Source of the DNA: a virus
Direction: 5' to 3' (one strand)
DNA: 57,783 bases
Virus record (IMG/VR): IMGVR_UViG_3300043427_004567
Span: 1 to 57,783 of that record
Below the pieces are notes generated by a model. The model was not told the DNA's origin and searched no databases. It saw only the letters and a list, made by a program, of their open reading frames with translations. Numbering within the stretch: position 1 is the stretch's first letter; every line of letters starts with the position of its first letter. This document shows, one piece after another, positions 1-57,783 of the stretch. Both the position numbers and the translations under genes were made by a program.

Positions 1-17
1 CACAGGGGGAACTTTGT

Positions 18-647
18 ATGAAAACTCTAGTACTTTCATTACTGATTAAGGATGATTCCCTATATAGTCAAATAGTTGAAATGCTGGCTAAGCAGTTAAA
101 AGAAAATGGAATTAATGTTCTTCAACAGACAGGGCCTGGCTCAACAATTTTAAATGGCATTCAGGTGACAGACGAAGAAGAGGAACAGGAAGAGAAAGAA
201 GAGGAACAGGGTGAAGAACCAGAAGAAGTTGCGGTTGAACCAAAGCAAGAAGAACCAGAAGAAGTTGAAATGCCAGCAGCATCCGAAGCAGAACCGGAAG
301 AAATGACGGTCGCGGCAGAAGACGAAGAAGTTAAAAATGAAGAGATAGTTGAAGAAGAGCAGTCATTCTGGGTTAAATCTTTTTGGCTAGGCGACTGCGA
401 CGTAAAAGTAAAAAGTGGCGTGACCGAATCAATTCTCTACGTCGATGAAATCACCGTAGATGCACCGTACGCCTTATTCAAATTCAAGGATACTTCATAT
501 AGATATCCTATTTGCGAAAATACCGCTGAAGGCGCAAGCATCGCATTAGATTTTTATTCTGCAAATGAGTTATTTAGAGAAGTTAAATGCCTGCTTAAGA
601 AAAAAGAAGATCAAGATTTTGATTTAACTCTGAGCTCTAAATCATGA
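18..647 (+). CDS. Hypothetical protein with a long glutamate-rich linker
   Basis: I do not recognise a family. The 209-residue product has a short N-terminal part (about residues 1-50), then a strongly acidic low-complexity stretch at about residues 52-116 made mostly of Glu with Pro and Ala, then a compact C-terminal part (about 117-200) with aromatic residues and beta-type alternation. The Glu-rich middle looks like a flexible linker between two small domains. ATG is preceded by AGGGGGA at a good distance. The stop overlaps the next start by four bases (ATGA), so the two genes are probably translationally coupled. It could be an internal capsid, scaffold-like or tail-associated protein, but nothing in the sequence decides this. 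Confidence 0.75.
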   Translation: MKTLVLSLLIKDDSLYSQIVEMLAKQLKENGINVLQQTGPGSTILNGIQVTDEEEEQEEKEEEQGEEPEEVAVEPKQEEPEEVEMPAASEAEPEEMTVAAEDEEVKNEEIVEEEQSFWVKSFWLGDCDVKVKSGVTESILYVDEITVDAPYALFKFKDTSYRYPICENTAEGASIALDFYSANELFREVKCLLKKKEDQDFDLTLSSKS

Positions 648-1423
648 AAAATAAAATAATCTTTCCAGAATATGTTCAAAATAATATTAATTTTAGAATA
701 GTATCTTCACACACAATTTCTAAATTTAAAGAAGCACAAGCTTTTGACTTTAACGAAATCAACACGGCTGAATATAAAGATAAATTTTCAAAAGCGACTC
801 GTGAAATAGTGTTAATTGAATATGATTATTGGTTTAAGTTTATTTTAGAAGTTGAAAGATATTTTCTACAGTACGGTGAAGAGAAAAATTTAACAAGTTG
901 CTGTAGCGTAAAGATAAAACCTATTCTAGACCAAGTTTTTACTTACATTGAAGATATTTTAATTTCTCATGATGAGCTTTTCAGCAACTCTTTAATTAGT
1001 TATGTCATTAAAATTCATGAAATTGCAAAACAGCCGCTGGCAGAAATGCTAAATGAGCTTGAGGGTTTATCTATTTTTATTGCATTTCCGATGGTTACAA
1101 AAATAATTTCTGCATATCTGCAAATGGTCATGTTCAGCATGTTTGAATTTAACCATAACGTTATAAATAGCAAAATGGAGAAAGAAAAGATTTTATGTTT
1201 TACTGATTTGGTTGATTTTGACTCAAAATATGAAAAGATTTATGCAATAACAGAACGTGCATGTTTAATGAAACAAATGTTTGGCGTAAGAGAATTCACA
1301 ATTAAAAATTATAAGCATGTCGATGCGCCTCACATTGAGGCAGTATTTAAGCAGCTCGAAGAAAAGGGAATAAGGATATTAAATTTATCTGATATACAGG
1401 CATACCACTTATTAGCCGCGTAA
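644..1423 (+). CDS. Hypothetical protein, 259 aa
   Basis: The protein is unrecognised, mainly alpha-helical by composition, and has no clear transmembrane segment or signal peptide. It begins inside the stop of the acidic gene before it (ATGA overlap), which indicates translational coupling. The next gene follows after 25 bases in the same direction. Codon use is AT-rich like its neighbours, and no rival reading frame covers it, so it is a real gene. Function cannot be inferred; position beside virion genes is the only hint. Confidence 0.75.
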   Translation: MKNKIIFPEYVQNNINFRIVSSHTISKFKEAQAFDFNEINTAEYKDKFSKATREIVLIEYDYWFKFILEVERYFLQYGEEKNLTSCCSVKIKPILDQVFTYIEDILISHDELFSNSLISYVIKIHEIAKQPLAEMLNELEGLSIFIAFPMVTKIISAYLQMVMFSMFEFNHNVINSKMEKEKILCFTDLVDFDSKYEKIYAITERACLMKQMFGVREFTIKNYKHVDAPHIEAVFKQLEEKGIRILNLSDIQAYHLLAA

Positions 1424-1448
1424 TTTAACCCTTTTTTGAGTTTATCCT

Positions 1449-1958
1449 ATGGAACTTATTTTAAAACTTTTTACCAGCGTTGCCAATGTGATGACGCTCG
1501 AGATGTTCATCTATTTGATTGCGATCATAATAGCAGTAAGTATATTAGTCGTTAAATTGACATTAAAGTTCTCAGATACATTTAGAGAAGTTTTTAAGTC
1601 AAAAAAGATGGCCCAAGAAGAGATTAAATCTTTTCTTGGAGAGGAACTTCAGAAGATTCAAGATAATTTATCTCAGCAGATAGGTGATTCTGATCAACAG
1701 GTTAAATTCGATGATGAAAGAATTAAGGAAATACTTCAGCAGAGCGTAGAAGATATTGAGCTGGTTAAAGAGAAAATTGAGAACTTAGAAAAAACATTAT
1801 TCGTTTTAAACAAGCTCGTTGAAGATATTTCTGAAGACCAAAAACATGTTCATGCAGAATTAACAAGAAATATTAATGACATTGGAAAAACTTTAGCCAC
1901 GTTACAGGGAATATTATTAGTTAGCAACATGACTGTGCAGCGCTCAAATTTTGGTTGA
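1449..1958 (+). CDS. Small membrane-anchored coiled-coil protein
   Basis: The 169-residue product has one hydrophobic segment at about residues 17-37 (rich in Ile, Val, Leu and Ala) followed by a long charged heptad-like region (about 48-150) typical of a coiled coil. There is no lipobox. The likely topology is a single-pass inner-membrane protein with a long helical arm. Such an architecture fits lysis accessory proteins, superinfection factors or membrane-tethered assembly factors equally well. Its ribosome binding site is weak (GAG about 12 bases upstream). A late promoter begins just after its stop, so it closes a transcription unit. Confidence 0.7.
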   Translation: MELILKLFTSVANVMTLEMFIYLIAIIIAVSILVVKLTLKFSDTFREVFKSKKMAQEEIKSFLGEELQKIQDNLSQQIGDSDQQVKFDDERIKEILQQSVEDIELVKEKIENLEKTLFVLNKLVEDISEDQKHVHAELTRNINDIGKTLATLQGILLVSNMTVQRSNFG

Positions 1959-1966
1959 GCGAAAAC

Positions 1967-1974
1967 TATAAATA
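1967..1974 (+). promoter_or_regulatory. T4-type late promoter TATAAATA
   Basis: This is an exact TATAAATA in the intergenic gap, 30 bases before the ATG at 2005. gp55-type sigma factors recognise this octamer as the sole -10 element. The predicted start of transcription is about 1980-1983, giving a leader of about 22 bases. It drives the oxygenase-like gene. Confidence 0.75.
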
Positions 1975-2004
1975 GAATAACATAGTAATTTAGAAGAGGT
2001 CGTA

Positions 2005-2643
2005 ATGGTTAAAAGCCCATTCATCGTAATTGAAGAATTTATATCACCGAAGTTGTGTGAGGATATTGTTGCGAAAGTTTGGGTAGAACAACCAGATCTT
2101 GACAAAGATGGAGATCCAATAAAGATGGAGCGCTTTAATCAAGAGCTCCAGTCTTCTCTGTACAAGAGAATCTCAGAATTAGTTCCCGTGGTTGAAGATA
2201 CGTATGATGTAAAATATCGCGGCAGTGACAAATTAGTTTTTCAATATTATCCTGAATTTAGTAAGCGACCTGCTGAAGCACCCGGTTGCGAAAATTCAAA
2301 ATACGTTAGGAAGAAGTGGGTTAAAGTAAAAGATGTTGATTTGACCGCAATTATTTGGCTAAAATCATATAATAATCAAATTCCACTAGATCCAAACACA
2401 GAAGTTTATGGTGGAAAATTAGAATTTCCTGCGTATAACTTCTCATTATTGCCGCAGCGTGGTACAATGGTGATGTATCCAGCAGGCCCGCATTTTATCA
2501 CTGCAATCTCTCCAGTTTTAGTTGGAGATTTGTATCAGATTAAATTGAATATAGCCGTTCAGCCAAAACAGGGCGGAATTTGGCTTTACGACCCATCTCA
2601 GTTTCCAGGTACTTGGAACCAGTGGTTTGAGACTTTCTTTTAA
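2005..2643 (+). CDS. 2OG-Fe(II) oxygenase-like double-stranded beta-helix protein, probably lacking part of the active site
   Basis: The C-terminal half follows the prolyl-4-hydroxylase-type pattern: a strand DLTAIIWLK (residues 112-120), then GGKLEF (136-141), a turn RGTMVMYPAGPHF (152-164) carrying the distal His163, and a final strand GDLYQIKLNI (174-183). In active members an HxD motif precedes the first strand and an Arg/Lys in the last strand binds 2-oxoglutarate. Here the HxD position reads VKVKD, and the usual Arg of the final strand is replaced (Leu176). So the fold is supported, but iron and co-substrate binding are doubtful. It has its own late promoter and ends exactly where the convergent gene ends. 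It may be a structural or binding derivative of the enzyme family. Confidence 0.6.
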   Translation: MVKSPFIVIEEFISPKLCEDIVAKVWVEQPDLDKDGDPIKMERFNQELQSSLYKRISELVPVVEDTYDVKYRGSDKLVFQYYPEFSKRPAEAPGCENSKYVRKKWVKVKDVDLTAIIWLKSYNNQIPLDPNTEVYGGKLEFPAYNFSLLPQRGTMVMYPAGPHFITAISPVLVGDLYQIKLNIAVQPKQGGIWLYDPSQFPGTWNQWFETFF

Positions 2644-3576
2644 TTAGACTTTTTTCCAAGAACCGTCAGTAGCAGAATTTCCTTCCCACTCAAGTAGCTG
2701 CTCGGCTGAAGATACACTGCCATTTTCATTTTCTGTCTCAATTAGTAATATGATAGACCGCATAGGTCCGGTTTTTACACCATTTGCAGAAGGTGGTGGA
2801 CCATCTGCGTTTGTTAATGAGAGTTTAGTGAATTCGGGAAACTTAAAATTTGGATAATAAACATCCGCAAGCGTTCTAGTATCTCTAACGTCAGATAAGT
2901 TTCCTGGTGGATCGATGATAGTGATTAATTGACTTTTGCTATTAACATCTTGCGCAATATCAGTAATCTTTAAATGTTGAGTACTGCCAAAACTCGTTGC
3001 TGTATAACTATATGTTTCACAAGGATAACCCGCCAAGAAGGTGATTGTGTCAGTTCCGGTATTGCTTACTAATAAATTCTTCAGCCCAAAACATATTGAA
3101 GAAGATCTAAAGTACCTGCCTACAGTAAAAGTTCCGAGTGTCCCAAGTATTTGATCTTTTACTACAGCCTGACCTGCAACAGTAACTGTGCTCGTCATTC
3201 CAGTATTTTTGTCTTTTGAGATAGTATTAGTTACTGTATAAAACCCAATAGAAATTAATCGCGCAGGATGTGAACCAGCAACAGCGCCAATTATTTCGGC
3301 TGAAGCGCCTTGCGATAATTTAATTTTGTCTACTTTGGGTATTTCTAATGTGGCAGTAAATGTTAATGTAAGCGTAGAACTTAGAGATGACTCAACAGTT
3401 AAATAATTTCCGTGATATCCTACGTCTTTTGCTCGTATAAAAACTGGGCCATCTAAAGTAGTTCCAGTAATTGCGGCAGTTCCCGTGACGCCTATCATGA
3501 TATTGCTTCGGCGGGCTGAAACAAGTCGCAACTCAGGTAAATCTCTTTTTGGGTCAAATTGTGGAGTGTAAACCAT
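2644..3576 (-). CDS. Hypothetical virion-type protein downstream of the PAAR tip
   Basis: The 310-residue product is rich in Thr, Ser, Val and Gly with repeated short beta-strand patterns, as in tail spike or fibre-associated proteins. I recognise no domain. I place the start at ATG 3576, five bases after the first base of the PAAR stop (TAATAATG), rather than the upstream TTG inside PAAR; the spacing implies coupled translation. It ends directly against the convergent oxygenase-like gene with no spacer. Being cotranscribed with the PAAR tip suggests a tail-tip or central-spike accessory role, which is inference only. Confidence 0.65.
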   Translation of the reverse strand: MVYTPQFDPKRDLPELRLVSARRSNIMIGVTGTAAITGTTLDGPVFIRAKDVGYHGNYLTVESSLSSTLTLTFTATLEIPKVDKIKLSQGASAEIIGAVAGSHPARLISIGFYTVTNTISKDKNTGMTSTVTVAGQAVVKDQILGTLGTFTVGRYFRSSSICFGLKNLLVSNTGTDTITFLAGYPCETYSYTATSFGSTQHLKITDIAQDVNSKSQLITIIDPPGNLSDVRDTRTLADVYYPNFKFPEFTKLSLTNADGPPPSANGVKTGPMRSIILLIETENENGSVSSAEQLLEWEGNSATDGSWKKV

Positions 3577-3578
3577 TA

Positions 3579-3872
3579 TTAGTTTATAAAAACTGTTGGC
3601 GAACCTTTTTGAATTTTGCCAACATGGCAAGAACTGGCGCAGTGCCGTTCAGCAGCATCTCCAACTTTAACAGCAGGTCGGTTGTTTATAAAAACATTCG
3701 ATGAGCCTTCTACTATTTTTACACTTCTCCAGAAATCACGGCCACTTGAATGACTTGTTGTTACATCATTTTGACGTGAGAGCGGCAAGCCATCAGCATA
3801 AACATCTGATGAACCAGTTTTAATAAAATCACCGCAAGATAGGCGGTCTGAAATTCTACCAGCTGCAGGCAT
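3579..3872 (-). CDS. PAAR-domain tail spike tip protein
   Basis: The 97-residue protein consists of one PAAR domain. Two repeats of the GSSDVYADG / GSSNVFINNRPAVKVGD / GSPTVFIN type are visible at about residues 20-28, 56-72 and 90-97. Candidate zinc ligands are His41, His77, Cys78, Cys82 and His83. PAAR proteins cap the beta-helical spike of contractile tails (gp5.4 in T4) and sharpen the membrane-piercing tip. The matching spike, a gp5-like protein, lies in the baseplate locus at 35150-36319. A GGAG lies 11 bases before the ATG. A GATAAATA late-type promoter lies about 50 bases upstream. Confidence 0.88.
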   Translation of the reverse strand: MPAAGRISDRLSCGDFIKTGSSDVYADGLPLSRQNDVTTSHSSGRDFWRSVKIVEGSSNVFINNRPAVKVGDAAERHCASSCHVGKIQKGSPTVFIN

Positions 3873-3919
3873 TTTAGTTAATTCTCCATTTTAATTTATA
3901 TACGACAAGTATATAATAG

Positions 3920-3927
3920 TATTTATC
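3920..3927 (-). promoter_or_regulatory. Late-type promoter variant GATAAATA
   Basis: Read on the minus strand this is GATAAATA, one base from the T4 late consensus, about 50 bases before the PAAR start. The same variant precedes three other minus-strand transcription units in the window, which makes chance less likely. A second near-match, TATAAATT, lies at 3893-3900. Confidence 0.5.
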
Positions 3928-3948
3928 TAATTTAACGGAGTGACTATT

Positions 3949-4707
3949 ATGCGCGAATTATTCATCAAGTGTGGAAAGCATGAATATGGACTTGGCGTTG
4001 TTTTAGATTCAGGAGATGATGAACATCCATGTACACTTACGTTATATGCATTCAAATATTTCATTAAGTTTATGCTACCAAGAATAGTCTGGCCCGTGCG
4101 AATTAAGCGTGATTACGTCAGGGCGAATGGCAGCGTTGCAACATATTACGATGTTTTCAATCGTGTTTTTGGTTTTGTTGTTTATGAAGAACATGTTCAT
4201 ACGTATTACGGCGCAAGAACTTATGCTTCGTTAACTGAAAAAGTTAAATTATTTTGCATTCCGTGGCGGATGACGCGAAGAGTGAGATATGATTTCTACA
4301 CCGCTGATCATGAATATTTCTGTTCAGTTAATGATTATGAGGGTTTTTTGACTGAGTATGAAGCGATAAAAGATGCTGAAAGAAAAGTCCCAAAGTTGAA
4401 AATACAATTCAATGATTTTGATGGTGAAAAGATTGTCGCTTCGTGTTACATCGAAGAAATGGAATGGCGAAATGGAGTTGGGCTTTTTAAATGGGTAGGA
4501 AGCATAACTAAACCAACCATCGTTCGCAGCATGGTATATGAATTTGACAAAGAAGCAGGCAGAACAAAAACTGATTGGAAGGGTGGAATTATTTCAGCTA
4601 GTCGCAAAATAGAAAAAGGCGATTCTGTTTTTGGAGTTTTTACAAGTATTCTGAAAAACAGTAAGATGTTTAATATTGAATCACCAAATTGCAAAATAAT
4701 AGATTAA
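3949..4707 (+). CDS. Hypothetical protein, 252 aa
   Basis: No family recognised. The product is rich in aromatic and basic residues, with stretches such as YYGARTY and CIPWRMTRRVRYDFY in the middle. There is no signal peptide. I use ATG 3949, which has ACGGAG eight bases upstream, rather than the GTG nine bases earlier that overlaps that site. It is a lone plus-strand gene between minus-strand genes and is convergent with the hydrolase gene: a TTAA palindrome at 4704-4707 provides the stop codons of both. A TATAAT at 3912-3917 could be a host-type -10 element, but no convincing -35 is seen. Confidence 0.7.
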   Translation: MRELFIKCGKHEYGLGVVLDSGDDEHPCTLTLYAFKYFIKFMLPRIVWPVRIKRDYVRANGSVATYYDVFNRVFGFVVYEEHVHTYYGARTYASLTEKVKLFCIPWRMTRRVRYDFYTADHEYFCSVNDYEGFLTEYEAIKDAERKVPKLKIQFNDFDGEKIVASCYIEEMEWRNGVGLFKWVGSITKPTIVRSMVYEFDKEAGRTKTDWKGGIISASRKIEKGDSVFGVFTSILKNSKMFNIESPNCKIID

Positions 4708-6383
4708 GCGAAATCAGTTTTTCTTCTCTGAATATATTGCGCACCCTGAGTGTCTGTGCCGGCTATCATTGCTGGAAGACCAGCATGGTGAAAAGCGTAA
4801 CACCATTCTGCTTTAGTGTAAGATGCATATTTTGCACTTACTGAATTTGGAGCTATAACTTTACCTAAAATTCTAGTACCACCAGAAGCAACATAACTAT
4901 TGTAACCTGGCAAAATTTCTTTTTTATACCAAGCAACCATCGCGTGAGTAGCATATGTAACATTGCAACGATTTTCACATGTTGGTGGAATTCCAGCTAA
5001 GGCTGGAGCTTGAAATTTGCCGCCACCATAAAAAACCTTTGCAAGTTGGTCAAGGAATTGATAAAGTCCAGTAGCTGAAGATGTTTTATTTTTTGCGTAA
5101 GGATCATAATTGCTTTCAATTTGTGCAGTTATATGAACAAACAATCTATCGCTGGCATCTAAATCTGGATACATATTAAGAACAGCGTCAATTTCAGATT
5201 TTACTGTTGCAGCCGATGGGGTTGTTGCTGGTCTGCATGAAGCACGTGAAGGACCTATCTGTTGAGATGGAATAAAATTAGTTGCAGTATCAGAAAGTGT
5301 AGGTACAACTGGAGGTGCATTAAATACTGGACACGGTTGAGCATTTCCTCTCTCGTACGTCATTTGAACATTTGTGTTAGTTGCGGTGGTTAGATTAGCA
5401 GCTATAACTCCTGGATCTGATTCGCCTGATGGCGTAACACCGGCAATGCCCAAATCAACTTTACCATCTAGATATGGCAGTGGGTCTGTGCACCCCTTAC
5501 CAGGAAGCCCTGGCAGACGTACTTCATAATGCAAATGTATGCCAGTACCTATACCTGTCCAACCATATGGCCCACCAAGAAATCCTACCGGTGTGCCGGC
5601 TGAAATTTTCTGACCCTGCGTAACTAAAACTTTTCCAAGGTGGGCGTAGGCGGTGCGACATACAAGTTGTCCTTTAGCATTTTGGTGCTTAACTATAACT
5701 ATATTACCATAACCGCGTTGCACGCCATTAAATTCTACTGTGCCATCCGCAGAACATAATACAGGTTTCCCTGAACCATAATTGCCTTGGCCGTAAGAAA
5801 AATCCAGACCACCATGTGTACTTGAGCACCCAGCGCATGGCGATTGTCTTGGCCCAAAGCGAGAAGTATTTCTTGAACCAGGCATTGGATGTTGCAACTT
5901 AACATCTTCATCATCTCTACATATTTTAGGAACCACAGTGTAAGATCTAGAATCTAGTGTTGCTGTTCCGCTATATGCAGTGATCAGAATTGTAAATTTT
6001 TTCTTTTCGTCAGCAACCGGGAATGTGCCACTTAAGATGCCAGTTGATGAATTAAAAACTAACGCAGCAGTTGTTGAAGTGCTGGCTGTCACTGGCGGGG
6101 TGATCGCGAATCCCCACGAAGTAACTGTCGAAGTAGCGGTAGACGCAGATACTAAAAATGTAGCAGTTACTACATTCATATTGCAATCTACAGCTATGGT
6201 ATTAGTAGTGATTTTTCCAGGCACTTCTTCTGGTGCTCCTCGCTGATCACCAGATGGGTTACCGGCTCGGTTCATATAACAATCAACAGATTCGCCAGGT
6301 AACATAAAAGTTGGTTGGGTAAAATCTGGAATTGGCGTCCAAGATGCAGCAGCAGTTGCAGAACCCTTATCACAACAACTCAC
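4704..6383 (-). CDS. Two-domain cell-wall hydrolase: M23 endopeptidase plus lytic transglycosylase-like domain
   Basis: An M23 (LytM-type) zinc peptidase domain spans about residues 165-305, with HGGLD (His190, Asp194), YAHL (His248) and HLHYEV (His283, His285). It would cut peptide cross-links. A C-terminal lysozyme/transglycosylase-like domain (about 390-559) shows QIESNYDP (Glu423 as the candidate acid) and SATGLYQF (436-443), and would cut glycan strands. The start is GTG 6383 with GGGAG six bases upstream and a four-base overlap with the o-spanin stop. There is no signal peptide. The protein has 15 Cys, unusual for a cytoplasmic phage enzyme. Position after the spanins suggests an endolysin, but a virion-associated lysin acting at infection fits equally well, because the gp5-like spike here has no lysozyme domain. 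Confidence 0.85.
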   Translation of the reverse strand: MSCCDKGSATAAASWTPIPDFTQPTFMLPGESVDCYMNRAGNPSGDQRGAPEEVPGKITTNTIAVDCNMNVVTATFLVSASTATSTVTSWGFAITPPVTASTSTTAALVFNSSTGILSGTFPVADEKKKFTILITAYSGTATLDSRSYTVVPKICRDDEDVKLQHPMPGSRNTSRFGPRQSPCAGCSSTHGGLDFSYGQGNYGSGKPVLCSADGTVEFNGVQRGYGNIVIVKHQNAKGQLVCRTAYAHLGKVLVTQGQKISAGTPVGFLGGPYGWTGIGTGIHLHYEVRLPGLPGKGCTDPLPYLDGKVDLGIAGVTPSGESDPGVIAANLTTATNTNVQMTYERGNAQPCPVFNAPPVVPTLSDTATNFIPSQQIGPSRASCRPATTPSAATVKSEIDAVLNMYPDLDASDRLFVHITAQIESNYDPYAKNKTSSATGLYQFLDQLAKVFYGGGKFQAPALAGIPPTCENRCNVTYATHAMVAWYKKEILPGYNSYVASGGTRILGKVIAPNSVSAKYASYTKAEWCYAFHHAGLPAMIAGTDTQGAQYIQRRKTDFA

Positions 6384-6673
6384 TTAGTGCTCCCATCTAA
6401 CTTCTCTACTGGCACGTCATTAAATTTTTTAATTTCTTCTAATTTTCTCTCAAGTTCATACATTCGTTTTTCAGTTTCTGCTATAAATTTCGAAACATCA
6501 GCCTGAGTGGCAGTTTCGACATCAATTTTTTTAGGATACGGTGGAACTTCCATCAGCGACTCAGGTATTTTCATTTTGATGACTTCAGTTTTTACAACCA
6601 TTGGCGTTTTTTGATCTAGCGCAGCACAGCCAGTTATTAAAACTGTTAAGAAGATTATTCCGAGTGATTTCAT
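6380..6673 (-). CDS. o-spanin, Rz1-like outer-membrane lipoprotein
   Basis: The N-terminus is a lipoprotein signal: positive MK, hydrophobic residues 4-14, and the lipobox ITGC with the lipidated Cys16. The mature part is short and charged, with a Pro-containing linker (EVPPYPKK) and a helical C-terminal segment. Spanin pairs span the periplasm and fuse inner and outer membranes in the last step of lysis of Gram-negative hosts. The start overlaps the preceding i-spanin stop by four bases (ATGA), and its stop overlaps the hydrolase start. This is the separated-overlapping arrangement, not the embedded Rz/Rz1 form. Confidence 0.8.
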   Translation of the reverse strand: MKSLGIIFLTVLITGCAALDQKTPMVVKTEVIKMKIPESLMEVPPYPKKIDVETATQADVSKFIAETEKRMYELERKLEEIKKFNDVPVEKLDGSTK

Positions 6674-7092
6674 TTTACTGTCTCCTTACTACGATCATCA
6701 CGCTGTTTTTGAATTGTGTCAACGGTGTCTTTTAATACATTCGCAACTTGACCATCATCTTCTGGTTTAACCTTTGAAATTCTCTCCATCAAATTATCTA
6801 TTGTCTGTTGATCCTTCTTCATCTTATCTTTTAAATTTCGTTCAGCTTGTTCTTTCAACTTATTGGCATTTTCTAATCGTTTGATAGTTTGTTGATTTTC
6901 TATATTAACGTCAATTGCACGACGCAGATCATTCGCCAACATAGTATTTTTCTCAATTAATTCTACTTTTTCTTTCTCAAGAGAATTAATTTTATGTTTA
7001 ACAAAAAGAATTCCACCTACAATAACAAATAAGACTAAAATAATAGCGATTGTTTTGAATTTAAATGCGGAAAATGGTAGGAAGGGTATCAT
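6670..7092 (-). CDS. i-spanin, Rz-like inner-membrane protein
   Basis: The 140-residue product has one N-terminal transmembrane segment at about residues 13-31 and then a long, highly charged coiled-coil periplasmic arm (about 33-115). That is the i-spanin architecture. The following gene, overlapping by four bases, encodes the matching lipoprotein, which makes the call much firmer than the sequence alone would. It heads the lysis cassette, with a strong bidirectional hairpin immediately upstream. No clear late promoter lies between that hairpin and the start, so expression may depend on readthrough. No holin gene is recognisable next to it. Confidence 0.78.
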   Translation of the reverse strand: MIPFLPFSAFKFKTIAIILVLFVIVGGILFVKHKINSLEKEKVELIEKNTMLANDLRRAIDVNIENQQTIKRLENANKLKEQAERNLKDKMKKDQQTIDNLMERISKVKPEDDGQVANVLKDTVDTIQKQRDDRSKETVK

Positions 7093-7110
7093 ATATAATA
7101 TCCATATAAA

Positions 7111-7141
7111 AAATAAGGTCAGTGCAGTACTGACCTTATTT
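7111..7141 (-). terminator. Strong hairpin terminator, probably bidirectional
   Basis: A 13-bp perfect stem (7111-7123 with 7129-7141) with a 5-base loop lies between the fibre-locus genes and the spanin cassette. Read on the minus strand, the stem is followed by a run of T (complement of 7108-7113). It ends the minus-strand fibre transcript. Confidence 0.8.
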
Positions 7142-7160
7142 ATAAAAAATTTCAGTTAAT

Positions 7161-7367
7161 TTATGCTACTAGACGAGCTGTACCAGAAGTTGCAACAGAA
7201 AATGTAATAATAACTGTTGAAGTAGTTGGATGTGTTACGCTTTTTGGTAATATTTTTCGACCATCATGCAAAAATACATCACAAATTGGATATGAACGAA
7301 GAGAATGATTAATTGTCCAAGTTGTTGCTGCGGTGCTAGTGGAAAAATCATATGAAGTCTCAGCCAT
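7161..7367 (-). CDS. Single-module adhesin-locus protein (WTI-N-H-L beta module)
   Basis: The 68-residue protein is one copy of a beta module that recurs through this locus. Its signature is TTWTINHSLRSYP, then a central VFLHDGRKILP, then VIITFSVATSGTARL. Equivalent segments occur in the genes at 7379, 7612 (twice), 8259, 8834 (C-terminus) and 14953. No enzyme motif is visible. The likely role is a small tip or decoration subunit of tail fibres. ATG follows GGGGATAAATT, and only 11 bases separate it from the preceding gene, so it is cotranslated with it. Confidence 0.75.
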   Translation of the reverse strand: MAETSYDFSTSTAATTWTINHSLRSYPICDVFLHDGRKILPKSVTHPTTSTVIITFSVATSGTARLVA

Positions 7368-7378
7368 AATTTATCCCC

Positions 7379-7600
7379 TTAAATCACGCGAGCCACACCA
7401 GTTTGTGGGCTCGTGAAAGTAATAGTTACAGTAGCAGTTGATGTTCTAGCAACTGATGCCGGAATAATTTTAGTTTTAACACCACCAACGTCTACTAATA
7501 CGTCAACAACTGGATAACCATCAAAGCCATAGTTAATCACCCAAGTATTTGAAGCTGTTGTTTGGGTGTGTAATACTGAGTGGCCAGGTTTATAAGACAT
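7379..7600 (-). CDS. Single-module adhesin-locus protein, paralogue of its downstream neighbour
   Basis: This 73-residue protein is a single copy of the same beta module (NTWVINYGFDGYPVVDVLVD and then TVTITFTSPQTGVARVI). The His of WTINH is replaced by Tyr in this copy. A clear AAGGAG precedes the ATG, and the gene sits 11 bases after the stop of the two-module gene upstream. The run of one-, one- and two-module genes looks like recent tandem duplication. It is probably a fibre-tip or decoration subunit. Confidence 0.75.
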   Translation of the reverse strand: MSYKPGHSVLHTQTTASNTWVINYGFDGYPVVDVLVDVGGVKTKIIPASVARTSTATVTITFTSPQTGVARVI

Positions 7601-7611
7601 ATTTTAACTCC

Positions 7612-8214
7612 TTAAATAAACTTAGCAACACCAGTTTGCTGTGATGAGAATGTAATCGTTGTTCTATTCACTGTGTTATGAGTGATTGAAGCTGGCTGAA
7701 CTTCTTGATCATTAATAAACACACGAACATCTGGCTCATATCCTAAAGCATGATCAATAACCCATGTTGTTAAAGCATATGACTGGGTGTGTTCATAAGA
7801 ATAAACTGGTTTAGCATTACCCTCAGTGCTTCCAGAAACCACGAAAACAGTTCCTGTGGCTGGCGAATTTAAACTAACCTGAACAGTATTCTGATCAATG
7901 ATCTCAATTTCATTAGGGATAATAACTTTTTTCAAACTATCAAATACCTGAACTGAAACTGTGCCAGCACGTAAGTTATGTGTTACGGTCCAAGTTGATG
8001 CTGAAGAGGACTGAGTATGCACATAAGATGTGATTTCTCTTGTTAAAGGAACCCAAACAGGAAGGCCGTTTGAGAAACCAACAACAATGTAAACTACGCT
8101 ATCTTTAAAAACAACTTGTCCTAAAACCGGACTAGCTGGAAATGTCTCAATAACTTCCAGGGCCGGGTTTTGTAACTGATTTTTCTGTAAATCTGCGTGG
8201 CCATAAAATTTCAT
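7612..8214 (-). CDS. Two-module fibre-locus protein with N-terminal attachment domain
   Basis: The 200-residue product has an N-terminal domain of about 60 residues (starting MKFYGHADLQKNQLQNPALE) shared almost word for word with the gene at 8259. Two copies of the recurring beta module follow, at about 66-130 (STWTVTHNL) and 140-200 (TTWVIDHAL). The shared N-terminus probably attaches the protein to a common structure, while the modules vary. It ends with the same FSSQQTGVAKFI pattern as the single-module proteins. AAAGGAT precedes the ATG. A tail-fibre role is inferred from the module and the neighbours. Confidence 0.75.
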   Translation of the reverse strand: MKFYGHADLQKNQLQNPALEVIETFPASPVLGQVVFKDSVVYIVVGFSNGLPVWVPLTREITSYVHTQSSSASTWTVTHNLRAGTVSVQVFDSLKKVIIPNEIEIIDQNTVQVSLNSPATGTVFVVSGSTEGNAKPVYSYEHTQSYALTTWVIDHALGYEPDVRVFINDQEVQPASITHNTVNRTTITFSSQQTGVAKFI

Positions 8215-8258
8215 AATTCAATCCTTTAGTTAAAAAGTTGATGACTTTTTATCATATG

Positions 8259-8672
8259 TTATTCGGTTGGTGCCCTATTACCATCAAGACTACCAGTTGC
8301 AACAATTGCTCGGCCTATCATGGCGGAAGAAAGTGTAACTGTTGCTGTTGTTTTACTTGTAAGCTCAATCTCGCTAGGAATTACCATTTTACTATCTTGA
8401 TCGTAGATCTGAATGCTAACAATGTCCGAATTAAGATTATGGGTAATGGTCCATGAAGAGGATGATTCAGCTTGAATATGGATATGTGTTTCTACATCTC
8501 GTGTTAAAGGTACCCAGATTGGATAATTTTGAACATTGACACAGATGTAAACAGTATTACCTTTGAAAATAAGAGAACCAACAACTGGATTGACTGGAAA
8601 TGATGAAATAACTTCCAGTGCTGGATTCTGGAGCTGATTCTTTTGCAGGTTTGCGTTTCCATAAAATTTCAT
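8259..8672 (-). CDS. One-module fibre-locus protein with the same N-terminal attachment domain
   Basis: Residues 1-62 closely match the N-terminus of the 7612 gene (MKFYG-A-LQKNQLQNPALEVI). One beta module follows (SSWTITHNL at about 73-81 to about 130). The C-terminus, GSLDGNRAPTE, stops where the paralogue continues into its second module, so this is a one-module sister copy. AGGA lies before the ATG. A near-consensus late promoter (AATAAATA) lies about 45 bases upstream, after the terminator of the large fibre gene. Confidence 0.75.
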   Translation of the reverse strand: MKFYGNANLQKNQLQNPALEVISSFPVNPVVGSLIFKGNTVYICVNVQNYPIWVPLTRDVETHIHIQAESSSSWTITHNLNSDIVSIQIYDQDSKMVIPSEIELTSKTTATVTLSSAMIGRAIVATGSLDGNRAPTE

Positions 8673-8714
8673 AGCACGGATCCTATTTTGGGCGTAAGGT
8701 ATTTCTTCAGTAGC

Positions 8715-8722
8715 TATTTATT
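8715..8722 (-). promoter_or_regulatory. Possible late promoter AATAAATA
   Basis: On the minus strand this is AATAAATA, one mismatch from TATAAATA. It is placed between the fibre-gene terminator and the ATG at 8672, giving a leader of about 35 bases. The position is right for restarting transcription of the small adhesin genes. Confidence 0.4.
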
Positions 8723-8782
8723 ATGGAATTACTAATTTTCTATTTTATGGGGCAGTTTTTACGTACAACTGGTAAAACATAA

Positions 8783-8811
8783 AAAGGAGAAGAGCAATGC
8801 TCTTCTCCTTT
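8783..8811 (-). terminator. Strong hairpin terminator after the 899-aa fibre gene
   Basis: A 13-bp perfect stem (8783-8795 with 8799-8811) closes a 3-base loop. On the minus strand it is followed by TTTTT. It lies 22 bases after the fibre stop and is one of the strongest hairpins in the window. Confidence 0.85.
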
Positions 8812-8833
8812 CCCTCTACAAAACTACAACCTA

Positions 8834-11533
8834 TTAGGCTGTAGCGATACCCATTACAACAATCTTACATGCAATAGCGGAGTTGAACACAACTGTGAGC
8901 TGTGTTGAGCTGTTGAATGTGATTGATTGTGGGATCACGACTTCGTCGCCAGCATCCACAACTGTTACGTTGCAATACTTCTGGCCAAGGCCATGGGTAA
9001 CAACGTGTGTTGTAGCTGAAGCGCCATCATAGAGATGGAACATCTTGGTTGTACCGAAGGTGTTGTCACCCTTAACTGCGAGGACTTCACCAACTGTAGC
9101 TGTTGAAGCTGTACCAACATCACCGAGGTCACCAAGCTTAACTTGACCCATGAGTGTTGAAGGAGCAACAACTGTCCAGGTGCTACCATCTTTCTGGAGG
9201 AGTGACTTATCAGCACCAGCATCAGCACCGTCAACGTTGGTAAGATCGTCGAGGGAAGCTGCGAGGCTGACAGCGCCAGAAGAAACAGAGAAGAAGTCGC
9301 TGCTGAAGCTTGCGACACCCTTAACTGTTGTTGAAGCATCAGCAACAGAAACTGTAGCTGTTGAGCCGGCTACTGCTGTGGAGATAGCGCCAGAACCCTT
9401 AACATCGAATGAACCACCAAGTGATGTGGCGGCTGAGCCGGTATCACCACCAAATGTCATTGAAGAGTTAGCAAGTTGAGCGTTATCGATACCAGCAGCT
9501 TTCACTGTAACCATACCATCAACAGCAACGGCGAAGTCATCGCTTGAGAACTTAGCGACACCGAGAGCTGCTGTTGTAGCTGTTGCTACTGTGATTACGG
9601 CTGTTGAACCTGTGACAGCAACGTCAACACCTTGAGCGGCAACACCGTCAAATGTGATTGTGCCGCCGAGTGACACTGAACCTGCTGTGCCTTGATCGCC
9701 AGCTAAGCTAACAGCGCTGTTAACAAGCTTAGCATTCTCAATTGAGCCGGCCAACATGGCGTTGGTGACACCGAGAGGAGCGATAGCAAGTTGTGCAGCT
9801 GATGATGTTGAAGCAGCTGAACCGTCAGTTGTCAGTAAGAGACCGCCAGCGGAGTAGAGGTCAAGACCGACTTCGTCAGTTGGGAGCTCTCTAACACCAG
9901 CACCAAGGTTGATGTCAAGAACGTTAGCGTTTTTAGACATACCAACGCCAGCGGTGATCTGACCAGCACCTGTGAACTGAACCCAGCTACCTGTACCTGG
10001 ATAGACATAACCAGTTTCTGTAGCACGATCAAACACGGCCCAACCGTCGACTGGAGCAACACCAGCATCCCATGTGTTAGCAGCTGTAGCAGTGTAGATC
10101 TTATAATCGGTTGTGTTCAAGAAACGGTCGCCTGTTGTAGCTGTTCCTGGCAGTGCGGCACCAACGCTATCAACTGGCTCTTTCCAGGAAAGACCTGAAG
10201 CAACTGAGTCAACATATGACTTGTTTGCAGCATCACCAGCACTTGTTGGAGCGGCCAAGCCTGTCACTTTCTGTGTACCACCGAATGAAAGATCACCGGT
10301 CATGGTATCGCCAGAAACGTTGACATATGTAGCATCAACGAGAGCTGTGATATCGCCTGTTGTAACGGCTGTTGAAGTTGTTACACGGCCATAGGCGTCA
10401 ACAGCAACTTTGCTGAATGCAGCTGAACCAGAGAATGGAACAACAGCGAGGTCAACAAGAATGTCACCAGCGTCTGTACCGGAACCGTTTGTAACAACAA
10501 CGCGATCGGCTGTACCAGCAACATCTTTACCGACCATGGTGCCATCAGCCTTACGGATCATGATGCCATCGTCAGATGTGTTGGCTAAGCTAACAAGTGT
10601 TGCGTCAAGTGACAGGGTGATGTTAGCGCTAACGCCTGTGCCTGAGCTAACAGCAATACCGTCAGAACCGACAACTTCGCGTGTTACAGCTGAACCGTCG
10701 CCTGTACGGACGATAATACCTGTTGTTGACAGACCTTCAAGAGCTGCGAGGTCATTTGCGAGGGCGATTGTTGGGTTACCAGCAACACCGTCAGCATTGG
10801 TGATTGACATGCCAGTTGGGACAACGATTTCACGTGAAGCAAATGTGTCAGCGCCTGTTTGAACGAGAATACCTGTTGATGTTTTATCAGCAAGGGCATC
10901 AAGACCAGCATCATACTTCTGCACGCCTGAATCTGAACCGATTGTGACATCTGTCCAGGTTGAACCGACTAACTTCATTAATGAACCGTCGGCGGCGCCT
11001 GTGAGATCAACATCACCGAGTTGGTCGAGTGAAACTTGACCAGCTAAACCAGCAACAGTAACATCTTCCCACTTACCTGATGTGCTGCTGTACTGGAGTA
11101 AGCCTTTGTCGGCAAGACCAGCAACATCAACGTCATCAAGCTCTGAGAGTTGGTTGTTTGAGTTTGAGTAGATAGCTAACTTGTTGATAGCATCGGTAAA
11201 GCTTGTTGGTGCGCCACCGAGGTCGCTGAATGTGCTGGTGAAACCACCTGCAACGAACGTACCTGTTGATGAAATGCCGGCGCCGAGTGATGTTTCGACA
11301 GCGTCGATTTCAGTCTGAACACCAGTAAGGATTGAAGCATTTGCAACTTTGATCCATGCTGAATCTGTTGAATAATAGAAGCCAGCACCTTCACCACCAG
11401 CACCTGTTTGGTAGATGAAGCGACCAGCTGCGCCTACGGCGAGACCATCAACTGTTGATGTTGTCTCAAGGAACGCGTTCTGAACGCGGCCTGTACCGTC
11501 GGCATTAAAAAGTAAATGACCATTAATTTTCAT
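8834..11533 (-). CDS. Long tail fibre / abundant surface fibre protein, 899 aa
   Basis: The protein is fibre-like. Its short N-terminus MKINGHLLFNADGTGRVQNA resembles the attachment part of the neighbours. It has repeats of the LGDVDLTGAADGSLMK type near both ends, and the classic tail-fibre segment GDAANKSYVDSVASGL in the middle. The last 65 residues form the recurring beta module (VVTHGLGQKYCNV). I use ATG 11533 with GGAG six bases upstream instead of the TTG four codons earlier. Base composition and codon choice are much more GC-rich and uniform than in neighbouring genes and resemble the capsid gene, which suggests high expression. It has its own late promoter, a structured leader and a strong terminator. 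Confidence 0.82.
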   Translation of the reverse strand: MKINGHLLFNADGTGRVQNAFLETTSTVDGLAVGAAGRFIYQTGAGGEGAGFYYSTDSAWIKVANASILTGVQTEIDAVETSLGAGISSTGTFVAGGFTSTFSDLGGAPTSFTDAINKLAIYSNSNNQLSELDDVDVAGLADKGLLQYSSTSGKWEDVTVAGLAGQVSLDQLGDVDLTGAADGSLMKLVGSTWTDVTIGSDSGVQKYDAGLDALADKTSTGILVQTGADTFASREIVVPTGMSITNADGVAGNPTIALANDLAALEGLSTTGIIVRTGDGSAVTREVVGSDGIAVSSGTGVSANITLSLDATLVSLANTSDDGIMIRKADGTMVGKDVAGTADRVVVTNGSGTDAGDILVDLAVVPFSGSAAFSKVAVDAYGRVTTSTAVTTGDITALVDATYVNVSGDTMTGDLSFGGTQKVTGLAAPTSAGDAANKSYVDSVASGLSWKEPVDSVGAALPGTATTGDRFLNTTDYKIYTATAANTWDAGVAPVDGWAVFDRATETGYVYPGTGSWVQFTGAGQITAGVGMSKNANVLDINLGAGVRELPTDEVGLDLYSAGGLLLTTDGSAASTSSAAQLAIAPLGVTNAMLAGSIENAKLVNSAVSLAGDQGTAGSVSLGGTITFDGVAAQGVDVAVTGSTAVITVATATTAALGVAKFSSDDFAVAVDGMVTVKAAGIDNAQLANSSMTFGGDTGSAATSLGGSFDVKGSGAISTAVAGSTATVSVADASTTVKGVASFSSDFFSVSSGAVSLAASLDDLTNVDGADAGADKSLLQKDGSTWTVVAPSTLMGQVKLGDLGDVGTASTATVGEVLAVKGDNTFGTTKMFHLYDGASATTHVVTHGLGQKYCNVTVVDAGDEVVIPQSITFNSSTQLTVVFNSAIACKIVVMGIATA

Positions 11534-11602
11534 ACTTTTCTCCAATGGTTAATTAAAGATTTAATACAGTAAAATGCATTTTATGTATTATGGTATTATG
11601 CT

Positions 11603-11621
11603 GACACGATGATGCCGTGTC
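11603..11621 (-). promoter_or_regulatory. Small hairpin in the fibre-gene leader
   Basis: A 6-bp stem (GACACG/CGTGTC) with a 7-base loop lies in the long untranslated leader of the 899-aa fibre. It is not followed by a T run on the minus strand, so a terminator is unlikely. It may shape the leader RNA. Confidence 0.35.
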
Positions 11622-11630
11622 TTTATATCG

Positions 11631-11662
11631 TTAGATAACATCTAAAACATGTTGTTATCTAA
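11631..11662 (-). promoter_or_regulatory. Inverted repeat in the fibre-gene leader
   Basis: A perfect 10-bp inverted repeat (TTAGATAACA / TGTTATCTAA) encloses 12 bases. It lies between the late promoter at 11733 and the fibre ATG. It could be an RNA hairpin stabilising an abundant message or a protein-binding site. Confidence 0.45.
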
Positions 11663-11732
11663 AAACAAAAGATGAAAGAATTTTAGTCTCATCTAAAGAT
11701 TAAAGATTAAAAGTCATTTCGTCTTGCGTGTA

Positions 11733-11740
11733 TATTTATA
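11733..11740 (-). promoter_or_regulatory. T4-type late promoter TATAAATA
   Basis: An exact TATAAATA on the minus strand, in the gap upstream of the 899-aa fibre gene. It predicts a leader of about 190 bases, much longer than for other late genes here, containing two inverted repeats. Confidence 0.75.
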
Positions 11741-11758
11741 AGTTGGGAAGGGATTTTA

Positions 11759-11992
11759 TTATATTTGGCGGCGTGTTGCAGTAGTTAAAGCTTTAATTGC
11801 TGAATTAAAGGCAACAGGCTCAACTGCCAAATTTCCTAAGTCATAGTCTTCAATAATTTTTTCGTCAACAGAATCAAACACGAAAGTGCCTTTATTTCCG
11901 TTCTTTTCTATTCTGTTTAAGTTAAAACCAAGAACTTTAAGAGTTGCGGCTAGCACGATATCTTGTGTATTTACAGTTCTAATTTTTGTCAT
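11759..11992 (-). CDS. Small phage protein resembling DUF5659
   Basis: The 77-residue product shows the pattern of small phage proteins placed in DUF5659: an N-terminal stretch with LAATLKVLGFNLNRIEK, a beta strand GTFVFDS, and a short C-terminal helix ending KALTTATRRQI. The function of that family is unknown. GAGGT precedes the ATG. It sits alone between the fibre genes, with a short repeat array upstream. The family assignment is from memory of the pattern and is moderate. Confidence 0.6.
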   Translation of the reverse strand: MTKIRTVNTQDIVLAATLKVLGFNLNRIEKNGNKGTFVFDSVDEKIIEDYDLGNLAVEPVAFNSAIKALTTATRRQI

Positions 11993-12059
11993 TTCAGTAC
12001 CTCAGGACCTTTAAATTAAATTTCTTTGGTTTAAGATTCTTCTATTATTTACTTTTTTT

Positions 12060-12092
12060 CAATCTTTTTTCAATCTTTTTTCAATCTTTTTC
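12060..12092. repeat. Three tandem 11-bp repeats with phased A/T tracts
   Basis: CAATCTTTTTT is repeated at 12060, 12071 and 12082 (last base differs). Six-base A tracts spaced 11 bases apart are expected to bend DNA. The array lies between two minus-strand genes, downstream of a late-like TATAAGTA (12093-12100, minus strand). Confidence 0.7.
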
Positions 12093-12111
12093 TACTTATA
12101 ATCAACTAAAA

Positions 12112-12124
12112 GTGTGTAACACAC
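12112..12124. repeat. Short palindrome GTGTGT-A-ACACAC
   Basis: This 13-base inverted repeat starts six bases beyond the stop of the 12130 gene. It is too short and too lacking in a T run to call a terminator; a protein-binding site is possible. Confidence 0.35.
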
Positions 12125-12129
12125 ATGTA

Positions 12130-12729
12130 TTACCCGGTTGTTTCTACGAAAAACTGTAGACGATTCTGCAAGTTCATACCCAATTTCTTGATAATTGCTG
12201 TTGAGCTGCTTGCAGTACCAACAAATCTTGGCGTATTATAATTTTCACGCTGTTGGCGATAATATACTTTGCCAGTTGGATCTGTATAAGCAAAAATAAT
12301 ATCACTGCCGGCTTTGTTAAAATCACGCAAATCATCAACTGCTATTCTGCATGAGGTGGTACCAGTCACAGATAATAACTGATACGCTGCTGGACCGCTG
12401 TTGTAGAACCAAATATTTGATGCTTGGGCTGTTTGAAAAGCCACAATCGCCGAGCCATTTTGGTCAAAGGCGCCAGAACATGTAATAAGATTTGCGATCG
12501 TGCCAGTTGTAGGATAAGTAAAAGCCACAGTTGATGTATTGGTTTTGCGCATTTTAACTTTACCACCATCAATGAATGTTGTCCAATATTGATATTCACG
12601 TCCCTGCGATAGATCGCTGATATTGATCGGTCCAGAGCACACATGTGAAGTAGCAGAATATGCTTGATTCTCAGGCGGTTTGAAAGTTGATACTCGCGGT
12701 GTTGGAGTGATAGCGTTATTTGGAATCAT
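12130..12729 (-). CDS. Putative receptor-contact or tail-fibre accessory protein, 199 aa
   Basis: ATG 12729 is preceded by GGGGGAGAG, which clearly beats the upstream TTG at 12792 that lies inside the preceding gene. The protein is beta-rich. A conserved-looking C-terminal segment, CRIAVDDLRDFNKAGSDIIF, is followed by AYTDPTGKVYYRQQRENY. I have the impression of this DLRD-SDIIFAYT-YRQQRE pattern from phage tail proteins but cannot name a family. It starts one base after the preceding fibre-locus gene ends, so it belongs to the same operon. Host-surface recognition is inferred from context only. Confidence 0.6.
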   Translation of the reverse strand: MIPNNAITPTPRVSTFKPPENQAYSATSHVCSGPINISDLSQGREYQYWTTFIDGGKVKMRKTNTSTVAFTYPTTGTIANLITCSGAFDQNGSAIVAFQTAQASNIWFYNSGPAAYQLLSVTGTTSCRIAVDDLRDFNKAGSDIIFAYTDPTGKVYYRQQRENYNTPRFVGTASSSTAIIKKLGMNLQNRLQFFVETTG

Positions 12730-12730
12730 T

Positions 12731-13651
12731 TTAATCTCTCCCCCACGTTTGGCGGAATGTAATTGAAAAACTATTAGTTGCTGTTTTTGCAATTGGATTA
12801 TTCAAAATAATTTGGTACTTACCTATTCCAGAATTTAGGTAAAATCCTTTGATACCACCGCCGACATTGCCATCTTGTGGTGCGACGACAAAATTTACGT
12901 CACGATAGTATGTGCCTGTTGAATACGTTAAGGGAATTGCTGATTGAACACCACCCCCGTTAAGTGGCACAAAAGTACCAGATGCAACCGTGGCGGTGAT
13001 ATTAGTTAGTGAGGCATCTGTTTGCAAACCATTTAGGAAACAAGCATTTCCGGCAGTATATGAATAACCTGCATTTCCGGCTGCCAATAATCTTGATGTG
13101 TAGGTAAGTGTACTGCCAAGAATTGTAACTGTGCCAGTAGTATCAATCAATGATGGAAAAATCTGCAATCGATAGAAAATAGTAAGTTCGTCTTCAGCGG
13201 CCACTGGGATAGAAGTTGGTGATCCAAACTCATCAGTGATAAGTGCGCGTGACACGAGCTGTCCAGGGTCTGGTACTAAACCAAATCCACCCACACCAAC
13301 TTCAGTAATATTGCCAACAGCTGAACCAACTGGAAATGTCGCGTTGAATGTCCAATTGCCAGAGTAATCACCGCTTGTGCCGTCGTTGAAATAACTTGAT
13401 GATAATTGATTGCCACTATTATCAGCCCGTGCTAAAAAATTTGCAAGTTGTGTGTCATTTGGCGTAACGGGTGTTGTGCCTGTACCAACTTCTATGAAGG
13501 TAAAAACATATCCATAACCAATGGAACCAGACGTGCCGAAGGCGTCAAGACCTTGGTTAAGAATCATATTCTCAAACCAAGGTGTCTCATTTACGTGGCC
13601 ATCTTTGTTCTTGACCGCGATCTTATAATATCCCTTCAGACGTCCTTGCAT
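12731..13651 (-). CDS. Fibre/baseplate-locus structural protein, paralogue of the next gene
   Basis: The 306-residue product begins with a basic beta segment (GYYKIAVKNKDGHVNETPWFENMILNQGLD in sense, residues about 7-36). It continues with a VGTGT motif, a central NITEVGVGG, and SRALITDEFGSP. The same ordered motifs occur in the 297-residue neighbour at 13653, so the two arose by duplication. The N-terminal N-x-IL-x-QGLD plus VGTGT layout is common in minor tail proteins that sit between baseplate and fibres. GAGGAT precedes the ATG, and only one base separates the two paralogues. Confidence 0.7.
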   Translation of the reverse strand: MQGRLKGYYKIAVKNKDGHVNETPWFENMILNQGLDAFGTSGSIGYGYVFTFIEVGTGTTPVTPNDTQLANFLARADNSGNQLSSSYFNDGTSGDYSGNWTFNATFPVGSAVGNITEVGVGGFGLVPDPGQLVSRALITDEFGSPTSIPVAAEDELTIFYRLQIFPSLIDTTGTVTILGSTLTYTSRLLAAGNAGYSYTAGNACFLNGLQTDASLTNITATVASGTFVPLNGGGVQSAIPLTYSTGTYYRDVNFVVAPQDGNVGGGIKGFYLNSGIGKYQIILNNPIAKTATNSFSITFRQTWGRD

Positions 13652-13652
13652 A

Positions 13653-14546
13653 TTATCCTCGTGCCCATGAAAGCTTCACATCAAGTGTAAGCGTTTGTAT
13701 ATTTGTTTTTGGAATCGCGGGGGAGAATGTCATTTGGTAACGATTTAAGCCACCGTAAAGTTGCAAACCGCCAATACCGCCAGCAGCATTCCACATAGAT
13801 GGACTAGCAGTAATTGTGCCAACCAACTCACTTGTACCGGCAACATAAGGAGTTACAGAAAATGCATAAGCATAAGAATCTAAGACTGTACCAGACATAT
13901 CATTATCAGTAATAGGCGCAATTGCTGCATCATTTTCGTATGAGATACAAACAAAATTGTATTGGGCACTATAGAATTGACATGCATAATTAGCCCGTAA
14001 CAATGCTGATTCATAATTATATGTGCTTGTGCCAATTGTGACTGTCCCTGTACTTGTTGCAGTATCAGGAGTGATTGTTAAACGATAATATACGGTCAAT
14101 TGATCCATTGATGTTACGGCAATTGAAACCGGATTTGAATATTGGTCAAGAATTAAGGCACGTGAAAATAGAATTGGTCCGTTAGCACCAATACCAACTT
14201 CTGTGATATTTCCAACTACAGCACCTTGTGCAAATGCAGCATAAATGGTATGTTTTCCTGCATAACTTTCACCCGAACCACCATTTTCATAAGAGCCATA
14301 AGATTCATTAGTTTCTGTGGCAATTGGTGTTTCAAGAGATGTTTGAGATACGTTTGGCGCAGATGTGCCTGTGCCAACTTGCATATATCCACCGTAAGCC
14401 CCGTCCAAAAATGTACTACCAACATTTTCACCAATCAAATCCAATCCTTGGTCAAGGATAAGATTAGGAATCCAATCTGTTTCTTTAGTTGTGCCATCAG
14501 GAGACTTTACGACGAATTTGTACTCTCCTTTCAAAAAATTTTTCAT
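13653..14546 (-). CDS. Fibre/baseplate-locus structural protein, paralogue of the previous gene
   Basis: The 297-residue product shares the motif order of the 12731 gene: GEYKFVVKSPDG, NLILDQGLD, VGTGT, VVGNITEVGIG, FSRALILDQYSNPVSI, LTVYYRLTITP and a closing SW-R. Similarity is strongest in the first 170 residues, and the C-terminal thirds diverge, as expected if the distal part contacts different partners. It starts inside the stop of the short repeat protein before it (ATGA), with GGAG upstream. A role as a minor tail or fibre-linker protein is inferred. Confidence 0.7.
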   Translation of the reverse strand: MKNFLKGEYKFVVKSPDGTTKETDWIPNLILDQGLDLIGENVGSTFLDGAYGGYMQVGTGTSAPNVSQTSLETPIATETNESYGSYENGGSGESYAGKHTIYAAFAQGAVVGNITEVGIGANGPILFSRALILDQYSNPVSIAVTSMDQLTVYYRLTITPDTATSTGTVTIGTSTYNYESALLRANYACQFYSAQYNFVCISYENDAAIAPITDNDMSGTVLDSYAYAFSVTPYVAGTSELVGTITASPSMWNAAGGIGGLQLYGGLNRYQMTFSPAIPKTNIQTLTLDVKLSWARG

Positions 14547-14920
14547 GTTAAATCTCCAGAAATAGGAATAGCGTTGTTGAAGTCTAGTAGTTCTATATCG
14601 CCCTGATTATAAGTGATATATGCGATAGTAGTTTCTAATGTGCCCGTTGTTGGTTCTGCATTGTTAAAACTGATAAGCTCTTCAGTACCTGTATACGAAA
14701 TGTATGAAATACTAGTTTCTAATGTGCCAGTTGTGGGTTCTGCATTATTGAATGTCATCAACTCTTCTGTTCCCGTGTATGACAAATATGTAATACTAGT
14801 TTCTAATGTGCCAGTTGTTGGTTCTGCATTGCTAAAACTGATATTGTCAGTCATTGTTGGTAAAAGAAATGATGACACTATCGGCGGATTTTGAACTGTT
14901 AGATTATCAGTTTCTGCCAA
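14543..14920 (-). CDS. 28-residue-repeat protein without a credible start; probably the -1 frame extension of the gene upstream
   Basis: The open frame encodes three near-identical 28-residue units (for example ISFSNAEPTTGTLETSITYL) plus a degenerate fourth. The only starts are TTG 14920 and an internal ATG at codon 23, and neither has a Shine-Dalgarno sequence, unlike nearly all genes in this locus. The frame stays open upstream to 14956, where it meets the T9 run that ends the 14953 gene. A -1 slip on that run would produce one 286-residue protein: an N-terminal domain, a beta module, a Pro-rich linker and the repeats. The stop overlaps the next ATG by four bases. The alternatives are a base-call error in the homopolymer or non-canonical TTG initiation. 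Confidence 0.6.
   Translation of the reverse strand: MAETDNLTVQNPPIVSSFLLPTMTDNISFSNAEPTTGTLETSITYLSYTGTEELMTFNNAEPTTGTLETSISYISYTGTEELISFNNAEPTTGTLETTIAYITYNQGDIELLDFNNAIPISGDLT
14630..14850. repeat. 84-bp tandem repeat inside the repeat protein
   Basis: The phrase TTTCTAATGTGCC recurs at 14632, 14716 and 14800, an exact 84-base (28-codon) period. Similarity continues through GGTTCTGCATT. It is an in-frame coding repeat, so copy number could vary without breaking the frame. Confidence 0.85.
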
Positions 14921-14952
14921 TGGATATAGTGCTGAAGTAAAATACGAACTAG

Positions 14953-15402
14953 TTAAAAAAAAACAGCCGGTGGAGGTGGTTCAGGCGTCGTTGAAGGGAA
15001 TAATATAAGAACTGCGCGACCATCTTGAGCACCAGCAAATGAAATTTGCACAGTATCTACGTCAACAACTGTTACTTTATCTGGAAAAATAATTGCGCCT
15101 TCTACGTCATAAACAGTTACTTGTACATTTCGCGTGTTTTGCAGATGTGCTATTGTCCAAACTGCCTCAGCAATTGGTTTTTCATATGCAAAGCCTTTAC
15201 AATTGCTAATTGAAAGAACTGATAGGCCAGTTATAACACCACCAGATTTACCTAGAACTTCGCCTTCTGCAATATCAACGAATTCTAATTGACGCGGACC
15301 AGGGCCGCGGCGGACTGGTATTGTTTCTTGAGATGGATTTGTTGTTACGTACGGCCGGCGAGGAAGTTCTTGCTGGACAAAATTTTCGAATTCGGCAGCC
15401 AT
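14953..15402 (-). CDS. Fibre-locus protein with beta module and Pro-rich C-terminal linker; candidate frameshift donor
   Basis: The 149-residue product has an N-terminal basic/Pro-rich region (about 1-35), a small middle domain, and one copy of the locus beta module (about 78-140: EAVWTIAHLQNTRNVQVTVY and then VQISFAGAQDGRAVLILF). The end is a linker-like STTPEPPPPAVFF. The last sense codons are GTT TTT TTT followed by TAA, so the stop lies in a run of nine T. A -1 slip there leads straight into the open frame of the repeat protein. The start is well supported (GAGGAG) and overlaps the preceding stop by one base (TAATG). Confidence 0.75.
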   Translation of the reverse strand: MAAEFENFVQQELPRRPYVTTNPSQETIPVRRGPGPRQLEFVDIAEGEVLGKSGGVITGLSVLSISNCKGFAYEKPIAEAVWTIAHLQNTRNVQVTVYDVEGAIIFPDKVTVVDVDTVQISFAGAQDGRAVLILFPSTTPEPPPPAVFF

Positions 15403-17747
15403 TATTCGGTCTCCTCTATTTCAACAACTAGCGAGCCAGTTGTATTTGCCCCGGCAAAATCGGCGTCTGACAAGAATAAATTGTTGCCAGTTGAGTTAAA
15501 AACACCAACTGAATTAACTATTGTGAATCCGCCAAACACATTTGCTGTACTTGTTTGATACGCCAGAAGTTGAGTGATGCCTGCGTACCTAACTTGTACC
15601 TTTGAAACATCCAAGACGTTTGCGCCAATAGGTTGATAGCGAGAAAAAGCTGGATATGTAATTTGTCGCAAGGCAAAACCACCAATCGTGAATGATTGGC
15701 CTGAGGTTATCACAGTTCCACTAATGATTGCTTCATTTAACATCATGTCAATTGTGAATGTCTGAACGCCGCGAGGATCAGAATCTCTGATTGTTAGAGT
15801 TGATGTCCAAACTTTGCCGCTACCCGTAAAACTAGACAATATTCCAGCAGAAACTGTAACAAGCGGCGCTGACGCCAGATTCTCAGAAGCAGTTAATGTG
15901 ACAGTGTAAGAAATTCCGCTGGCCGAGCTGCGTAACCGGGTCGGAGAACCCAAAATCGAAATTGCAGCTGTTGGCGCAGTATTCGCAATCTTAACTAGCG
16001 CGTTTGCGATTGATTGTGTGCCGTTGCTTATCTTGTTTGCAGTAATTGTGTAATTATTTCCAGAATCAACATACGTTCCACCAACACAAGTTACATTTTT
16101 TGTTACAGCATATGACGTGGGACCGGCAACGCTTATTTCTGTTCCAGCAGTGTAAGAAACTGTTGCAAAGTCAAAAATTTCAGCAGTTACTGTGGCAGTT
16201 GTGTCAACTTTTAAAGCACCAGTTCCAACTGGATACGCCACGGTGATTGGCCCAAATGTTGGTGCTAACTGATCAAGGAGTACAGCATTTGAAGATTCAA
16301 AAAATGAGCTAGTTGAACCGAATGAAGACGTCGCAAAGGCGCGAACTTTAAGCGAGCCAGTGCCAGAACCAACAACGAATGTTCCAGTGAAAGATCTTAA
16401 CCCAGAACCACCCGATTCAGTTGCGCCAAGAGTCACAGAAGAAGAATTGCCTGCAGCACCATAATTTGTCAAGAGCGTAACACCTGCAGCAGCATTTTGA
16501 ACAGCGCCAGTGACGCTAAGAACGTCTCCAGCCTTAACGGCTGTTTGCAGACCAGGATAACTGCCAATTGAGAGTGAAGAGATTGTTGGCACTGGTGGAG
16601 CAGCAAGAACATCAACATATGTAATTGCTCCAGTTGACGCTGTCAATCTAACATTCGCCGGCGTGACAACTGCTATAGATGCAGTGCCCAGGAAAAAGCG
16701 TTTATCAGTGGGATGTTCAGTTAAAGTTGCCATAACTGGAATTGAGCCAACCTGACCTACTTCAACGGTTGGTGAATAAAATGCTGAACCACCCTCGGCC
16801 ACAAAGCTTACTGTTACCACTGACACATCTGAGGTTGCAGTCGTCAACACTGCATTTGCTGGAATTGTGCCTACTGCATATTGTTTCTGAGAAACTAAAC
16901 CAGTCGCGGTCGGTGAAACGTTTGTCACAAATAAACCGGCGCCTGACTGACTAATCGTGGCAAGCTTTAAATCAAGCGCATCAATAACCGATTGAACATC
17001 TGTTGCCGCAGGCGCAAAAGACGGTGTTGGCATCACACTGACTTCTTTTGCACCGTGCTTGGTACTTGTGCTGGCTAAAAGGTGAGTTGTCAGAGTTGCG
17101 GCAAGAGAAGTTACTTGTGTTTGCAATGAGGAAACATCAACACCATCCACGGTGCCATTTATGTCAATATTTCCATTTACGTAAATATGACCTGTTGCAA
17201 GGTCAGTGATAAGTGTAGTACCATCACTTGTTATTTTGAATACTTCAGGACTTGAATATCCAGGCCTAATTGAGACTAAATCAACAGTACCAGTGGTAAA
17301 ATCTGGTCTAATAATCAAGGCGCTTTGAGATGGTAGCGCTGGACTTATTAACCAATGATCTGCGTCTTGAACAGTTGATGTGATAATTGTAGAAGTTCCA
17401 AAAACTTCAAGATCGCCAGTGATGGTAACTCGGCCAGTTTCTGAATCTATCTTAAAATATAAGTTTGACTCGTCATTGTCGTAAATGACAAAATCTTTGC
17501 CAGTACTTAATTTGATGGATGCGTTATTATTAGAATCTAAACTTAAATCATACGCAGATTGCAGCGTGATAGAAGTGCCAGTGCCGGCCGAGGAAGAACC
17601 ATCGTCAAACAAAAGTCCCTTGCCATTTAAAGTAAACCCTAGGCCAGGTGGCGAAACAATTGAACCGATGTGTATTTGACTATCTTCTGGCGCCGATTGT
17701 AGGCGACCGTCAGAATTTACAAAAATAGGCTTAACGATAATGGGCAT
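15402..17747 (-). CDS. Large tail fibre protein with Ig-like beta domains, 781 aa
   Basis: The N-terminal region (about 1-230) has fibre features: a short LNGKGLLFDDGSSSAG motif, repeated aspartate/asparagine turns and a coiled stretch (DVSSLQTQVTSLAATLTTHL). The middle and C-terminal parts (about 330-700) are Ser/Thr/Ala/Val-rich tandem Ig-like beta sandwiches resembling adhesins (for example VTATIFD-type, ISYTVTLTASENLASAP). The last about 80 residues form a separate tip. There is no signal peptide. It is probably a long side fibre or whisker. The ribosome binding site is weak (GAGA 12 bases before ATG). The next gene begins in its stop codon. Confidence 0.75.
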   Translation of the reverse strand: MPIIVKPIFVNSDGRLQSAPEDSQIHIGSIVSPPGLGFTLNGKGLLFDDGSSSAGTGTSITLQSAYDLSLDSNNNASIKLSTGKDFVIYDNDESNLYFKIDSETGRVTITGDLEVFGTSTIITSTVQDADHWLISPALPSQSALIIRPDFTTGTVDLVSIRPGYSSPEVFKITSDGTTLITDLATGHIYVNGNIDINGTVDGVDVSSLQTQVTSLAATLTTHLLASTSTKHGAKEVSVMPTPSFAPAATDVQSVIDALDLKLATISQSGAGLFVTNVSPTATGLVSQKQYAVGTIPANAVLTTATSDVSVVTVSFVAEGGSAFYSPTVEVGQVGSIPVMATLTEHPTDKRFFLGTASIAVVTPANVRLTASTGAITYVDVLAAPPVPTISSLSIGSYPGLQTAVKAGDVLSVTGAVQNAAAGVTLLTNYGAAGNSSSVTLGATESGGSGLRSFTGTFVVGSGTGSLKVRAFATSSFGSTSSFFESSNAVLLDQLAPTFGPITVAYPVGTGALKVDTTATVTAEIFDFATVSYTAGTEISVAGPTSYAVTKNVTCVGGTYVDSGNNYTITANKISNGTQSIANALVKIANTAPTAAISILGSPTRLRSSASGISYTVTLTASENLASAPLVTVSAGILSSFTGSGKVWTSTLTIRDSDPRGVQTFTIDMMLNEAIISGTVITSGQSFTIGGFALRQITYPAFSRYQPIGANVLDVSKVQVRYAGITQLLAYQTSTANVFGGFTIVNSVGVFNSTGNNLFLSDADFAGANTTGSLVVEIEETE

Positions 17748-17799
17748 TTTCTACAATATCTCTTATGAAGTATTTTATTAAAACTATATTATAAGACTC

Positions 17800-17824
17800 T
17801 TGCTTAAGCTAAGTGCCTAAGCAA
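17800..17824 (-). terminator. Weak hairpin downstream of the 319-aa gene
   Basis: A 7-bp stem (TTGCTTA/TAAGCAA) with an 11-base loop lies 14 bases after the stop of the 17838 gene. On the minus strand the T run precedes rather than follows it, so termination would be weak at best. Confidence 0.3.
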
Positions 17825-17837
17825 AAATCAATGTATC

Positions 17838-18797
17838 TTAAAGAATCACAGGAACCATTATATTTATATAAACTGAATCAGAATCACGAACGAGTCCTAC
17901 TTGTTGTGTAATTCCAACTGGTGGAGGCGTCAAAGTTAATTGTCCAGAAGGACCACAAAATAAAGGTTTTCCGATTGCGTTAGCCGGCCAAGACCAAAAT
18001 TCATTTTTTAAGCTACCATTTGTAATTACTAAACCAACTTCACTTTCATACAAGTCCTCAATAATAATTCCGCCAACTTCTCTATTAACGTTGAGGTGTG
18101 ACGCTAAGGAAATCTTATCCGGGGCAGTAAATGAAATCAATGAATATCGCGGCATATTTTCAGTTGCCATCGCATATATTAAGACTGAATCAAATTTAAC
18201 ATTAGTAGAGGACCCCCTACCAACAATCAATTCGCTTTCAGTTGTGACAAAGGTACCATCTGCCTGACGTAACGGCTTATTGTTATTGCCAAAAATTATA
18301 TGACCTGCTGTGCAGGGAGTATTATCAAGACCAACTTGAGAACCCAGTGTGTAGTGAACTAAAATCGCACTCGAGTTATATTGAACTGCAAAAGCGCGCA
18401 ATTTCATTAACCACTTTGCGCCGTTCCAAACTTTCATAACCCGGTCTGTTAAGTCAAACCAGTGCTGGTCAACTGCTGGGCTCAACGGTGGTTCTGCGCC
18501 ATGCAGCGGAGGCAATATTGTAAATCCACGCGTTAGAGCACCAGTTGCCCAGTCAATGTCCCAATAAAGCCACTGTGTTTGACCAGTTGCAACAAGCGGA
18601 CCCCAAGCCTTCGTTAATGATTTTGATTCTTCTACCAAATAATTTGCGTTGCCATGGGCAATTGTGAAGATAGTTGGATCTGGAGAAACATTCAGATCAA
18701 TATAATCTCCAGCTACTGAGGTCTTTTGTAAGAACGTTGGCGTTGACGAGATGTCTGTTTGACGTCTAACTAAACCTTGTCTAAAATTAAGTTGCAT
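17838..18797 (-). CDS. Tail fibre or baseplate-linked structural protein, 319 aa
   Basis: It begins MQLNFRQGLVRRQTD, an N-terminal pattern I associate with virion proteins of T4-type and jumbo phages. The body is beta-rich with HWFDLTDRVMKVWNGAKW at about residues 111-128, which reads like a fibre-shaft binding or carbohydrate-contact motif. The C-terminus includes PLFCGPSGQLTLTPP. There are no enzyme residues. AGGA precedes the ATG, and it lies 21 bases after the 18819 gene in the same transcript. A virion structural role is well supported by context; the exact place is unknown. Confidence 0.65.
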   Translation of the reverse strand: MQLNFRQGLVRRQTDISSTPTFLQKTSVAGDYIDLNVSPDPTIFTIAHGNANYLVEESKSLTKAWGPLVATGQTQWLYWDIDWATGALTRGFTILPPLHGAEPPLSPAVDQHWFDLTDRVMKVWNGAKWLMKLRAFAVQYNSSAILVHYTLGSQVGLDNTPCTAGHIIFGNNNKPLRQADGTFVTTESELIVGRGSSTNVKFDSVLIYAMATENMPRYSLISFTAPDKISLASHLNVNREVGGIIIEDLYESEVGLVITNGSLKNEFWSWPANAIGKPLFCGPSGQLTLTPPPVGITQQVGLVRDSDSVYINIMVPVIL

Positions 18798-18818
18798 TTA
18801 TCAAATTCCTAAACAAGA

Positions 18819-19379
18819 TTAACTTACGCTAATTGTCAACGTGTACGTAATAACTAAAGTTCTATTTGCTGTTTTTTCAATCGGAGAAAAGATCAAATGC
18901 GAAAGCAATAAATTGTCTTGTGTCATAAGTCCAAGCTCGTCAAAAACAAATTGGTCGTTAATATTGTCTGAACCATCGCCAGAATCTGAAGGATCTTGAC
19001 CAACTGGTTCATTTGAACTTAAAAGAACGACTGTAGTTACTTTTGAGATAATAGAAGGCAGTGGATTAGACGTGGCAACTGCAGAGTTATCAGTTGCAGA
19101 TAATAATTCAGAATACGTTTGATTATAGATTGTATTATCAGTTGGCGCAGTTCTAGTTGCTAAGTAAATGATATCCCCACCGGAAGTTATTGTTGTTCCG
19201 CCATTTCCAAGAACTAACTTATATACACTAGCGTTACTAGCACCAGCTAGTCCTCTAGCAATTGCGATGCCCATATTTCTTGGGTGAATTGCATTATTCT
19301 TGTCAAGAATAACCTCACCAGAATTTTTATCTACAATTCTAACATGGCCAACTACTTTAGATTTAAAATCATCTAACAT
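18819..19379 (-). CDS. Minor tail/fibre-linker protein, 186 aa
   Basis: The product starts with a basic beta segment (SKVVGHVRIVDKNSGEVILDKNNAI) and has a LVLGNGGT motif where the 12731 and 13653 proteins have VGTGT. It ends with TANRTLVITYTLTISVS, comparable to the C-terminal strand of those proteins. It therefore looks like a distant member of the same minor-tail family. It has a perfect late promoter 29 bases before the ATG and GGAG at the proper distance. It is the first gene of the fibre transcript that runs down toward 11759. Confidence 0.65.
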   Translation of the reverse strand: MLDDFKSKVVGHVRIVDKNSGEVILDKNNAIHPRNMGIAIARGLAGASNASVYKLVLGNGGTTITSGGDIIYLATRTAPTDNTIYNQTYSELLSATDNSAVATSNPLPSIISKVTTVVLLSSNEPVGQDPSDSGDGSDNINDQFVFDELGLMTQDNLLLSHLIFSPIEKTANRTLVITYTLTISVS

Positions 19380-19407
19380 GTATTTCTCCAGAGATTCATT
19401 TTACAGA

Positions 19408-19415
19408 TATTTATA
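19408..19415 (-). promoter_or_regulatory. T4-type late promoter TATAAATA
   Basis: An exact TATAAATA on the minus strand, in the 64-base gap between the 894-aa wedge-type gene and the 18819 gene. The leader would be about 20 bases. It starts the fibre-locus operon. Confidence 0.75.
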
Positions 19416-19443
19416 GTTTTTATCAGAATCCAAAAATGTGCAA

Positions 19444-22128
19444 TTACACGACAAGCACCAAAATGCACTCTGAAATCAAGTCAGGAAAATTCGCGGTAAA
19501 TGATTTCCAAATCGATGAACTAAATTTATTTGAGATATCTAATTCATGCGGCGCGTCATCAGAAAAATTGCGTAGCAAGTAAAGTTTTGGTTTAGTAGTC
19601 AAATCTGCGCCGTAATAACTTATATTTGCCTTGCTTAATAAAACATTATTAAGACCTATCATGCTAGGATTAATAACTGCGTAACAACCAGTTTTATTTC
19701 TAAAAAACATATTTCTTGCCAATTCATCCTCTGCAACATCACCAATCATAAAACATGGCGGCAACGTGATTATAGTTTCGCCAAGAATATTTAAGGCTGG
19801 ATCAAATGGTGTTGAATCAAAAAGACTAGAGTCAAACCCAGTTGTAACATAGTTCAAGTCATACATCACACCAGCTTCGCCTATTTGGGCAGTGCTAATG
19901 TCAGTCGAGGTGTCTAAGGGCAAATCTGGATCTGGTAAAAGAATTTCTAGGTGGCGATCATATCCGGAAATCGCCAAGGAGCGGTCAGTGTAAATTCTTT
20001 TGCCTATTACATCAGTATTTCCGAATGCGTCTGTGAGTGGTCTGTTAAGAACAACAGCGGTGTTAGTGCCGTTGAAAACAACATTTGTTACACCGTAAAG
20101 ACCAGACCTTGGAATATCAGAGATAATTACCACGGAGTTTGTTAATGACGAAAACGCGACTGTTTGATCTCCTGAAACTAGAACTGCGTGGGCCGGAGAG
20201 TAAGTAGAAGTTGTAATCCCTATAATCTCAAAGCCGTCATTTTGCAAAACGTCTGGTGGGTAGATTATTGAAAATGGTGGCGTTTGATCATCATAGCCTA
20301 AAGAATCATAACCTAAATTTCGGGTGGCAAGCAGTAAATCCTCAAATGATAATCTATTCGCCTTCGGGAAATCTAATCTAAATATCAGCTGATCAACAAT
20401 CTTTACTGCGAGACGATCAACATAATTGCCTTGCTGTTCAAATTCCATCGTGAATGGTTTATTGAGCGGCAAAAATGTGTTGACGAAGTTATTTGTTAAG
20501 GAGAGCACACTACTCGCGAGAGTTAATGTGCCTACAGTGTTTTGTCCATCTATTGGATTTAATAATTTTATTGTTGTTTGTGTTTCTTCCCCTGGCGCCT
20601 TTGCGCTCTCAAACATTATCGGAACAACTGAAGACGCAGTGAAAGTAGTTGCAGTTGAAGGAAGAGCAGTTTTGAAATACAGCTTGTCATTCAAATATTG
20701 TTTAATGACAACTTCAGAAGACGTTGAATGCAAAACCGATGAAATTCCCGAAACGACGACAACAGATGCTGTATTACTCGTTATTTGATATTGTGCTTCA
20801 CCAAAAATAAAAACATTTTGTCCAAAACGATGTTTAAATTCCCATTTTGACGAAACTGAGAATCTAATTTCATCTCCACGACTTGGACTACCAGTAACCA
20901 TAAAATTAACATGTGCGTCATCATATGCTTGACCAATAATGGCGCCAGGCAGGTGACCACGAACTGAGCTGTAAACGTCACATGTTGTGGAATCTATTGC
21001 GCGAATAATAAAATTTTCGTCTTCAGCATAAAATTTTGGTGGAGACAAAAATGTAAGGTCAAAGGCGCCAACGGAAAATATTGTGCCAGTCTGGCCGTTG
21101 GACCCAATATACATTGGCTCGGGAATTGTAAATGAAATCGGAGTTGTTGGTTCGTACGTGGTGTCATATGGAATTCCAACTGCAGCTGGAGTCAACATGC
21201 CAGCTTCTGAACCATAAACTAAGTAGTTTGGCTGAATGCCTAAAACCGAAAATGAAAAAACATCTCCAGGTGAAAATGCATATTTAGTAGTCGGAATTGT
21301 GAATTTAAATCCGTCATCATATAATTGTCCAACAACTGCGTTACTTTGAGTTCCAGACATGGAACCAACAACTGAGAAGGTAGTCGTTGAAATTGCAGTT
21401 ATGGTCCAAGTTTGGGTGGTTGCGCCAACTAGACTATAAGGATCAACGTTTATAATTGGCTGATAATCAATTGAAGTGGCAGTACTTTCACCAAGTCCAA
21501 CTCCGTTGAACAAAATTTTGTTTGTTACAATTGGGTCTATTTTTATTAATGACCAGGTCTGACTGGTGGCAGTTGGCGAAATTTCAATGGTGCGGGGGTC
21601 TGACAATTTCCAATCTTGCTCAGGTGACAAAGTTTCGCGCCACTGTGGATTACCGCTATTTGAATCCACGTCGAGTGAAATTACACCCAAGCTTCTGAAC
21701 GCTGAGAAGCCTAATTGACACAATTTCTGATTAACACTTACGGATAATATGCCATCGCTGTTTGGTGCTAAGTACGAGCTATGGCTAGCCGACAATCCAA
21801 CGATATCAGACGCAGAATAATCAGTTGCGCTCGTGACAGTGTAAACTCTGGTGCCAACGCCGTATTCAGCGCGACCACGTGATAATTGCGCAGTTAATGA
21901 ATATATTGTCTTGGCTGTACCGTTGCCAAAAATATTTTGAGAATAAACACTGTTAAGTCTAATTGCGCTTCTGAAGATATCTTCAGTTATCTTAACGCTC
22001 ATCGAGTCAGAAAAATATATATTTTCCTGTATCTCAGTTAATTTGCTGTGATACGGCTTAACGTCATTAACAAATTCGTTTAATGATGAGATGTATTTTA
22101 TATTTTTTGTAATATTTCCAGACGCCAT
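19444..22128 (-). CDS. Baseplate wedge-type structural protein, 894 aa
   Basis: Residues 1-40 include FVNDVKPYHSKLTE, a segment I associate with large baseplate proteins of T4-like and jumbo phages. Two copies of a beta module with the ending F-x-PGD-x-F-x-F-x-V lie at about 238-297 (TWTITAISTTTFSVVGSMSG) and 371-427 (FIIRAIDSTTCDVYSSVRG). The same module occurs in the 3001-aa and gp6-like neighbours. The rest is large and mostly beta. AAGG precedes the ATG, and it starts four bases after the giant gene ends, so both are made from one transcript. By position it replaces the T4 gp7/gp8/gp10 region, but one-to-one homology is not shown. Confidence 0.65.
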   Translation of the reverse strand: MASGNITKNIKYISSLNEFVNDVKPYHSKLTEIQENIYFSDSMSVKITEDIFRSAIRLNSVYSQNIFGNGTAKTIYSLTAQLSRGRAEYGVGTRVYTVTSATDYSASDIVGLSASHSSYLAPNSDGILSVSVNQKLCQLGFSAFRSLGVISLDVDSNSGNPQWRETLSPEQDWKLSDPRTIEISPTATSQTWSLIKIDPIVTNKILFNGVGLGESTATSIDYQPIINVDPYSLVGATTQTWTITAISTTTFSVVGSMSGTQSNAVVGQLYDDGFKFTIPTTKYAFSPGDVFSFSVLGIQPNYLVYGSEAGMLTPAAVGIPYDTTYEPTTPISFTIPEPMYIGSNGQTGTIFSVGAFDLTFLSPPKFYAEDENFIIRAIDSTTCDVYSSVRGHLPGAIIGQAYDDAHVNFMVTGSPSRGDEIRFSVSSKWEFKHRFGQNVFIFGEAQYQITSNTASVVVVSGISSVLHSTSSEVVIKQYLNDKLYFKTALPSTATTFTASSVVPIMFESAKAPGEETQTTIKLLNPIDGQNTVGTLTLASSVLSLTNNFVNTFLPLNKPFTMEFEQQGNYVDRLAVKIVDQLIFRLDFPKANRLSFEDLLLATRNLGYDSLGYDDQTPPFSIIYPPDVLQNDGFEIIGITTSTYSPAHAVLVSGDQTVAFSSLTNSVVIISDIPRSGLYGVTNVVFNGTNTAVVLNRPLTDAFGNTDVIGKRIYTDRSLAISGYDRHLEILLPDPDLPLDTSTDISTAQIGEAGVMYDLNYVTTGFDSSLFDSTPFDPALNILGETIITLPPCFMIGDVAEDELARNMFFRNKTGCYAVINPSMIGLNNVLLSKANISYYGADLTTKPKLYLLRNFSDDAPHELDISNKFSSSIWKSFTANFPDLISECILVLVV

Positions 22129-22132
22129 ATAC

Positions 22133-25100
22133 TTAGCCTTGAGTGAACGGTGTAATTTGTCTTACTGCGTAAATCATAATTCTTGATGTTTTGAAAATAT
22201 CAGCTAACTCAAAATTATTAACTAGCGCCTCATTTAATGCCGCAAAAAAGATTTCATTAACTTGTCTTGGCGAACCCATCTCCCAAATTTTTGACATCGT
22301 GTCTTGCGTAGATTCAGCAGTTGCAAACCAAGAATTATAATCTTCAAAATCAATAATACCATTTAGAGTATCTGGCAATTTACTGCCATCAGCTGCTGTT
22401 ATAGTTAACTGTGTATTTAATATTGTGTACGTTATTACGTCAATCAATAAATTACGCGGTGCGAGGGTTTGTCCTTCTTTAAGCCCAAAGCGAGTAGAAG
22501 TTCCATGGCGCGCGTCGTATTGTTTTCTCTTGTCACTTGGAATTGGATTTCCAGCAAAATCCTCAGCTGCCAAAGAATGTGTTAATTTTAGCCATAAATC
22601 TTCTGGAATTCTTAAAGGATGTGATTTACGCAATAGGATCCACTCAGAGTGAGTATTTTTCAATTGCAATTGATTCGGGTCATCACGCAGTGTGAAATTC
22701 TTGGTGAATCTAAGTTTGTACATATTATTTTGAGTAACAATACTATTTAGACCGTAAACTGTAAAAGCTTGATAGCGAGCCGGTAAAATGCTGTTTGTTA
22801 AACCCAAATATGCTGGAGACTGGAATGACTGGAAAGTTGCATACAGACTTGGCCCAAATCTTAATTTATTTTTAAGTTGTTGGACAGAAGTTTTTTTGCC
22901 AGTACCCGCCGTGTTTTTGTTTTTAACCCAAAAATAGTATTTAGAAATATTTAAATTGCCCCCAGAATCCCGTGCTTGAACTGAGACATATCTATAATCG
23001 CGTTTATATTGCGTTTGCACAGTAACATCATCTTGTGCTTCAGGATCAAATGCCAATTCTGCCGCGGTTGGCGAATAAGCTCGCTGAATAATCACGATCT
23101 CGTCGCCAATTGCAGTTGAAGGCAACTCAACTGTGTTCTCATTAATTGTAAAGTTTTTTCCAGAAATCAACGCGCCGTTTCGATAAATTGAAACACGTTT
23201 TGGTTCTAGCGTAAAATCAATTTGCGAACTAACAAAAGACGTACCAGTAGAGTATTGTTTGACAATTGTTTTATCTAATAACTGCCATGCTCCCCAAGTT
23301 GAAGTGTATTTCTCAACTGCAGTTAAATCTTTTAACATTAATTTATTATTAGTATAATCCTGTATTAAACTAACTCTATCACCAGTTATTGGTGTAATTT
23401 GTTGGTAGTCGCCGTAATATGGCACCCAACTGTTATTGGGTGATAGTAAATCAGAATCAAGTTGCGCTTGAGTTGGAACAGTCCAGGCTTTCCAACCGTA
23501 TTCAATCATGTCATCATCATTACTTAGATGATTGTCAGGAATTGTAAGTTCAACAGTTGCCGAGATTGTTTCTCGCACAAAGATGTCATGAGTCAATTGC
23601 GCCAACGTGTTAAGAATTGTCGCGGCTGAGATTACTGACGTTAAACTATCAACAGCCGTGGTCAATTCTAATTTTATCCCAAGTGTTGAAAAATCATATG
23701 CTGCAACATAACCGGCTGGCTGTTGAATGTCAGTAATTGTTATAGTTTGACTTTCTCCTATATACGCAGCAGTAGCAGTAAGTTGATCCGCGCCAGTTGC
23801 TGTTAAAATAATTGGACCAATAAATGATATTATTGGGTTAATGCTTGATTTAGTGATTAAAATATTTGCCTCAAAAGTTGAGGTGTTAGAAATAATTCTG
23901 GCGTCAGTAAATCTATTCCAACTTGGGCCATAACTTTCTGAAGAGCCTATTATAGTGCCAAGACTTGTGCCTAACATAACTTCACCGACTGGTTTTTCTT
24001 TAACTTCGTGAGCTACATTTTCATATAACTTAGTCCAAGCTGATAATTTCATTCCAGGCGTAATGTCATAATCTGAAAAACGCCCGGTTGCTAAAATTAT
24101 GTTTGACGGTCCTATCTCTGTTGATTGGAAATAAATGTCAGAACTAAAAGATGACGAAACAAATGGGTAAGAAGCTGGTACCTGGTTATACGACCAAGCA
24201 ATCGGCCTGCCGTACCATGTGCGATTCCGGAAATATGTTTCCGGGCGCGCGGCTTGGCCAGAAGCGCGAATTGCAGGATCTATTTCAGTGTTGCCTTCTT
24301 CTTTTAATGAAAGTGCGTCATATTCATTTGGTGGCACTGTGCTCTCAACCCACTCATAAACATCTACAGTTGACCAAGCAGCAGGCGCACCCCAACGTGC
24401 CAATCTTTCTTCTGTCGATGGAAAAATCAATTCATCATCATATGGCATATATGCCAAATTAGACGTGTCCCACCAAATTTTTCCGACTTGCGCAGGACCC
24501 CAAGATTTTAATGGGCTTAGATTTAAATTTCCCAACTCCAACGTTGAATATGTGTAGCGGGCTGGGTCGAAGGAGTCAGTGAAATCAATTTCAGCTAAAG
24601 CTGTTGGTTCATGAATGCCTGCTGCTGGGTTCCAAATTGGCACGTCGTCAACTAAAACTTTTGCTTGATAATTGAAAAGTTTCATTGGGTTAAATTTGGG
24701 GCTTGAATTAATAAAGCCAAAGAGAGATACCGCCGATGACGTAGTTATTGGTGCCAATAGCTTGACGCTTGAACCAGACAATTTACTAACTTCAATTGAA
24801 AAATTAAATTTGTCACCCGCGGAAAATTCAGTTAAACCAGAACCAATTTTAAATGTTAAACCTGCAACATTAACGGTTTGATTAATAGTAATGCTTGAAC
24901 CAACTAAACTGCCGTTAACTGAAACTGTGAATTCAGTTGCTGAAGTTGCCAAGAATTCCCAGTCTTCTACTGAATTTATCGTTTTGAGCTTAATCGGTTC
25001 AACAATTAAAGATCCAGAACTCGTGTTAGCCAGCGTTTGAGTAATATTTGGTAGTATAAAAAGTTGTGGAGTTTTAAGATTGACTGGAATAATTTGATCA

Positions 25101-28100
25101 ACAGCTCCAGTTATCTGAATTGAATTTGTTTTTTCAGCAACAAAATATTGTGTTTGTCCTAGGTCGTCTAGTGAAAACCAACGATCTTCGTCTAATGGCT
25201 CTAAGAGGGTGAATGACGGTTCTGAAGTAGTTATTGCAGCGGTGATACTCGCGTCTTCACTTTCAAAAACAAATCTAGAATGTTGAAACTCAGCATCGCT
25301 TGGTTGAATTTTCATCTCTGGGAAATTTTTTGTTCTTGAATCGCCATACTCTGCGATCTTGTACGCCCAGAATTCATCTAAATCAAATTCTTTAAACTTT
25401 GATGAGTTGAAAAAGGCAGAAATTGCATTATTTGTGCCTTTTTCTTGAATTAAGCCGCGCCAAAAATTAAATTGTGATCGGTCAGATGTGTTAAGATTTT
25501 TAAAATAATCTTTTTTAGAATATCCAAGAAGCGCAAGAGCATGAGGCGAAGTTAGATTATCATCTGAAATTAAATTTGCGTCATAGTGTGATTTAAATCC
25601 AGCAACATGACTTTCAAGATTTTTAATCAGTTTATTGCCACTCAAAATGTAACCACCAAAAGATGGCCTGAGGGACAGATTAGTCTGTTTTTCACCGTTA
25701 AAATAAATTCTTGAGATCTGTGAACCTAAGTACGAATCATAAATCAATTCGCCGTTCGCATAATTTTCAAAAACTATAACATGTTCATATTCTTCTATTA
25801 ATCCATGCACAGAAAATAGAGGAACGGTTGATGAAATAGAAGTAAGTCGATCTTTTCTGATAATTGTCAAGTCGTCGGTTGAAATAATACTATTTTCCAA
25901 ATCATATGCTGCAGGAATTGCATTTATATCTATAAATGCTTTTGAGTCAAAGGACGAAACAAGACCATTTGGGGTTTCAATCCATATTTTTTCAACAAAC
26001 GGGTTGAGAATGCTAGCCTGGCCAACTTCGATTCCTGACCACACGTCGGAAATAAATTTTTCTATTTCTAGCTGCCAACTAATTGCTCGACCAGTAATTT
26101 CGTCTATTGACGGTTTGTCTTGCTTATTAAAGCGCCAACCTTGAGCTTCAAGGTACAGTGTGTATCCGATTAAGAAGTTAATTACGTTCTGAACTCCAGT
26201 GATAGCAAATGGAACAGGTCTAGTTATTAAGCCAGTTGGATTAGACGGTGTTGACAGAATGTTTACGTAGGATCTCCACTCATTATCAGTTTTTTCTTTG
26301 TTTAGAGCAAAAAATGTTACGTATTCTGCGCTTGTGTCTAAATCATAATACGTTATTTCAGGTCTGCGAGTATTATATGTCTCAATCCTAAATTGCCAAT
26401 CTTCGCCAGCACCAGCAGGAATTATTGCGCCAGCAGTATTATATTTTCGCTGGCCGGTAGTTGTTAATTCTATTCTAAGCGCTTCAGCCCAAATACTTTT
26501 AACAAGCGGGTTGATCTTAATTACTGCCTCTGCTGCGGTGCCATATAATTCATTTAGATTTGTAGAAACATTTAAATTATCAGTGCGCAAGAAACCATTT
26601 GCACGGTGCGCAAGTTTTGTTGACCAACCGCGATAAGCCTTAGCATTAAAAGTTGTATAAATGTCAATTGAATTATAACGTAGCAAATTAGTATAATACT
26701 GATTTAACCCTGCAAATTTTTCAACTGAAGCAGGAATAAATTGAACTGTTTTATTTGAACCATCTACAGTGATAATCAGTTGATCGCCTAAACTAAAACC
26801 TCGACCTTGATCAGAAATTTTTAGGTCAATAATTGACAAAAGTGAAGGCACTCCAATTAACGCGCCAGAGTACAGCGTGTTGGCAAACAAATTGCCAATT
26901 TTTATATCATTAACTGTTAATTGTAAGCAAGCGCCAGGCGCAACTGTTGGAAAAGAAGTTAATCCACTCAGCTGTGTTGTAACTTGTAATTTTATAGTTG
27001 ATGGTGAAGTTGAATTAAAAGTTCCAACTACTAATTTTGAAACGTCTCTGTTAATCGCGGCCGGTTTTTCGCCGTGATACAAAAATTTATTTGCGGCAGG
27101 ACGTGTACCGGTAGATCTTATTAATTCAATATCTGTTAAGTCATTATTAAGGTGCTGAGTGCAAAAACCCCAACAACGGTTAAGATAAACAATAGGCTCA
27201 ACTTTGAAACCTGCGCGGTTAAAACCGTATGCGTACTCGACAGATTTACGCCAAACAAGTTCAGCAGGTCCATTATCACCAAAAATATATCCTGTGTTTT
27301 TATCAGCTGGTTCAACATTTGTTATTGCAAATGAAGAAGCAAAAGAACCCGGCGCAACATATGGTGGCAACAATTCATCAGTTCGTGGGTTTACGCTAAG
27401 CGCTTGACTTAATCCTGGGCCAGGCGGCAAAATACTGGCGATCCAATTCCACATCTCAGACGACCACAGACGGCTTTGAACAAATGTTGCAGCGTCAGTG
27501 CCAACTGTGCCAGTTGTTGTTAGCACCCAAACGGTGTTTAAAAATTCATATCCTTCAGAAATAGCAAGGCCCGCACCAGTTGACATAGTTGACATTCCGA
27601 GCATATCTGTAGCTCTTATCCAAATGCCGTTACTGCCGCTACCCAGAAAGCTAACTGTGTAAAGACCATTTTCCTCTTGAAGAGTTTGTCCAATAACTAG
27701 AACACGATCGCCTGCAGCTAAACTTACACCATCTACTGTATTTGGTGCAGCGTTAAGATTAAGATTAGTAACTTGAACAACTTTTGCAGGAGCTAGTTCG
27801 CTTGTTGGAGAAATGCCAGTGTAAAAATCATCGCCTGTGCCCATACCGGAATCCCAAGCAACTGGTTTTGTTTCAAAACCAACAATCTTCCATGGTTCAA
27901 GATTTGGACGACATGTTGGCAGAGAAAAGCCAATTGACCCGACTGGTACTGGTGATAAAGACAGACCGTCAAAATGTTCTTTTAATAAATCGTGCCATCT
28001 GGCGATTCCAACAGTTGTTCCGGTTGTCAAAGATAATGTTATAGACGTTGCCGTCACTGCGCTTTTTGCAAGTTGTTTATAATTCCATGTGAAAGCGTCA

Positions 28101-31100
28101 GTTGAGTCATAATCTGTACCAGCCGGATCATATTCATACTTCGCAGCAAAACGCGCAAATTCCAATTCAAGATTTTTTTGATATGTTTGACTCGTCGAAA
28201 TTGTATTATTAGGCGGCCAGACTTGTTGAGTGTTAGCAGGAACATTTTCGTATAGTTTAGTTTCAACCGCGAAAACTAGACTGTTCACCGCAGCGGTTAA
28301 ATCAACTTGCTGCCAGGCAGCTGTTAATACTTCTGGCTGCCAATTTGAACCGTCCCATCGCTTAAGAGTTTGTGTTTCTGAGCTGTACCAAAGATCATTT
28401 ACAAAGGCAATTGCTGGTGAAGTAGTATCGCTTGCTACGCCAAAAATGTATAAATCGCCTGTTGAGCTGTCAAACCATAGTTGATTTTTATACAACAGCG
28501 GGTCAGCGTCTGAAGTTCTTGTTGGAGCTGTTGGACGTGAAATACCCGCCACCAGTTGATTATTCCAACGACTAACTTGTGCGCGGGATAACACGCGATT
28601 TACTTCTACATCTATGTTAATCACTGGAGTAGCATGTCCATCGTGATGTTTCAGAACTACAATTCCTAATTCTGAATCAAATACGTACTTAGGTTCAACC
28701 GCAGGAGCTAATCCAAGATAGGGTAAAGTTGCTGGCCAATTTTTTATCGCAGAAGTTGAATCATAAAAAACTTGAGAAAGATCTGTTCTATCTTTGATAG
28801 AATCTTCATACGCTTTTAATAATTTCTGCGTAGTTAGATCAGTTGGATCTAACAGCGAGATATCAGTTGATGCTGGAGTTGGGTTTCCCTGTTCTGTTAT
28901 AAATTTAAGAATATCTTGATCGAAAAAAGATGTTACGCTGTTTAGCGCTTGTTGGTAAGAAGATTCAGCAAAATCTAAAATTGACAGCGGGCTTAGGTCT
29001 CTTTGCATAAGCATTGAAATGAAAAGACCATAACTATTTGAGAAATCTTTAATCACGCCGCCTAGGCCATAATTCTTACTGATATTTCTCCAATTATTAA
29101 ATCCAGTTGGCGAGCCAGAAAAATCATGTTGAGAAGAAATAATATTTCTAAAGTGAAAAACTAATTCTTGAACACCAATTTCACGTCTGTTCTCATGAAG
29201 AAGATTTGCTCTTATTGCCTTTGGAGTTGCCCAGGCGCCATCTACAGAATTTGGATCACCAAAGTAAGGTACAACACTACCAGTTGAATCTAACTCTACG
29301 TATTTTGGCACTTCAACATTAGTTAGTATAAAACTTATCGTGTCACCTGGTAAAAATGGGATACTGCCAGGCGCAACTGTCATACCAAAAGCCGGTTCTG
29401 AATATGGCACGCCAACTATTAAATTTGGCAAACTGCCGTCTTCGCTACCAACTACTGAGAATGTTGAAGAAGTTAAAGCAGTTAAAATAAATTTCTGCGA
29501 GTTAGTTAATTCGCCTGGCGTTAGATCGGCAATTGTTGCATCACTGTCAGATGTTATAATTGGTGTTGAAACAGTTGCACTGGTTGGGCCTGGTTGCCAA
29601 ATGCTCTTTAACTGATTTGATGCTGACGAAATTTTATAAAAAAGTTGTGCACCGTCTGAAGTTAAAAGACCTTGTGAAAAAATTAGATTTGAATTTTCAT
29701 CTCGAGCAGGTCTCTTGTTTAGAAGTTCATCATAATCGGCCTGTTGATTTTCAGCGTAATAGAAAATTGGACTAATTATATTTGTAAATTCACCGTTTAG
29801 ATCGTAAAGATTGAACAATGGATTTTGATTTATCTTAGTTTTTTGTTGAATGGAATTGAATGATTGTGAACCATAAGGTTGTGGGATTCCATCTAGTGAA
29901 TCACTTGAAAGTTCAATACCATATTGGAATTCTACAATCGGCCGTCTCGCAAATTGTACCTTGCTAAGATCTAAGTTGGGTACTGAGCCAAGATCGTCTG
30001 TGTGTACCCAATAATTATGTTGAGACCAATCATTTAATTTGGATACAGTTGAATCAGCAGAAAATGTTAAGGCTGCTAAACTTTGCGGAGTTTCAGGAGT
30101 TGAAAAGGCTGTTTGCGCATTGACTGTCCCAGTTAAAACATATACATAAGCGCCTGAAATCAAATCAGCATCAGAATTAAAGTCAAGTGCTCTAGTAAAT
30201 GCGCCATTTTGAACAACATAGATACCATTCCCAACTCCGCCTAGTTGATTTTTAACTAGAATACGCTGATTAATCTTTAGAGTAATCCCATCAATTGTTT
30301 GAAATGGTGCTAATCCCTTAATGCCAGTTATAGTTCCATTGCCTACGCCGGTGGAGGCAGCGGTGTATGAATTAACTATTTGTGTAATCGTTATGGTGAA
30401 GACATCGCCTGAGACGAATGGAGTAGTGCCTTCAGAAATTAAGAATGAAATCACACCAGAAGCAACAAATGGCGTTCCAACTATTGCAGTGCCAATCACT
30501 GTTCCAGTTACTGAGCTTGAAACGTCAAATGTTGTTGGTGAAGTTGCAGTTATAGTAAATGTTTCATTCACGGGGCGGCCAGAACCAGTTAAAACTATTG
30601 GCGCCGTAGTTGCAATATCTACCGAGAGTTTTGTTCTATCATTATTTTCTGGTTTAGAAATAGTTACGTATTCTGGAATATTGCTTGTATTCCAAGTCAT
30701 CTCTGGATGATTAATACCATCTGCAATCCAGTAGTAATTTGTGTAATTGCAAAACTTATCTAAATCAATTGGTGGTGCAAAATTTAGTGTTTGAGATTTC
30801 CCCCATTCTTTCAATTTTGAAATATCTATTCCTAAGCTCGTGGCTCGGTTTAAGATATCTTGAAATGTAAAAATGTGACGGTCAGGCCCAACTGAAAAAG
30901 ATATGCTTGGTGTTAAAGTATTAACAGTGCGTTCAACAGTTGATTGATTTATTAAAGGTCTGGCTTCCTCAGAAGGAGATATTTTGTTTCCCACATAGCC
31001 GTAAAATGGCAAACTTTCTTGTTTAGTGAAAAACCTGTTGAATAAATTTTCAAACAACGAGGTGTTAAGATCGTTGCGAAGATAAACAGGTAAAAGTGCT

Positions 31101-31138
31101 GTTAAATCTATATTAGATTTTTTATAATCAGACGCCAT
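22133..31138 (-). CDS. Giant baseplate wedge-type protein, 3001 aa
   Basis: This is the largest gene in the window. I place the start at ATG 31138 (MASDYKKSNIDLTALLPVYL) rather than the TTG at 31153. The N-terminus has helical wedge-like features (about 1-130) and NYYWIADGINHP (about 134-145). Three copies of the shared beta module occur at about 182-256, 545-608 and 2055-2118. Two copies of another module occur, one at about 270-355 (QRILVKNQLGGVGNGIYVV) and one in the middle (GDRVLVIGQTLQEENGLYTV). T4 gp7 in this map position is about 1030 residues, so this protein is three times larger. It follows gp6 in the operon, as gp7 does in T4. A role as an extended wedge arm holding fibres is inferred. 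Confidence 0.65.
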   Translation of the reverse strand: MASDYKKSNIDLTALLPVYLRNDLNTSLFENLFNRFFTKQESLPFYGYVGNKISPSEEARPLINQSTVERTVNTLTPSISFSVGPDRHIFTFQDILNRATSLGIDISKLKEWGKSQTLNFAPPIDLDKFCNYTNYYWIADGINHPEMTWNTSNIPEYVTISKPENNDRTKLSVDIATTAPIVLTGSGRPVNETFTITATSPTTFDVSSSVTGTVIGTAIVGTPFVASGVISFLISEGTTPFVSGDVFTITITQIVNSYTAASTGVGNGTITGIKGLAPFQTIDGITLKINQRILVKNQLGGVGNGIYVVQNGAFTRALDFNSDADLISGAYVYVLTGTVNAQTAFSTPETPQSLAALTFSADSTVSKLNDWSQHNYWVHTDDLGSVPNLDLSKVQFARRPIVEFQYGIELSSDSLDGIPQPYGSQSFNSIQQKTKINQNPLFNLYDLNGEFTNIISPIFYYAENQQADYDELLNKRPARDENSNLIFSQGLLTSDGAQLFYKISSASNQLKSIWQPGPTSATVSTPIITSDSDATIADLTPGELTNSQKFILTALTSSTFSVVGSEDGSLPNLIVGVPYSEPAFGMTVAPGSIPFLPGDTISFILTNVEVPKYVELDSTGSVVPYFGDPNSVDGAWATPKAIRANLLHENRREIGVQELVFHFRNIISSQHDFSGSPTGFNNWRNISKNYGLGGVIKDFSNSYGLFISMLMQRDLSPLSILDFAESSYQQALNSVTSFFDQDILKFITEQGNPTPASTDISLLDPTDLTTQKLLKAYEDSIKDRTDLSQVFYDSTSAIKNWPATLPYLGLAPAVEPKYVFDSELGIVVLKHHDGHATPVINIDVEVNRVLSRAQVSRWNNQLVAGISRPTAPTRTSDADPLLYKNQLWFDSSTGDLYIFGVASDTTSPAIAFVNDLWYSSETQTLKRWDGSNWQPEVLTAAWQQVDLTAAVNSLVFAVETKLYENVPANTQQVWPPNNTISTSQTYQKNLELEFARFAAKYEYDPAGTDYDSTDAFTWNYKQLAKSAVTATSITLSLTTGTTVGIARWHDLLKEHFDGLSLSPVPVGSIGFSLPTCRPNLEPWKIVGFETKPVAWDSGMGTGDDFYTGISPTSELAPAKVVQVTNLNLNAAPNTVDGVSLAAGDRVLVIGQTLQEENGLYTVSFLGSGSNGIWIRATDMLGMSTMSTGAGLAISEGYEFLNTVWVLTTTGTVGTDAATFVQSRLWSSEMWNWIASILPPGPGLSQALSVNPRTDELLPPYVAPGSFASSFAITNVEPADKNTGYIFGDNGPAELVWRKSVEYAYGFNRAGFKVEPIVYLNRCWGFCTQHLNNDLTDIELIRSTGTRPAANKFLYHGEKPAAINRDVSKLVVGTFNSTSPSTIKLQVTTQLSGLTSFPTVAPGACLQLTVNDIKIGNLFANTLYSGALIGVPSLLSIIDLKISDQGRGFSLGDQLIITVDGSNKTVQFIPASVEKFAGLNQYYTNLLRYNSIDIYTTFNAKAYRGWSTKLAHRANGFLRTDNLNVSTNLNELYGTAAEAVIKINPLVKSIWAEALRIELTTTGQRKYNTAGAIIPAGAGEDWQFRIETYNTRRPEITYYDLDTSAEYVTFFALNKEKTDNEWRSYVNILSTPSNPTGLITRPVPFAITGVQNVINFLIGYTLYLEAQGWRFNKQDKPSIDEITGRAISWQLEIEKFISDVWSGIEVGQASILNPFVEKIWIETPNGLVSSFDSKAFIDINAIPAAYDLENSIISTDDLTIIRKDRLTSISSTVPLFSVHGLIEEYEHVIVFENYANGELIYDSYLGSQISRIYFNGEKQTNLSLRPSFGGYILSGNKLIKNLESHVAGFKSHYDANLISDDNLTSPHALALLGYSKKDYFKNLNTSDRSQFNFWRGLIQEKGTNNAISAFFNSSKFKEFDLDEFWAYKIAEYGDSRTKNFPEMKIQPSDAEFQHSRFVFESEDASITAAITTSEPSFTLLEPLDEDRWFSLDDLGQTQYFVAEKTNSIQITGAVDQIIPVNLKTPQLFILPNITQTLANTSSGSLIVEPIKLKTINSVEDWEFLATSATEFTVSVNGSLVGSSITINQTVNVAGLTFKIGSGLTEFSAGDKFNFSIEVSKLSGSSVKLLAPITTSSAVSLFGFINSSPKFNPMKLFNYQAKVLVDDVPIWNPAAGIHEPTALAEIDFTDSFDPARYTYSTLELGNLNLSPLKSWGPAQVGKIWWDTSNLAYMPYDDELIFPSTEERLARWGAPAAWSTVDVYEWVESTVPPNEYDALSLKEEGNTEIDPAIRASGQAARPETYFRNRTWYGRPIAWSYNQVPASYPFVSSSFSSDIYFQSTEIGPSNIILATGRFSDYDITPGMKLSAWTKLYENVAHEVKEKPVGEVMLGTSLGTIIGSSESYGPSWNRFTDARIISNTSTFEANILITKSSINPIISFIGPIILTATGADQLTATAAYIGESQTITITDIQQPAGYVAAYDFSTLGIKLELTTAVDSLTSVISAATILNTLAQLTHDIFVRETISATVELTIPDNHLSNDDDMIEYGWKAWTVPTQAQLDSDLLSPNNSWVPYYGDYQQITPITGDRVSLIQDYTNNKLMLKDLTAVEKYTSTWGAWQLLDKTIVKQYSTGTSFVSSQIDFTLEPKRVSIYRNGALISGKNFTINENTVELPSTAIGDEIVIIQRAYSPTAAELAFDPEAQDDVTVQTQYKRDYRYVSVQARDSGGNLNISKYYFWVKNKNTAGTGKKTSVQQLKNKLRFGPSLYATFQSFQSPAYLGLTNSILPARYQAFTVYGLNSIVTQNNMYKLRFTKNFTLRDDPNQLQLKNTHSEWILLRKSHPLRIPEDLWLKLTHSLAAEDFAGNPIPSDKRKQYDARHGTSTRFGLKEGQTLAPRNLLIDVITYTILNTQLTITAADGSKLPDTLNGIIDFEDYNSWFATAESTQDTMSKIWEMGSPRQVNEIFFAALNEALVNNFELADIFKTSRIMIYAVRQITPFTQG

Positions 31139-31145
31139 ATTTGGA

Positions 31146-31171
31146 TACACCAACGGGTTATTGTTGGTGTA
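31146..31171 (-). promoter_or_regulatory. Hairpin just upstream of the giant wedge gene
   Basis: A perfect 9-bp stem (31146-31154 with 31163-31171) with an 8-base loop lies between gp6 and the giant gene. It overlaps the GATAAATA promoter by two bases. On the minus strand no T run follows, so it may attenuate or process the gp6 transcript rather than end it. Confidence 0.45.
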
Positions 31172-31177
31172 TTTATC
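31170..31177 (-). promoter_or_regulatory. Late-type promoter variant GATAAATA
   Basis: GATAAATA on the minus strand, 32 bases before ATG 31138. It is the same variant as upstream of the PAAR, nucleotidyltransferase and gp26-like genes. It would allow separate late transcription of the giant wedge gene. Confidence 0.5.
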
Positions 31178-31207
31178 TAATTCTGTTAAAACGCAAAAAC
31201 GCCTGTT

Positions 31208-34200
31208 TTACAACTTCTGTCGCAGCACTGCAGGAGTTAATGCTTCAACGATCTCTATATCATTGATTGTTGCACAAGATTGTAAGATCTCATCAATTCC
31301 AGCATCAACGGTAAACAAAGATCCAAATGAATTTGTTGAATATAATGGAACTAAAACCACGCTCGCTACTTGAGTTGGTAGACGTTGATGAATTAAACTT
31401 ATCAGCTCAGTTGCGTAGAATGAGATTGAAAAATCCCAGTTATCAATTGAAAAGAAATCATTGATTACCGATAGCGTTTCTTGTTTGATTCTTTCGCTGG
31501 AGAAAGTAGCAGTTGGTGCTCGTACTATCTTAAACTTTGCGCGCAGCTCTGGTGAAGCCTGCGTCCCAAAGAGTAATTTAATTTTACCAGGATGCAGCAC
31601 AATCGTATCAGATAACATCTTATTATTCAATAAGTATCCGTATGAATTGCGCAACTCTAACGGCGTTGGTTGCTCAGGCTGTATTGTTGATGTGCCTCGC
31701 AAATAACTTATTAAGTTGTCGTAGTACCCTCGCGTGATGATAAAGATGTCATGAATGTTGCTGGCCGAGGGGTCTATTAAATTACCATATGGTGTAAAGT
31801 GCTGCCACATGAAATCAATCCCGTTACCATTTTTTCCAGCAAATTTTAATTCTCTAACAACTTGACGAGTTTGATCTATGAACGAACCCTTATTGAAAAT
31901 AAAAGCAGTGCCGTCTATAGTAACAGTATCAGTTAGTACGCCATAAGACTCGCTTGAAGGAATCTTAATTGTTTTACTCCACGTAATAGGATCAATCACT
32001 TGATAATATAAGTAAGAATCTTGTGCCAAATCAATAAATTGCAATATATTCTGCGGTGCTACACTTGTTCTAGTAGCAGTGATAATCATATCACTTGGCA
32101 ATACTTCAAGTTGATTAATATTTATTTTGCCGGCGGCGTCATAAACTGGTGCAATGACATCATAATTTTGATTATCACCTAAGATCTGACCATTTTTCTT
32201 AATATTTGATCGTAGAATTTTAATCTTGTCATTTACTGGATTTTTGGTGTCAAAATCTGTTATACGCTGAATTGTGTTATACCAAAATTTAGTAGTTGGC
32301 GATTCTACAATTAATTTCATGTCACGGGTGTAGATAGTGAAACCTTCTATCTCGCCTAGAGAATTTTTAATAGGACGTACCCAAATCAACCATGAAAGTT
32401 CATTAACTTCTGGGTCATAGTATATTTCACGAGTTACGTCAGAAGACAGCGAACCTGTTGAATTTATAATTTCCCAACGGCCAGTCAAATTTATTAGTGC
32501 GGGCGTCTGAAAGGAAAAAGAACCAGATACGCTGCTGTAATCAATTCTTACAATAAATGCATCGCCAGGACCGGCTTCTGTGGCGTTAAATGTAAATTCT
32601 AAGGGAACTGATTGTCCAGCAGATGCCGAATTATATGGGACGCCAATCATTGCGCTTGGAAATTTACCACGCAAATTAGATGTAACAGTGACAGTAGTTG
32701 AATCATCAGCAACTTCTAAGGTCCAAACTTCATATGGCGCAGCGGTGACTGACGGAATCGGTGCGGCAGGTGGAATAAATGTTGCGGTAGAAATTGCCAA
32801 CGTTGCGGTAGACGCTAAAACTGGAGAGGTTCTGATAAATTTTAGTCCAAATTCTGAGCCAGATGGCGGATCGCCCCAACTTGCATTGTTGTTTAATCCA
32901 GAACCAATATCTCCAGAGATGTATGGGTTGACACCATCAATCGTTCTTGGCACCGTTTCTGAATAAATTTTATCATCTAATTTTGGATTAAGAGATGGGT
33001 CAGCAATTTTTGCAAAGATCACGCCATCAATTTCAACGTATTCAAGGGGTTCGCCGTAATAGTGTTGATCAAGAATTCGTTGAATGCGTGTTTTTTCTTG
33101 ACCTTTACCATGATCTGGCGTTCCAACACCAAGAGATGCGTCCTCAATAAATTTTATTCTTGGAATACTAATAACACCATATAGTTCATCGCTTGTGGCG
33201 GCGGTGTGGGTTATTAGATTAAAAATGCCAGATTCCGCTAATAGTGGTTCTAAAACTTGATCAATTAAACCACGTGTTGTTTCTGAGGTGCTAATACTAT
33301 TAATTTTTGGCTGATACGAAATAGATAAGTCATCTCCAAAAAGTTTTATATTTTCATAATTGCCTGAAGCATCATTCCACTCAATGTACTTAGATTGACC
33401 AGCAAAGGTTCTGTTTATCGCCTTAAGACGTAAGATGCTGGAGTCCTTCAACATATATGAGTTATAGTCTTGTGCATTGACCATTCTGTTTTGCGAATAA
33501 TAGGTCAGAGGCGCAGACTGGCGAATATGTTCTAGAGTTTCAGAAGCAGCAGAATTTTGAATTGTCGACGTCAACCCAAAAGTCATGGCACAAGTTTCTT
33601 GTGTGCCAGTTTTTGAGGTGTAAGTGAAATTAATTGGCTGCGCAGTTAATTTATTTTTCTGAATAACAATTGATCTGTTTGCAGATTGGCGAACCCAAAT
33701 GTAGAAGGTGCCGAGTGGTATGTCTGAAAAGTCACCATCTCCGAAACTTATTTTAATCCGATCATTTTCTAATGTCTCGATTTCAAATTTTGTTCTATTT
33801 TTATTTTGATTATAGACAAGATTTTGTTCATTAACGGTCTCAACTTCATTCCAGATCTCTAAAATATTACCATCTTCATCAACAGAGTTCAACCAAACAT
33901 CAGTCTGGTTGACGTTAGAAATGTTAAGTTCAATACTGCGATTTGGAATTGGATCGTCAAAAGAATATTCCACCCTAATTAAGCTGCCCTGTTTGATGTA
34001 GAACAGAAAGCCACTATAATCAGAACCGTCGCCGACGCCGTCATTTGCGTAGATAATTGGCATTTGCGAATTAATATCTGGCGTTTTTTCAAATGGGCCG
34101 TTTTCGTCAATATCAGTTTGCACAACTTCCATCTGAAAAGTTTCAATTCCGGTGTTGACATTAAATGAATAAACGCCATTCGTGAATGAAGTTGGATCAT

Positions 34201-34753
34201 TATTCAACGTGTAAAGTTGCATTGCCACGTCATTAACCTGGTATGACTTACTTGGCTGGCCAAAATTATTAGTTAGAATTCTATTCATCACCAGGAAAAA
34301 TTGTTCTTTCCACAGTGTGTTGTTTGGGTCATTCCAAACAATTACACGATTAGATAAATTGTTTCCGAGTGAATCAAATATTTGCTCAGAAGTTGAAACT
34401 GAAGAAACCTTAACAAGCCCGCGGCCAGGAATATTACGGCTCGCCTTATATGAAATTAATCGTGCTAAACGTAAAATTGATTGCTTTCTTTGTGCAGTAG
34501 TAATAAAATTTTCATGCGCCATCATATCTATACGATACGCGAGCTGTTCTGCAATGTACGCGAACATCTCAAGCATGGCAATAAATTCAGAAGACTCAAT
34601 AAAATCATTAAATGTTTCTTTGTAATACAGTTTTACGTACTGTAATAAAGACTCTTTAATCGTGTCATAATCATAAGCTGTGAAATTGACTTCTGAAAAA
34701 GCCTGATATACTTTTTCCCAGCTCTCAGCAGCATTTAAATTTCTTATTGCCAT
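31208..34753 (-). CDS. 6: Baseplate wedge protein gp6-like (J-family), enlarged
   Basis: The N-terminal about 150 residues are typical of the gp6/J family: helical, with SEFIAMLEMFAYIAEQLAYR followed by an ENFITTAQRKQSILRLARLI stretch. This part forms the wedge ring of contractile baseplates. T4 gp6 is about 660 residues and this protein is 1181. Extra length comes partly from an inserted beta domain at about 672-742, which is the same module seen in the two following wedge-type proteins. The C-terminal 150 residues again look gp6-like (PGKIKLLFGT and the TELISLIHQRLP helix). The gene starts 16 bases after gp25, which matches the T4 neighbourhood of 53, 5, 6 and 25 functions. Confidence 0.85.
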   Translation of the reverse strand: MAIRNLNAAESWEKVYQAFSEVNFTAYDYDTIKESLLQYVKLYYKETFNDFIESSEFIAMLEMFAYIAEQLAYRIDMMAHENFITTAQRKQSILRLARLISYKASRNIPGRGLVKVSSVSTSEQIFDSLGNNLSNRVIVWNDPNNTLWKEQFFLVMNRILTNNFGQPSKSYQVNDVAMQLYTLNNDPTSFTNGVYSFNVNTGIETFQMEVVQTDIDENGPFEKTPDINSQMPIIYANDGVGDGSDYSGFLFYIKQGSLIRVEYSFDDPIPNRSIELNISNVNQTDVWLNSVDEDGNILEIWNEVETVNEQNLVYNQNKNRTKFEIETLENDRIKISFGDGDFSDIPLGTFYIWVRQSANRSIVIQKNKLTAQPINFTYTSKTGTQETCAMTFGLTSTIQNSAASETLEHIRQSAPLTYYSQNRMVNAQDYNSYMLKDSSILRLKAINRTFAGQSKYIEWNDASGNYENIKLFGDDLSISYQPKINSISTSETTRGLIDQVLEPLLAESGIFNLITHTAATSDELYGVISIPRIKFIEDASLGVGTPDHGKGQEKTRIQRILDQHYYGEPLEYVEIDGVIFAKIADPSLNPKLDDKIYSETVPRTIDGVNPYISGDIGSGLNNNASWGDPPSGSEFGLKFIRTSPVLASTATLAISTATFIPPAAPIPSVTAAPYEVWTLEVADDSTTVTVTSNLRGKFPSAMIGVPYNSASAGQSVPLEFTFNATEAGPGDAFIVRIDYSSVSGSFSFQTPALINLTGRWEIINSTGSLSSDVTREIYYDPEVNELSWLIWVRPIKNSLGEIEGFTIYTRDMKLIVESPTTKFWYNTIQRITDFDTKNPVNDKIKILRSNIKKNGQILGDNQNYDVIAPVYDAAGKININQLEVLPSDMIITATRTSVAPQNILQFIDLAQDSYLYYQVIDPITWSKTIKIPSSESYGVLTDTVTIDGTAFIFNKGSFIDQTRQVVRELKFAGKNGNGIDFMWQHFTPYGNLIDPSASNIHDIFIITRGYYDNLISYLRGTSTIQPEQPTPLELRNSYGYLLNNKMLSDTIVLHPGKIKLLFGTQASPELRAKFKIVRAPTATFSSERIKQETLSVINDFFSIDNWDFSISFYATELISLIHQRLPTQVASVVLVPLYSTNSFGSLFTVDAGIDEILQSCATINDIEIVEALTPAVLRQKL

Positions 34754-34769
34754 ATTTTATCTCGTTAGG

Positions 34770-35150
34770 TTATGCGGTTTGAATTTCAATTTGCAAAACA
34801 TCTTGAACATTAAATTCAACGTACAGTAAATCAGCAAAAGCAACAATTGCGTTATTATCCATCAATGGAACAACTTCTAAATTTATCAATCTGACCCGAG
34901 GATCATAATTAAAAACTTCAGTTAAATCCTCCCGAACTATTTGTAATGTTGCTGCGTCATTCTGCTCAAATACTAAAGATGGAATCCTAGTGCCAAAATT
35001 TGGCATCATGACTCTTTCGCCTTTTTCAGTAAAAATATGATTATAAAGGTCATTCTTAACAGTTTGAATATTAGCAGTCGCAAAACTTTTTTGCGCATCA
35101 GTTAGCCACTGATCTGACGAAAAACCTTTGTAATATATTTTATTAGCCAT
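34770..35150 (-). CDS. 25: Baseplate wedge protein gp25-like
   Basis: The 126-residue product matches the gp25/W family in length and pattern: ATANIQTVKNDLYNHIFTEKGERVM (about 24-48), then PNFGTRIPSLVFEQND, then an RVRLINLEVVP strand and ADLLYVEFNVQDV. gp25-type proteins join inner baseplate and sheath at the wedge core. I take ATG 35150, which shares one base with the gp5-like stop (TAATG), rather than the TTG four codons upstream. Coupled translation with the spike gene is likely. Confidence 0.9.
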   Translation of the reverse strand: MANKIYYKGFSSDQWLTDAQKSFATANIQTVKNDLYNHIFTEKGERVMMPNFGTRIPSLVFEQNDAATLQIVREDLTEVFNYDPRVRLINLEVVPLMDNNAIVAFADLLYVEFNVQDVLQIEIQTA

Positions 35151-36319
35151 TATTTTTTCCAATTAGGATTTCGTATATATTTACTCTCTTCAGGCCTTTC
35201 CCAAGGTTCGTGTCCTGGAATAATTGTTATTGAATCTGGTGCCTCAGGACACGCGGCTGTTGGTCCATTTAAATGGATTTTTGTTGCTGTTTCTAAAATT
35301 GAGCCTCCAGCATTTAAATTTAAATCAGCCGACGCTGAGATTGATGTTACGCCGCATGAAGATAAATGTAATCCCTCCTTACCTGCGGCTTTCAATGAAT
35401 TCTCTGCAGCAATATTAATTGACCCGCGGGCTTGAAGATTTATATTTTTATCAGCTGTTAAATTAATATCTGCGCCCGATCTAATTGAAAGATTGTCAGC
35501 CGCAAAAATGTGTAAATGCCCATTTTCATCAAGCTCGATCCATGTTTTGCCACGAGCAGTTGACATATAAATTCTTTCATTCGTGTCATCAAATATAATC
35601 TGGTGGCCAGAAGAAGTTTTCAGTCTTAAACGACAATGATCAGTTTGGTCGCTCATTATAATTGAGTGGTGACCAGGAGTAACCAAACAATACATTTGCG
35701 GATCTAAATTCTGTTGAACAGCATTTGAAGCAGGATCGCTAATTGTTGGTTTTACTGGATCTGACGCATAGCCTTCTTCTCCAGTTTTTTCAGTTCTTGC
35801 TTGAGCAACTTGTCGCTCATAAGCGCCTCGTGAGACTGCTTCAGGCGCAGATATATTATTCGAAAATTGTTCTCTTAAGTTAGTATACGCGGGTTGTAGC
35901 TTATCATAACTATCAGTCCAAGGTCCTGTTTCATTTGTCTCATTCAAATTCCTACCAGCTGGCAATGAACGATTTTTATGAAGCCCAAATGCGCCCGCAA
36001 AAAATACCCGGCGGCTTAAATCGCCATGTATGAAGAAAACAAATACGCGAGCTCCGACTTTTGGAATTGCCCAAAAGCCGTAGGATGTAAATCCAGCTGA
36101 AGTCAATTTTTGCGGCCCGGCAGGTTTGTCTTCAACACTACCCGCAAATGGCGCGGCGTATTCTGCCCAGGGTAATCTCGTCTCTTCATATTCATCACCG
36201 TCAATCGCAGGACACCAAACTTTCACGCGGCCCATTTGCTGCGGATCATTTGTGTTCTTAACAATTCCCTCTACGATAAATGGATAACTACTAAAATCAT
36301 CTTCTAATATGTGTTTCAT
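35150..36319 (-). CDS. 5: Baseplate central spike protein, gp5/VgrG-like without lysozyme
   Basis: The N-terminal domain (about 1-125) is an OB-fold of the gp5/gpV type: GIVKNTNDPQQMGRVKVWCP, then LPWAEYAAPFAG, then GFWAIPKVGARVFVFFIHGD. A linker follows, and then a repetitive beta-helix at about 205-370 built of short strands with ADINLTADKNINLQARGSIN periodicity. It forms the trimeric membrane-piercing spike. T4 gp5 carries a lysozyme domain between these parts; none is present here, and a wall hydrolase is encoded elsewhere in the window. The PAAR tip at 3579 would cap the helix. The start overlaps the hub stop (ATGA). Confidence 0.88.
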   Translation of the reverse strand: MKHILEDDFSSYPFIVEGIVKNTNDPQQMGRVKVWCPAIDGDEYEETRLPWAEYAAPFAGSVEDKPAGPQKLTSAGFTSYGFWAIPKVGARVFVFFIHGDLSRRVFFAGAFGLHKNRSLPAGRNLNETNETGPWTDSYDKLQPAYTNLREQFSNNISAPEAVSRGAYERQVAQARTEKTGEEGYASDPVKPTISDPASNAVQQNLDPQMYCLVTPGHHSIIMSDQTDHCRLRLKTSSGHQIIFDDTNERIYMSTARGKTWIELDENGHLHIFAADNLSIRSGADINLTADKNINLQARGSINIAAENSLKAAGKEGLHLSSCGVTSISASADLNLNAGGSILETATKIHLNGPTAACPEAPDSITIIPGHEPWERPEESKYIRNPNWKK

Positions 36320-38445
36320 TTGGTTTTCTCTGATTTGATAAGAGCCGATTTGAAAACTTCAACTGCACCCATGTCAATCTCTTGAGTAAAAGTGTTGCCT
36401 TCTAAAAAATGCGCAATTTTAAAAACAAAGTACCAGCCATCGTAAAAGTATTGTTGTGCAAATTTTTCTACGCCTGGCATTAACTGATTACCAAAAACAG
36501 GATCAATTTTAGGTCCATAAATGTTTACTTTTACGTAAAGCGGTGAAAGAGAAAAATCGTATCCAGCCATTAATGGATTATTACTTTTTGGCGAAACAGT
36601 ATTTAATCTTTGAGCTAAAGCATCATTGTACTCTTTAACAGAGTTATCTAAAAATGTAACTTCTCTATTTGACGAAAGACTTCCAGGAGAAATAGAAATA
36701 TGCGGTAAAATTTTATTCCCAAGCGATTTAACAAAAAGATCTGGATTTCCACGAATTTTCATTTTTGTGGAAAGAGAAGATTGGCCGTGAATATCAGCCA
36801 ACACCTTCAAATATTCCTGCTTACTCTTGGCAAGCTCAGTAGCAGATATACCAGATTTTTCTTGTGATCCTTCTGCCAAATTAGAGTAACCTGTTTTTTC
36901 ATTTGCTGTCTTTGGCGGCGGTAAAATCATGTCGTATGATTTCATTTCGCGGATTGAAACATTTTTAGAATTATCAGTTGATTTTGCGCCTGGACCAGTT
37001 TCAGATTGTCCAAGATCATTTTTTCTTATCTGATCTGGTGTTGACTTTGTTTTGTTCATCACTGCAAATAGCGCTGCCGAAGCATCTATCTTCACAGAAA
37101 AATCTAAAATGTCTGAATTTCTTCCAGAAAAAACATAATCAAATTCTAGTGAATTTTTTGGTACCTTTTCGCCCTTCTCATTTTCAATAAAATATCGATC
37201 ATTTAAGCCAACTGCTTTTGCTTTTGGTTTTTCATCTGGCGTGGTATTAACGAAAATATGTTCAACTATATCAAAGTGAATAACAACCGTGTCATCGCTT
37301 GATGTGATATTAGTTAAGATCTTAAAACTTACTATCTTACCATCTTCTATGCTCTTAAAAGATGCCTTTCTATTAACGTCAACGCAAGATGTTAGAATTG
37401 TTGTAAGTATTTCTGTTATAGATAAATTTCTTGGAACGGCTTTATAAACAGCATCATCTTTTACGCTTTTGTCTTTTTTATCGGCATCTTTTCGGGTATC
37501 TGCCTGTTTATTTTTTTCATTTTCTGCTGCATCTTTTTTATGAGAAATTTCTTCAATTTTCTCCGACACGCCCAACGTATAAGGTAAATCGCGCCATTTT
37601 GTTGAAGATTCTATATCCTTTATATCTCCAGGCAACGAGATTTTGTATAGAACTATTCTACCGCGTTTATTATCTGGGAGTGAAGGTTCAGTTTTTTGCG
37701 TTTTTTCGTTAAGAGATTCATACACCGTGGTGTTAAAATGATCCTTACTGATTTTGTTTAGTGCATTCTGCAGCGAGTCGATTGCGGCGCCAAGTGTTGT
37801 TTGTGCGCCGCGCGCGGCAATTGAAGAAATTCTATCAGATGGAACTAATTGATTTGTTGATTGACCGCCCGCGAAAGTAGGCATAAATTTTATGTCATAT
37901 TGTGCTGCGCCTATGGAGCTTGCAGTTTCAAACTCAAATGACATAGTTTGAAGCATCATTGGAATTGATGAGGCGTTGAACACCTCAGTAGTTTGATCGT
38001 GCGTGTGACCAACGAAAAAAACTTTTAATAAGAAAAAACAGTTGACTAAGCTGCATCCTAATACTTCGTCAGACATGTATTTTAAAAAATTCATAAACGC
38101 GATTCCTGAAGAATCCGTTAACTTCATGTTTATTAAACCGCTGATAATCTGAGAAGAGGCAGAATTGCCGCCAGCATACATTGTCTCAAAATTAACTGAA
38201 TTAATTCTGAAAAGTGAAATTTTTCGAGAATCGCAAATCATGTATATTTCATTTTCTGGTCCAGCACCTGGTATTTTTTCACCAAGTCTTAAGCGTGACA
38301 ATTCATTTATGTTGAGATTTTGACCAGCAGTTACCTCTAACTCATCTTTAAATCGTCTAAGCGCTTCTGTGCTGCGACCTAACATTAAAACATAATGGGT
38401 TGAAAATGACGTGTACTTGTCAAGTGGATTAAGCGGAATACTCAT
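36316..38445 (-). CDS. Putative baseplate hub protein, gp27-position, 709 aa
   Basis: The protein sits directly before the spike gene, where the hub subunit (T4 gp27, about 390 residues) is expected, and overlaps it by four bases. The first 200 residues are beta-rich with long strands typical of hub proteins. A highly charged Lys/Asp/Glu segment lies at about 300-330. A second beta region follows, with LEFDYVFSGRNSDILDFSVK at about 435-455. The C-terminal part contains GYDFSLSPLYVKVNIYGP, a hub-like strand pattern. The length is nearly double that of gp27, so it may combine hub and other functions. Identity is mainly positional. Confidence 0.6.
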   Translation of the reverse strand: MSIPLNPLDKYTSFSTHYVLMLGRSTEALRRFKDELEVTAGQNLNINELSRLRLGEKIPGAGPENEIYMICDSRKISLFRINSVNFETMYAGGNSASSQIISGLINMKLTDSSGIAFMNFLKYMSDEVLGCSLVNCFFLLKVFFVGHTHDQTTEVFNASSIPMMLQTMSFEFETASSIGAAQYDIKFMPTFAGGQSTNQLVPSDRISSIAARGAQTTLGAAIDSLQNALNKISKDHFNTTVYESLNEKTQKTEPSLPDNKRGRIVLYKISLPGDIKDIESSTKWRDLPYTLGVSEKIEEISHKKDAAENEKNKQADTRKDADKKDKSVKDDAVYKAVPRNLSITEILTTILTSCVDVNRKASFKSIEDGKIVSFKILTNITSSDDTVVIHFDIVEHIFVNTTPDEKPKAKAVGLNDRYFIENEKGEKVPKNSLEFDYVFSGRNSDILDFSVKIDASAALFAVMNKTKSTPDQIRKNDLGQSETGPGAKSTDNSKNVSIREMKSYDMILPPPKTANEKTGYSNLAEGSQEKSGISATELAKSKQEYLKVLADIHGQSSLSTKMKIRGNPDLFVKSLGNKILPHISISPGSLSSNREVTFLDNSVKEYNDALAQRLNTVSPKSNNPLMAGYDFSLSPLYVKVNIYGPKIDPVFGNQLMPGVEKFAQQYFYDGWYFVFKIAHFLEGNTFTQEIDMGAVEVFKSALIKSEKTK

Positions 38446-38446
38446 T

Positions 38447-38821
38447 TTATAAAATTACTGGTTTTATTATTTGAAGAGGTTCTCTTTGCGAATTTATACC
38501 GCCAAGCTGTCCATTTAAAAATGTTGTCATAACGCGTTCTTTTGAAGGTATTTGCAAAATTCTGCCAGGAACAATTTCTTCAGAAATGTCTAAAATATTA
38601 TTATACTGTGCAATTACCCACCAAAGCCGAGGTTCATCGTAGAAAGCGTTTGCGATTAAATCTAATCTTCCAGCAACAGCATTTTCTACCGCATATGTTA
38701 AGTCGGTGTCGTCAGATTCAAAAAATATTCTTTCCCACCACTCTAAAGAAAGTTGATTAACTTCAGTTAAACCACCGTTAACATATCTTGATTTCTTTAA
38801 ATTAACACTATTCTTTTCCAT
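38447..38821 (-). CDS. 53: Baseplate wedge protein gp53-like with LysM-type fold
   Basis: The 124-residue product has the gp53 signature: a WWERIFFESDDTDLTYAVEN stretch, then GRLDLIANAFYDEPRLWWVIAQYNNI (about 51-76) and a LysM-like ending (EIVPGRILQIPS). gp53 clamps neighbouring wedges together in the T4 baseplate. It is shorter than T4 gp53 (about 196), as in many relatives. AAGGAT precedes the ATG. The stop is one base before the hub start, so the genes are tightly coupled. Confidence 0.85.
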   Translation of the reverse strand: MEKNSVNLKKSRYVNGGLTEVNQLSLEWWERIFFESDDTDLTYAVENAVAGRLDLIANAFYDEPRLWWVIAQYNNILDISEEIVPGRILQIPSKERVMTTFLNGQLGGINSQREPLQIIKPVIL

Positions 38822-38843
38822 TTACGATCCTTATTATCTCAGG

Positions 38844-39965
38844 TTACCAATCGCCCGAGGCGCCACCACCACCAAAATTACCACCTGAGCCTTTAAATTT
38901 TGAATATGCGGCAGAACCTTCTTTCTCAACAACAGAAATTGCCTTGGTCGTTACCTCTGATTGAATTGCAGTAGCTGCCTCGTATCTGGCATCTGAAAGC
39001 GGCCTAACAGTTGAGGCCGTCGGGATAGTTTGATCGCCGAGAGGCAGCTGACCAGCAGTTGCAGATAAGCTTGATTTGATATTTACTGGTGGAGATACCG
39101 GTGCTGGTGGCACATAAGCTGAAGATAATCTACCATTTCGATAAGCGCTAAGATCAAATCCTGAATACTGTGCAGGCGAAAAAGATTCTTTGAGCGTTAA
39201 CGAAATTTCGCATAAAACGGGGAATGGTGTACCAGATTCAATTCCTGAATTTAAATCTGCTTCGCACTCAATGTAATCAACATCATTTGGATATGTGAAA
39301 TTATAATTGAGCAATACTACTGGGTGTTGATCTATATTTGAGGGACCATAGGCAGAAAACATTAGTACTGGTGGAGGAGCACCAAACATCAAATCAAATG
39401 ATTCAGCAGTGCCTTGACCGTAATACGGCATCACCCATGATCTAATCATGTTAAGCTTTTTAAGGTTTTCAGTTGCTTCGGCTGCAGTTCTAGAAACTAG
39501 TTTTATGCCATTTAAATTCCATGATCTAGAATTAGTAGTTTTGTACTTCAACATTTCACCTGGATGATGAGAAACAGAAATGCTGTCATACACCGCGTCA
39601 CGACTATCTGAGATAACTGGATTTGCTAAAAACTTAATAGTCTGACGATCTTGTTGACTGTAAGTTTTTAATGTAATAATTGTTTTATTTTGATTATCCT
39701 CATTTGGCAGATTTGATCTTAACAAGCTCGCAAGCTGTGAAGAAGATGGAAATGAGCCTGCAAATTGATTTATTAGTGTTGATGTTTTTTTGCCAAACGA
39801 AGATGTAGTTAAACTAGAGGATATTTTTGAACTTAACTTGTTAAAAACAGCCTGCTGACCGCTCGCAACTAATTTATTGGCTACCTCAACTGCTTTTTTT
39901 TCTGCAGACGGTAGAGCCTTAGACAGAGACTGTGGCACAGAAGTTATATCACCTAAATTACTCAT
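38844..39965 (-). CDS. Baseplate tail-tube cap/initiator, gp48/gp54-like
   Basis: The N-terminal about 90 residues are Ser/Ala/Leu-rich and helical. The core (about 95-265) has SWNLNGIKLVSRTAAEATEN and NMIRSWVMPYYG, followed by APPPVLMFSAYGP and a strand pattern NYNFTYPNDVDYIECEADL. These fit proteins of the gp48/gp54 class that start the tail tube on top of the hub. Length (373) is close to T4 gp48 (about 364). The C-terminus is Gly-rich (GGNFGGGGASGDW). I cannot decide between gp48 and gp54. CGGAG precedes the ATG, which overlaps the upstream stop. Confidence 0.72.
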   Translation of the reverse strand: MSNLGDITSVPQSLSKALPSAEKKAVEVANKLVASGQQAVFNKLSSKISSSLTTSSFGKKTSTLINQFAGSFPSSSQLASLLRSNLPNEDNQNKTIITLKTYSQQDRQTIKFLANPVISDSRDAVYDSISVSHHPGEMLKYKTTNSRSWNLNGIKLVSRTAAEATENLKKLNMIRSWVMPYYGQGTAESFDLMFGAPPPVLMFSAYGPSNIDQHPVVLLNYNFTYPNDVDYIECEADLNSGIESGTPFPVLCEISLTLKESFSPAQYSGFDLSAYRNGRLSSAYVPPAPVSPPVNIKSSLSATAGQLPLGDQTIPTASTVRPLSDARYEAATAIQSEVTTKAISVVEKEGSAAYSKFKGSGGNFGGGGASGDW

Positions 39966-40669
39966 TTCTGCTCCGAAATTCTTTGTTTGACCAATTCAAA
40001 CATTTGATTGCCAATTTTTGGATTGTTGATAAACCCAGTTAGCTTTTTAAAAATATCGTGTTTATTTGCTTTAGCAGCCATTTTAACTAAAGTTGAGGAG
40101 ACATCTGTTATTTCAATATCTTGACCATCTTCTAATTTATCAAGTAGTTGTTTGTTTTTCTCTTCTTTTTCTTTCTCAGAACCATTTGCGACAATATTGT
40201 CTCGTTCAATATCAGGAACTGCAAAATGTTTAATAGGTTTACCAGCTTTATCTAAAAAGTAAGTATCTAGAATGTTTAAGTAACTCTGCTGTCTTTCAGG
40301 CCCTGCTGCAACTGCAATTGGTTCATAGCCGCTTTTGCGAACACTCGCTAATGCGTTAAATGCATCTTTTGTTACTAAGATCTGATCAATCAATTCAGCG
40401 ACATCTGATGCCTCAATAAATCTTTTTCTTTCGACACCAGAGAGGGGATTGATCTGTGTATTTTTAGAATTGCTCTCGGCAGCCACAATTGCAACTATCA
40501 CGTGTTTGATGTTATTCTGATCAGCATATTCCTTGGCCGAGCGAATCATCGCCTGGTGACCAATGGTTAAGGGATTAAACCGGCCTACAACTACAACCGC
40601 AGGTTTATCTTTCATGTGCTGCATTTCGGTTACTAGATTGACCTCAAGAAGCAGACGAGATACTTCCAT
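39962..40669 (-). CDS. Nucleotidyltransferase (cytidylyltransferase / NMN-adenylyltransferase-like)
   Basis: The 235-residue product carries the HxGH-type superfamily motif GRFNPLTIGH (29-38) at the end of the first strand. A degenerate ISSTxxR-type motif, VSSTLVKM (190-197), has Lys in place of Arg. These motifs bind ATP or CTP and transfer the nucleotidyl group, as in NadD/NadR/NadM enzymes or glycerol-phosphate cytidylyltransferases. The substrate cannot be told. The C-terminal tail (about 198-235) is helical. The gene heads the baseplate operon and overlaps the tube-cap start, so it is expressed with structural genes. I choose ATG 40669 (GGAG 10 bases upstream) over TTG 40690. Confidence 0.82.
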   Translation of the reverse strand: MEVSRLLLEVNLVTEMQHMKDKPAVVVVGRFNPLTIGHQAMIRSAKEYADQNNIKHVIVAIVAAESNSKNTQINPLSGVERKRFIEASDVAELIDQILVTKDAFNALASVRKSGYEPIAVAAGPERQQSYLNILDTYFLDKAGKPIKHFAVPDIERDNIVANGSEKEKEEKNKQLLDKLEDGQDIEITDVSSTLVKMAAKANKHDIFKKLTGFINNPKIGNQMFELVKQRISEQK

Positions 40670-40704
40670 AAATATTTTTCTCCACTCCAAAAGTCATAAT
40701 TGCA

Positions 40705-40712
40705 TATTTATC
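40705..40712 (-). promoter_or_regulatory. Late-type promoter variant GATAAATA
   Basis: GATAAATA on the minus strand, 36 bases before ATG 40669. It would drive the baseplate operon (nucleotidyltransferase to gp6 and beyond) and diverges from the gp55 unit. Confidence 0.55.
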
Positions 40713-40852
40713 AAAATTAGTTGAGTTCTCAGAATGACCGTTCTGCACAAAGTGTCAATTACTCAACCGTAGATCGATGCCAAACATGTCAAAAAACGAA
40801 TAATTTTTCCAATTTTTAACTAATCTTTGGGTTAGGAGAGCTACATTTTAGG

Positions 40853-40858
40853 TATAAT
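40853..40858 (+). promoter_or_regulatory. Possible host-type -10 element TATAAT for the gp55 operon
   Basis: TATAAT lies 42 bases before the gp55 ATG. No good -35 hexamer or MotA-like box is seen at the right spacing. An early or middle promoter is expected here, since gp55 must be made before late transcription begins. Confidence 0.4.
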
Positions 40859-40899
40859 CTAACTTAGGAGACGCTTAACATATCATAAGGGACTAAAAG

Positions 40900-41370
40900 A
40901 TGTCAACAACTACTAAAAAAATTAAGAGAGAAAAGTCAACAAGCACTAAGGGTCACTATGTGTCAAATGCTCAGATGCTGCAAGAGGTCATTAGGGCTAA
41001 AAAAATAGGCCGGGTAACAGACGAACTTGCTAGAATGTTTATGCTAATCACCGAACGGTATTCTAAAAAATCCAATTTTTCGGGATACTCATTCAGAGAA
41101 GATATGGTTTCAGTGGCATTGATCAATCTGTGCGCAAATGGTTTAAAATTTGACCCAGAGAGATCAAGCAACCCTTTTTCATTCTACACAACCGTGATTC
41201 ACAACAGCTTTCTTCAGTACATGGCAGATGAAAAGAAACACAGAAATATTAGAGATTTAGTTATGGTTGAAAATGGTTTAAATCCATCTTCTACATACGT
41301 TGAAAACAGCAAAGGTGAAGTTGTTGAACAACACGTAGAAGCGACTCTTAAGATCTCGTCAGACGAGTGA
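40900..41370 (+). CDS. 55: Late transcription sigma factor gp55
   Basis: The 156-residue product matches the gp55 core: ITERYSKKSNFSGYSFREDM (about 50-69), then ALINLCANGLKFDPERSSNPFSFYTTVIHNSFLQYMADEKK, a sigma-region-2-like helix set. gp55 lets host RNA polymerase read promoters that have only TATAAATA, and several exact copies occur in this window. T4 gp55 is 185 residues and ends in a hydrophobic-acidic tail that binds the sliding clamp. Here the protein is shorter and ends EATLKISSDE, without an obvious equivalent. AAGGGA precedes the ATG. gp47 and gp46 follow in the same direction, as in T4-like gene order. Confidence 0.92.
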   Translation: MSTTTKKIKREKSTSTKGHYVSNAQMLQEVIRAKKIGRVTDELARMFMLITERYSKKSNFSGYSFREDMVSVALINLCANGLKFDPERSSNPFSFYTTVIHNSFLQYMADEKKHRNIRDLVMVENGLNPSSTYVENSKGEVVEQHVEATLKISSDE

Positions 41371-41392
41371 TAAAATTATGGGGAGTAAAGTA

Positions 41393-42442
41393 ATGTCTAC
41401 TGCAATTAAAAAGATTGCGATGTTCACGGATATTCATTGGGGAAAATTCAATAATAGCGTTGTCCATAATCAGGATTGTTTAAATTTTATTGATTTCTTC
41501 TGTGAGCAGGTTAAAGCAGATAAAGACGTTACTCACATCGTGTTTCTTGGTGATTGGTTCGAAAATAGAAATGCGGTTAACATTAAGACTCTTGAAATGT
41601 CTTATCACGGTGCGAAAAAGGTCAATGATTTAGGGTTGCCAATTTACCATATCGTCGGCAACCATGATCTTTATCATCGGCACACGCGAGATACTCACTC
41701 AGTTCTAGTTTTTAACGAGTTGAAAAATTATCACATTGTGAATGATCCAGTCTGGCTTGGCGAAAAATATTTGTTAATGCCGTATCTTTTCACGCAGGAG
41801 TATATCCAATTTGCCTCGGATATTAATTCCGCAAAATATGTATTTGGACATTTTGAATTCAAAGACTTCGTCGTGACAGGCGCCACGCACAAACTGGACC
41901 ATGGTCCAGATGGTAAACTTTTTGGCAAGCCAACATATATTTTCTCGGGCCACTTTCATAAAAGGCAAGTCCAGGGCAATATCATTTACATAGGGAACAC
42001 GTTCCCATCAAACTACGGTGATGCTGGCGATACAGATCGCGGTATGGCCATGGTTGATACGCGAAATGATGATGTGCAATTTATTAATTGGGAAGAGTCA
42101 CCTGCCTATTATAAAATTACTTTATCAGAGCTATCTGAAAAACCGTGGGAACCAAGGTCTGGCTCAAAGGTTAGATGTTTAAAAGATGTTGACATTGGTT
42201 ATCAGGAAGCACAAAACATTAAACAGACTATGATTGAAAGCTATTCATTACGTGAATTTGTTATTGAAGAAAATATTCAAGAAAAGAAAGAGGCACTTGT
42301 TGGAGATCATGAAGATGATCCAGAAATTGCCTCAATGGAGTTGAGCAACATTAATGAGATGGTTGAAAAGTTACTCTTACGGGTGCCAGGCACTACAACA
42401 ATTTCGAATGATGAACTAGTTAAAATCTATAAAAAATTATGA
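41393..42442 (+). CDS. 47: Recombination nuclease subunit gp47 (SbcD/Mre11-like)
   Basis: The 349-residue product shows the calcineurin-type phosphoesterase motifs in order: FTDIHWG (DxH), LGDWFENR (GD), VGNHDLYHRH (GNHD), FGHFEF and SGHFHKRQ (GHxH). With gp46 it trims DNA ends for recombination-dependent replication and degrades host DNA. I place the start at ATG 41393, which has GGGGAG seven bases upstream, rather than ATG 41378 that overlaps this site. Length agrees with T4 gp47 (about 339). The stop overlaps the gp46 start by four bases. Confidence 0.95.
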   Translation: MSTAIKKIAMFTDIHWGKFNNSVVHNQDCLNFIDFFCEQVKADKDVTHIVFLGDWFENRNAVNIKTLEMSYHGAKKVNDLGLPIYHIVGNHDLYHRHTRDTHSVLVFNELKNYHIVNDPVWLGEKYLLMPYLFTQEYIQFASDINSAKYVFGHFEFKDFVVTGATHKLDHGPDGKLFGKPTYIFSGHFHKRQVQGNIIYIGNTFPSNYGDAGDTDRGMAMVDTRNDDVQFINWEESPAYYKITLSELSEKPWEPRSGSKVRCLKDVDIGYQEAQNIKQTMIESYSLREFVIEENIQEKKEALVGDHEDDPEIASMELSNINEMVEKLLLRVPGTTTISNDELVKIYKKL

Positions 42443-44166
42443 TTACTTTTAAAAAACTCGAAGTAAGAAATTTCCTATCATTTGGAAATGCCATTCAAGA
42501 ATTGGACATTGATTTCAATGGCACTACTTTAATTATTGGTAGAAATGTTGACACTGGCGGCGCAAATGGTGTTGGCAAAAGCACAATCATTAACGCTATT
42601 TCATATGCAATCTTCAATAAGCCAATTTCGAATATCAGTAAAGAACGGCTGATCAATAAAACAAATTCAGCCAAAAATACGCTGATGGAAGTTCGTCTAA
42701 GCTTCTGTAAAAATGAAGATGAATTTGAAATCTATCGCACACGCGGAGAAAGCAATACCGTACAACTTTTTCAAAATGGTGTAGACATCACGCCAGATAG
42801 CATTGCAATCACCGACAAAAGAATAACAGAATTGATTGGCTTCAGCTATGAACTTTTTGTGAAGGTCATCATCTTCTCGGGAAATGATATTCCCTTTTTA
42901 GAAATGTCTGTTTCAAATCAAAGAACATTAATTGAAGAGCTTTTCAATATTACGATCTTATCTGAGAAGGCTGCAAATCTGAAAGATATGATCAAAGAAA
43001 CTGAGACAGACATTCAGATCAAAGAAAAGTTATTAGATCAACAGCTTAAAAATCATGAAAGACAATTAAAACAAGTTGAAGATGCAAAGGCACGCGTTTC
43101 AAAATGGGATGCTGACCGTGAAGTTCAAATTCAAAAAATAACTACAGATCTTGAAGATTTGTCAACAATTGACTTTGCGCTTGAAACTGAAGCACATCAA
43201 CTTCTTATGGAGTTGAAGCCAAGCATTACGAAGTTGAATAACGAAAAGCAAAACGTGGATAAGGATCTTTCAAGAAAAACAAAACAGATCGAAGATCTGA
43301 TGAAGCAGCTTTCTCACCTAGAGCTTGATCAGTGTCCGTACTGTTTGCAGAAATACGCGGATAGTTTTAAAAAAATTGATGAGCTGAAAAAATCTCTTGA
43401 TGAGTGTGAATCAGAAGCAGTTATGCTTGTTGAGAAAAATGAGAAAACAATCAATAGCCTTCAAGAATTCCTAAGTCAAGAAAAAGAAGCGCTCAGTATT
43501 TGCAAATTTTCTTCAATCACAGAAGCAACTAGAAAACAAACTAGTGTAGAAGAACTTAACAAAAAATTGACCGAGTTAAAAAACGGTGTCAACCCGCATA
43601 TTGAAGCGTATGAAGTTCTTAAAGAAGAAGCAATTGAAGAAGTTGATTTTTCTGAACTTGATAAGTTGAAAAAACATCTTGAGCATCAACAATTTTTGTT
43701 AAAGCTATTAACTAATAAAGATTCTTTCGTGCGGAAGAAAATCATCAACAAAACAATTCCATTCTTGAACACCAGAATCAATTCATATACGCAAGAGTTA
43801 GGTCTGCCACACATTGTACGATTTGATGATGACATGAGCTGTTCAGTTTCTGAATTTGATCGAGACTTGGATTTTGGCAACTTATCAAGCGGCGAGAAAA
43901 AACGGGTCAATCTTGCGCTGTCATTGGCGTTCAGAGATGTATTTCACCAGATTCACAATTTTGTAAATTGTTTATTCCTAGATGAAATTGAAGCTTCTCT
44001 TGATGTGCAGGGTCTTGAGGCAGTTATAAAAACAATCAAGAACAAGTCGCGGGATGAAGGTCTTGGAATTTGGATAATCTCAAATAGATCTGAGACTGGA
44101 GGTAGATTTGATCGTCAATTAACTGTGATTAAGGAGAATGGATTTTCAAATATTCACTTTGAATAA
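42439..44166 (+). CDS. 46: Recombination nuclease ATPase subunit gp46 (SbcC/Rad50-like)
   Basis: This is an SMC-type ATPase of 575 residues, close to T4 gp46 (560). Walker A is GANGVGKST (41-49). Long coiled coils flank a zinc hook CPYC (299-302). The ABC signature LSSGEKKR lies at 482-489 and Walker B CLFLDEIEASLD at 511-522. It dimerises through the zinc hook and drives gp47 nuclease. The ATG overlaps the gp47 stop (ATGA), so both subunits are made together. All catalytic motifs are intact. Confidence 0.95.
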   Translation: MITFKKLEVRNFLSFGNAIQELDIDFNGTTLIIGRNVDTGGANGVGKSTIINAISYAIFNKPISNISKERLINKTNSAKNTLMEVRLSFCKNEDEFEIYRTRGESNTVQLFQNGVDITPDSIAITDKRITELIGFSYELFVKVIIFSGNDIPFLEMSVSNQRTLIEELFNITILSEKAANLKDMIKETETDIQIKEKLLDQQLKNHERQLKQVEDAKARVSKWDADREVQIQKITTDLEDLSTIDFALETEAHQLLMELKPSITKLNNEKQNVDKDLSRKTKQIEDLMKQLSHLELDQCPYCLQKYADSFKKIDELKKSLDECESEAVMLVEKNEKTINSLQEFLSQEKEALSICKFSSITEATRKQTSVEELNKKLTELKNGVNPHIEAYEVLKEEAIEEVDFSELDKLKKHLEHQQFLLKLLTNKDSFVRKKIINKTIPFLNTRINSYTQELGLPHIVRFDDDMSCSVSEFDRDLDFGNLSSGEKKRVNLALSLAFRDVFHQIHNFVNCLFLDEIEASLDVQGLEAVIKTIKNKSRDEGLGIWIISNRSETGGRFDRQLTVIKENGFSNIHFE

Positions 44167-44230
44167 GTCAAATAATAACCTAAATTTGTAAATAACTATT
44201 TTACATGTTCTCTAAGGTCTACTTTTAATC

Positions 44231-44689
44231 ATGACAGATAAGTCATTTAAAGATTTTTTGACACAAATTGATTCTGAAAAGCATCTAGTCATCTCATTTG
44301 CTGATTTTTTGAAGCAGCATGATCGCGTCACATACGCAAATATGAAACTTTTTCAAATTAGGCCAGCCGAAGAAGCTGGAAAATTTGAAATACGTGACTT
44401 TAAGGATCCATTTGATGCTGACGTCATTGATGAAAAAGAATTAAAGAAATATGTAAAAGTAGAAGATGATACACCAGATGGTGAAGGCTATGAGAAGTAC
44501 AACAAAATAGAAGCGGCAGTGGATGTTATCAAATATACTGGTGAAGAGCCAATCACAATTGAAGCAAATAACAAAAAGCTCCTAGTTAAGCCTGGTTATT
44601 TTGTAACATTAGAAATAGAAGATTCGCGCGGCAAGGTAAAAGTTTATTCGCCTGCAAATTTTAAAGCGCTTAAACTAACTAAATTCTAG
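44231..44689 (+). CDS. Hypothetical protein downstream of gp46, 152 aa
   Basis: An acidic, apparently globular protein that I do not recognise. It starts with a helical segment (SFKDFLTQIDSEKHLVISFADFLKQHD) and ends with a beta-rich domain that looks like a small barrel (KLLVKPGYFVTLEIEDSRGKVKVYSPANF, quoted in parts at about 116-145). In T4 small genes also follow gp46 before the clamp gene, but this is not the clamp (gp45). AAGGT precedes the ATG. Its stop is shared with the convergent endonuclease-like gene through the palindrome CTAG at 44686-44689. Confidence 0.7.
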   Translation: MTDKSFKDFLTQIDSEKHLVISFADFLKQHDRVTYANMKLFQIRPAEEAGKFEIRDFKDPFDADVIDEKELKKYVKVEDDTPDGEGYEKYNKIEAAVDVIKYTGEEPITIEANNKKLLVKPGYFVTLEIEDSRGKVKVYSPANFKALKLTKF

Positions 44690-45102
44690 TCTTTATAATT
44701 AGGCGTAAGTTTAACATGATTGCGATGAATCTTTCCACCGACGAAGGCATTGTACCATTCATCTGGTTTTAAGAGCACGTCATTCATAATTTGTTCCTTC
44801 ATCTCCAGATATGACAGTGTTCCCTTGTTAAAACACAGATGAAGTATTTCACGAGTAAAGTTTTCTTCTCCATGTAGCTTAACATCTGCTTTTAACTCTT
44901 CAGATGAAGACCAGTAAACAGGCCAGTCTGACATGGCTTTTTGTCTTTTCTTTTTACCCTTGACAACTTTAGTCTTTGAGAAGAAGAAAAGCTTTTTCCC
45001 AATATACTTGCGGCCAGTTAGTTTATTGGTAATTAAATACACGTAACCAACGTAGTTTTCTATTTTTTCAGGAGTGAATTCTGCGCCTTCATATAACCAC
45101 AT
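44686..45102 (-). CDS. GIY-YIG-type endonuclease-like protein
   Basis: Residues about 18-37 read YVGYVYLITNKLTGRKYIGK, matching the GIY-YIG core (Y-V-Y ... Y-I-G) with the usual 9-11 residue spacing. Downstream come a basic loop (KVVKGKKKRQK), WPVYWSSSEELKADVKLHGE, and a helix LSYLEMKEQIM whose Glu fits the metal-binding position. The family includes Seg/I-Tev homing enzymes and repair or degradation nucleases. No DNA-binding tail of the homing type is visible, so mobility is not proven. It is a lone minus-strand gene inserted between plus-strand genes, which would suit a former homing insertion. Confidence 0.72.
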   Translation of the reverse strand: MWLYEGAEFTPEKIENYVGYVYLITNKLTGRKYIGKKLFFFSKTKVVKGKKKRQKAMSDWPVYWSSSEELKADVKLHGEENFTREILHLCFNKGTLSYLEMKEQIMNDVLLKPDEWYNAFVGGKIHRNHVKLTPNYKD

Positions 45103-45202
45103 ATTTTTTCTTTATTATGTAATAGATTAAATATTTACAGCTATTAAGCAAAATGATAATAAAGCATACTATTAGAGTTTCTAAATAATGACCGTCAGCG
45201 CT

Positions 45203-45210
45203 TATAAATA
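45203..45210 (+). promoter_or_regulatory. T4-type late promoter TATAAATA
   Basis: An exact TATAAATA lies 37 bases before the ATG at 45248. It drives the two unknown plus-strand genes that end at the hairpin terminator near 46200. Confidence 0.75.
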
Positions 45211-45247
45211 ATTTCAGTAGTATTTCTCTTTTATAAAGTTCCCAGTT

Positions 45248-45889
45248 ATGCAATATAAAGCACGTCTTGACGTAATACGTCCAGTAATAGAACCATTTAC
45301 TGATTTACAAAAACAAGTCAAAGATACATTTTGGCTTTACACAAAAATTGAAAAATTCCTAGCACCATATAATTCCAGACAGGCTGGTAGCATGATGCCA
45401 TATATGCCGCCAGCCCGAGACGCAATAATATCTGCTATTGGTTTGCAGCCAGGTCGTGTATGCTTACATGATGCGACAGTTTCTGCGATGATGTCTGCGA
45501 CCGTTGCATTTTGCGAAAAACATAAGGGCAGAAAACAACTCATACTGCCGCATCATTCTACCTTACATTCATGTCAATTTCAAAAGGCGCTATTTGAGAT
45601 TTCAGAAGTTGATGTTGCAGATTGGAAAACACTCTCAAATAGAAATTATGCGTCAATTAAAAGAGTTAATAAGATAGAATTAGCGGGCTGCCAACCGATT
45701 TATATAGAAAATTTGAAAATCAAGGAAGATATACGTCAAATAAAACATTTAATTGTTAGACAGAAGTTAGGAAAAACAGGTGTACCTTCAGCTAATTCAT
45801 GGGAAATTTTGTTGTACACCAATAATTATGGTTTTGTGATTGATCACGCAGATGCAGAAATCAATGTTCGCTATGTTGGGATGATTTAA
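45248..45889 (+). CDS. Hypothetical late protein, 213 aa
   Basis: Unrecognised. The sequence is mixed helical and beta, with a His/Cys-containing middle (LPHHSTLHSCQFQKALFEIS at about 99-118) and a C-terminal strand GFVIDHADAEINVRYVGMI. There is no signal peptide or membrane segment. The ribosome binding site is poor, but the gene has a perfect late promoter close upstream, so late expression is likely. The next gene follows 16 bases after its stop with a good AAAGGAG. The His/Cys cluster could bind metal, but no known motif is complete. Confidence 0.7.
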   Translation: MQYKARLDVIRPVIEPFTDLQKQVKDTFWLYTKIEKFLAPYNSRQAGSMMPYMPPARDAIISAIGLQPGRVCLHDATVSAMMSATVAFCEKHKGRKQLILPHHSTLHSCQFQKALFEISEVDVADWKTLSNRNYASIKRVNKIELAGCQPIYIENLKIKEDIRQIKHLIVRQKLGKTGVPSANSWEILLYTNNYGFVIDHADAEINVRYVGMI

Positions 45890-45905
45890 TTAAAAGGAGA
45901 TTATT

Positions 45906-46157
45906 ATGAGGGGTTTAGTTGCAAAAGAACTGAGAAAAATGATTAAGCAAAGCTTTAGAAAAGACGGAGTGACTGGTCCACTACAGAGCACGTACTTAGT
46001 TTCAGGCGGGCAAAAAGCTATTAGAGATAAAGAAGGAAATTTGTTGGCACCAGAAATAACTGGAACTATCAAACTAGATCAAAACTGCGAAAAAGCGTCT
46101 TATAAGTTCTTTAAGCAACAATACAAAATGCTACAGCGACAGGGACAACATAAATAA
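45906..46157 (+). CDS. Small basic hypothetical protein, 83 aa
   Basis: The product is basic (Lys/Arg-rich at both ends), begins RGLVAKELRKMIKQSFRKDG and ends FFKQQYKMLQRQGQHK. No family is recognised. A strong AAAAGGAG lies six bases before the ATG. It is the last gene of the late unit that starts at 45203, and a hairpin terminator follows 30 bases after its stop. Charge suggests nucleic-acid or virion association, but this is speculation. Confidence 0.68.
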   Translation: MRGLVAKELRKMIKQSFRKDGVTGPLQSTYLVSGGQKAIRDKEGNLLAPEITGTIKLDQNCEKASYKFFKQQYKMLQRQGQHK

Positions 46158-46187
46158 AAGTAATGGTTTTTAAAAAATATTTATAAG

Positions 46188-46210
46188 AAAGGGAGACGAT
46201 GTCTCCCTTT
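46188..46210 (+). terminator. Hairpin terminator
   Basis: A 10-bp perfect stem (AAAGGGAGAC / GTCTCCCTTT) with a 3-base loop, ending in TTT. It follows the 45906 gene and faces the minus-strand 46244 gene, so it may work in both directions. Confidence 0.8.
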
Positions 46211-46243
46211 TGTCCTTTCTAAGTGTCTGAATTCCAGGACTGA

Positions 46244-46468
46244 TTAAAATACTGGATACGCCATTTTACCTGCAATTTCAAGTCTCTTATTGATAAACTC
46301 CAAAGCTATTTCTCTTTCGGCCGCACACATCTGTAAAACATCTTGATAAGACCAGGCACCTCGTGAAAAATAGCTTAACTCAAATGACGTCTTGATCATT
46401 GCACGAACTTCTTTACCTAAAATACTAATGTGATTTTGTATTTTAGACATATCTCCAGCGTCAATCAT
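46244..46468 (-). CDS. Small protein overlapping the gp26-like gene; possible second assembly-chaperone component
   Basis: The 74-residue product is helical, with ELSYFSRGAWSYQDVLQMCA and a C-terminal AEREIALEFINKRLEIAGKM. Its ATG lies in the stop of the gp26-like gene (ATGA), a tight coupling. In many tailed phages a tail assembly chaperone is followed by a short, coupled or frameshifted partner that binds the tape measure, and the tape-measure gene diverges just upstream here. T4 gp51 acts with gp26 but is much longer. I therefore call it a candidate partner, not gp51. It is terminated by the shared hairpin. Confidence 0.55.
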   Translation of the reverse strand: MIDAGDMSKIQNHISILGKEVRAMIKTSFELSYFSRGAWSYQDVLQMCAAEREIALEFINKRLEIAGKMAYPVF

Positions 46469-47247
46469 TCGGTGAAAAAAGAAATTGGATTCAATGGAAT
46501 ATCAACGCTAACCATTTCACCGCAATCTTTACATGCAATCTGCTCAATCGTATTAATTCCCCAATCATTTATATCATCAATTCTTTCAACCAACCTATTT
46601 GCAAGCGGCGATGAAATTTGTTTAATCCATTCTTCTATTAATTTAGAGTCATCTATTCCATCAACGCTTTGAATAATATTCAACAAATTGCGAACAGTAT
46701 TTTCTTTCATATCATCTGCAGTAAGTTGTTTTTTAGCATGATTTTTTTGCAGAAGCTCAATTAGATGCTGATACCGAATCGGTCTAAGTTTTACAACCTG
46801 TCCGTTTGGTAAATTGACAGTCATTTTAGCTTCAGCAATTGTTGGATCAAGTATTTTCATACTTGTTATAACATTCTCCAAATCGATTACGTAAGAATGA
46901 TTTTTTGCGTTTTCACATGTGTGCCTAAATTCTATTTCATAATGTGGACCGTAAGTCACCAATCTTAAAAATACCATTAGTGCATCAACATCTTTTGCTA
47001 GTAGATCCTTCGGTTTGATAATATCTGTAACGCAAGCCGCGCATGCTTCTTCAATTGCGCGACCGCTGAATAGCATATCTGGATTTTTAATTGAAATTTC
47101 ATTAATTGCTGAAAGCGGTTGGACATGAATTTCAGCGTTTTTGCATGAACCGACGAGCTCATCACTTTTATAGAAGTGTCCAGAAGATGGAAGTTGAAAA
47201 ATCCTACCTGGCAACTTCAACTTTTGTAAAAGAGGATTTGATGACAT
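46465..47247 (-). CDS. 26: Baseplate hub assembly protein gp26-like
   Basis: The 260-residue product starts KLPGRIFQLPSSGHFY, then VQPLSAINEISIKNPDMLFSG and CAACVTDI, the pattern of the T4 gp26 family (baseplate hub subunit or assembly chaperone). T4 gp26 is about 208 residues. The middle has THTCENAKNH-like Cys/His residues and the C-terminus CKDCGEMV, which could bind zinc. I choose ATG 47247 with AAAGGAG upstream over a start 47 codons earlier that would cover the promoter. It diverges from the tape-measure gene, its presumed client. Confidence 0.75.
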   Translation of the reverse strand: MSSNPLLQKLKLPGRIFQLPSSGHFYKSDELVGSCKNAEIHVQPLSAINEISIKNPDMLFSGRAIEEACAACVTDIIKPKDLLAKDVDALMVFLRLVTYGPHYEIEFRHTCENAKNHSYVIDLENVITSMKILDPTIAEAKMTVNLPNGQVVKLRPIRYQHLIELLQKNHAKKQLTADDMKENTVRNLLNIIQSVDGIDDSKLIEEWIKQISSPLANRLVERIDDINDWGINTIEQIACKDCGEMVSVDIPLNPISFFTE

Positions 47248-47313
47248 TGCATCTCCTTTAATATGAATATGAATATTAGCCAGAAAGCGTATTTTTGGAT
47301 TACTCAGGAAATC

Positions 47314-47321
47314 AATAAATA
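47314..47321 (+). promoter_or_regulatory. Possible late promoter AATAAATA for the tape-measure gene
   Basis: One mismatch from TATAAATA, 41 bases before ATG 47362, in a divergent intergenic region that also holds a minus-strand GATAAATA. Confidence 0.4.
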
Positions 47322-47333
47322 TCCGGCATATAG

Positions 47334-47341
47334 TATTTATC
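47334..47341 (-). promoter_or_regulatory. Late-type promoter variant GATAAATA
   Basis: GATAAATA on the minus strand, about 87 bases before the gp26-like ATG. It is the fourth occurrence of the same variant at a minus-strand promoter position in the window. Confidence 0.5.
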
Positions 47342-47361
47342 ATTTTTATAGGTTGTCCAGA

Positions 47362-49767
47362 ATGTCTCTTACTCCAGAAGATATCCAAAAATTATCAACA
47401 GCTATTGCAGGTGCTGTTGGTAAGGCCATGTCAACGGCCTTAACTGGAGATAGAAATATAAGATCAAAAGAAGAAAAAACTTCTGAGAAATCTGGTAAAA
47501 AACAAGACTTTTCTTCGCCTAAACAACTTGAAGAATATATTAAAAAGCAAGCAAAAGCTTCATTTTCAGGCATTGCTGATAATATTGATACCATCATGGA
47601 TGGTTTTCAAAAAATCTATGAGCAAGAAATATTTTCTAACAAAGAGTTAGACAAAGCGCTTAAGAACACTATTAAATCAATGACATCAATGGAAGACATG
47701 ATGGGTTCTTCTGGTGCGGCGCTTTCTAAGCTTGCAGAAGATGGCGATGGTATTGGTGAAGTCTTTAAAATTTTGAAAAAGCGAGTAGAAGGAGCAGCCA
47801 CACTGCAAAAAGAACTTGCTGATGCGCAGGCGAGCGGCACAGAATTATCAGGTTGGTGGTTGATGGAACTTGGTAAAGAAATGGGAGTTACTACTGAAAG
47901 ATTAGAAGAATTAAAATCTAAAGGAGTAGTTACATTACAAGAAGAGCTGATAAGAATAGGTGGAGAATCTAAAAATGTTGTCAAACGGCTCGCCGAGAAT
48001 GCAGTGTCACACAAAAGAGTTATTGAAGGCAATAAGATCTTAACAAAGGGCACTGAGATTTTAGGTAAACAGTTTGGCTTAACAAATTTGAGCGTAGCAG
48101 CATTTGCAGCCTTAGGTGTAACATCATTCAGCAAAATGTATTCGGCAGTAACAGCTGGTGTAAATGCTCAACTGCCACTCAATAATATTCTGAGCATCAC
48201 CACCGATTCTTTAACAAAGTTTGGTGTGCCAATAGAAGAATTAACACGAGCTGTTTCTGAAAGTAGAAGACAGATCGCGCAGACTGATTATTCAACGTTT
48301 ATACAAGGCCTAGACGCATCATCTGATAGGTTGAGAAATGAAGGTGTCGCAGCTAAAGATGCGTTAGAGCTCGCAACTGCGTTTAGACAGAATGCGCAAT
48401 CTGCCGGAATATCTGCTCGCGACACTGACAGGATGAATGCGGCAGTCCAAAATCAAGAAAAAGAATTTATTAAACTGAATCGCGTCACCGGCATGACAAA
48501 ACAAGAATATATTGAAATGTCAAGGGCGGCGGCAGAAAATGTAGATTTACAAAAATTAAATTTAGGAGTTGGATCAAAAGAGCGTGCTGGCAGAGTTGAA
48601 GCCTTTAGAGCGCAAAGTGTATTGTTACAAACCACGTATGGTTTGTCAAAAGCGCAAGCAGATGCAACACAGTCGGCTCTTTTGTCAGTCCAAAAAGATA
48701 AAGTAACTTCCAGATTAGAACAAGCTGCTAAAGTTCAGCAGATGGCGTCAATCATGGGGATGGGCGATGCGGGTGCCGAGGCCGCAGATATTATCAGATT
48801 AGGAAGAAGGGCAACTGAAGAGCAAAAAACTAAATTAGCAACATTCATGGGCACGATGAATGAATCTGCGCAGTCAATGGCAATGGGAGGATTGGCCGAA
48901 GAAAACGTTGTTAACGTGTTAGAAGATGGGATGGGCGGGGGCACTAAACAATTATATGATGCTGGCGTAGCATTGCAATCTGCAACTGGCAAAATGTTAA
49001 CAGATGCAGAAATAGCTGCAGCATTACAGAGAGATAGCACTGATCAAACAACTAATAAACTTATAGAAGCTTTTACATTTGTGAAGAATGCATTTGAAAG
49101 TCCACTAGTGCAAATGGCAATTTCAGTGGCTGGTTTATTGGCTAGTAGTGCATCATTAATTGGCGCAGCTTCAGCGTTGACTGCTGCTGCAGGCGCGTTA
49201 GGCGGGGCAGGAATAGCAAGTAAGGCTGGTGGATTAATTGGCGGAGCTGGAAAATTAGCTGGTGCGGCTGGTGGTGTTATGGCAGCGGGTGCAGCTGGGT
49301 ACGCAGTTGGTGAAGGAATTAATCAACTAGTAGAATCTACAACTGGCGCATCAATTGGATCTCATCTATACGATTTTTTCAGTGGTGATAGTGAAGCTGA
49401 GAAAAATTTATTAGCGCCAACTCCAATTCCAGCAAGAGTTGGGACAGCACCGGTGGCGGGTATGCCAACCGAGACAGTTGGAGGCGCAACCGTAGCCGCT
49501 CCAACATTAGCTAAAGCTCCTGTGGTTGCAACATCAACAGAGATAAATACAGTCAATCAACAGGGACTTAACGAAAAATTAGTTAATCAACAAGCTGAAA
49601 TGATTAGCATTTTACGTGCTAGTGAAGAACTATCTAGAGAAATGGTAGAAATTCTAAAAGTGAGCAATGATCATTTAAAAGTCACCGCGAGTAAACGCAC
49701 AACTGAAATGTTTGAATCAAGAACAACTTTATCAAAAACAGAATTTGTTAGCTCAGCGCTAAGATAA
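47362..49767 (+). CDS. Tail tape measure protein, 801 aa
   Basis: The N-terminal half is long helical sequence rich in Lys, Glu, Ala and Met, with coiled-coil periodicity. A Gly/Ala-rich hydrophobic segment at about 585-660 (LIGAASALTAAAGALGGAG and so on) is typical of tape measures, which enter the membrane during DNA ejection. The C-terminus is helical and polar. T4 gp29, the tape measure, is about 590 residues, so the predicted tail is somewhat longer. I choose ATG 47362 (MSLTPEDIQKL), because the in-frame upstream ATG region overlaps the promoter elements. It sits beside the gp26-like gene and just before the portal, unlike T4. Confidence 0.8.
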   Translation: MSLTPEDIQKLSTAIAGAVGKAMSTALTGDRNIRSKEEKTSEKSGKKQDFSSPKQLEEYIKKQAKASFSGIADNIDTIMDGFQKIYEQEIFSNKELDKALKNTIKSMTSMEDMMGSSGAALSKLAEDGDGIGEVFKILKKRVEGAATLQKELADAQASGTELSGWWLMELGKEMGVTTERLEELKSKGVVTLQEELIRIGGESKNVVKRLAENAVSHKRVIEGNKILTKGTEILGKQFGLTNLSVAAFAALGVTSFSKMYSAVTAGVNAQLPLNNILSITTDSLTKFGVPIEELTRAVSESRRQIAQTDYSTFIQGLDASSDRLRNEGVAAKDALELATAFRQNAQSAGISARDTDRMNAAVQNQEKEFIKLNRVTGMTKQEYIEMSRAAAENVDLQKLNLGVGSKERAGRVEAFRAQSVLLQTTYGLSKAQADATQSALLSVQKDKVTSRLEQAAKVQQMASIMGMGDAGAEAADIIRLGRRATEEQKTKLATFMGTMNESAQSMAMGGLAEENVVNVLEDGMGGGTKQLYDAGVALQSATGKMLTDAEIAAALQRDSTDQTTNKLIEAFTFVKNAFESPLVQMAISVAGLLASSASLIGAASALTAAAGALGGAGIASKAGGLIGGAGKLAGAAGGVMAAGAAGYAVGEGINQLVESTTGASIGSHLYDFFSGDSEAEKNLLAPTPIPARVGTAPVAGMPTETVGGATVAAPTLAKAPVVATSTEINTVNQQGLNEKLVNQQAEMISILRASEELSREMVEILKVSNDHLKVTASKRTTEMFESRTTLSKTEFVSSALR

Positions 49768-49789
49768 AACATAATACAGGGAATTTATA

Positions 49790-51442
49790 ATGGCATCTTG
49801 GGTAAATTATTGGAAAATAGTTAGACCATCATCTCCTTCTCAAAGATCAACTATTATCGCACCAGATAATCTACCTGATTCTTATGGTCTAGAATTAGAT
49901 GGCGTAAAGTGGTATAACCAGGTTATGCGTGGCATTGGCTCACGCAAACAACGTTATAAGCAATTTGACATGATGGATTCTGATGTTGATATTGCGAGAG
50001 CTCTTGATACTATTTCTGAAGAAATTGCAACAGAAGACAAAAGAACTAAATTGCCAGTTAAGATTGAATATCAAACTGAAGATAGTCAAGAAGTTAATGA
50101 ATCAGTAGTAACCGCACTTAGAGCAGCAGTGCGCTATTGGTGCAATCATCAGGATTTGAACAATAGAATTTATCGAATTGCACGTCACGTGATCAAATAT
50201 GGTGACTGCTTCTTCGAGCGTGAATCACCATTAGCGCCGTGGAAGTTCGTCGAGCAGAATGACGTAACTGGCATTGAAATAGATGCAAAAGGCCGAAAAG
50301 TAGCTTATCACATAAATCATCTTTCTTCTGCTCCAGCGTCGATCGGTCTGCAAACAATTAAAAAACAACATGCAGAAATTGTGCCTGTCGATAAAATGAT
50401 TCATTTCACATTAACGGATGAGATGGGGGTTGGCGCCCCATTCGGCGATTCAATATTGCTGCCAATTATGAAAACATTCAAGCAGCTGTCAATGCTTGAA
50501 GATTCAGTGGTGATTTATCGAGTCGTTCGTGCTCCAGAGCGCCGCGCCTTCTATATTGATGTTGGTAATATGCCAGCACAACGCGTTAAACAGTATCTTG
50601 AACAAATCAAGAATGACATTCGCCAAAAAAGAATTCCAAACACCTCAGCTTCTGGGCAAGATATGGTTGACGGTACGTATAATCCACACTCAATTTCAGA
50701 AGACTACTTCTTTGCCCAAACCGCCGCTGGTCGTGGTTCACGAGTCGAAACATTACCTGGTGGCGAAAATCTTGGTGAAAATTCAGAATTAACATATTTC
50801 CAAGGTAAAATTTTCCGCGGGCTACGGATTCCTAGTTCGTATATGCGTGGTGCAGATGCTGGCGGCGCGCAAGTTGCCGATGGTAAAGTTGGCATCGCCT
50901 ACATTGAAGAACTGCGATTTGCCAATTTTATTACTCGACTCCAATCAAAAATCGAGCGAGTACTAGACAAAGAATTTAAGATGTATCTGAAAACTGCTGG
51001 CATTAAAGTTGATGACGACTTGTTCATGTTAAAGCTGCCCGAACCGCAGAACTTTGCTTTGTACCGTCAGGCCGGCCTTGATGCAGAGCTAATTAATACT
51101 TTCAACTCCGCTGACGGTATCAGGTACTTGTCAAAACGATTCATCTTAAAACGATACTTAGGCTTCACTGAAGATGATCTGCAGATGAATGAGATTATGT
51201 TGAAGCAAGAACGCGACATTAGTGATAATAGGGCTACGTCAGATATCCAGCAAATGTATGATCCAGATTTCAAACGCGATGAGGAGTCTTTAAATGGCGG
51301 TGATGGAGAAATGACAAGTTCGACGCAGCCTGAGGAATTTGGGTTTGGGCGCGAGATAGAAGAGCCAATGGAACCAACGCCAGTCAATATTAGTCCAGAA
51401 CCAGAAGAAGAGCCATTGTCAGAACCACCAAAACCGGAATAA
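49790..51442 (+). CDS. 20: Portal vertex protein gp20
   Basis: The 550-residue product is close to T4 gp20 (524). Family features include DSYGLELDGVKWYNQVMRGI near the N-terminus, a helical QFDMMDSDVDIARALDTISE stretch, YRVVRAPERRAFYIDVGNMP (about 244-263), and FRGLRIPSSYMRG further on. It forms the dodecameric DNA entry ring and starts prohead assembly. The C-terminal 40 residues are Pro/Glu-rich and disordered (EPMEPTPVNISPEPEEEP). GGG lies 10 bases before the ATG. Protease, scaffold and capsid genes follow in the T4 order. Confidence 0.95.
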   Translation: MASWVNYWKIVRPSSPSQRSTIIAPDNLPDSYGLELDGVKWYNQVMRGIGSRKQRYKQFDMMDSDVDIARALDTISEEIATEDKRTKLPVKIEYQTEDSQEVNESVVTALRAAVRYWCNHQDLNNRIYRIARHVIKYGDCFFERESPLAPWKFVEQNDVTGIEIDAKGRKVAYHINHLSSAPASIGLQTIKKQHAEIVPVDKMIHFTLTDEMGVGAPFGDSILLPIMKTFKQLSMLEDSVVIYRVVRAPERRAFYIDVGNMPAQRVKQYLEQIKNDIRQKRIPNTSASGQDMVDGTYNPHSISEDYFFAQTAAGRGSRVETLPGGENLGENSELTYFQGKIFRGLRIPSSYMRGADAGGAQVADGKVGIAYIEELRFANFITRLQSKIERVLDKEFKMYLKTAGIKVDDDLFMLKLPEPQNFALYRQAGLDAELINTFNSADGIRYLSKRFILKRYLGFTEDDLQMNEIMLKQERDISDNRATSDIQQMYDPDFKRDEESLNGGDGEMTSSTQPEEFGFGREIEEPMEPTPVNISPEPEEEPLSEPPKPE

Positions 51443-51466
51443 TTCAATAATAAAGTTTAGTTCTTC

Positions 51467-51474
51467 TATAAATA
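51467..51474 (+). promoter_or_regulatory. T4-type late promoter TATAAATA
   Basis: An exact TATAAATA lies 29 bases before the protease ATG, in the 61-base gap after the portal gene. The predicted leader is about 22 bases. Confidence 0.78.
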
Positions 51475-51503
51475 AATTAACCCTATTTTAGGAGAACTAT
51501 TCT

Positions 51504-52115
51504 ATGAAAAATCTTATCCTTATTGAACAGCTGATGCCAACCAGTGCAAATTTGGTGGAGTCAATTGACGATAAAAAGAATTATTACCTGTCAGGCGTTT
51601 TAATGCAGGCAGAAGTTCAAAATGGTAATGGTCGCGTTTACCCATTACAAGAAATTTCAAATGCAGTGCAAATGTGTGCTGAAAAGATAAAGACTGGTGC
51701 ATCAATCATGGGTGAACTTAACCACCCAGATAACCTGTCAATTGATCTTAAAAATGTTTCTCACGTGATCACCGAAATGTACATGGATGGTAACAACGCA
51801 GTTGGTCGTTGCAAATTACTCAACACGCCATCAGGTCAAATTGCTAAAGAGCTGTTAAATGGCGGTGTCAGACTTGGTGTTTCTTCACGCGGCACGGGTG
51901 ACGTCAATAATGGCATTGTTGAAAATTTCAGCTTTGTCACCATTGACTTAGTTGCAAATCCTTCTGCGCCAGAAGCTTATCCAAATTTAGTGCGTGAGGC
52001 TGTTGAGAATAAGAAAGTCATGACATTGGCTGAAGCTGTGGTTCATGATGAAAGCGCACAAAAGTATTTGACAGCAGAAATCAAGAAATTCTTAGACTCA
52101 ATTTTGAAGCGTTAA
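51504..52115 (+). CDS. 21: Prohead core protease gp21
   Basis: The 203-residue product is near T4 gp21 (212). Serine-protease motifs of the herpes-assemblin-like family are visible: GELNHPDN with His74 and GVSSRGTG (125-132) with the candidate nucleophile Ser127 or Ser128. It matures proheads by cutting scaffold and capsid proteins after (Leu/Ile)-x-Glu, and such sites (LAE|T at 37-40) exist in the capsid protein here. TAGGAG precedes the ATG, and a late promoter lies just upstream. Confidence 0.93.
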   Translation: MKNLILIEQLMPTSANLVESIDDKKNYYLSGVLMQAEVQNGNGRVYPLQEISNAVQMCAEKIKTGASIMGELNHPDNLSIDLKNVSHVITEMYMDGNNAVGRCKLLNTPSGQIAKELLNGGVRLGVSSRGTGDVNNGIVENFSFVTIDLVANPSAPEAYPNLVREAVENKKVMTLAEAVVHDESAQKYLTAEIKKFLDSILKR

Positions 52116-52155
52116 GATTGAGTGTCAGAAGTTTATATCATAAAGGAGAATGAAT

Positions 52156-52380
52156 ATGGTAGATAAAACGGCTTTAAGAGACATGTTAAATCATATGATT
52201 AATGGGAATGAAGCTGAAGCAGTTGCAGCATTTAAAGAATATCTCCCATTAAAAACACGTGAAATTATGGGTTATTCACGTGAGGCTGAGCCAACAGCTG
52301 AAGCCGAGACTGAAGTTGAAGTTGCGGCGACTGATGTTGCGACTGAAAATTTACCAGATTCTGAAAATCCTGAAACTTAA
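52156..52380 (+). CDS. Small acidic prohead core-type protein
   Basis: The 74-residue product has a helical N-terminal half (ALRDMLNHMINGNEAEAVAAFKEYLPLKTREIM in two parts) and a highly acidic Glu/Ala/Thr/Val tail without basic residues. T4 encodes small acidic core proteins gp67 and gp68 between portal and protease; here the gene lies between protease and scaffold. Pairing with gp68/gp67 is likely by type and place but not provable by eye. ATG 52156 is used: GGAG (52145-52148) lies seven bases upstream, whereas the earlier ATG 52150 is too close to it. Confidence 0.7.
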   Translation: MVDKTALRDMLNHMINGNEAEAVAAFKEYLPLKTREIMGYSREAEPTAEAETEVEVAATDVATENLPDSENPET

Positions 52381-52408
52381 TTATTAAGTTTTCTATTAAA
52401 ATAATGCA

Positions 52409-52432
52409 AAAGGAACCGTAAAAGGTTCCTTT
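52409..52432 (+). terminator. Hairpin terminator after the protease unit
   Basis: A 9-bp stem (AAAGGAACC / GGTTCCTTT) with a 6-base loop, 29 bases after the stop. The pairing extends outward with one bulge. The T run is short, so efficiency may be partial. Confidence 0.65.
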
Positions 52433-52485
52433 GCTCTATTATATTCATAATAGTGGTTGATTTTATGCGTTTTTTTCTTAAACAC

Positions 52486-52493
52486 TATAAATA
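52486..52493 (+). promoter_or_regulatory. T4-type late promoter TATAAATA
   Basis: An exact TATAAATA lies in the 273-base gap before the scaffold gene. The leader would be about 155 bases. A second near-match TATAAATT is at 52517-52524. I see no small gene in the remaining leader. Confidence 0.75.
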
Positions 52494-52653
52494 ATTTCGC
52501 TTTAGTATATTTTACGTATAAATTGATATTGAAAAAATAGCATTAAATGAGAATGCGCTTGGCATTTTGCTTTGACGCTCTAGATGATTAAGCTAAGAAA
52601 GATATTTTTTAGCAAATTTAGATAACCTTTGGTATACATAAAGGAGAGAGAAT

Positions 52654-53544
52654 ATGGATGAAATTCTGCAAAAATTAGTCTCATCAGAGCTTCTCAGCGA
52701 AGAGACCAAAGCTGAAATCACCAAAGTATTTAGCGAATCAGTTGAGGCATATAAAGCGCAACTGGCCGAAGAAATTGGTTTACAAGTTCGTGCTGAATTG
52801 GCCGAGCAGTGGGTTACAGACAAAGAAGCCTTGGTTGAGTCCATGGATTCCTTCATCACCGTTCAACTTGCTTCAGAAATCGCCGAGCTCAAAGAAGATG
52901 TTGAGAGCTTCCGTGATCTAGAAGTCGAATATGCTGCCAAGCTAGTTGAAGAAAAACACACTATGGCTGCTCAGCTTGGCGAAGAACTCGATCAACTTGT
53001 TGACAAAATTGACAGTTTCTTGGAAATTCGTCTTTCAGAAGAAATTGAAGAACTGAAAGAAGATCTCGAAGAAGCACGTCAAAACACATTTGGTCGTAAG
53101 ATTTTTGAGGCTTTTGTTGGTGAATTTGGTAAAAGTTTTATCGATGAATCATCAGTGATGGGTAAGCTTGCTGTTACTGAACAAAAGCTTCGTGACGCAG
53201 AAAAGAAATTAGAAGAACAGGCTGCTGCAGCTAGCATCGCAGTTCGCCAACAGAAAATGGCTGAAATTTTAGCTCCACTTTCTGGTCAAAAACGTGAACA
53301 GATGGAATTAATTCTGAAGAATGTCGAAACAGACAAACTTCAAGAGTCATTCAATAAGTTCGTTGGACGCGTTCTTAAGGAAGATGCTCCTAAGAATCAA
53401 ACAATCGTTGAAAGCACCGAAGACAAAACCGTTGACAGCACAACTGTTGTTACTGGCGAAACCGCTCCAGTTATCACAGAAGAAAAACACGATGCTGAAA
53501 AAGAAGCACGTATTGCGCGTCTTCGTAAATTAGCATCCGTTTAA
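52654..53544 (+). CDS. 22: Prohead scaffold protein gp22-like
   Basis: The 296-residue product is almost entirely charged helix with Glu/Lys heptads (about 1-235), as in T4 gp22 (269), and sits directly before the capsid gene. The N-terminus (ILQKLVSSELLSEETKAEI) matches the type of gp22 start. It forms the inner core on which gp23 assembles and is later cut to peptides by gp21; several L-x-E sites are present (for example LAE, LVE, LGE). The C-terminal 60 residues are Thr/Val/Glu-rich. AAAGGAGAG precedes the ATG. A late promoter and long leader lie upstream. Confidence 0.88.
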   Translation: MDEILQKLVSSELLSEETKAEITKVFSESVEAYKAQLAEEIGLQVRAELAEQWVTDKEALVESMDSFITVQLASEIAELKEDVESFRDLEVEYAAKLVEEKHTMAAQLGEELDQLVDKIDSFLEIRLSEEIEELKEDLEEARQNTFGRKIFEAFVGEFGKSFIDESSVMGKLAVTEQKLRDAEKKLEEQAAAASIAVRQQKMAEILAPLSGQKREQMELILKNVETDKLQESFNKFVGRVLKEDAPKNQTIVESTEDKTVDSTTVVTGETAPVITEEKHDAEKEARIARLRKLASV

Positions 53545-53571
53545 CACACATTTGTAATAGGAGATTACATT

Positions 53572-54792
53572 ATGAATCTATTCGAAAACTGGCAAGAAAC
53601 CAAGGACGTTCTTCTTGAAGGTCTCAGCGATCGTCAGAAAAAAATTGTTAGCCCAGTCCTTGAAAACCAAAAGCGTTATTTGGCTGAAACCGCTGATGCA
53701 CTCACCACTTCCGGTGGCGCTATCGGTAACTTCCAAAAGATCGTTATCCCAATGATCCGTCGTATTATCCCAGGTACCATTGCTTCCGAACTCGTTGGTG
53801 TTCAGCCAATGTCCGGTCCAGTTGGCCTGGTATACTCACTGCGCTTCTTGTTCTCAGAAGCAATGAATGCTCCAGGTACAGCTGCTGATATCAGTGCTGG
53901 CGATGAAGTATTCGGCAACAACAGCAAGATGAAGCGTTTCTACTCATCAGCTGATGTTGGTACAGCAGGCTATCCACCAGCGCTTTCAGCAACAACTTCA
54001 GCTGGTTCTTCATCACTCACCGCCGATTATGAAGCATTCGGTGGTCGTCGCATGTCACTCGAAGTTCTGAAGCAAACAGTTACTGCTGGCTCACGTAAGC
54101 TGCAAGCCAAGTGGACAATTGAAGCTGCTCAGGACCTCTCAGCACAGCACGGTCTTGACCTCGAAGCCGAAATGACAGCCGCTCTTTCAGCTGCCGTTGT
54201 TTCAGAAATCGACAATGAAATCATCAACGACCTGATCGGTCTTGCTGGTACAGTTGAGACATACAACATGTCCTCAACATTCACCGGTGTGCCAAACTAT
54301 GTTGGTGATCGTCACGCCGTTCTCGGTGTTCTTATCAACAAAGTTGCTAACGAAATCGCCCGTAAAACACGTCGTGGTCCAGCTAACTGGATCGTGGTGT
54401 CCCCACTGGTCGTTTCAGTTCTGCAATCAGCCTCTAAAGCCGTGTTTGCTCCAGCCGTTTCAGGTTCATTCGAAGGCCCAGCTAACACCAAGCTCGTTGG
54501 TACACTGAATGGCAGCATCAAGGTGTATTCATACATCTATCACGATCAAGGCACCGAGCCAGTTCTTCTCGGCTACAAAGGCGGCACTGGCGACATGGAC
54601 AGCGGTTACTTCTACTGCCCATACGTGCCATTGATGTCTTCAAACGTTGTTATTGATCCAAACACCTATAACCCACAAATGTCACTCATGACACGTTATG
54701 GCAAAGCTACATTTACCAATTCAGCAACATCACTTGGTAACTCAGCTGATTACTATGGCCGTATCGAAGTTTCAAACCTGTCATTCGTGTAA
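53572..54792 (+). CDS. 23: Major capsid protein gp23
   Basis: The N-terminus ENWQETKDVLLEGLSDRQKK, followed by TSGGAIGNFQKIVIPMIRRI, and the HK97-fold segment KTRRGPANWIVVSPLVVSVL at about residues 264-283 are typical of gp23. Length is 406 against 521 in T4, so the surface insertion domain and part of the propeptide are probably missing. A gp21 site LAE|T at residues 37-40 would remove a 39-residue propeptide. Codons are strongly biased and C-ending, as expected for the most abundant virion protein. The gene starts 27 bases after the scaffold stop with TAGGAG and is followed by a strong terminator. Confidence 0.95.
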   Translation: MNLFENWQETKDVLLEGLSDRQKKIVSPVLENQKRYLAETADALTTSGGAIGNFQKIVIPMIRRIIPGTIASELVGVQPMSGPVGLVYSLRFLFSEAMNAPGTAADISAGDEVFGNNSKMKRFYSSADVGTAGYPPALSATTSAGSSSLTADYEAFGGRRMSLEVLKQTVTAGSRKLQAKWTIEAAQDLSAQHGLDLEAEMTAALSAAVVSEIDNEIINDLIGLAGTVETYNMSSTFTGVPNYVGDRHAVLGVLINKVANEIARKTRRGPANWIVVSPLVVSVLQSASKAVFAPAVSGSFEGPANTKLVGTLNGSIKVYSYIYHDQGTEPVLLGYKGGTGDMDSGYFYCPYVPLMSSNVVIDPNTYNPQMSLMTRYGKATFTNSATSLGNSADYYGRIEVSNLSFV

Positions 54793-54824
54793 TAGGTAGT
54801 TGTCAAGATAGAAGTCGTATCAAG

Positions 54825-54855
54825 AACAAAAGGCTTGCATTGCAAGCCTTTTGTT
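54825..54855 (+). terminator. Strong hairpin terminator after the capsid gene
   Basis: A 15-base near-perfect inverted repeat (54825-54839 with 54841-54855), followed by TTTT. It is probably bidirectional, as a minus-strand gene ends 36 bases beyond. Confidence 0.88.
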
Positions 54856-54890
54856 TTATCCATTGGAGAAACGGTTTTACATAAAACTGA

Positions 54891-55304
54891 TTATTTTTTC
54901 ATGATAGCTTTGGCTATCTCATGAGCTCTGACTATTGTTGCCTTTTTAAGGGGCGGTTTATCTTTCATTTGTTTCATAGCAGCAGCCATGCCAACGGCAT
55001 ATGGACTCTTGGTCTGTTCTTGCATTTTTAATGTTGACTTAGTAACTGAACTAACTAAATTCTCTAATTCTTCTTCAACACCGTCAAGGTGATCATGAAT
55101 TTTCTTAAGAACCTTTTTGTCGCCGCCAAGTTTTTGAACAAGCTCGGTCAATTCATCAGCCATTAGATATTTTCTCATTCTATCATGACACATTGAAACA
55201 TCATCAATTTTCTTTTGAAATTTTTTCATCGCGCTATGCTGCTGCTCATTTGTTATGCTTTCAGATATAATCTGTAAATGAGTACTTAACTTTGATAGCT
55301 TCAT
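54891..55304 (-). CDS. Hypothetical helical protein, 137 aa
   Basis: Charged helices dominate (about 1-95). The C-terminal 45 residues contain SPYAVGMAAAMKQMKDKPPL and then KKATIVRAHEIAKAIMKK, a motif pair I have seen at the ends of small phage proteins of unknown role. There is no signal or membrane segment. A G-rich GGGGG lies about eight bases before the ATG. It follows the ferritin-like gene by 67 bases in the same direction and ends near the capsid terminator, so the two probably form one late unit. Confidence 0.68.
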   Translation of the reverse strand: MKLSKLSTHLQIISESITNEQQHSAMKKFQKKIDDVSMCHDRMRKYLMADELTELVQKLGGDKKVLKKIHDHLDGVEEELENLVSSVTKSTLKMQEQTKSPYAVGMAAAMKQMKDKPPLKKATIVRAHEIAKAIMKK

Positions 55305-55371
55305 GTAAACCCCCGAGTGTTATTGTTTGTGATAAGGGCATTAAATCCGCGAAAAGATAATTCTGCTATTA

Positions 55372-55725
55372 TTATGAAAGATTTTCTAGTTTGTATTTTA
55401 CACGCCTGATTTGCCCAATTAATGCATCATATGTATTAAGCAAAGCTGCGTCTTGAGGTAAAGATGCACGCATTTCTTCTACTTTAGCGTGAAGATCATT
55501 AATGAACCCGATAGGTGAAGTTGTAGAAAAAGTCCACGCGCCATCTGAGACTGGTGCGGTTTCTCCAAATTTGCCTATATATTCTTCAGCTAATTGATCT
55601 GTCACTTCAGTGATCATTTCATAGAGCTCGCCTAATGCCATGTGCTGTGCAAATGATTTTACCTTCCAATGCCAGATTTGAGCAACTTTTGAGGCGTGTA
55701 ATAGCATTGATAATACTTGTTCCAT
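55372..55725 (-). CDS. Ferritin-like four-helix protein (resembles DUF5856)
   Basis: The 117-residue product begins MEQVLSMLLHASKVAQIWHW and continues KVKSFAQHMALGELYEMITE, a pattern of His and Glu spacing reminiscent of Dps/ferritin-like folds (HW...H...E...E). Two further helices follow (AEEYIGKFGE and the C-terminal NTYDALIGQIRRVKYKLENL). I associate it with the phage family DUF5856, function unknown. Metal binding is plausible but the full ferritin ligand set is not evident. I use ATG 55725, because the late promoter at 55764-55771 puts the transcript start below the earlier candidate starts. Confidence 0.68.
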   Translation of the reverse strand: MEQVLSMLLHASKVAQIWHWKVKSFAQHMALGELYEMITEVTDQLAEEYIGKFGETAPVSDGAWTFSTTSPIGFINDLHAKVEEMRASLPQDAALLNTYDALIGQIRRVKYKLENLS

Positions 55726-55763
55726 GATGATATTCCTATTTTGAAAATGTTTTTCAGACATTA

Positions 55764-55771
55764 TATTTATA
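55764..55771 (-). promoter_or_regulatory. T4-type late promoter TATAAATA
   Basis: An exact TATAAATA on the minus strand, 38 bases before ATG 55725. It is back to back with a plus-strand late promoter 52 bases away. It also decides the gene start. Confidence 0.75.
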
Positions 55772-55823
55772 AAGTTATAACTAAAAATTGAAAAAACGTA
55801 AAATGATTGTAAACAATAAATGA

Positions 55824-55831
55824 TATAAATA
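55824..55831 (+). promoter_or_regulatory. T4-type late promoter TATAAATA
   Basis: An exact TATAAATA on the plus strand, 40 bases before the fibre ATG at 55872, and divergent from the promoter at 55764. Confidence 0.77.
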
Positions 55832-55871
55832 TAATTTAGACTATCTTTCATATTATAGGCGGTTTTTAATT

Positions 55872-57783
55872 ATGGCTAAATCATATTCTATAATTTCAAT
55901 TTCAACTGCGTCTCAAACAGTTGTGATAAGTGGTGATTATACTGAGCTTTTTATTAAGGATAACACCAGCACTTTCACGCTAGCCACAGAATTTGAAATT
56001 CAAAATAATTCATTTTCGTCAGCGAACAAAAAGTATAAAGTGTATGATTCAGCTTATTCGCCTCTCACTAATCGTACAACAGTTTATATTAAGCCAGAAG
56101 TAATTACTTCACCGTCAACGTCAACAACTGTGAGTGTGCCAGCGCTACCTACTGGCTCAAGTGACGGACCAAATCTTGGAAAGATAACAAACACCTCTGT
56201 GTATCTTTTTAATTTTAAACAAGATAGTTTTGTTGTATCTACAAATCAGACTGACACGGCATCTTCATCACTTTCAATTCCAGGCAGATATGTTTCAAAT
56301 TACGGTGAAGATGTACACCAAAACGTTTTGCGTTTAACTGAGTCATTTGCAGGAACTACTCCTCCAGAAAATTCTGCGTTTGGTCAATTATGGTTTGACA
56401 CAAGTGCAAATACTTTAAAAGTAAAAACAAACTCAACGGCAACTTGGCAGGCCATAACTGTTGGCATTACTGGCACAATGCAAATGTCTCAGGGCGGCAC
56501 TGGTGTAACATCAATCCCATCGGGATTCGTAACAAGCAATGGAACTACGCTATCGTCAACCACCACAGTTTCAACTTCATCAATAACTGGAGTATTACCA
56601 CTTAATAAAGGTGGCACGGGCAGAAGTGCTTGGCAAACCGGAATTATGAAACAAAGTGGTGGTAGTTTCACAACGACCAATTTAACTTCTGCTGAAGTGA
56701 CTACTGGTCTTGGATACACACCAGTTAATAAAGCTGGTGATACTATGACTGGCTTTTTGGTGTTGAATAATGATCCAACTGCTGAACTAGGAGCAGCCAC
56801 TAAAAAATATGTTGATTCAACAGATTATGTAAATTTTGATCCTTTAGCCGGTGTTCTTGAAGAAAATAACGTTCCAATCTATTCTGATTTTCAGTTTAGT
56901 CTTGGTGCACAATCGACACAAGCGTTTGGATTGACAGATGATCAAAATATTGAAATTGCATTTTTTCATGTAAACACGCCAGCCAATGTTGTCAGACCAT
57001 GGAGAGCTTATCGATTTACGCAAGATCAAGCTTTTATATTTGATTCATCCCCAATGTCAGTTTCATTCGAAGCTGCTGATGAATACATAAGCTCGATAAT
57101 GAACATTGGTTCACAGTTTGCGTATCTTGAATTAACTAACAGTTTAACTGCAGCAAAAAGGCGGGTTGTAGCAAAAACCGGTGGCAATAGCAAAAGTGCA
57201 AATTGGACATTATTTGCAGATGTGACATCGATAACGACTCGTTACACAAATATATTTCTTTTAGTTGATTCTGCCGGTGACAGAATACTTAGAACAACTC
57301 TAGTGCCAAATTCCAGTATTAGATTAGATGTATTTGATCAGTCTCTCACTTTACTGCGTGGACAAGACATTTACGTATCATCAGATGTTACTGATGTTGA
57401 TCAAACCGCCGCTGGAAGAACTCTACCAGCCCCATACAACAATAATACCTTCCAATTTGGTTATTTTCCGCCAAATTGTATGCCAGCATTTACTTGGAAT
57501 AAATTCACTGATAATCTTTTAATGGTTTACAGCGGCTATCATGTGTATACAACAAGTGACGGGGATAATATAGGACAGAACGTCGGATTAACAGTTTCCT
57601 GGAATATCCCAAAAACATGGTTTATTGATGGCACTGGAACACCGACCAATCTAGTTCCAGTTAAGTCTTCAGGTTTTAGATATCACAAGCTCCCAGATTC
57701 AACATGGGATACAAATGATGGCGGTGTAAGCACATTTGGCGGTGGCGTTGCTATTTCTGTGACCACTAATGAATTGTCAAAAA
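55872..57783 (+). CDS. Tail fibre protein, 3' end beyond the window (637 codons present)
   Basis: The frame from ATG 55872 is open to the edge of the window. Residues about 140-200 contain FGQLWFDTSANTLKVKTNST and then QMSQGGTGVTSIPSG. Further on come LPLNKGGTGRSAW and a tail-fibre signature TGLGYTPVNKAGDTMTGFLV followed by ELGAATKKYVDS (about 277-317). These collar-like repeats are standard in phage fibre shafts. The downstream part (about 320-637) is beta-rich with Trp and Tyr, probably a receptor-contact region. AGGCGG precedes the ATG at 12 bases, and a perfect late promoter is upstream. It is a second fibre locus, on the opposite strand from the large one. Confidence 0.85.
   Translation, partial: MAKSYSIISISTASQTVVISGDYTELFIKDNTSTFTLATEFEIQNNSFSSANKKYKVYDSAYSPLTNRTTVYIKPEVITSPSTSTTVSVPALPTGSSDGPNLGKITNTSVYLFNFKQDSFVVSTNQTDTASSSLSIPGRYVSNYGEDVHQNVLRLTESFAGTTPPENSAFGQLWFDTSANTLKVKTNSTATWQAITVGITGTMQMSQGGTGVTSIPSGFVTSNGTTLSSTTTVSTSSITGVLPLNKGGTGRSAWQTGIMKQSGGSFTTTNLTSAEVTTGLGYTPVNKAGDTMTGFLVLNNDPTAELGAATKKYVDSTDYVNFDPLAGVLEENNVPIYSDFQFSLGAQSTQAFGLTDDQNIEIAFFHVNTPANVVRPWRAYRFTQDQAFIFDSSPMSVSFEAADEYISSIMNIGSQFAYLELTNSLTAAKRRVVAKTGGNSKSANWTLFADVTSITTRYTNIFLLVDSAGDRILRTTLVPNSSIRLDVFDQSLTLLRGQDIYVSSDVTDVDQTAAGRTLPAPYNNNTFQFGYFPPNCMPAFTWNKFTDNLLMVYSGYHVYTTSDGDNIGQNVGLTVSWNIPKTWFIDGTGTPTNLVPVKSSGFRYHKLPDSTWDTNDGGVSTFGGGVAISVTTNELSK

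Follow-up and report, generated by a model that had tools for sequence, protein, structure and literature searches.

Frameshifting appends Ig-like or FN3-like domains to structural proteins in T3 10B, Lactobacillus phage A2, SPP1 gp17.1* and TpeX of the lactococcal 936 phages, and it has already been proposed that such mobile domains land randomly out of frame and that selection for recoding follows (PMC5009743, PMC6316719, PMC6669499). These frameshift-appended domains are the closest precedents for the locus analysed here, in which a run of nine T's (T9) joins a small tail-protein gene, hereafter the donor, to a -1 reading frame encoding a repeat module. The locus is part of a stretch of 57,783 bases of virus DNA, a record of IMG/VR, the whole of which is referred to as the window. 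As in the phages named above, a structural protein has its own stop, a minority of its copies would gain a C-terminal domain from another frame, and non-homologous recombination would have brought the two together; the window differs in combining a PaBG-type tail protein with a module of the LUZ19 gp39/Prado type, in having a bare T9 with no stimulator, and in that its long form is predicted. An earlier, sequence-only reading of this DNA had suggested that a programmed short/long pair of adhesins would be new for this type of locus; frameshift-made short/long pairs of virion proteins are already known in phages (PMC5009743, PMC6316719, PMC6669499).

Three other systems share parts of this arrangement. 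Bacterial genes that use transcriptional slippage (IS elements with A9, Thermus dnaX with A9, Citrobacter tssM1 with A11) likewise have a homopolymer where the frames meet, one added base leading into a longer frame, and two forms from one gene (PMC1088944, PMC4256274); these cases are demonstrated or conserved, whereas the window represents a single phage lineage known from its DNA sequence. In lambda stf (orf401/orf314) a fibre gene is also split by a frameshift, and its homonucleotide runs often acquire indels on which selection can act (PMC2762979), but the split in laboratory lambda is a loss, with no long form. The fibre cassette itself is shared with Pradovirus and phiKMV-like phages (LUZ19 gp39-gp40-gp41), in which the module, phrog_4176 and phrog_4950-type genes stand in the same order and the module adjoins phrog_4176 upstream. 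There the module either has its own start (LUZ19 gp39, of 152 aa, seems to be a stand-alone copy) or continues in frame from an N-terminal fibre part, whereas in the window it lies out of frame behind the donor and phrog_4176 is duplicated.

Frameshifts of phrog_4176 in the isolates Mx1 and FBPa18 were considered as a comparable case and set aside, being single-base losses outside homopolymers. Phrog_4176/gp40 is split or truncated in two Pseudomonas phage isolates, L217 (OR594342.1, at about 2441-2498) and L219 (ON857933.1, at about 2834), by single-base losses outside homopolymers that represent either sequencing errors or real mutations.

The T9 run and the two reading frames

The junction proved to be exactly as first described. 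The minus strand reads ...CCA CCG GCT GTT TTT TTT TAA CTA G..., its nine T's corresponding to A9 at 14955-14963, and the 0-frame stop of the 149-aa ORF is located at 14953-14955. The reported opening of the -1 frame was likewise found: TTA ACT AGT TCG... stays open to a TGA at 14543-14545, and 149 plus 137 residues give 286 aa. The junction ...AVFF-LTSSYFTSALYP... would result from insertion of a single U or from a ribosomal shift of -1. The elements concerned, all on the minus strand, are the following.

14953-15402, minus strand: donor ORF, 149 aa, a small tail protein of the PaBG/NCTB type with a phrog_21918-like domain
14956-14994, minus strand: donor extension, absent from L003, the nearest divergent relative
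14955-14963, minus strand: T9 run (U9 in the mRNA), U UUU UUU heptamer followed by UAA; candidate slippage site
14543-14956, minus strand: -1 frame continuation, 137 codons; its TGA forms part of the 4 nt (ATGA) shared with the next gene
14546-14944, minus strand: tail-fibre C-terminal module; its TS-x-x-YP motif (TSALYP) is at 14921-14938 and is followed by about four repeats, each 28-29 aa long
14918-14920, minus strand: TTG, the upstream-most in-frame start of the repeat ORF, after the TSALYP motif and with no Shine-Dalgarno sequence

Bacterial coding regions avoid A/T runs from length nine (9A/9T; PMC1088944), and in the coding sequence of the window A/T runs of at least 8 were depleted, with 2 observed against 8.1 +/- 2.3 from synonymous shuffles (a first-order Markov expectation was dropped as it overstated the depletion). 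No A/T run of at least 9 other than T9 occurs in the 57,783 bases, and a single run of this length is nothing exceptional, as synonymous-codon shuffles give 1.5 +/- 1.0. What is unusual is the location of T9 within the frame overlap, not its presence: the two frames overlap over 28 nt with T9 inside, for which the expectation is about 20/57,783, or 3.5e-4, per randomly placed run, at a site picked post hoc. A terminator reading of T9 was rejected, there being no stem before the run (weak fold, -2.6 kcal/mol).

Donor, repeat module and inserted cassette

The donor gene lies directly downstream of the gene for a large tail-assembly protein and starts with an ATG that is preceded by a GAGGAG Shine-Dalgarno sequence and overlaps the upstream stop, an overlap found in the window, L003, PaBG and NCTB. 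Similarity of the protein is full-length (81% to L003, 42% to PaBG), and its architecture comprises an N-terminal helix and beta region, a C-terminal beta-sandwich (residues ~66-136) and a 13-aa Pro-rich extension, STTPEPPPPAVFF, which begins exactly where the L003 protein ends with ...RAVLIMFP. An AF2 model of the donor (pLDDT 79) matched no PDB structure below E 0.001. Proteins of the donor family are complete at ~135-143 aa in 20 of 21 loci, where they have neither the module nor such an extension, the twenty-first locus being an identical twin of the window; since the homologues are complete at this length, a 149-aa short form is plausible by itself. The Pro-rich linker had been taken as a sign that a domain should follow. 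As the PaBG homologue has a Pro-rich tail with nothing behind it, such an end alone announces no domain.

A profile of the module (HMM built from 69 independent loci, window left out) matched the -1 ORF with E = 4.6e-19 over positions 3-125 of 125, beginning at 14944, and this was the sole match in 790 six-frame fragments. The window copy fits the family pattern of TS-x-x-YP, about four 28-aa repeats and an SG-x-L end (TSALYP ... SGDLT), with its repeats spaced 28, 28 and 29 aa; the T and Y of the motif are almost invariant across module copies and TS-x-x-YP is kept in nearly all. There is no decay in the -1 frame, the repeat copies differing mostly synonymously (dN/dS ~0.2-0.6), and the 3' end of the module overlaps the start of the phrog_4176 gene (ATGA, 14543/14546) as in Prado-type phages. 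The AF2 model of the module (mean pLDDT 76) is all beta and matched nothing in PDB or BFVD below E 0.001; PDB sequence searches likewise gave nothing significant. The family is widespread, standing upstream of phrog_4176 in phiKMV/Prado-type and many uncultured phages, and in most of 79 further phrog_4176 loci the gene directly upstream has the module at its end. On sequence evidence, the downstream ORF is a real coding sequence and represents a tail-fibre module.

The module is followed on the same strand by genes that complete a fibre cassette:

13653-14546, minus strand: tail fibre protein 1 (phrog_4176, E 2.9e-53), with a GGAG Shine-Dalgarno sequence
12731-13651, minus strand: tail fibre protein 2, a paralogue (phrog_4176, E 3.3e-55)
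12130-12732, minus strand: third fibre-cassette protein (phrog_4950, E 3.7e-30)
12004-14994, minus strand: the fibre cassette of ~3 kb, comprising the extension, T9, the module, two phrog_4176 genes and one phrog_4950 gene; absent in L003 between the donor and the homologue of the gene at 11992

BLASTN comparison with L003 placed the breakpoints at 15011 and 12003, and the ORF map showed that the L003 gene next to the donor is the homologue of the window gene at 11992. Because the L003 donor stops at this point and the 11992 homologue comes next, the ~3 kb were taken to be an inserted cassette, the gene order of which is that of the fibre locus of Pradovirus and phiKMV-like phages. The capsid, portal, baseplate wedge and SbcC-like genes of the window match known families, which we take to be T4-type; with a T4-like capsid, portal and baseplate, the phage is therefore likely to use a host-type RNA polymerase. 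From the lack of the module in the relatives of the donor, it follows that an accessory fibre module was captured out of frame.

The two phrog_4176 copies of the window form a tandem duplicate (12731-14546) and are 37% identical, while the Prado-type cassettes examined have one copy; a further contig (L043) has two modules and two phrog_4176 copies. Elsewhere in the window, an 834-aa ORF at 47263-49767 had no PHROG match and none in the phage collection.

Start codons, proposed slippage and alternative explanations

The earlier remark that the repeat ORF has poor starts was borne out. In frame there are only TTG at 14920 (no Shine-Dalgarno sequence), ATG at 14854 (none) and ATG at 14758 (a weak GAAGAG, mid-repeat), while most neighbouring genes have a Shine-Dalgarno sequence of the GGAG/GAGG type. 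The TTG is located 8 residues past the start of the HMM match and 33 nt past the donor stop, and its use would cut off the motif. Among 126 distinct module copies (the comparison copies being full ones not cut by a contig end), the window copy alone has no in-frame ATG, GTG or TTG before the motif; in the others a start precedes it, the module being part of a longer fibre protein or a gene by itself, and stand-alone modules have their own ATG 7-50 residues ahead of the motif. With no start before the motif, an intact module can therefore be made only via the donor start, either by a one-base correction at T9 or through a real one-base sequence difference. Since the fibre module elsewhere is never without a start upstream of the motif, a 286-aa fused product of donor and module is strongly implied.

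What looked like a second out-of-frame junction, in L064, was rejected, the module there starting from an ATG of its own, 7 residues ahead of the motif. In this locus (3501-3975) a 675-aa ORF precedes the module in a different frame, and its 3' end overlaps the module ATG; the related-looking L083 and L108 have a similar upstream part joined to the module in one frame, a natural split/fusion of the junction.

The explanation that we favour, out-of-frame capture of the cassette together with slippage at T9 to give a minority long form, has in our judgement an even chance of being correct. A phiKMV/Prado-type fibre cassette would have been inserted directly behind the PaBG-type tail-protein gene of a T4-like phage, and its first piece, a fibre repeat module without its own start, would have landed in the -1 frame behind T9. 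Most ribosomes would then terminate at UAA, giving the 149-aa short form, and a minority 286-aa product would arise when RNA polymerase adds one U in the run (U10 in the mRNA) or, by a less likely route, through a -1 ribosomal slip on U UUU UUU ahead of UAA, with both routes leading to an identical product joined at AVFF-LTSSYFTSALYP. A few copies of the tail protein would thereby carry the repeat module, beside the two separate fibre proteins encoded downstream. T9 is a plausible site for such polymerase or ribosome slippage; that slippage takes place, its efficiency and the occurrence of both forms in virions are what we infer.

A -1 frameshift heptamer of the X_XXY_YYZ type is present in the right phase (U_UUU_UUU, then UAA), but in E. 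coli this sequence is much less shift-prone than A_AAA_AAG (PMC5009743). No Shine-Dalgarno stimulator was found upstream of the run, and downstream there was no stem and, in line with the earlier reading, no pseudoknot, the folds not going beyond shuffles (z -0.45, -1.37, +1.20). The sequence features expected for transcriptional slippage are present, T9 lying inside the 28-nt overlap and one added U opening the long frame. E. coli RNA polymerase, which slips on runs of at least seven T's, rescues a -1 reporter by insertion at ~5% on T7, ~10% on T8 and more on longer runs (PMC6260861), and slippage on the A11 of tssM1 reaches 20-25% (PMC4256274). Given the lack of a stimulator and the weak heptamer, against the known slippage of E. 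coli RNA polymerase on T runs, transcriptional slippage is favoured and is at least as likely as ribosomal frameshifting, the earlier view having been that the two are equally likely. Phage domains that landed out of frame by non-homologous recombination can gain expression by frameshifting (PMC5009743).

The description of the shift as programmed found no support in the comparison with relatives, in that neither the T run nor the -1 relation occurs in any of the 20 divergent donor loci or the 125 other module copies, and no stimulator accompanies them in the window. The arrangement is kept in the identical twin only and, being missing from all those loci and copies, has no evolutionary conservation. 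One donor locus (L012), in which the -1 frame is open past the donor stop, was discarded as a shared frameshift, as this frame looks non-coding and runs into the next gene, which has its own ATG.

An indel, natural or technical, would account for the same sequence because one more base gives an in-frame fusion. The strongest rival, possible if on the unlikely side, is a natural indel in a hypermutable tract, where 10 or 7 T's would be the in-frame ancestral or alternative state and T9 a switched-off or inactivated one (by phase variation, or by loss of a fibre part that the phage can do without). A module without its own start fits an in-frame fusion; moreover, lambda side-tail-fibre (stf) mutants are mostly one-base indels in homonucleotide runs, a polymorphism proposed to be adaptive (PMC2762979), and in phage CPt10 a poly-A frameshift was confirmed in a methyltransferase gene (PMC2853527). 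The undecayed -1 frame speaks against it, as does the twin contig, IMGVR_UViG_3300047510_004033 from another metagenome record, which matches window bases 1-28,653 with 0 differences over 28.6 kb, T9 included, though it may share reads with the window; no other run-length variant was found in IMG/VR. A natural indel would in any case merge into the slippage explanation, because T9 would still leak by slippage.

That the indel arose in sequencing or assembly, the true run being T10 (or T7) and the gene one ordinary 286-aa ORF, we regard as distinctly unlikely. Homopolymers are the commonest place of such errors, and shared reads would deprive the twin of its independence; yet the identical contig from a second metagenome record carries T9, which makes a random assembly error unlikely, and no broken frames were seen in other long ORFs of the window (that of 3006 aa included) or at its other A/T runs of 7-8. 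It is more improbable still that the repeat ORF is a separate gene, begun independently or by termination-reinitiation, either at TTG 14920 or at one of the ATGs within it. Stand-alone modules do exist (LUZ19 gp39, L057, L064, L069) and the TTG follows closely on the donor stop, but it comes after a motif that nearly all copies keep and has no Shine-Dalgarno sequence, ATG 14854 likewise has none, ATG 14758 falls in mid-repeat, and the window copy is unique among the 126 in missing a pre-motif start. The module is hardly a dead remnant, an unexpressed leftover beside downstream fibre genes that alone matter, for although it is absent in the relatives of the donor and accessory modules are often dispensable, it has 137 stop-free codons, a synonymous excess in its repeats and the ATGA overlap with the next fibre gene seen in relatives.

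Possible consequences and further donor-type domains

If slippage at T9 does occur, the locus would be a snapshot of the gain of an accessory adhesin domain, in which a mobile fibre module landed out of frame and a homopolymer rescues a minority form. The tail adhesins of a T4-like phage would then join the structural proteins diversified by recoding, and mixed virions would be predicted from one genome. We tentatively suggest, as an idea that is more likely wrong than right, that a DNA phage could use polymerase slippage, on a homopolymer where two domains join, to set the ratio of short to long tail adhesin; every infection would then produce virions with mixed fibres, while DNA slippage in that run would tune or switch the ratio between generations. 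Even if the junction reflects an indel only, the analysis defines a mobile fibre module common to phiKMV/Prado-type, T4-like and uncultured phages, the start codon of which was lost in the window copy.

The beta-sandwich of the donor occurs in at least 7 copies in the window, within 7161-8214, 8259-8672, 8834-11545 (at the C-terminus) and 14953-15402. Two of these are free-standing single-domain genes of ~68 and 73 aa (7161-7367 and 7379-7600), each with its own Shine-Dalgarno sequence, and the gene at 7612-8214 has two donor-type beta-sandwich domains.
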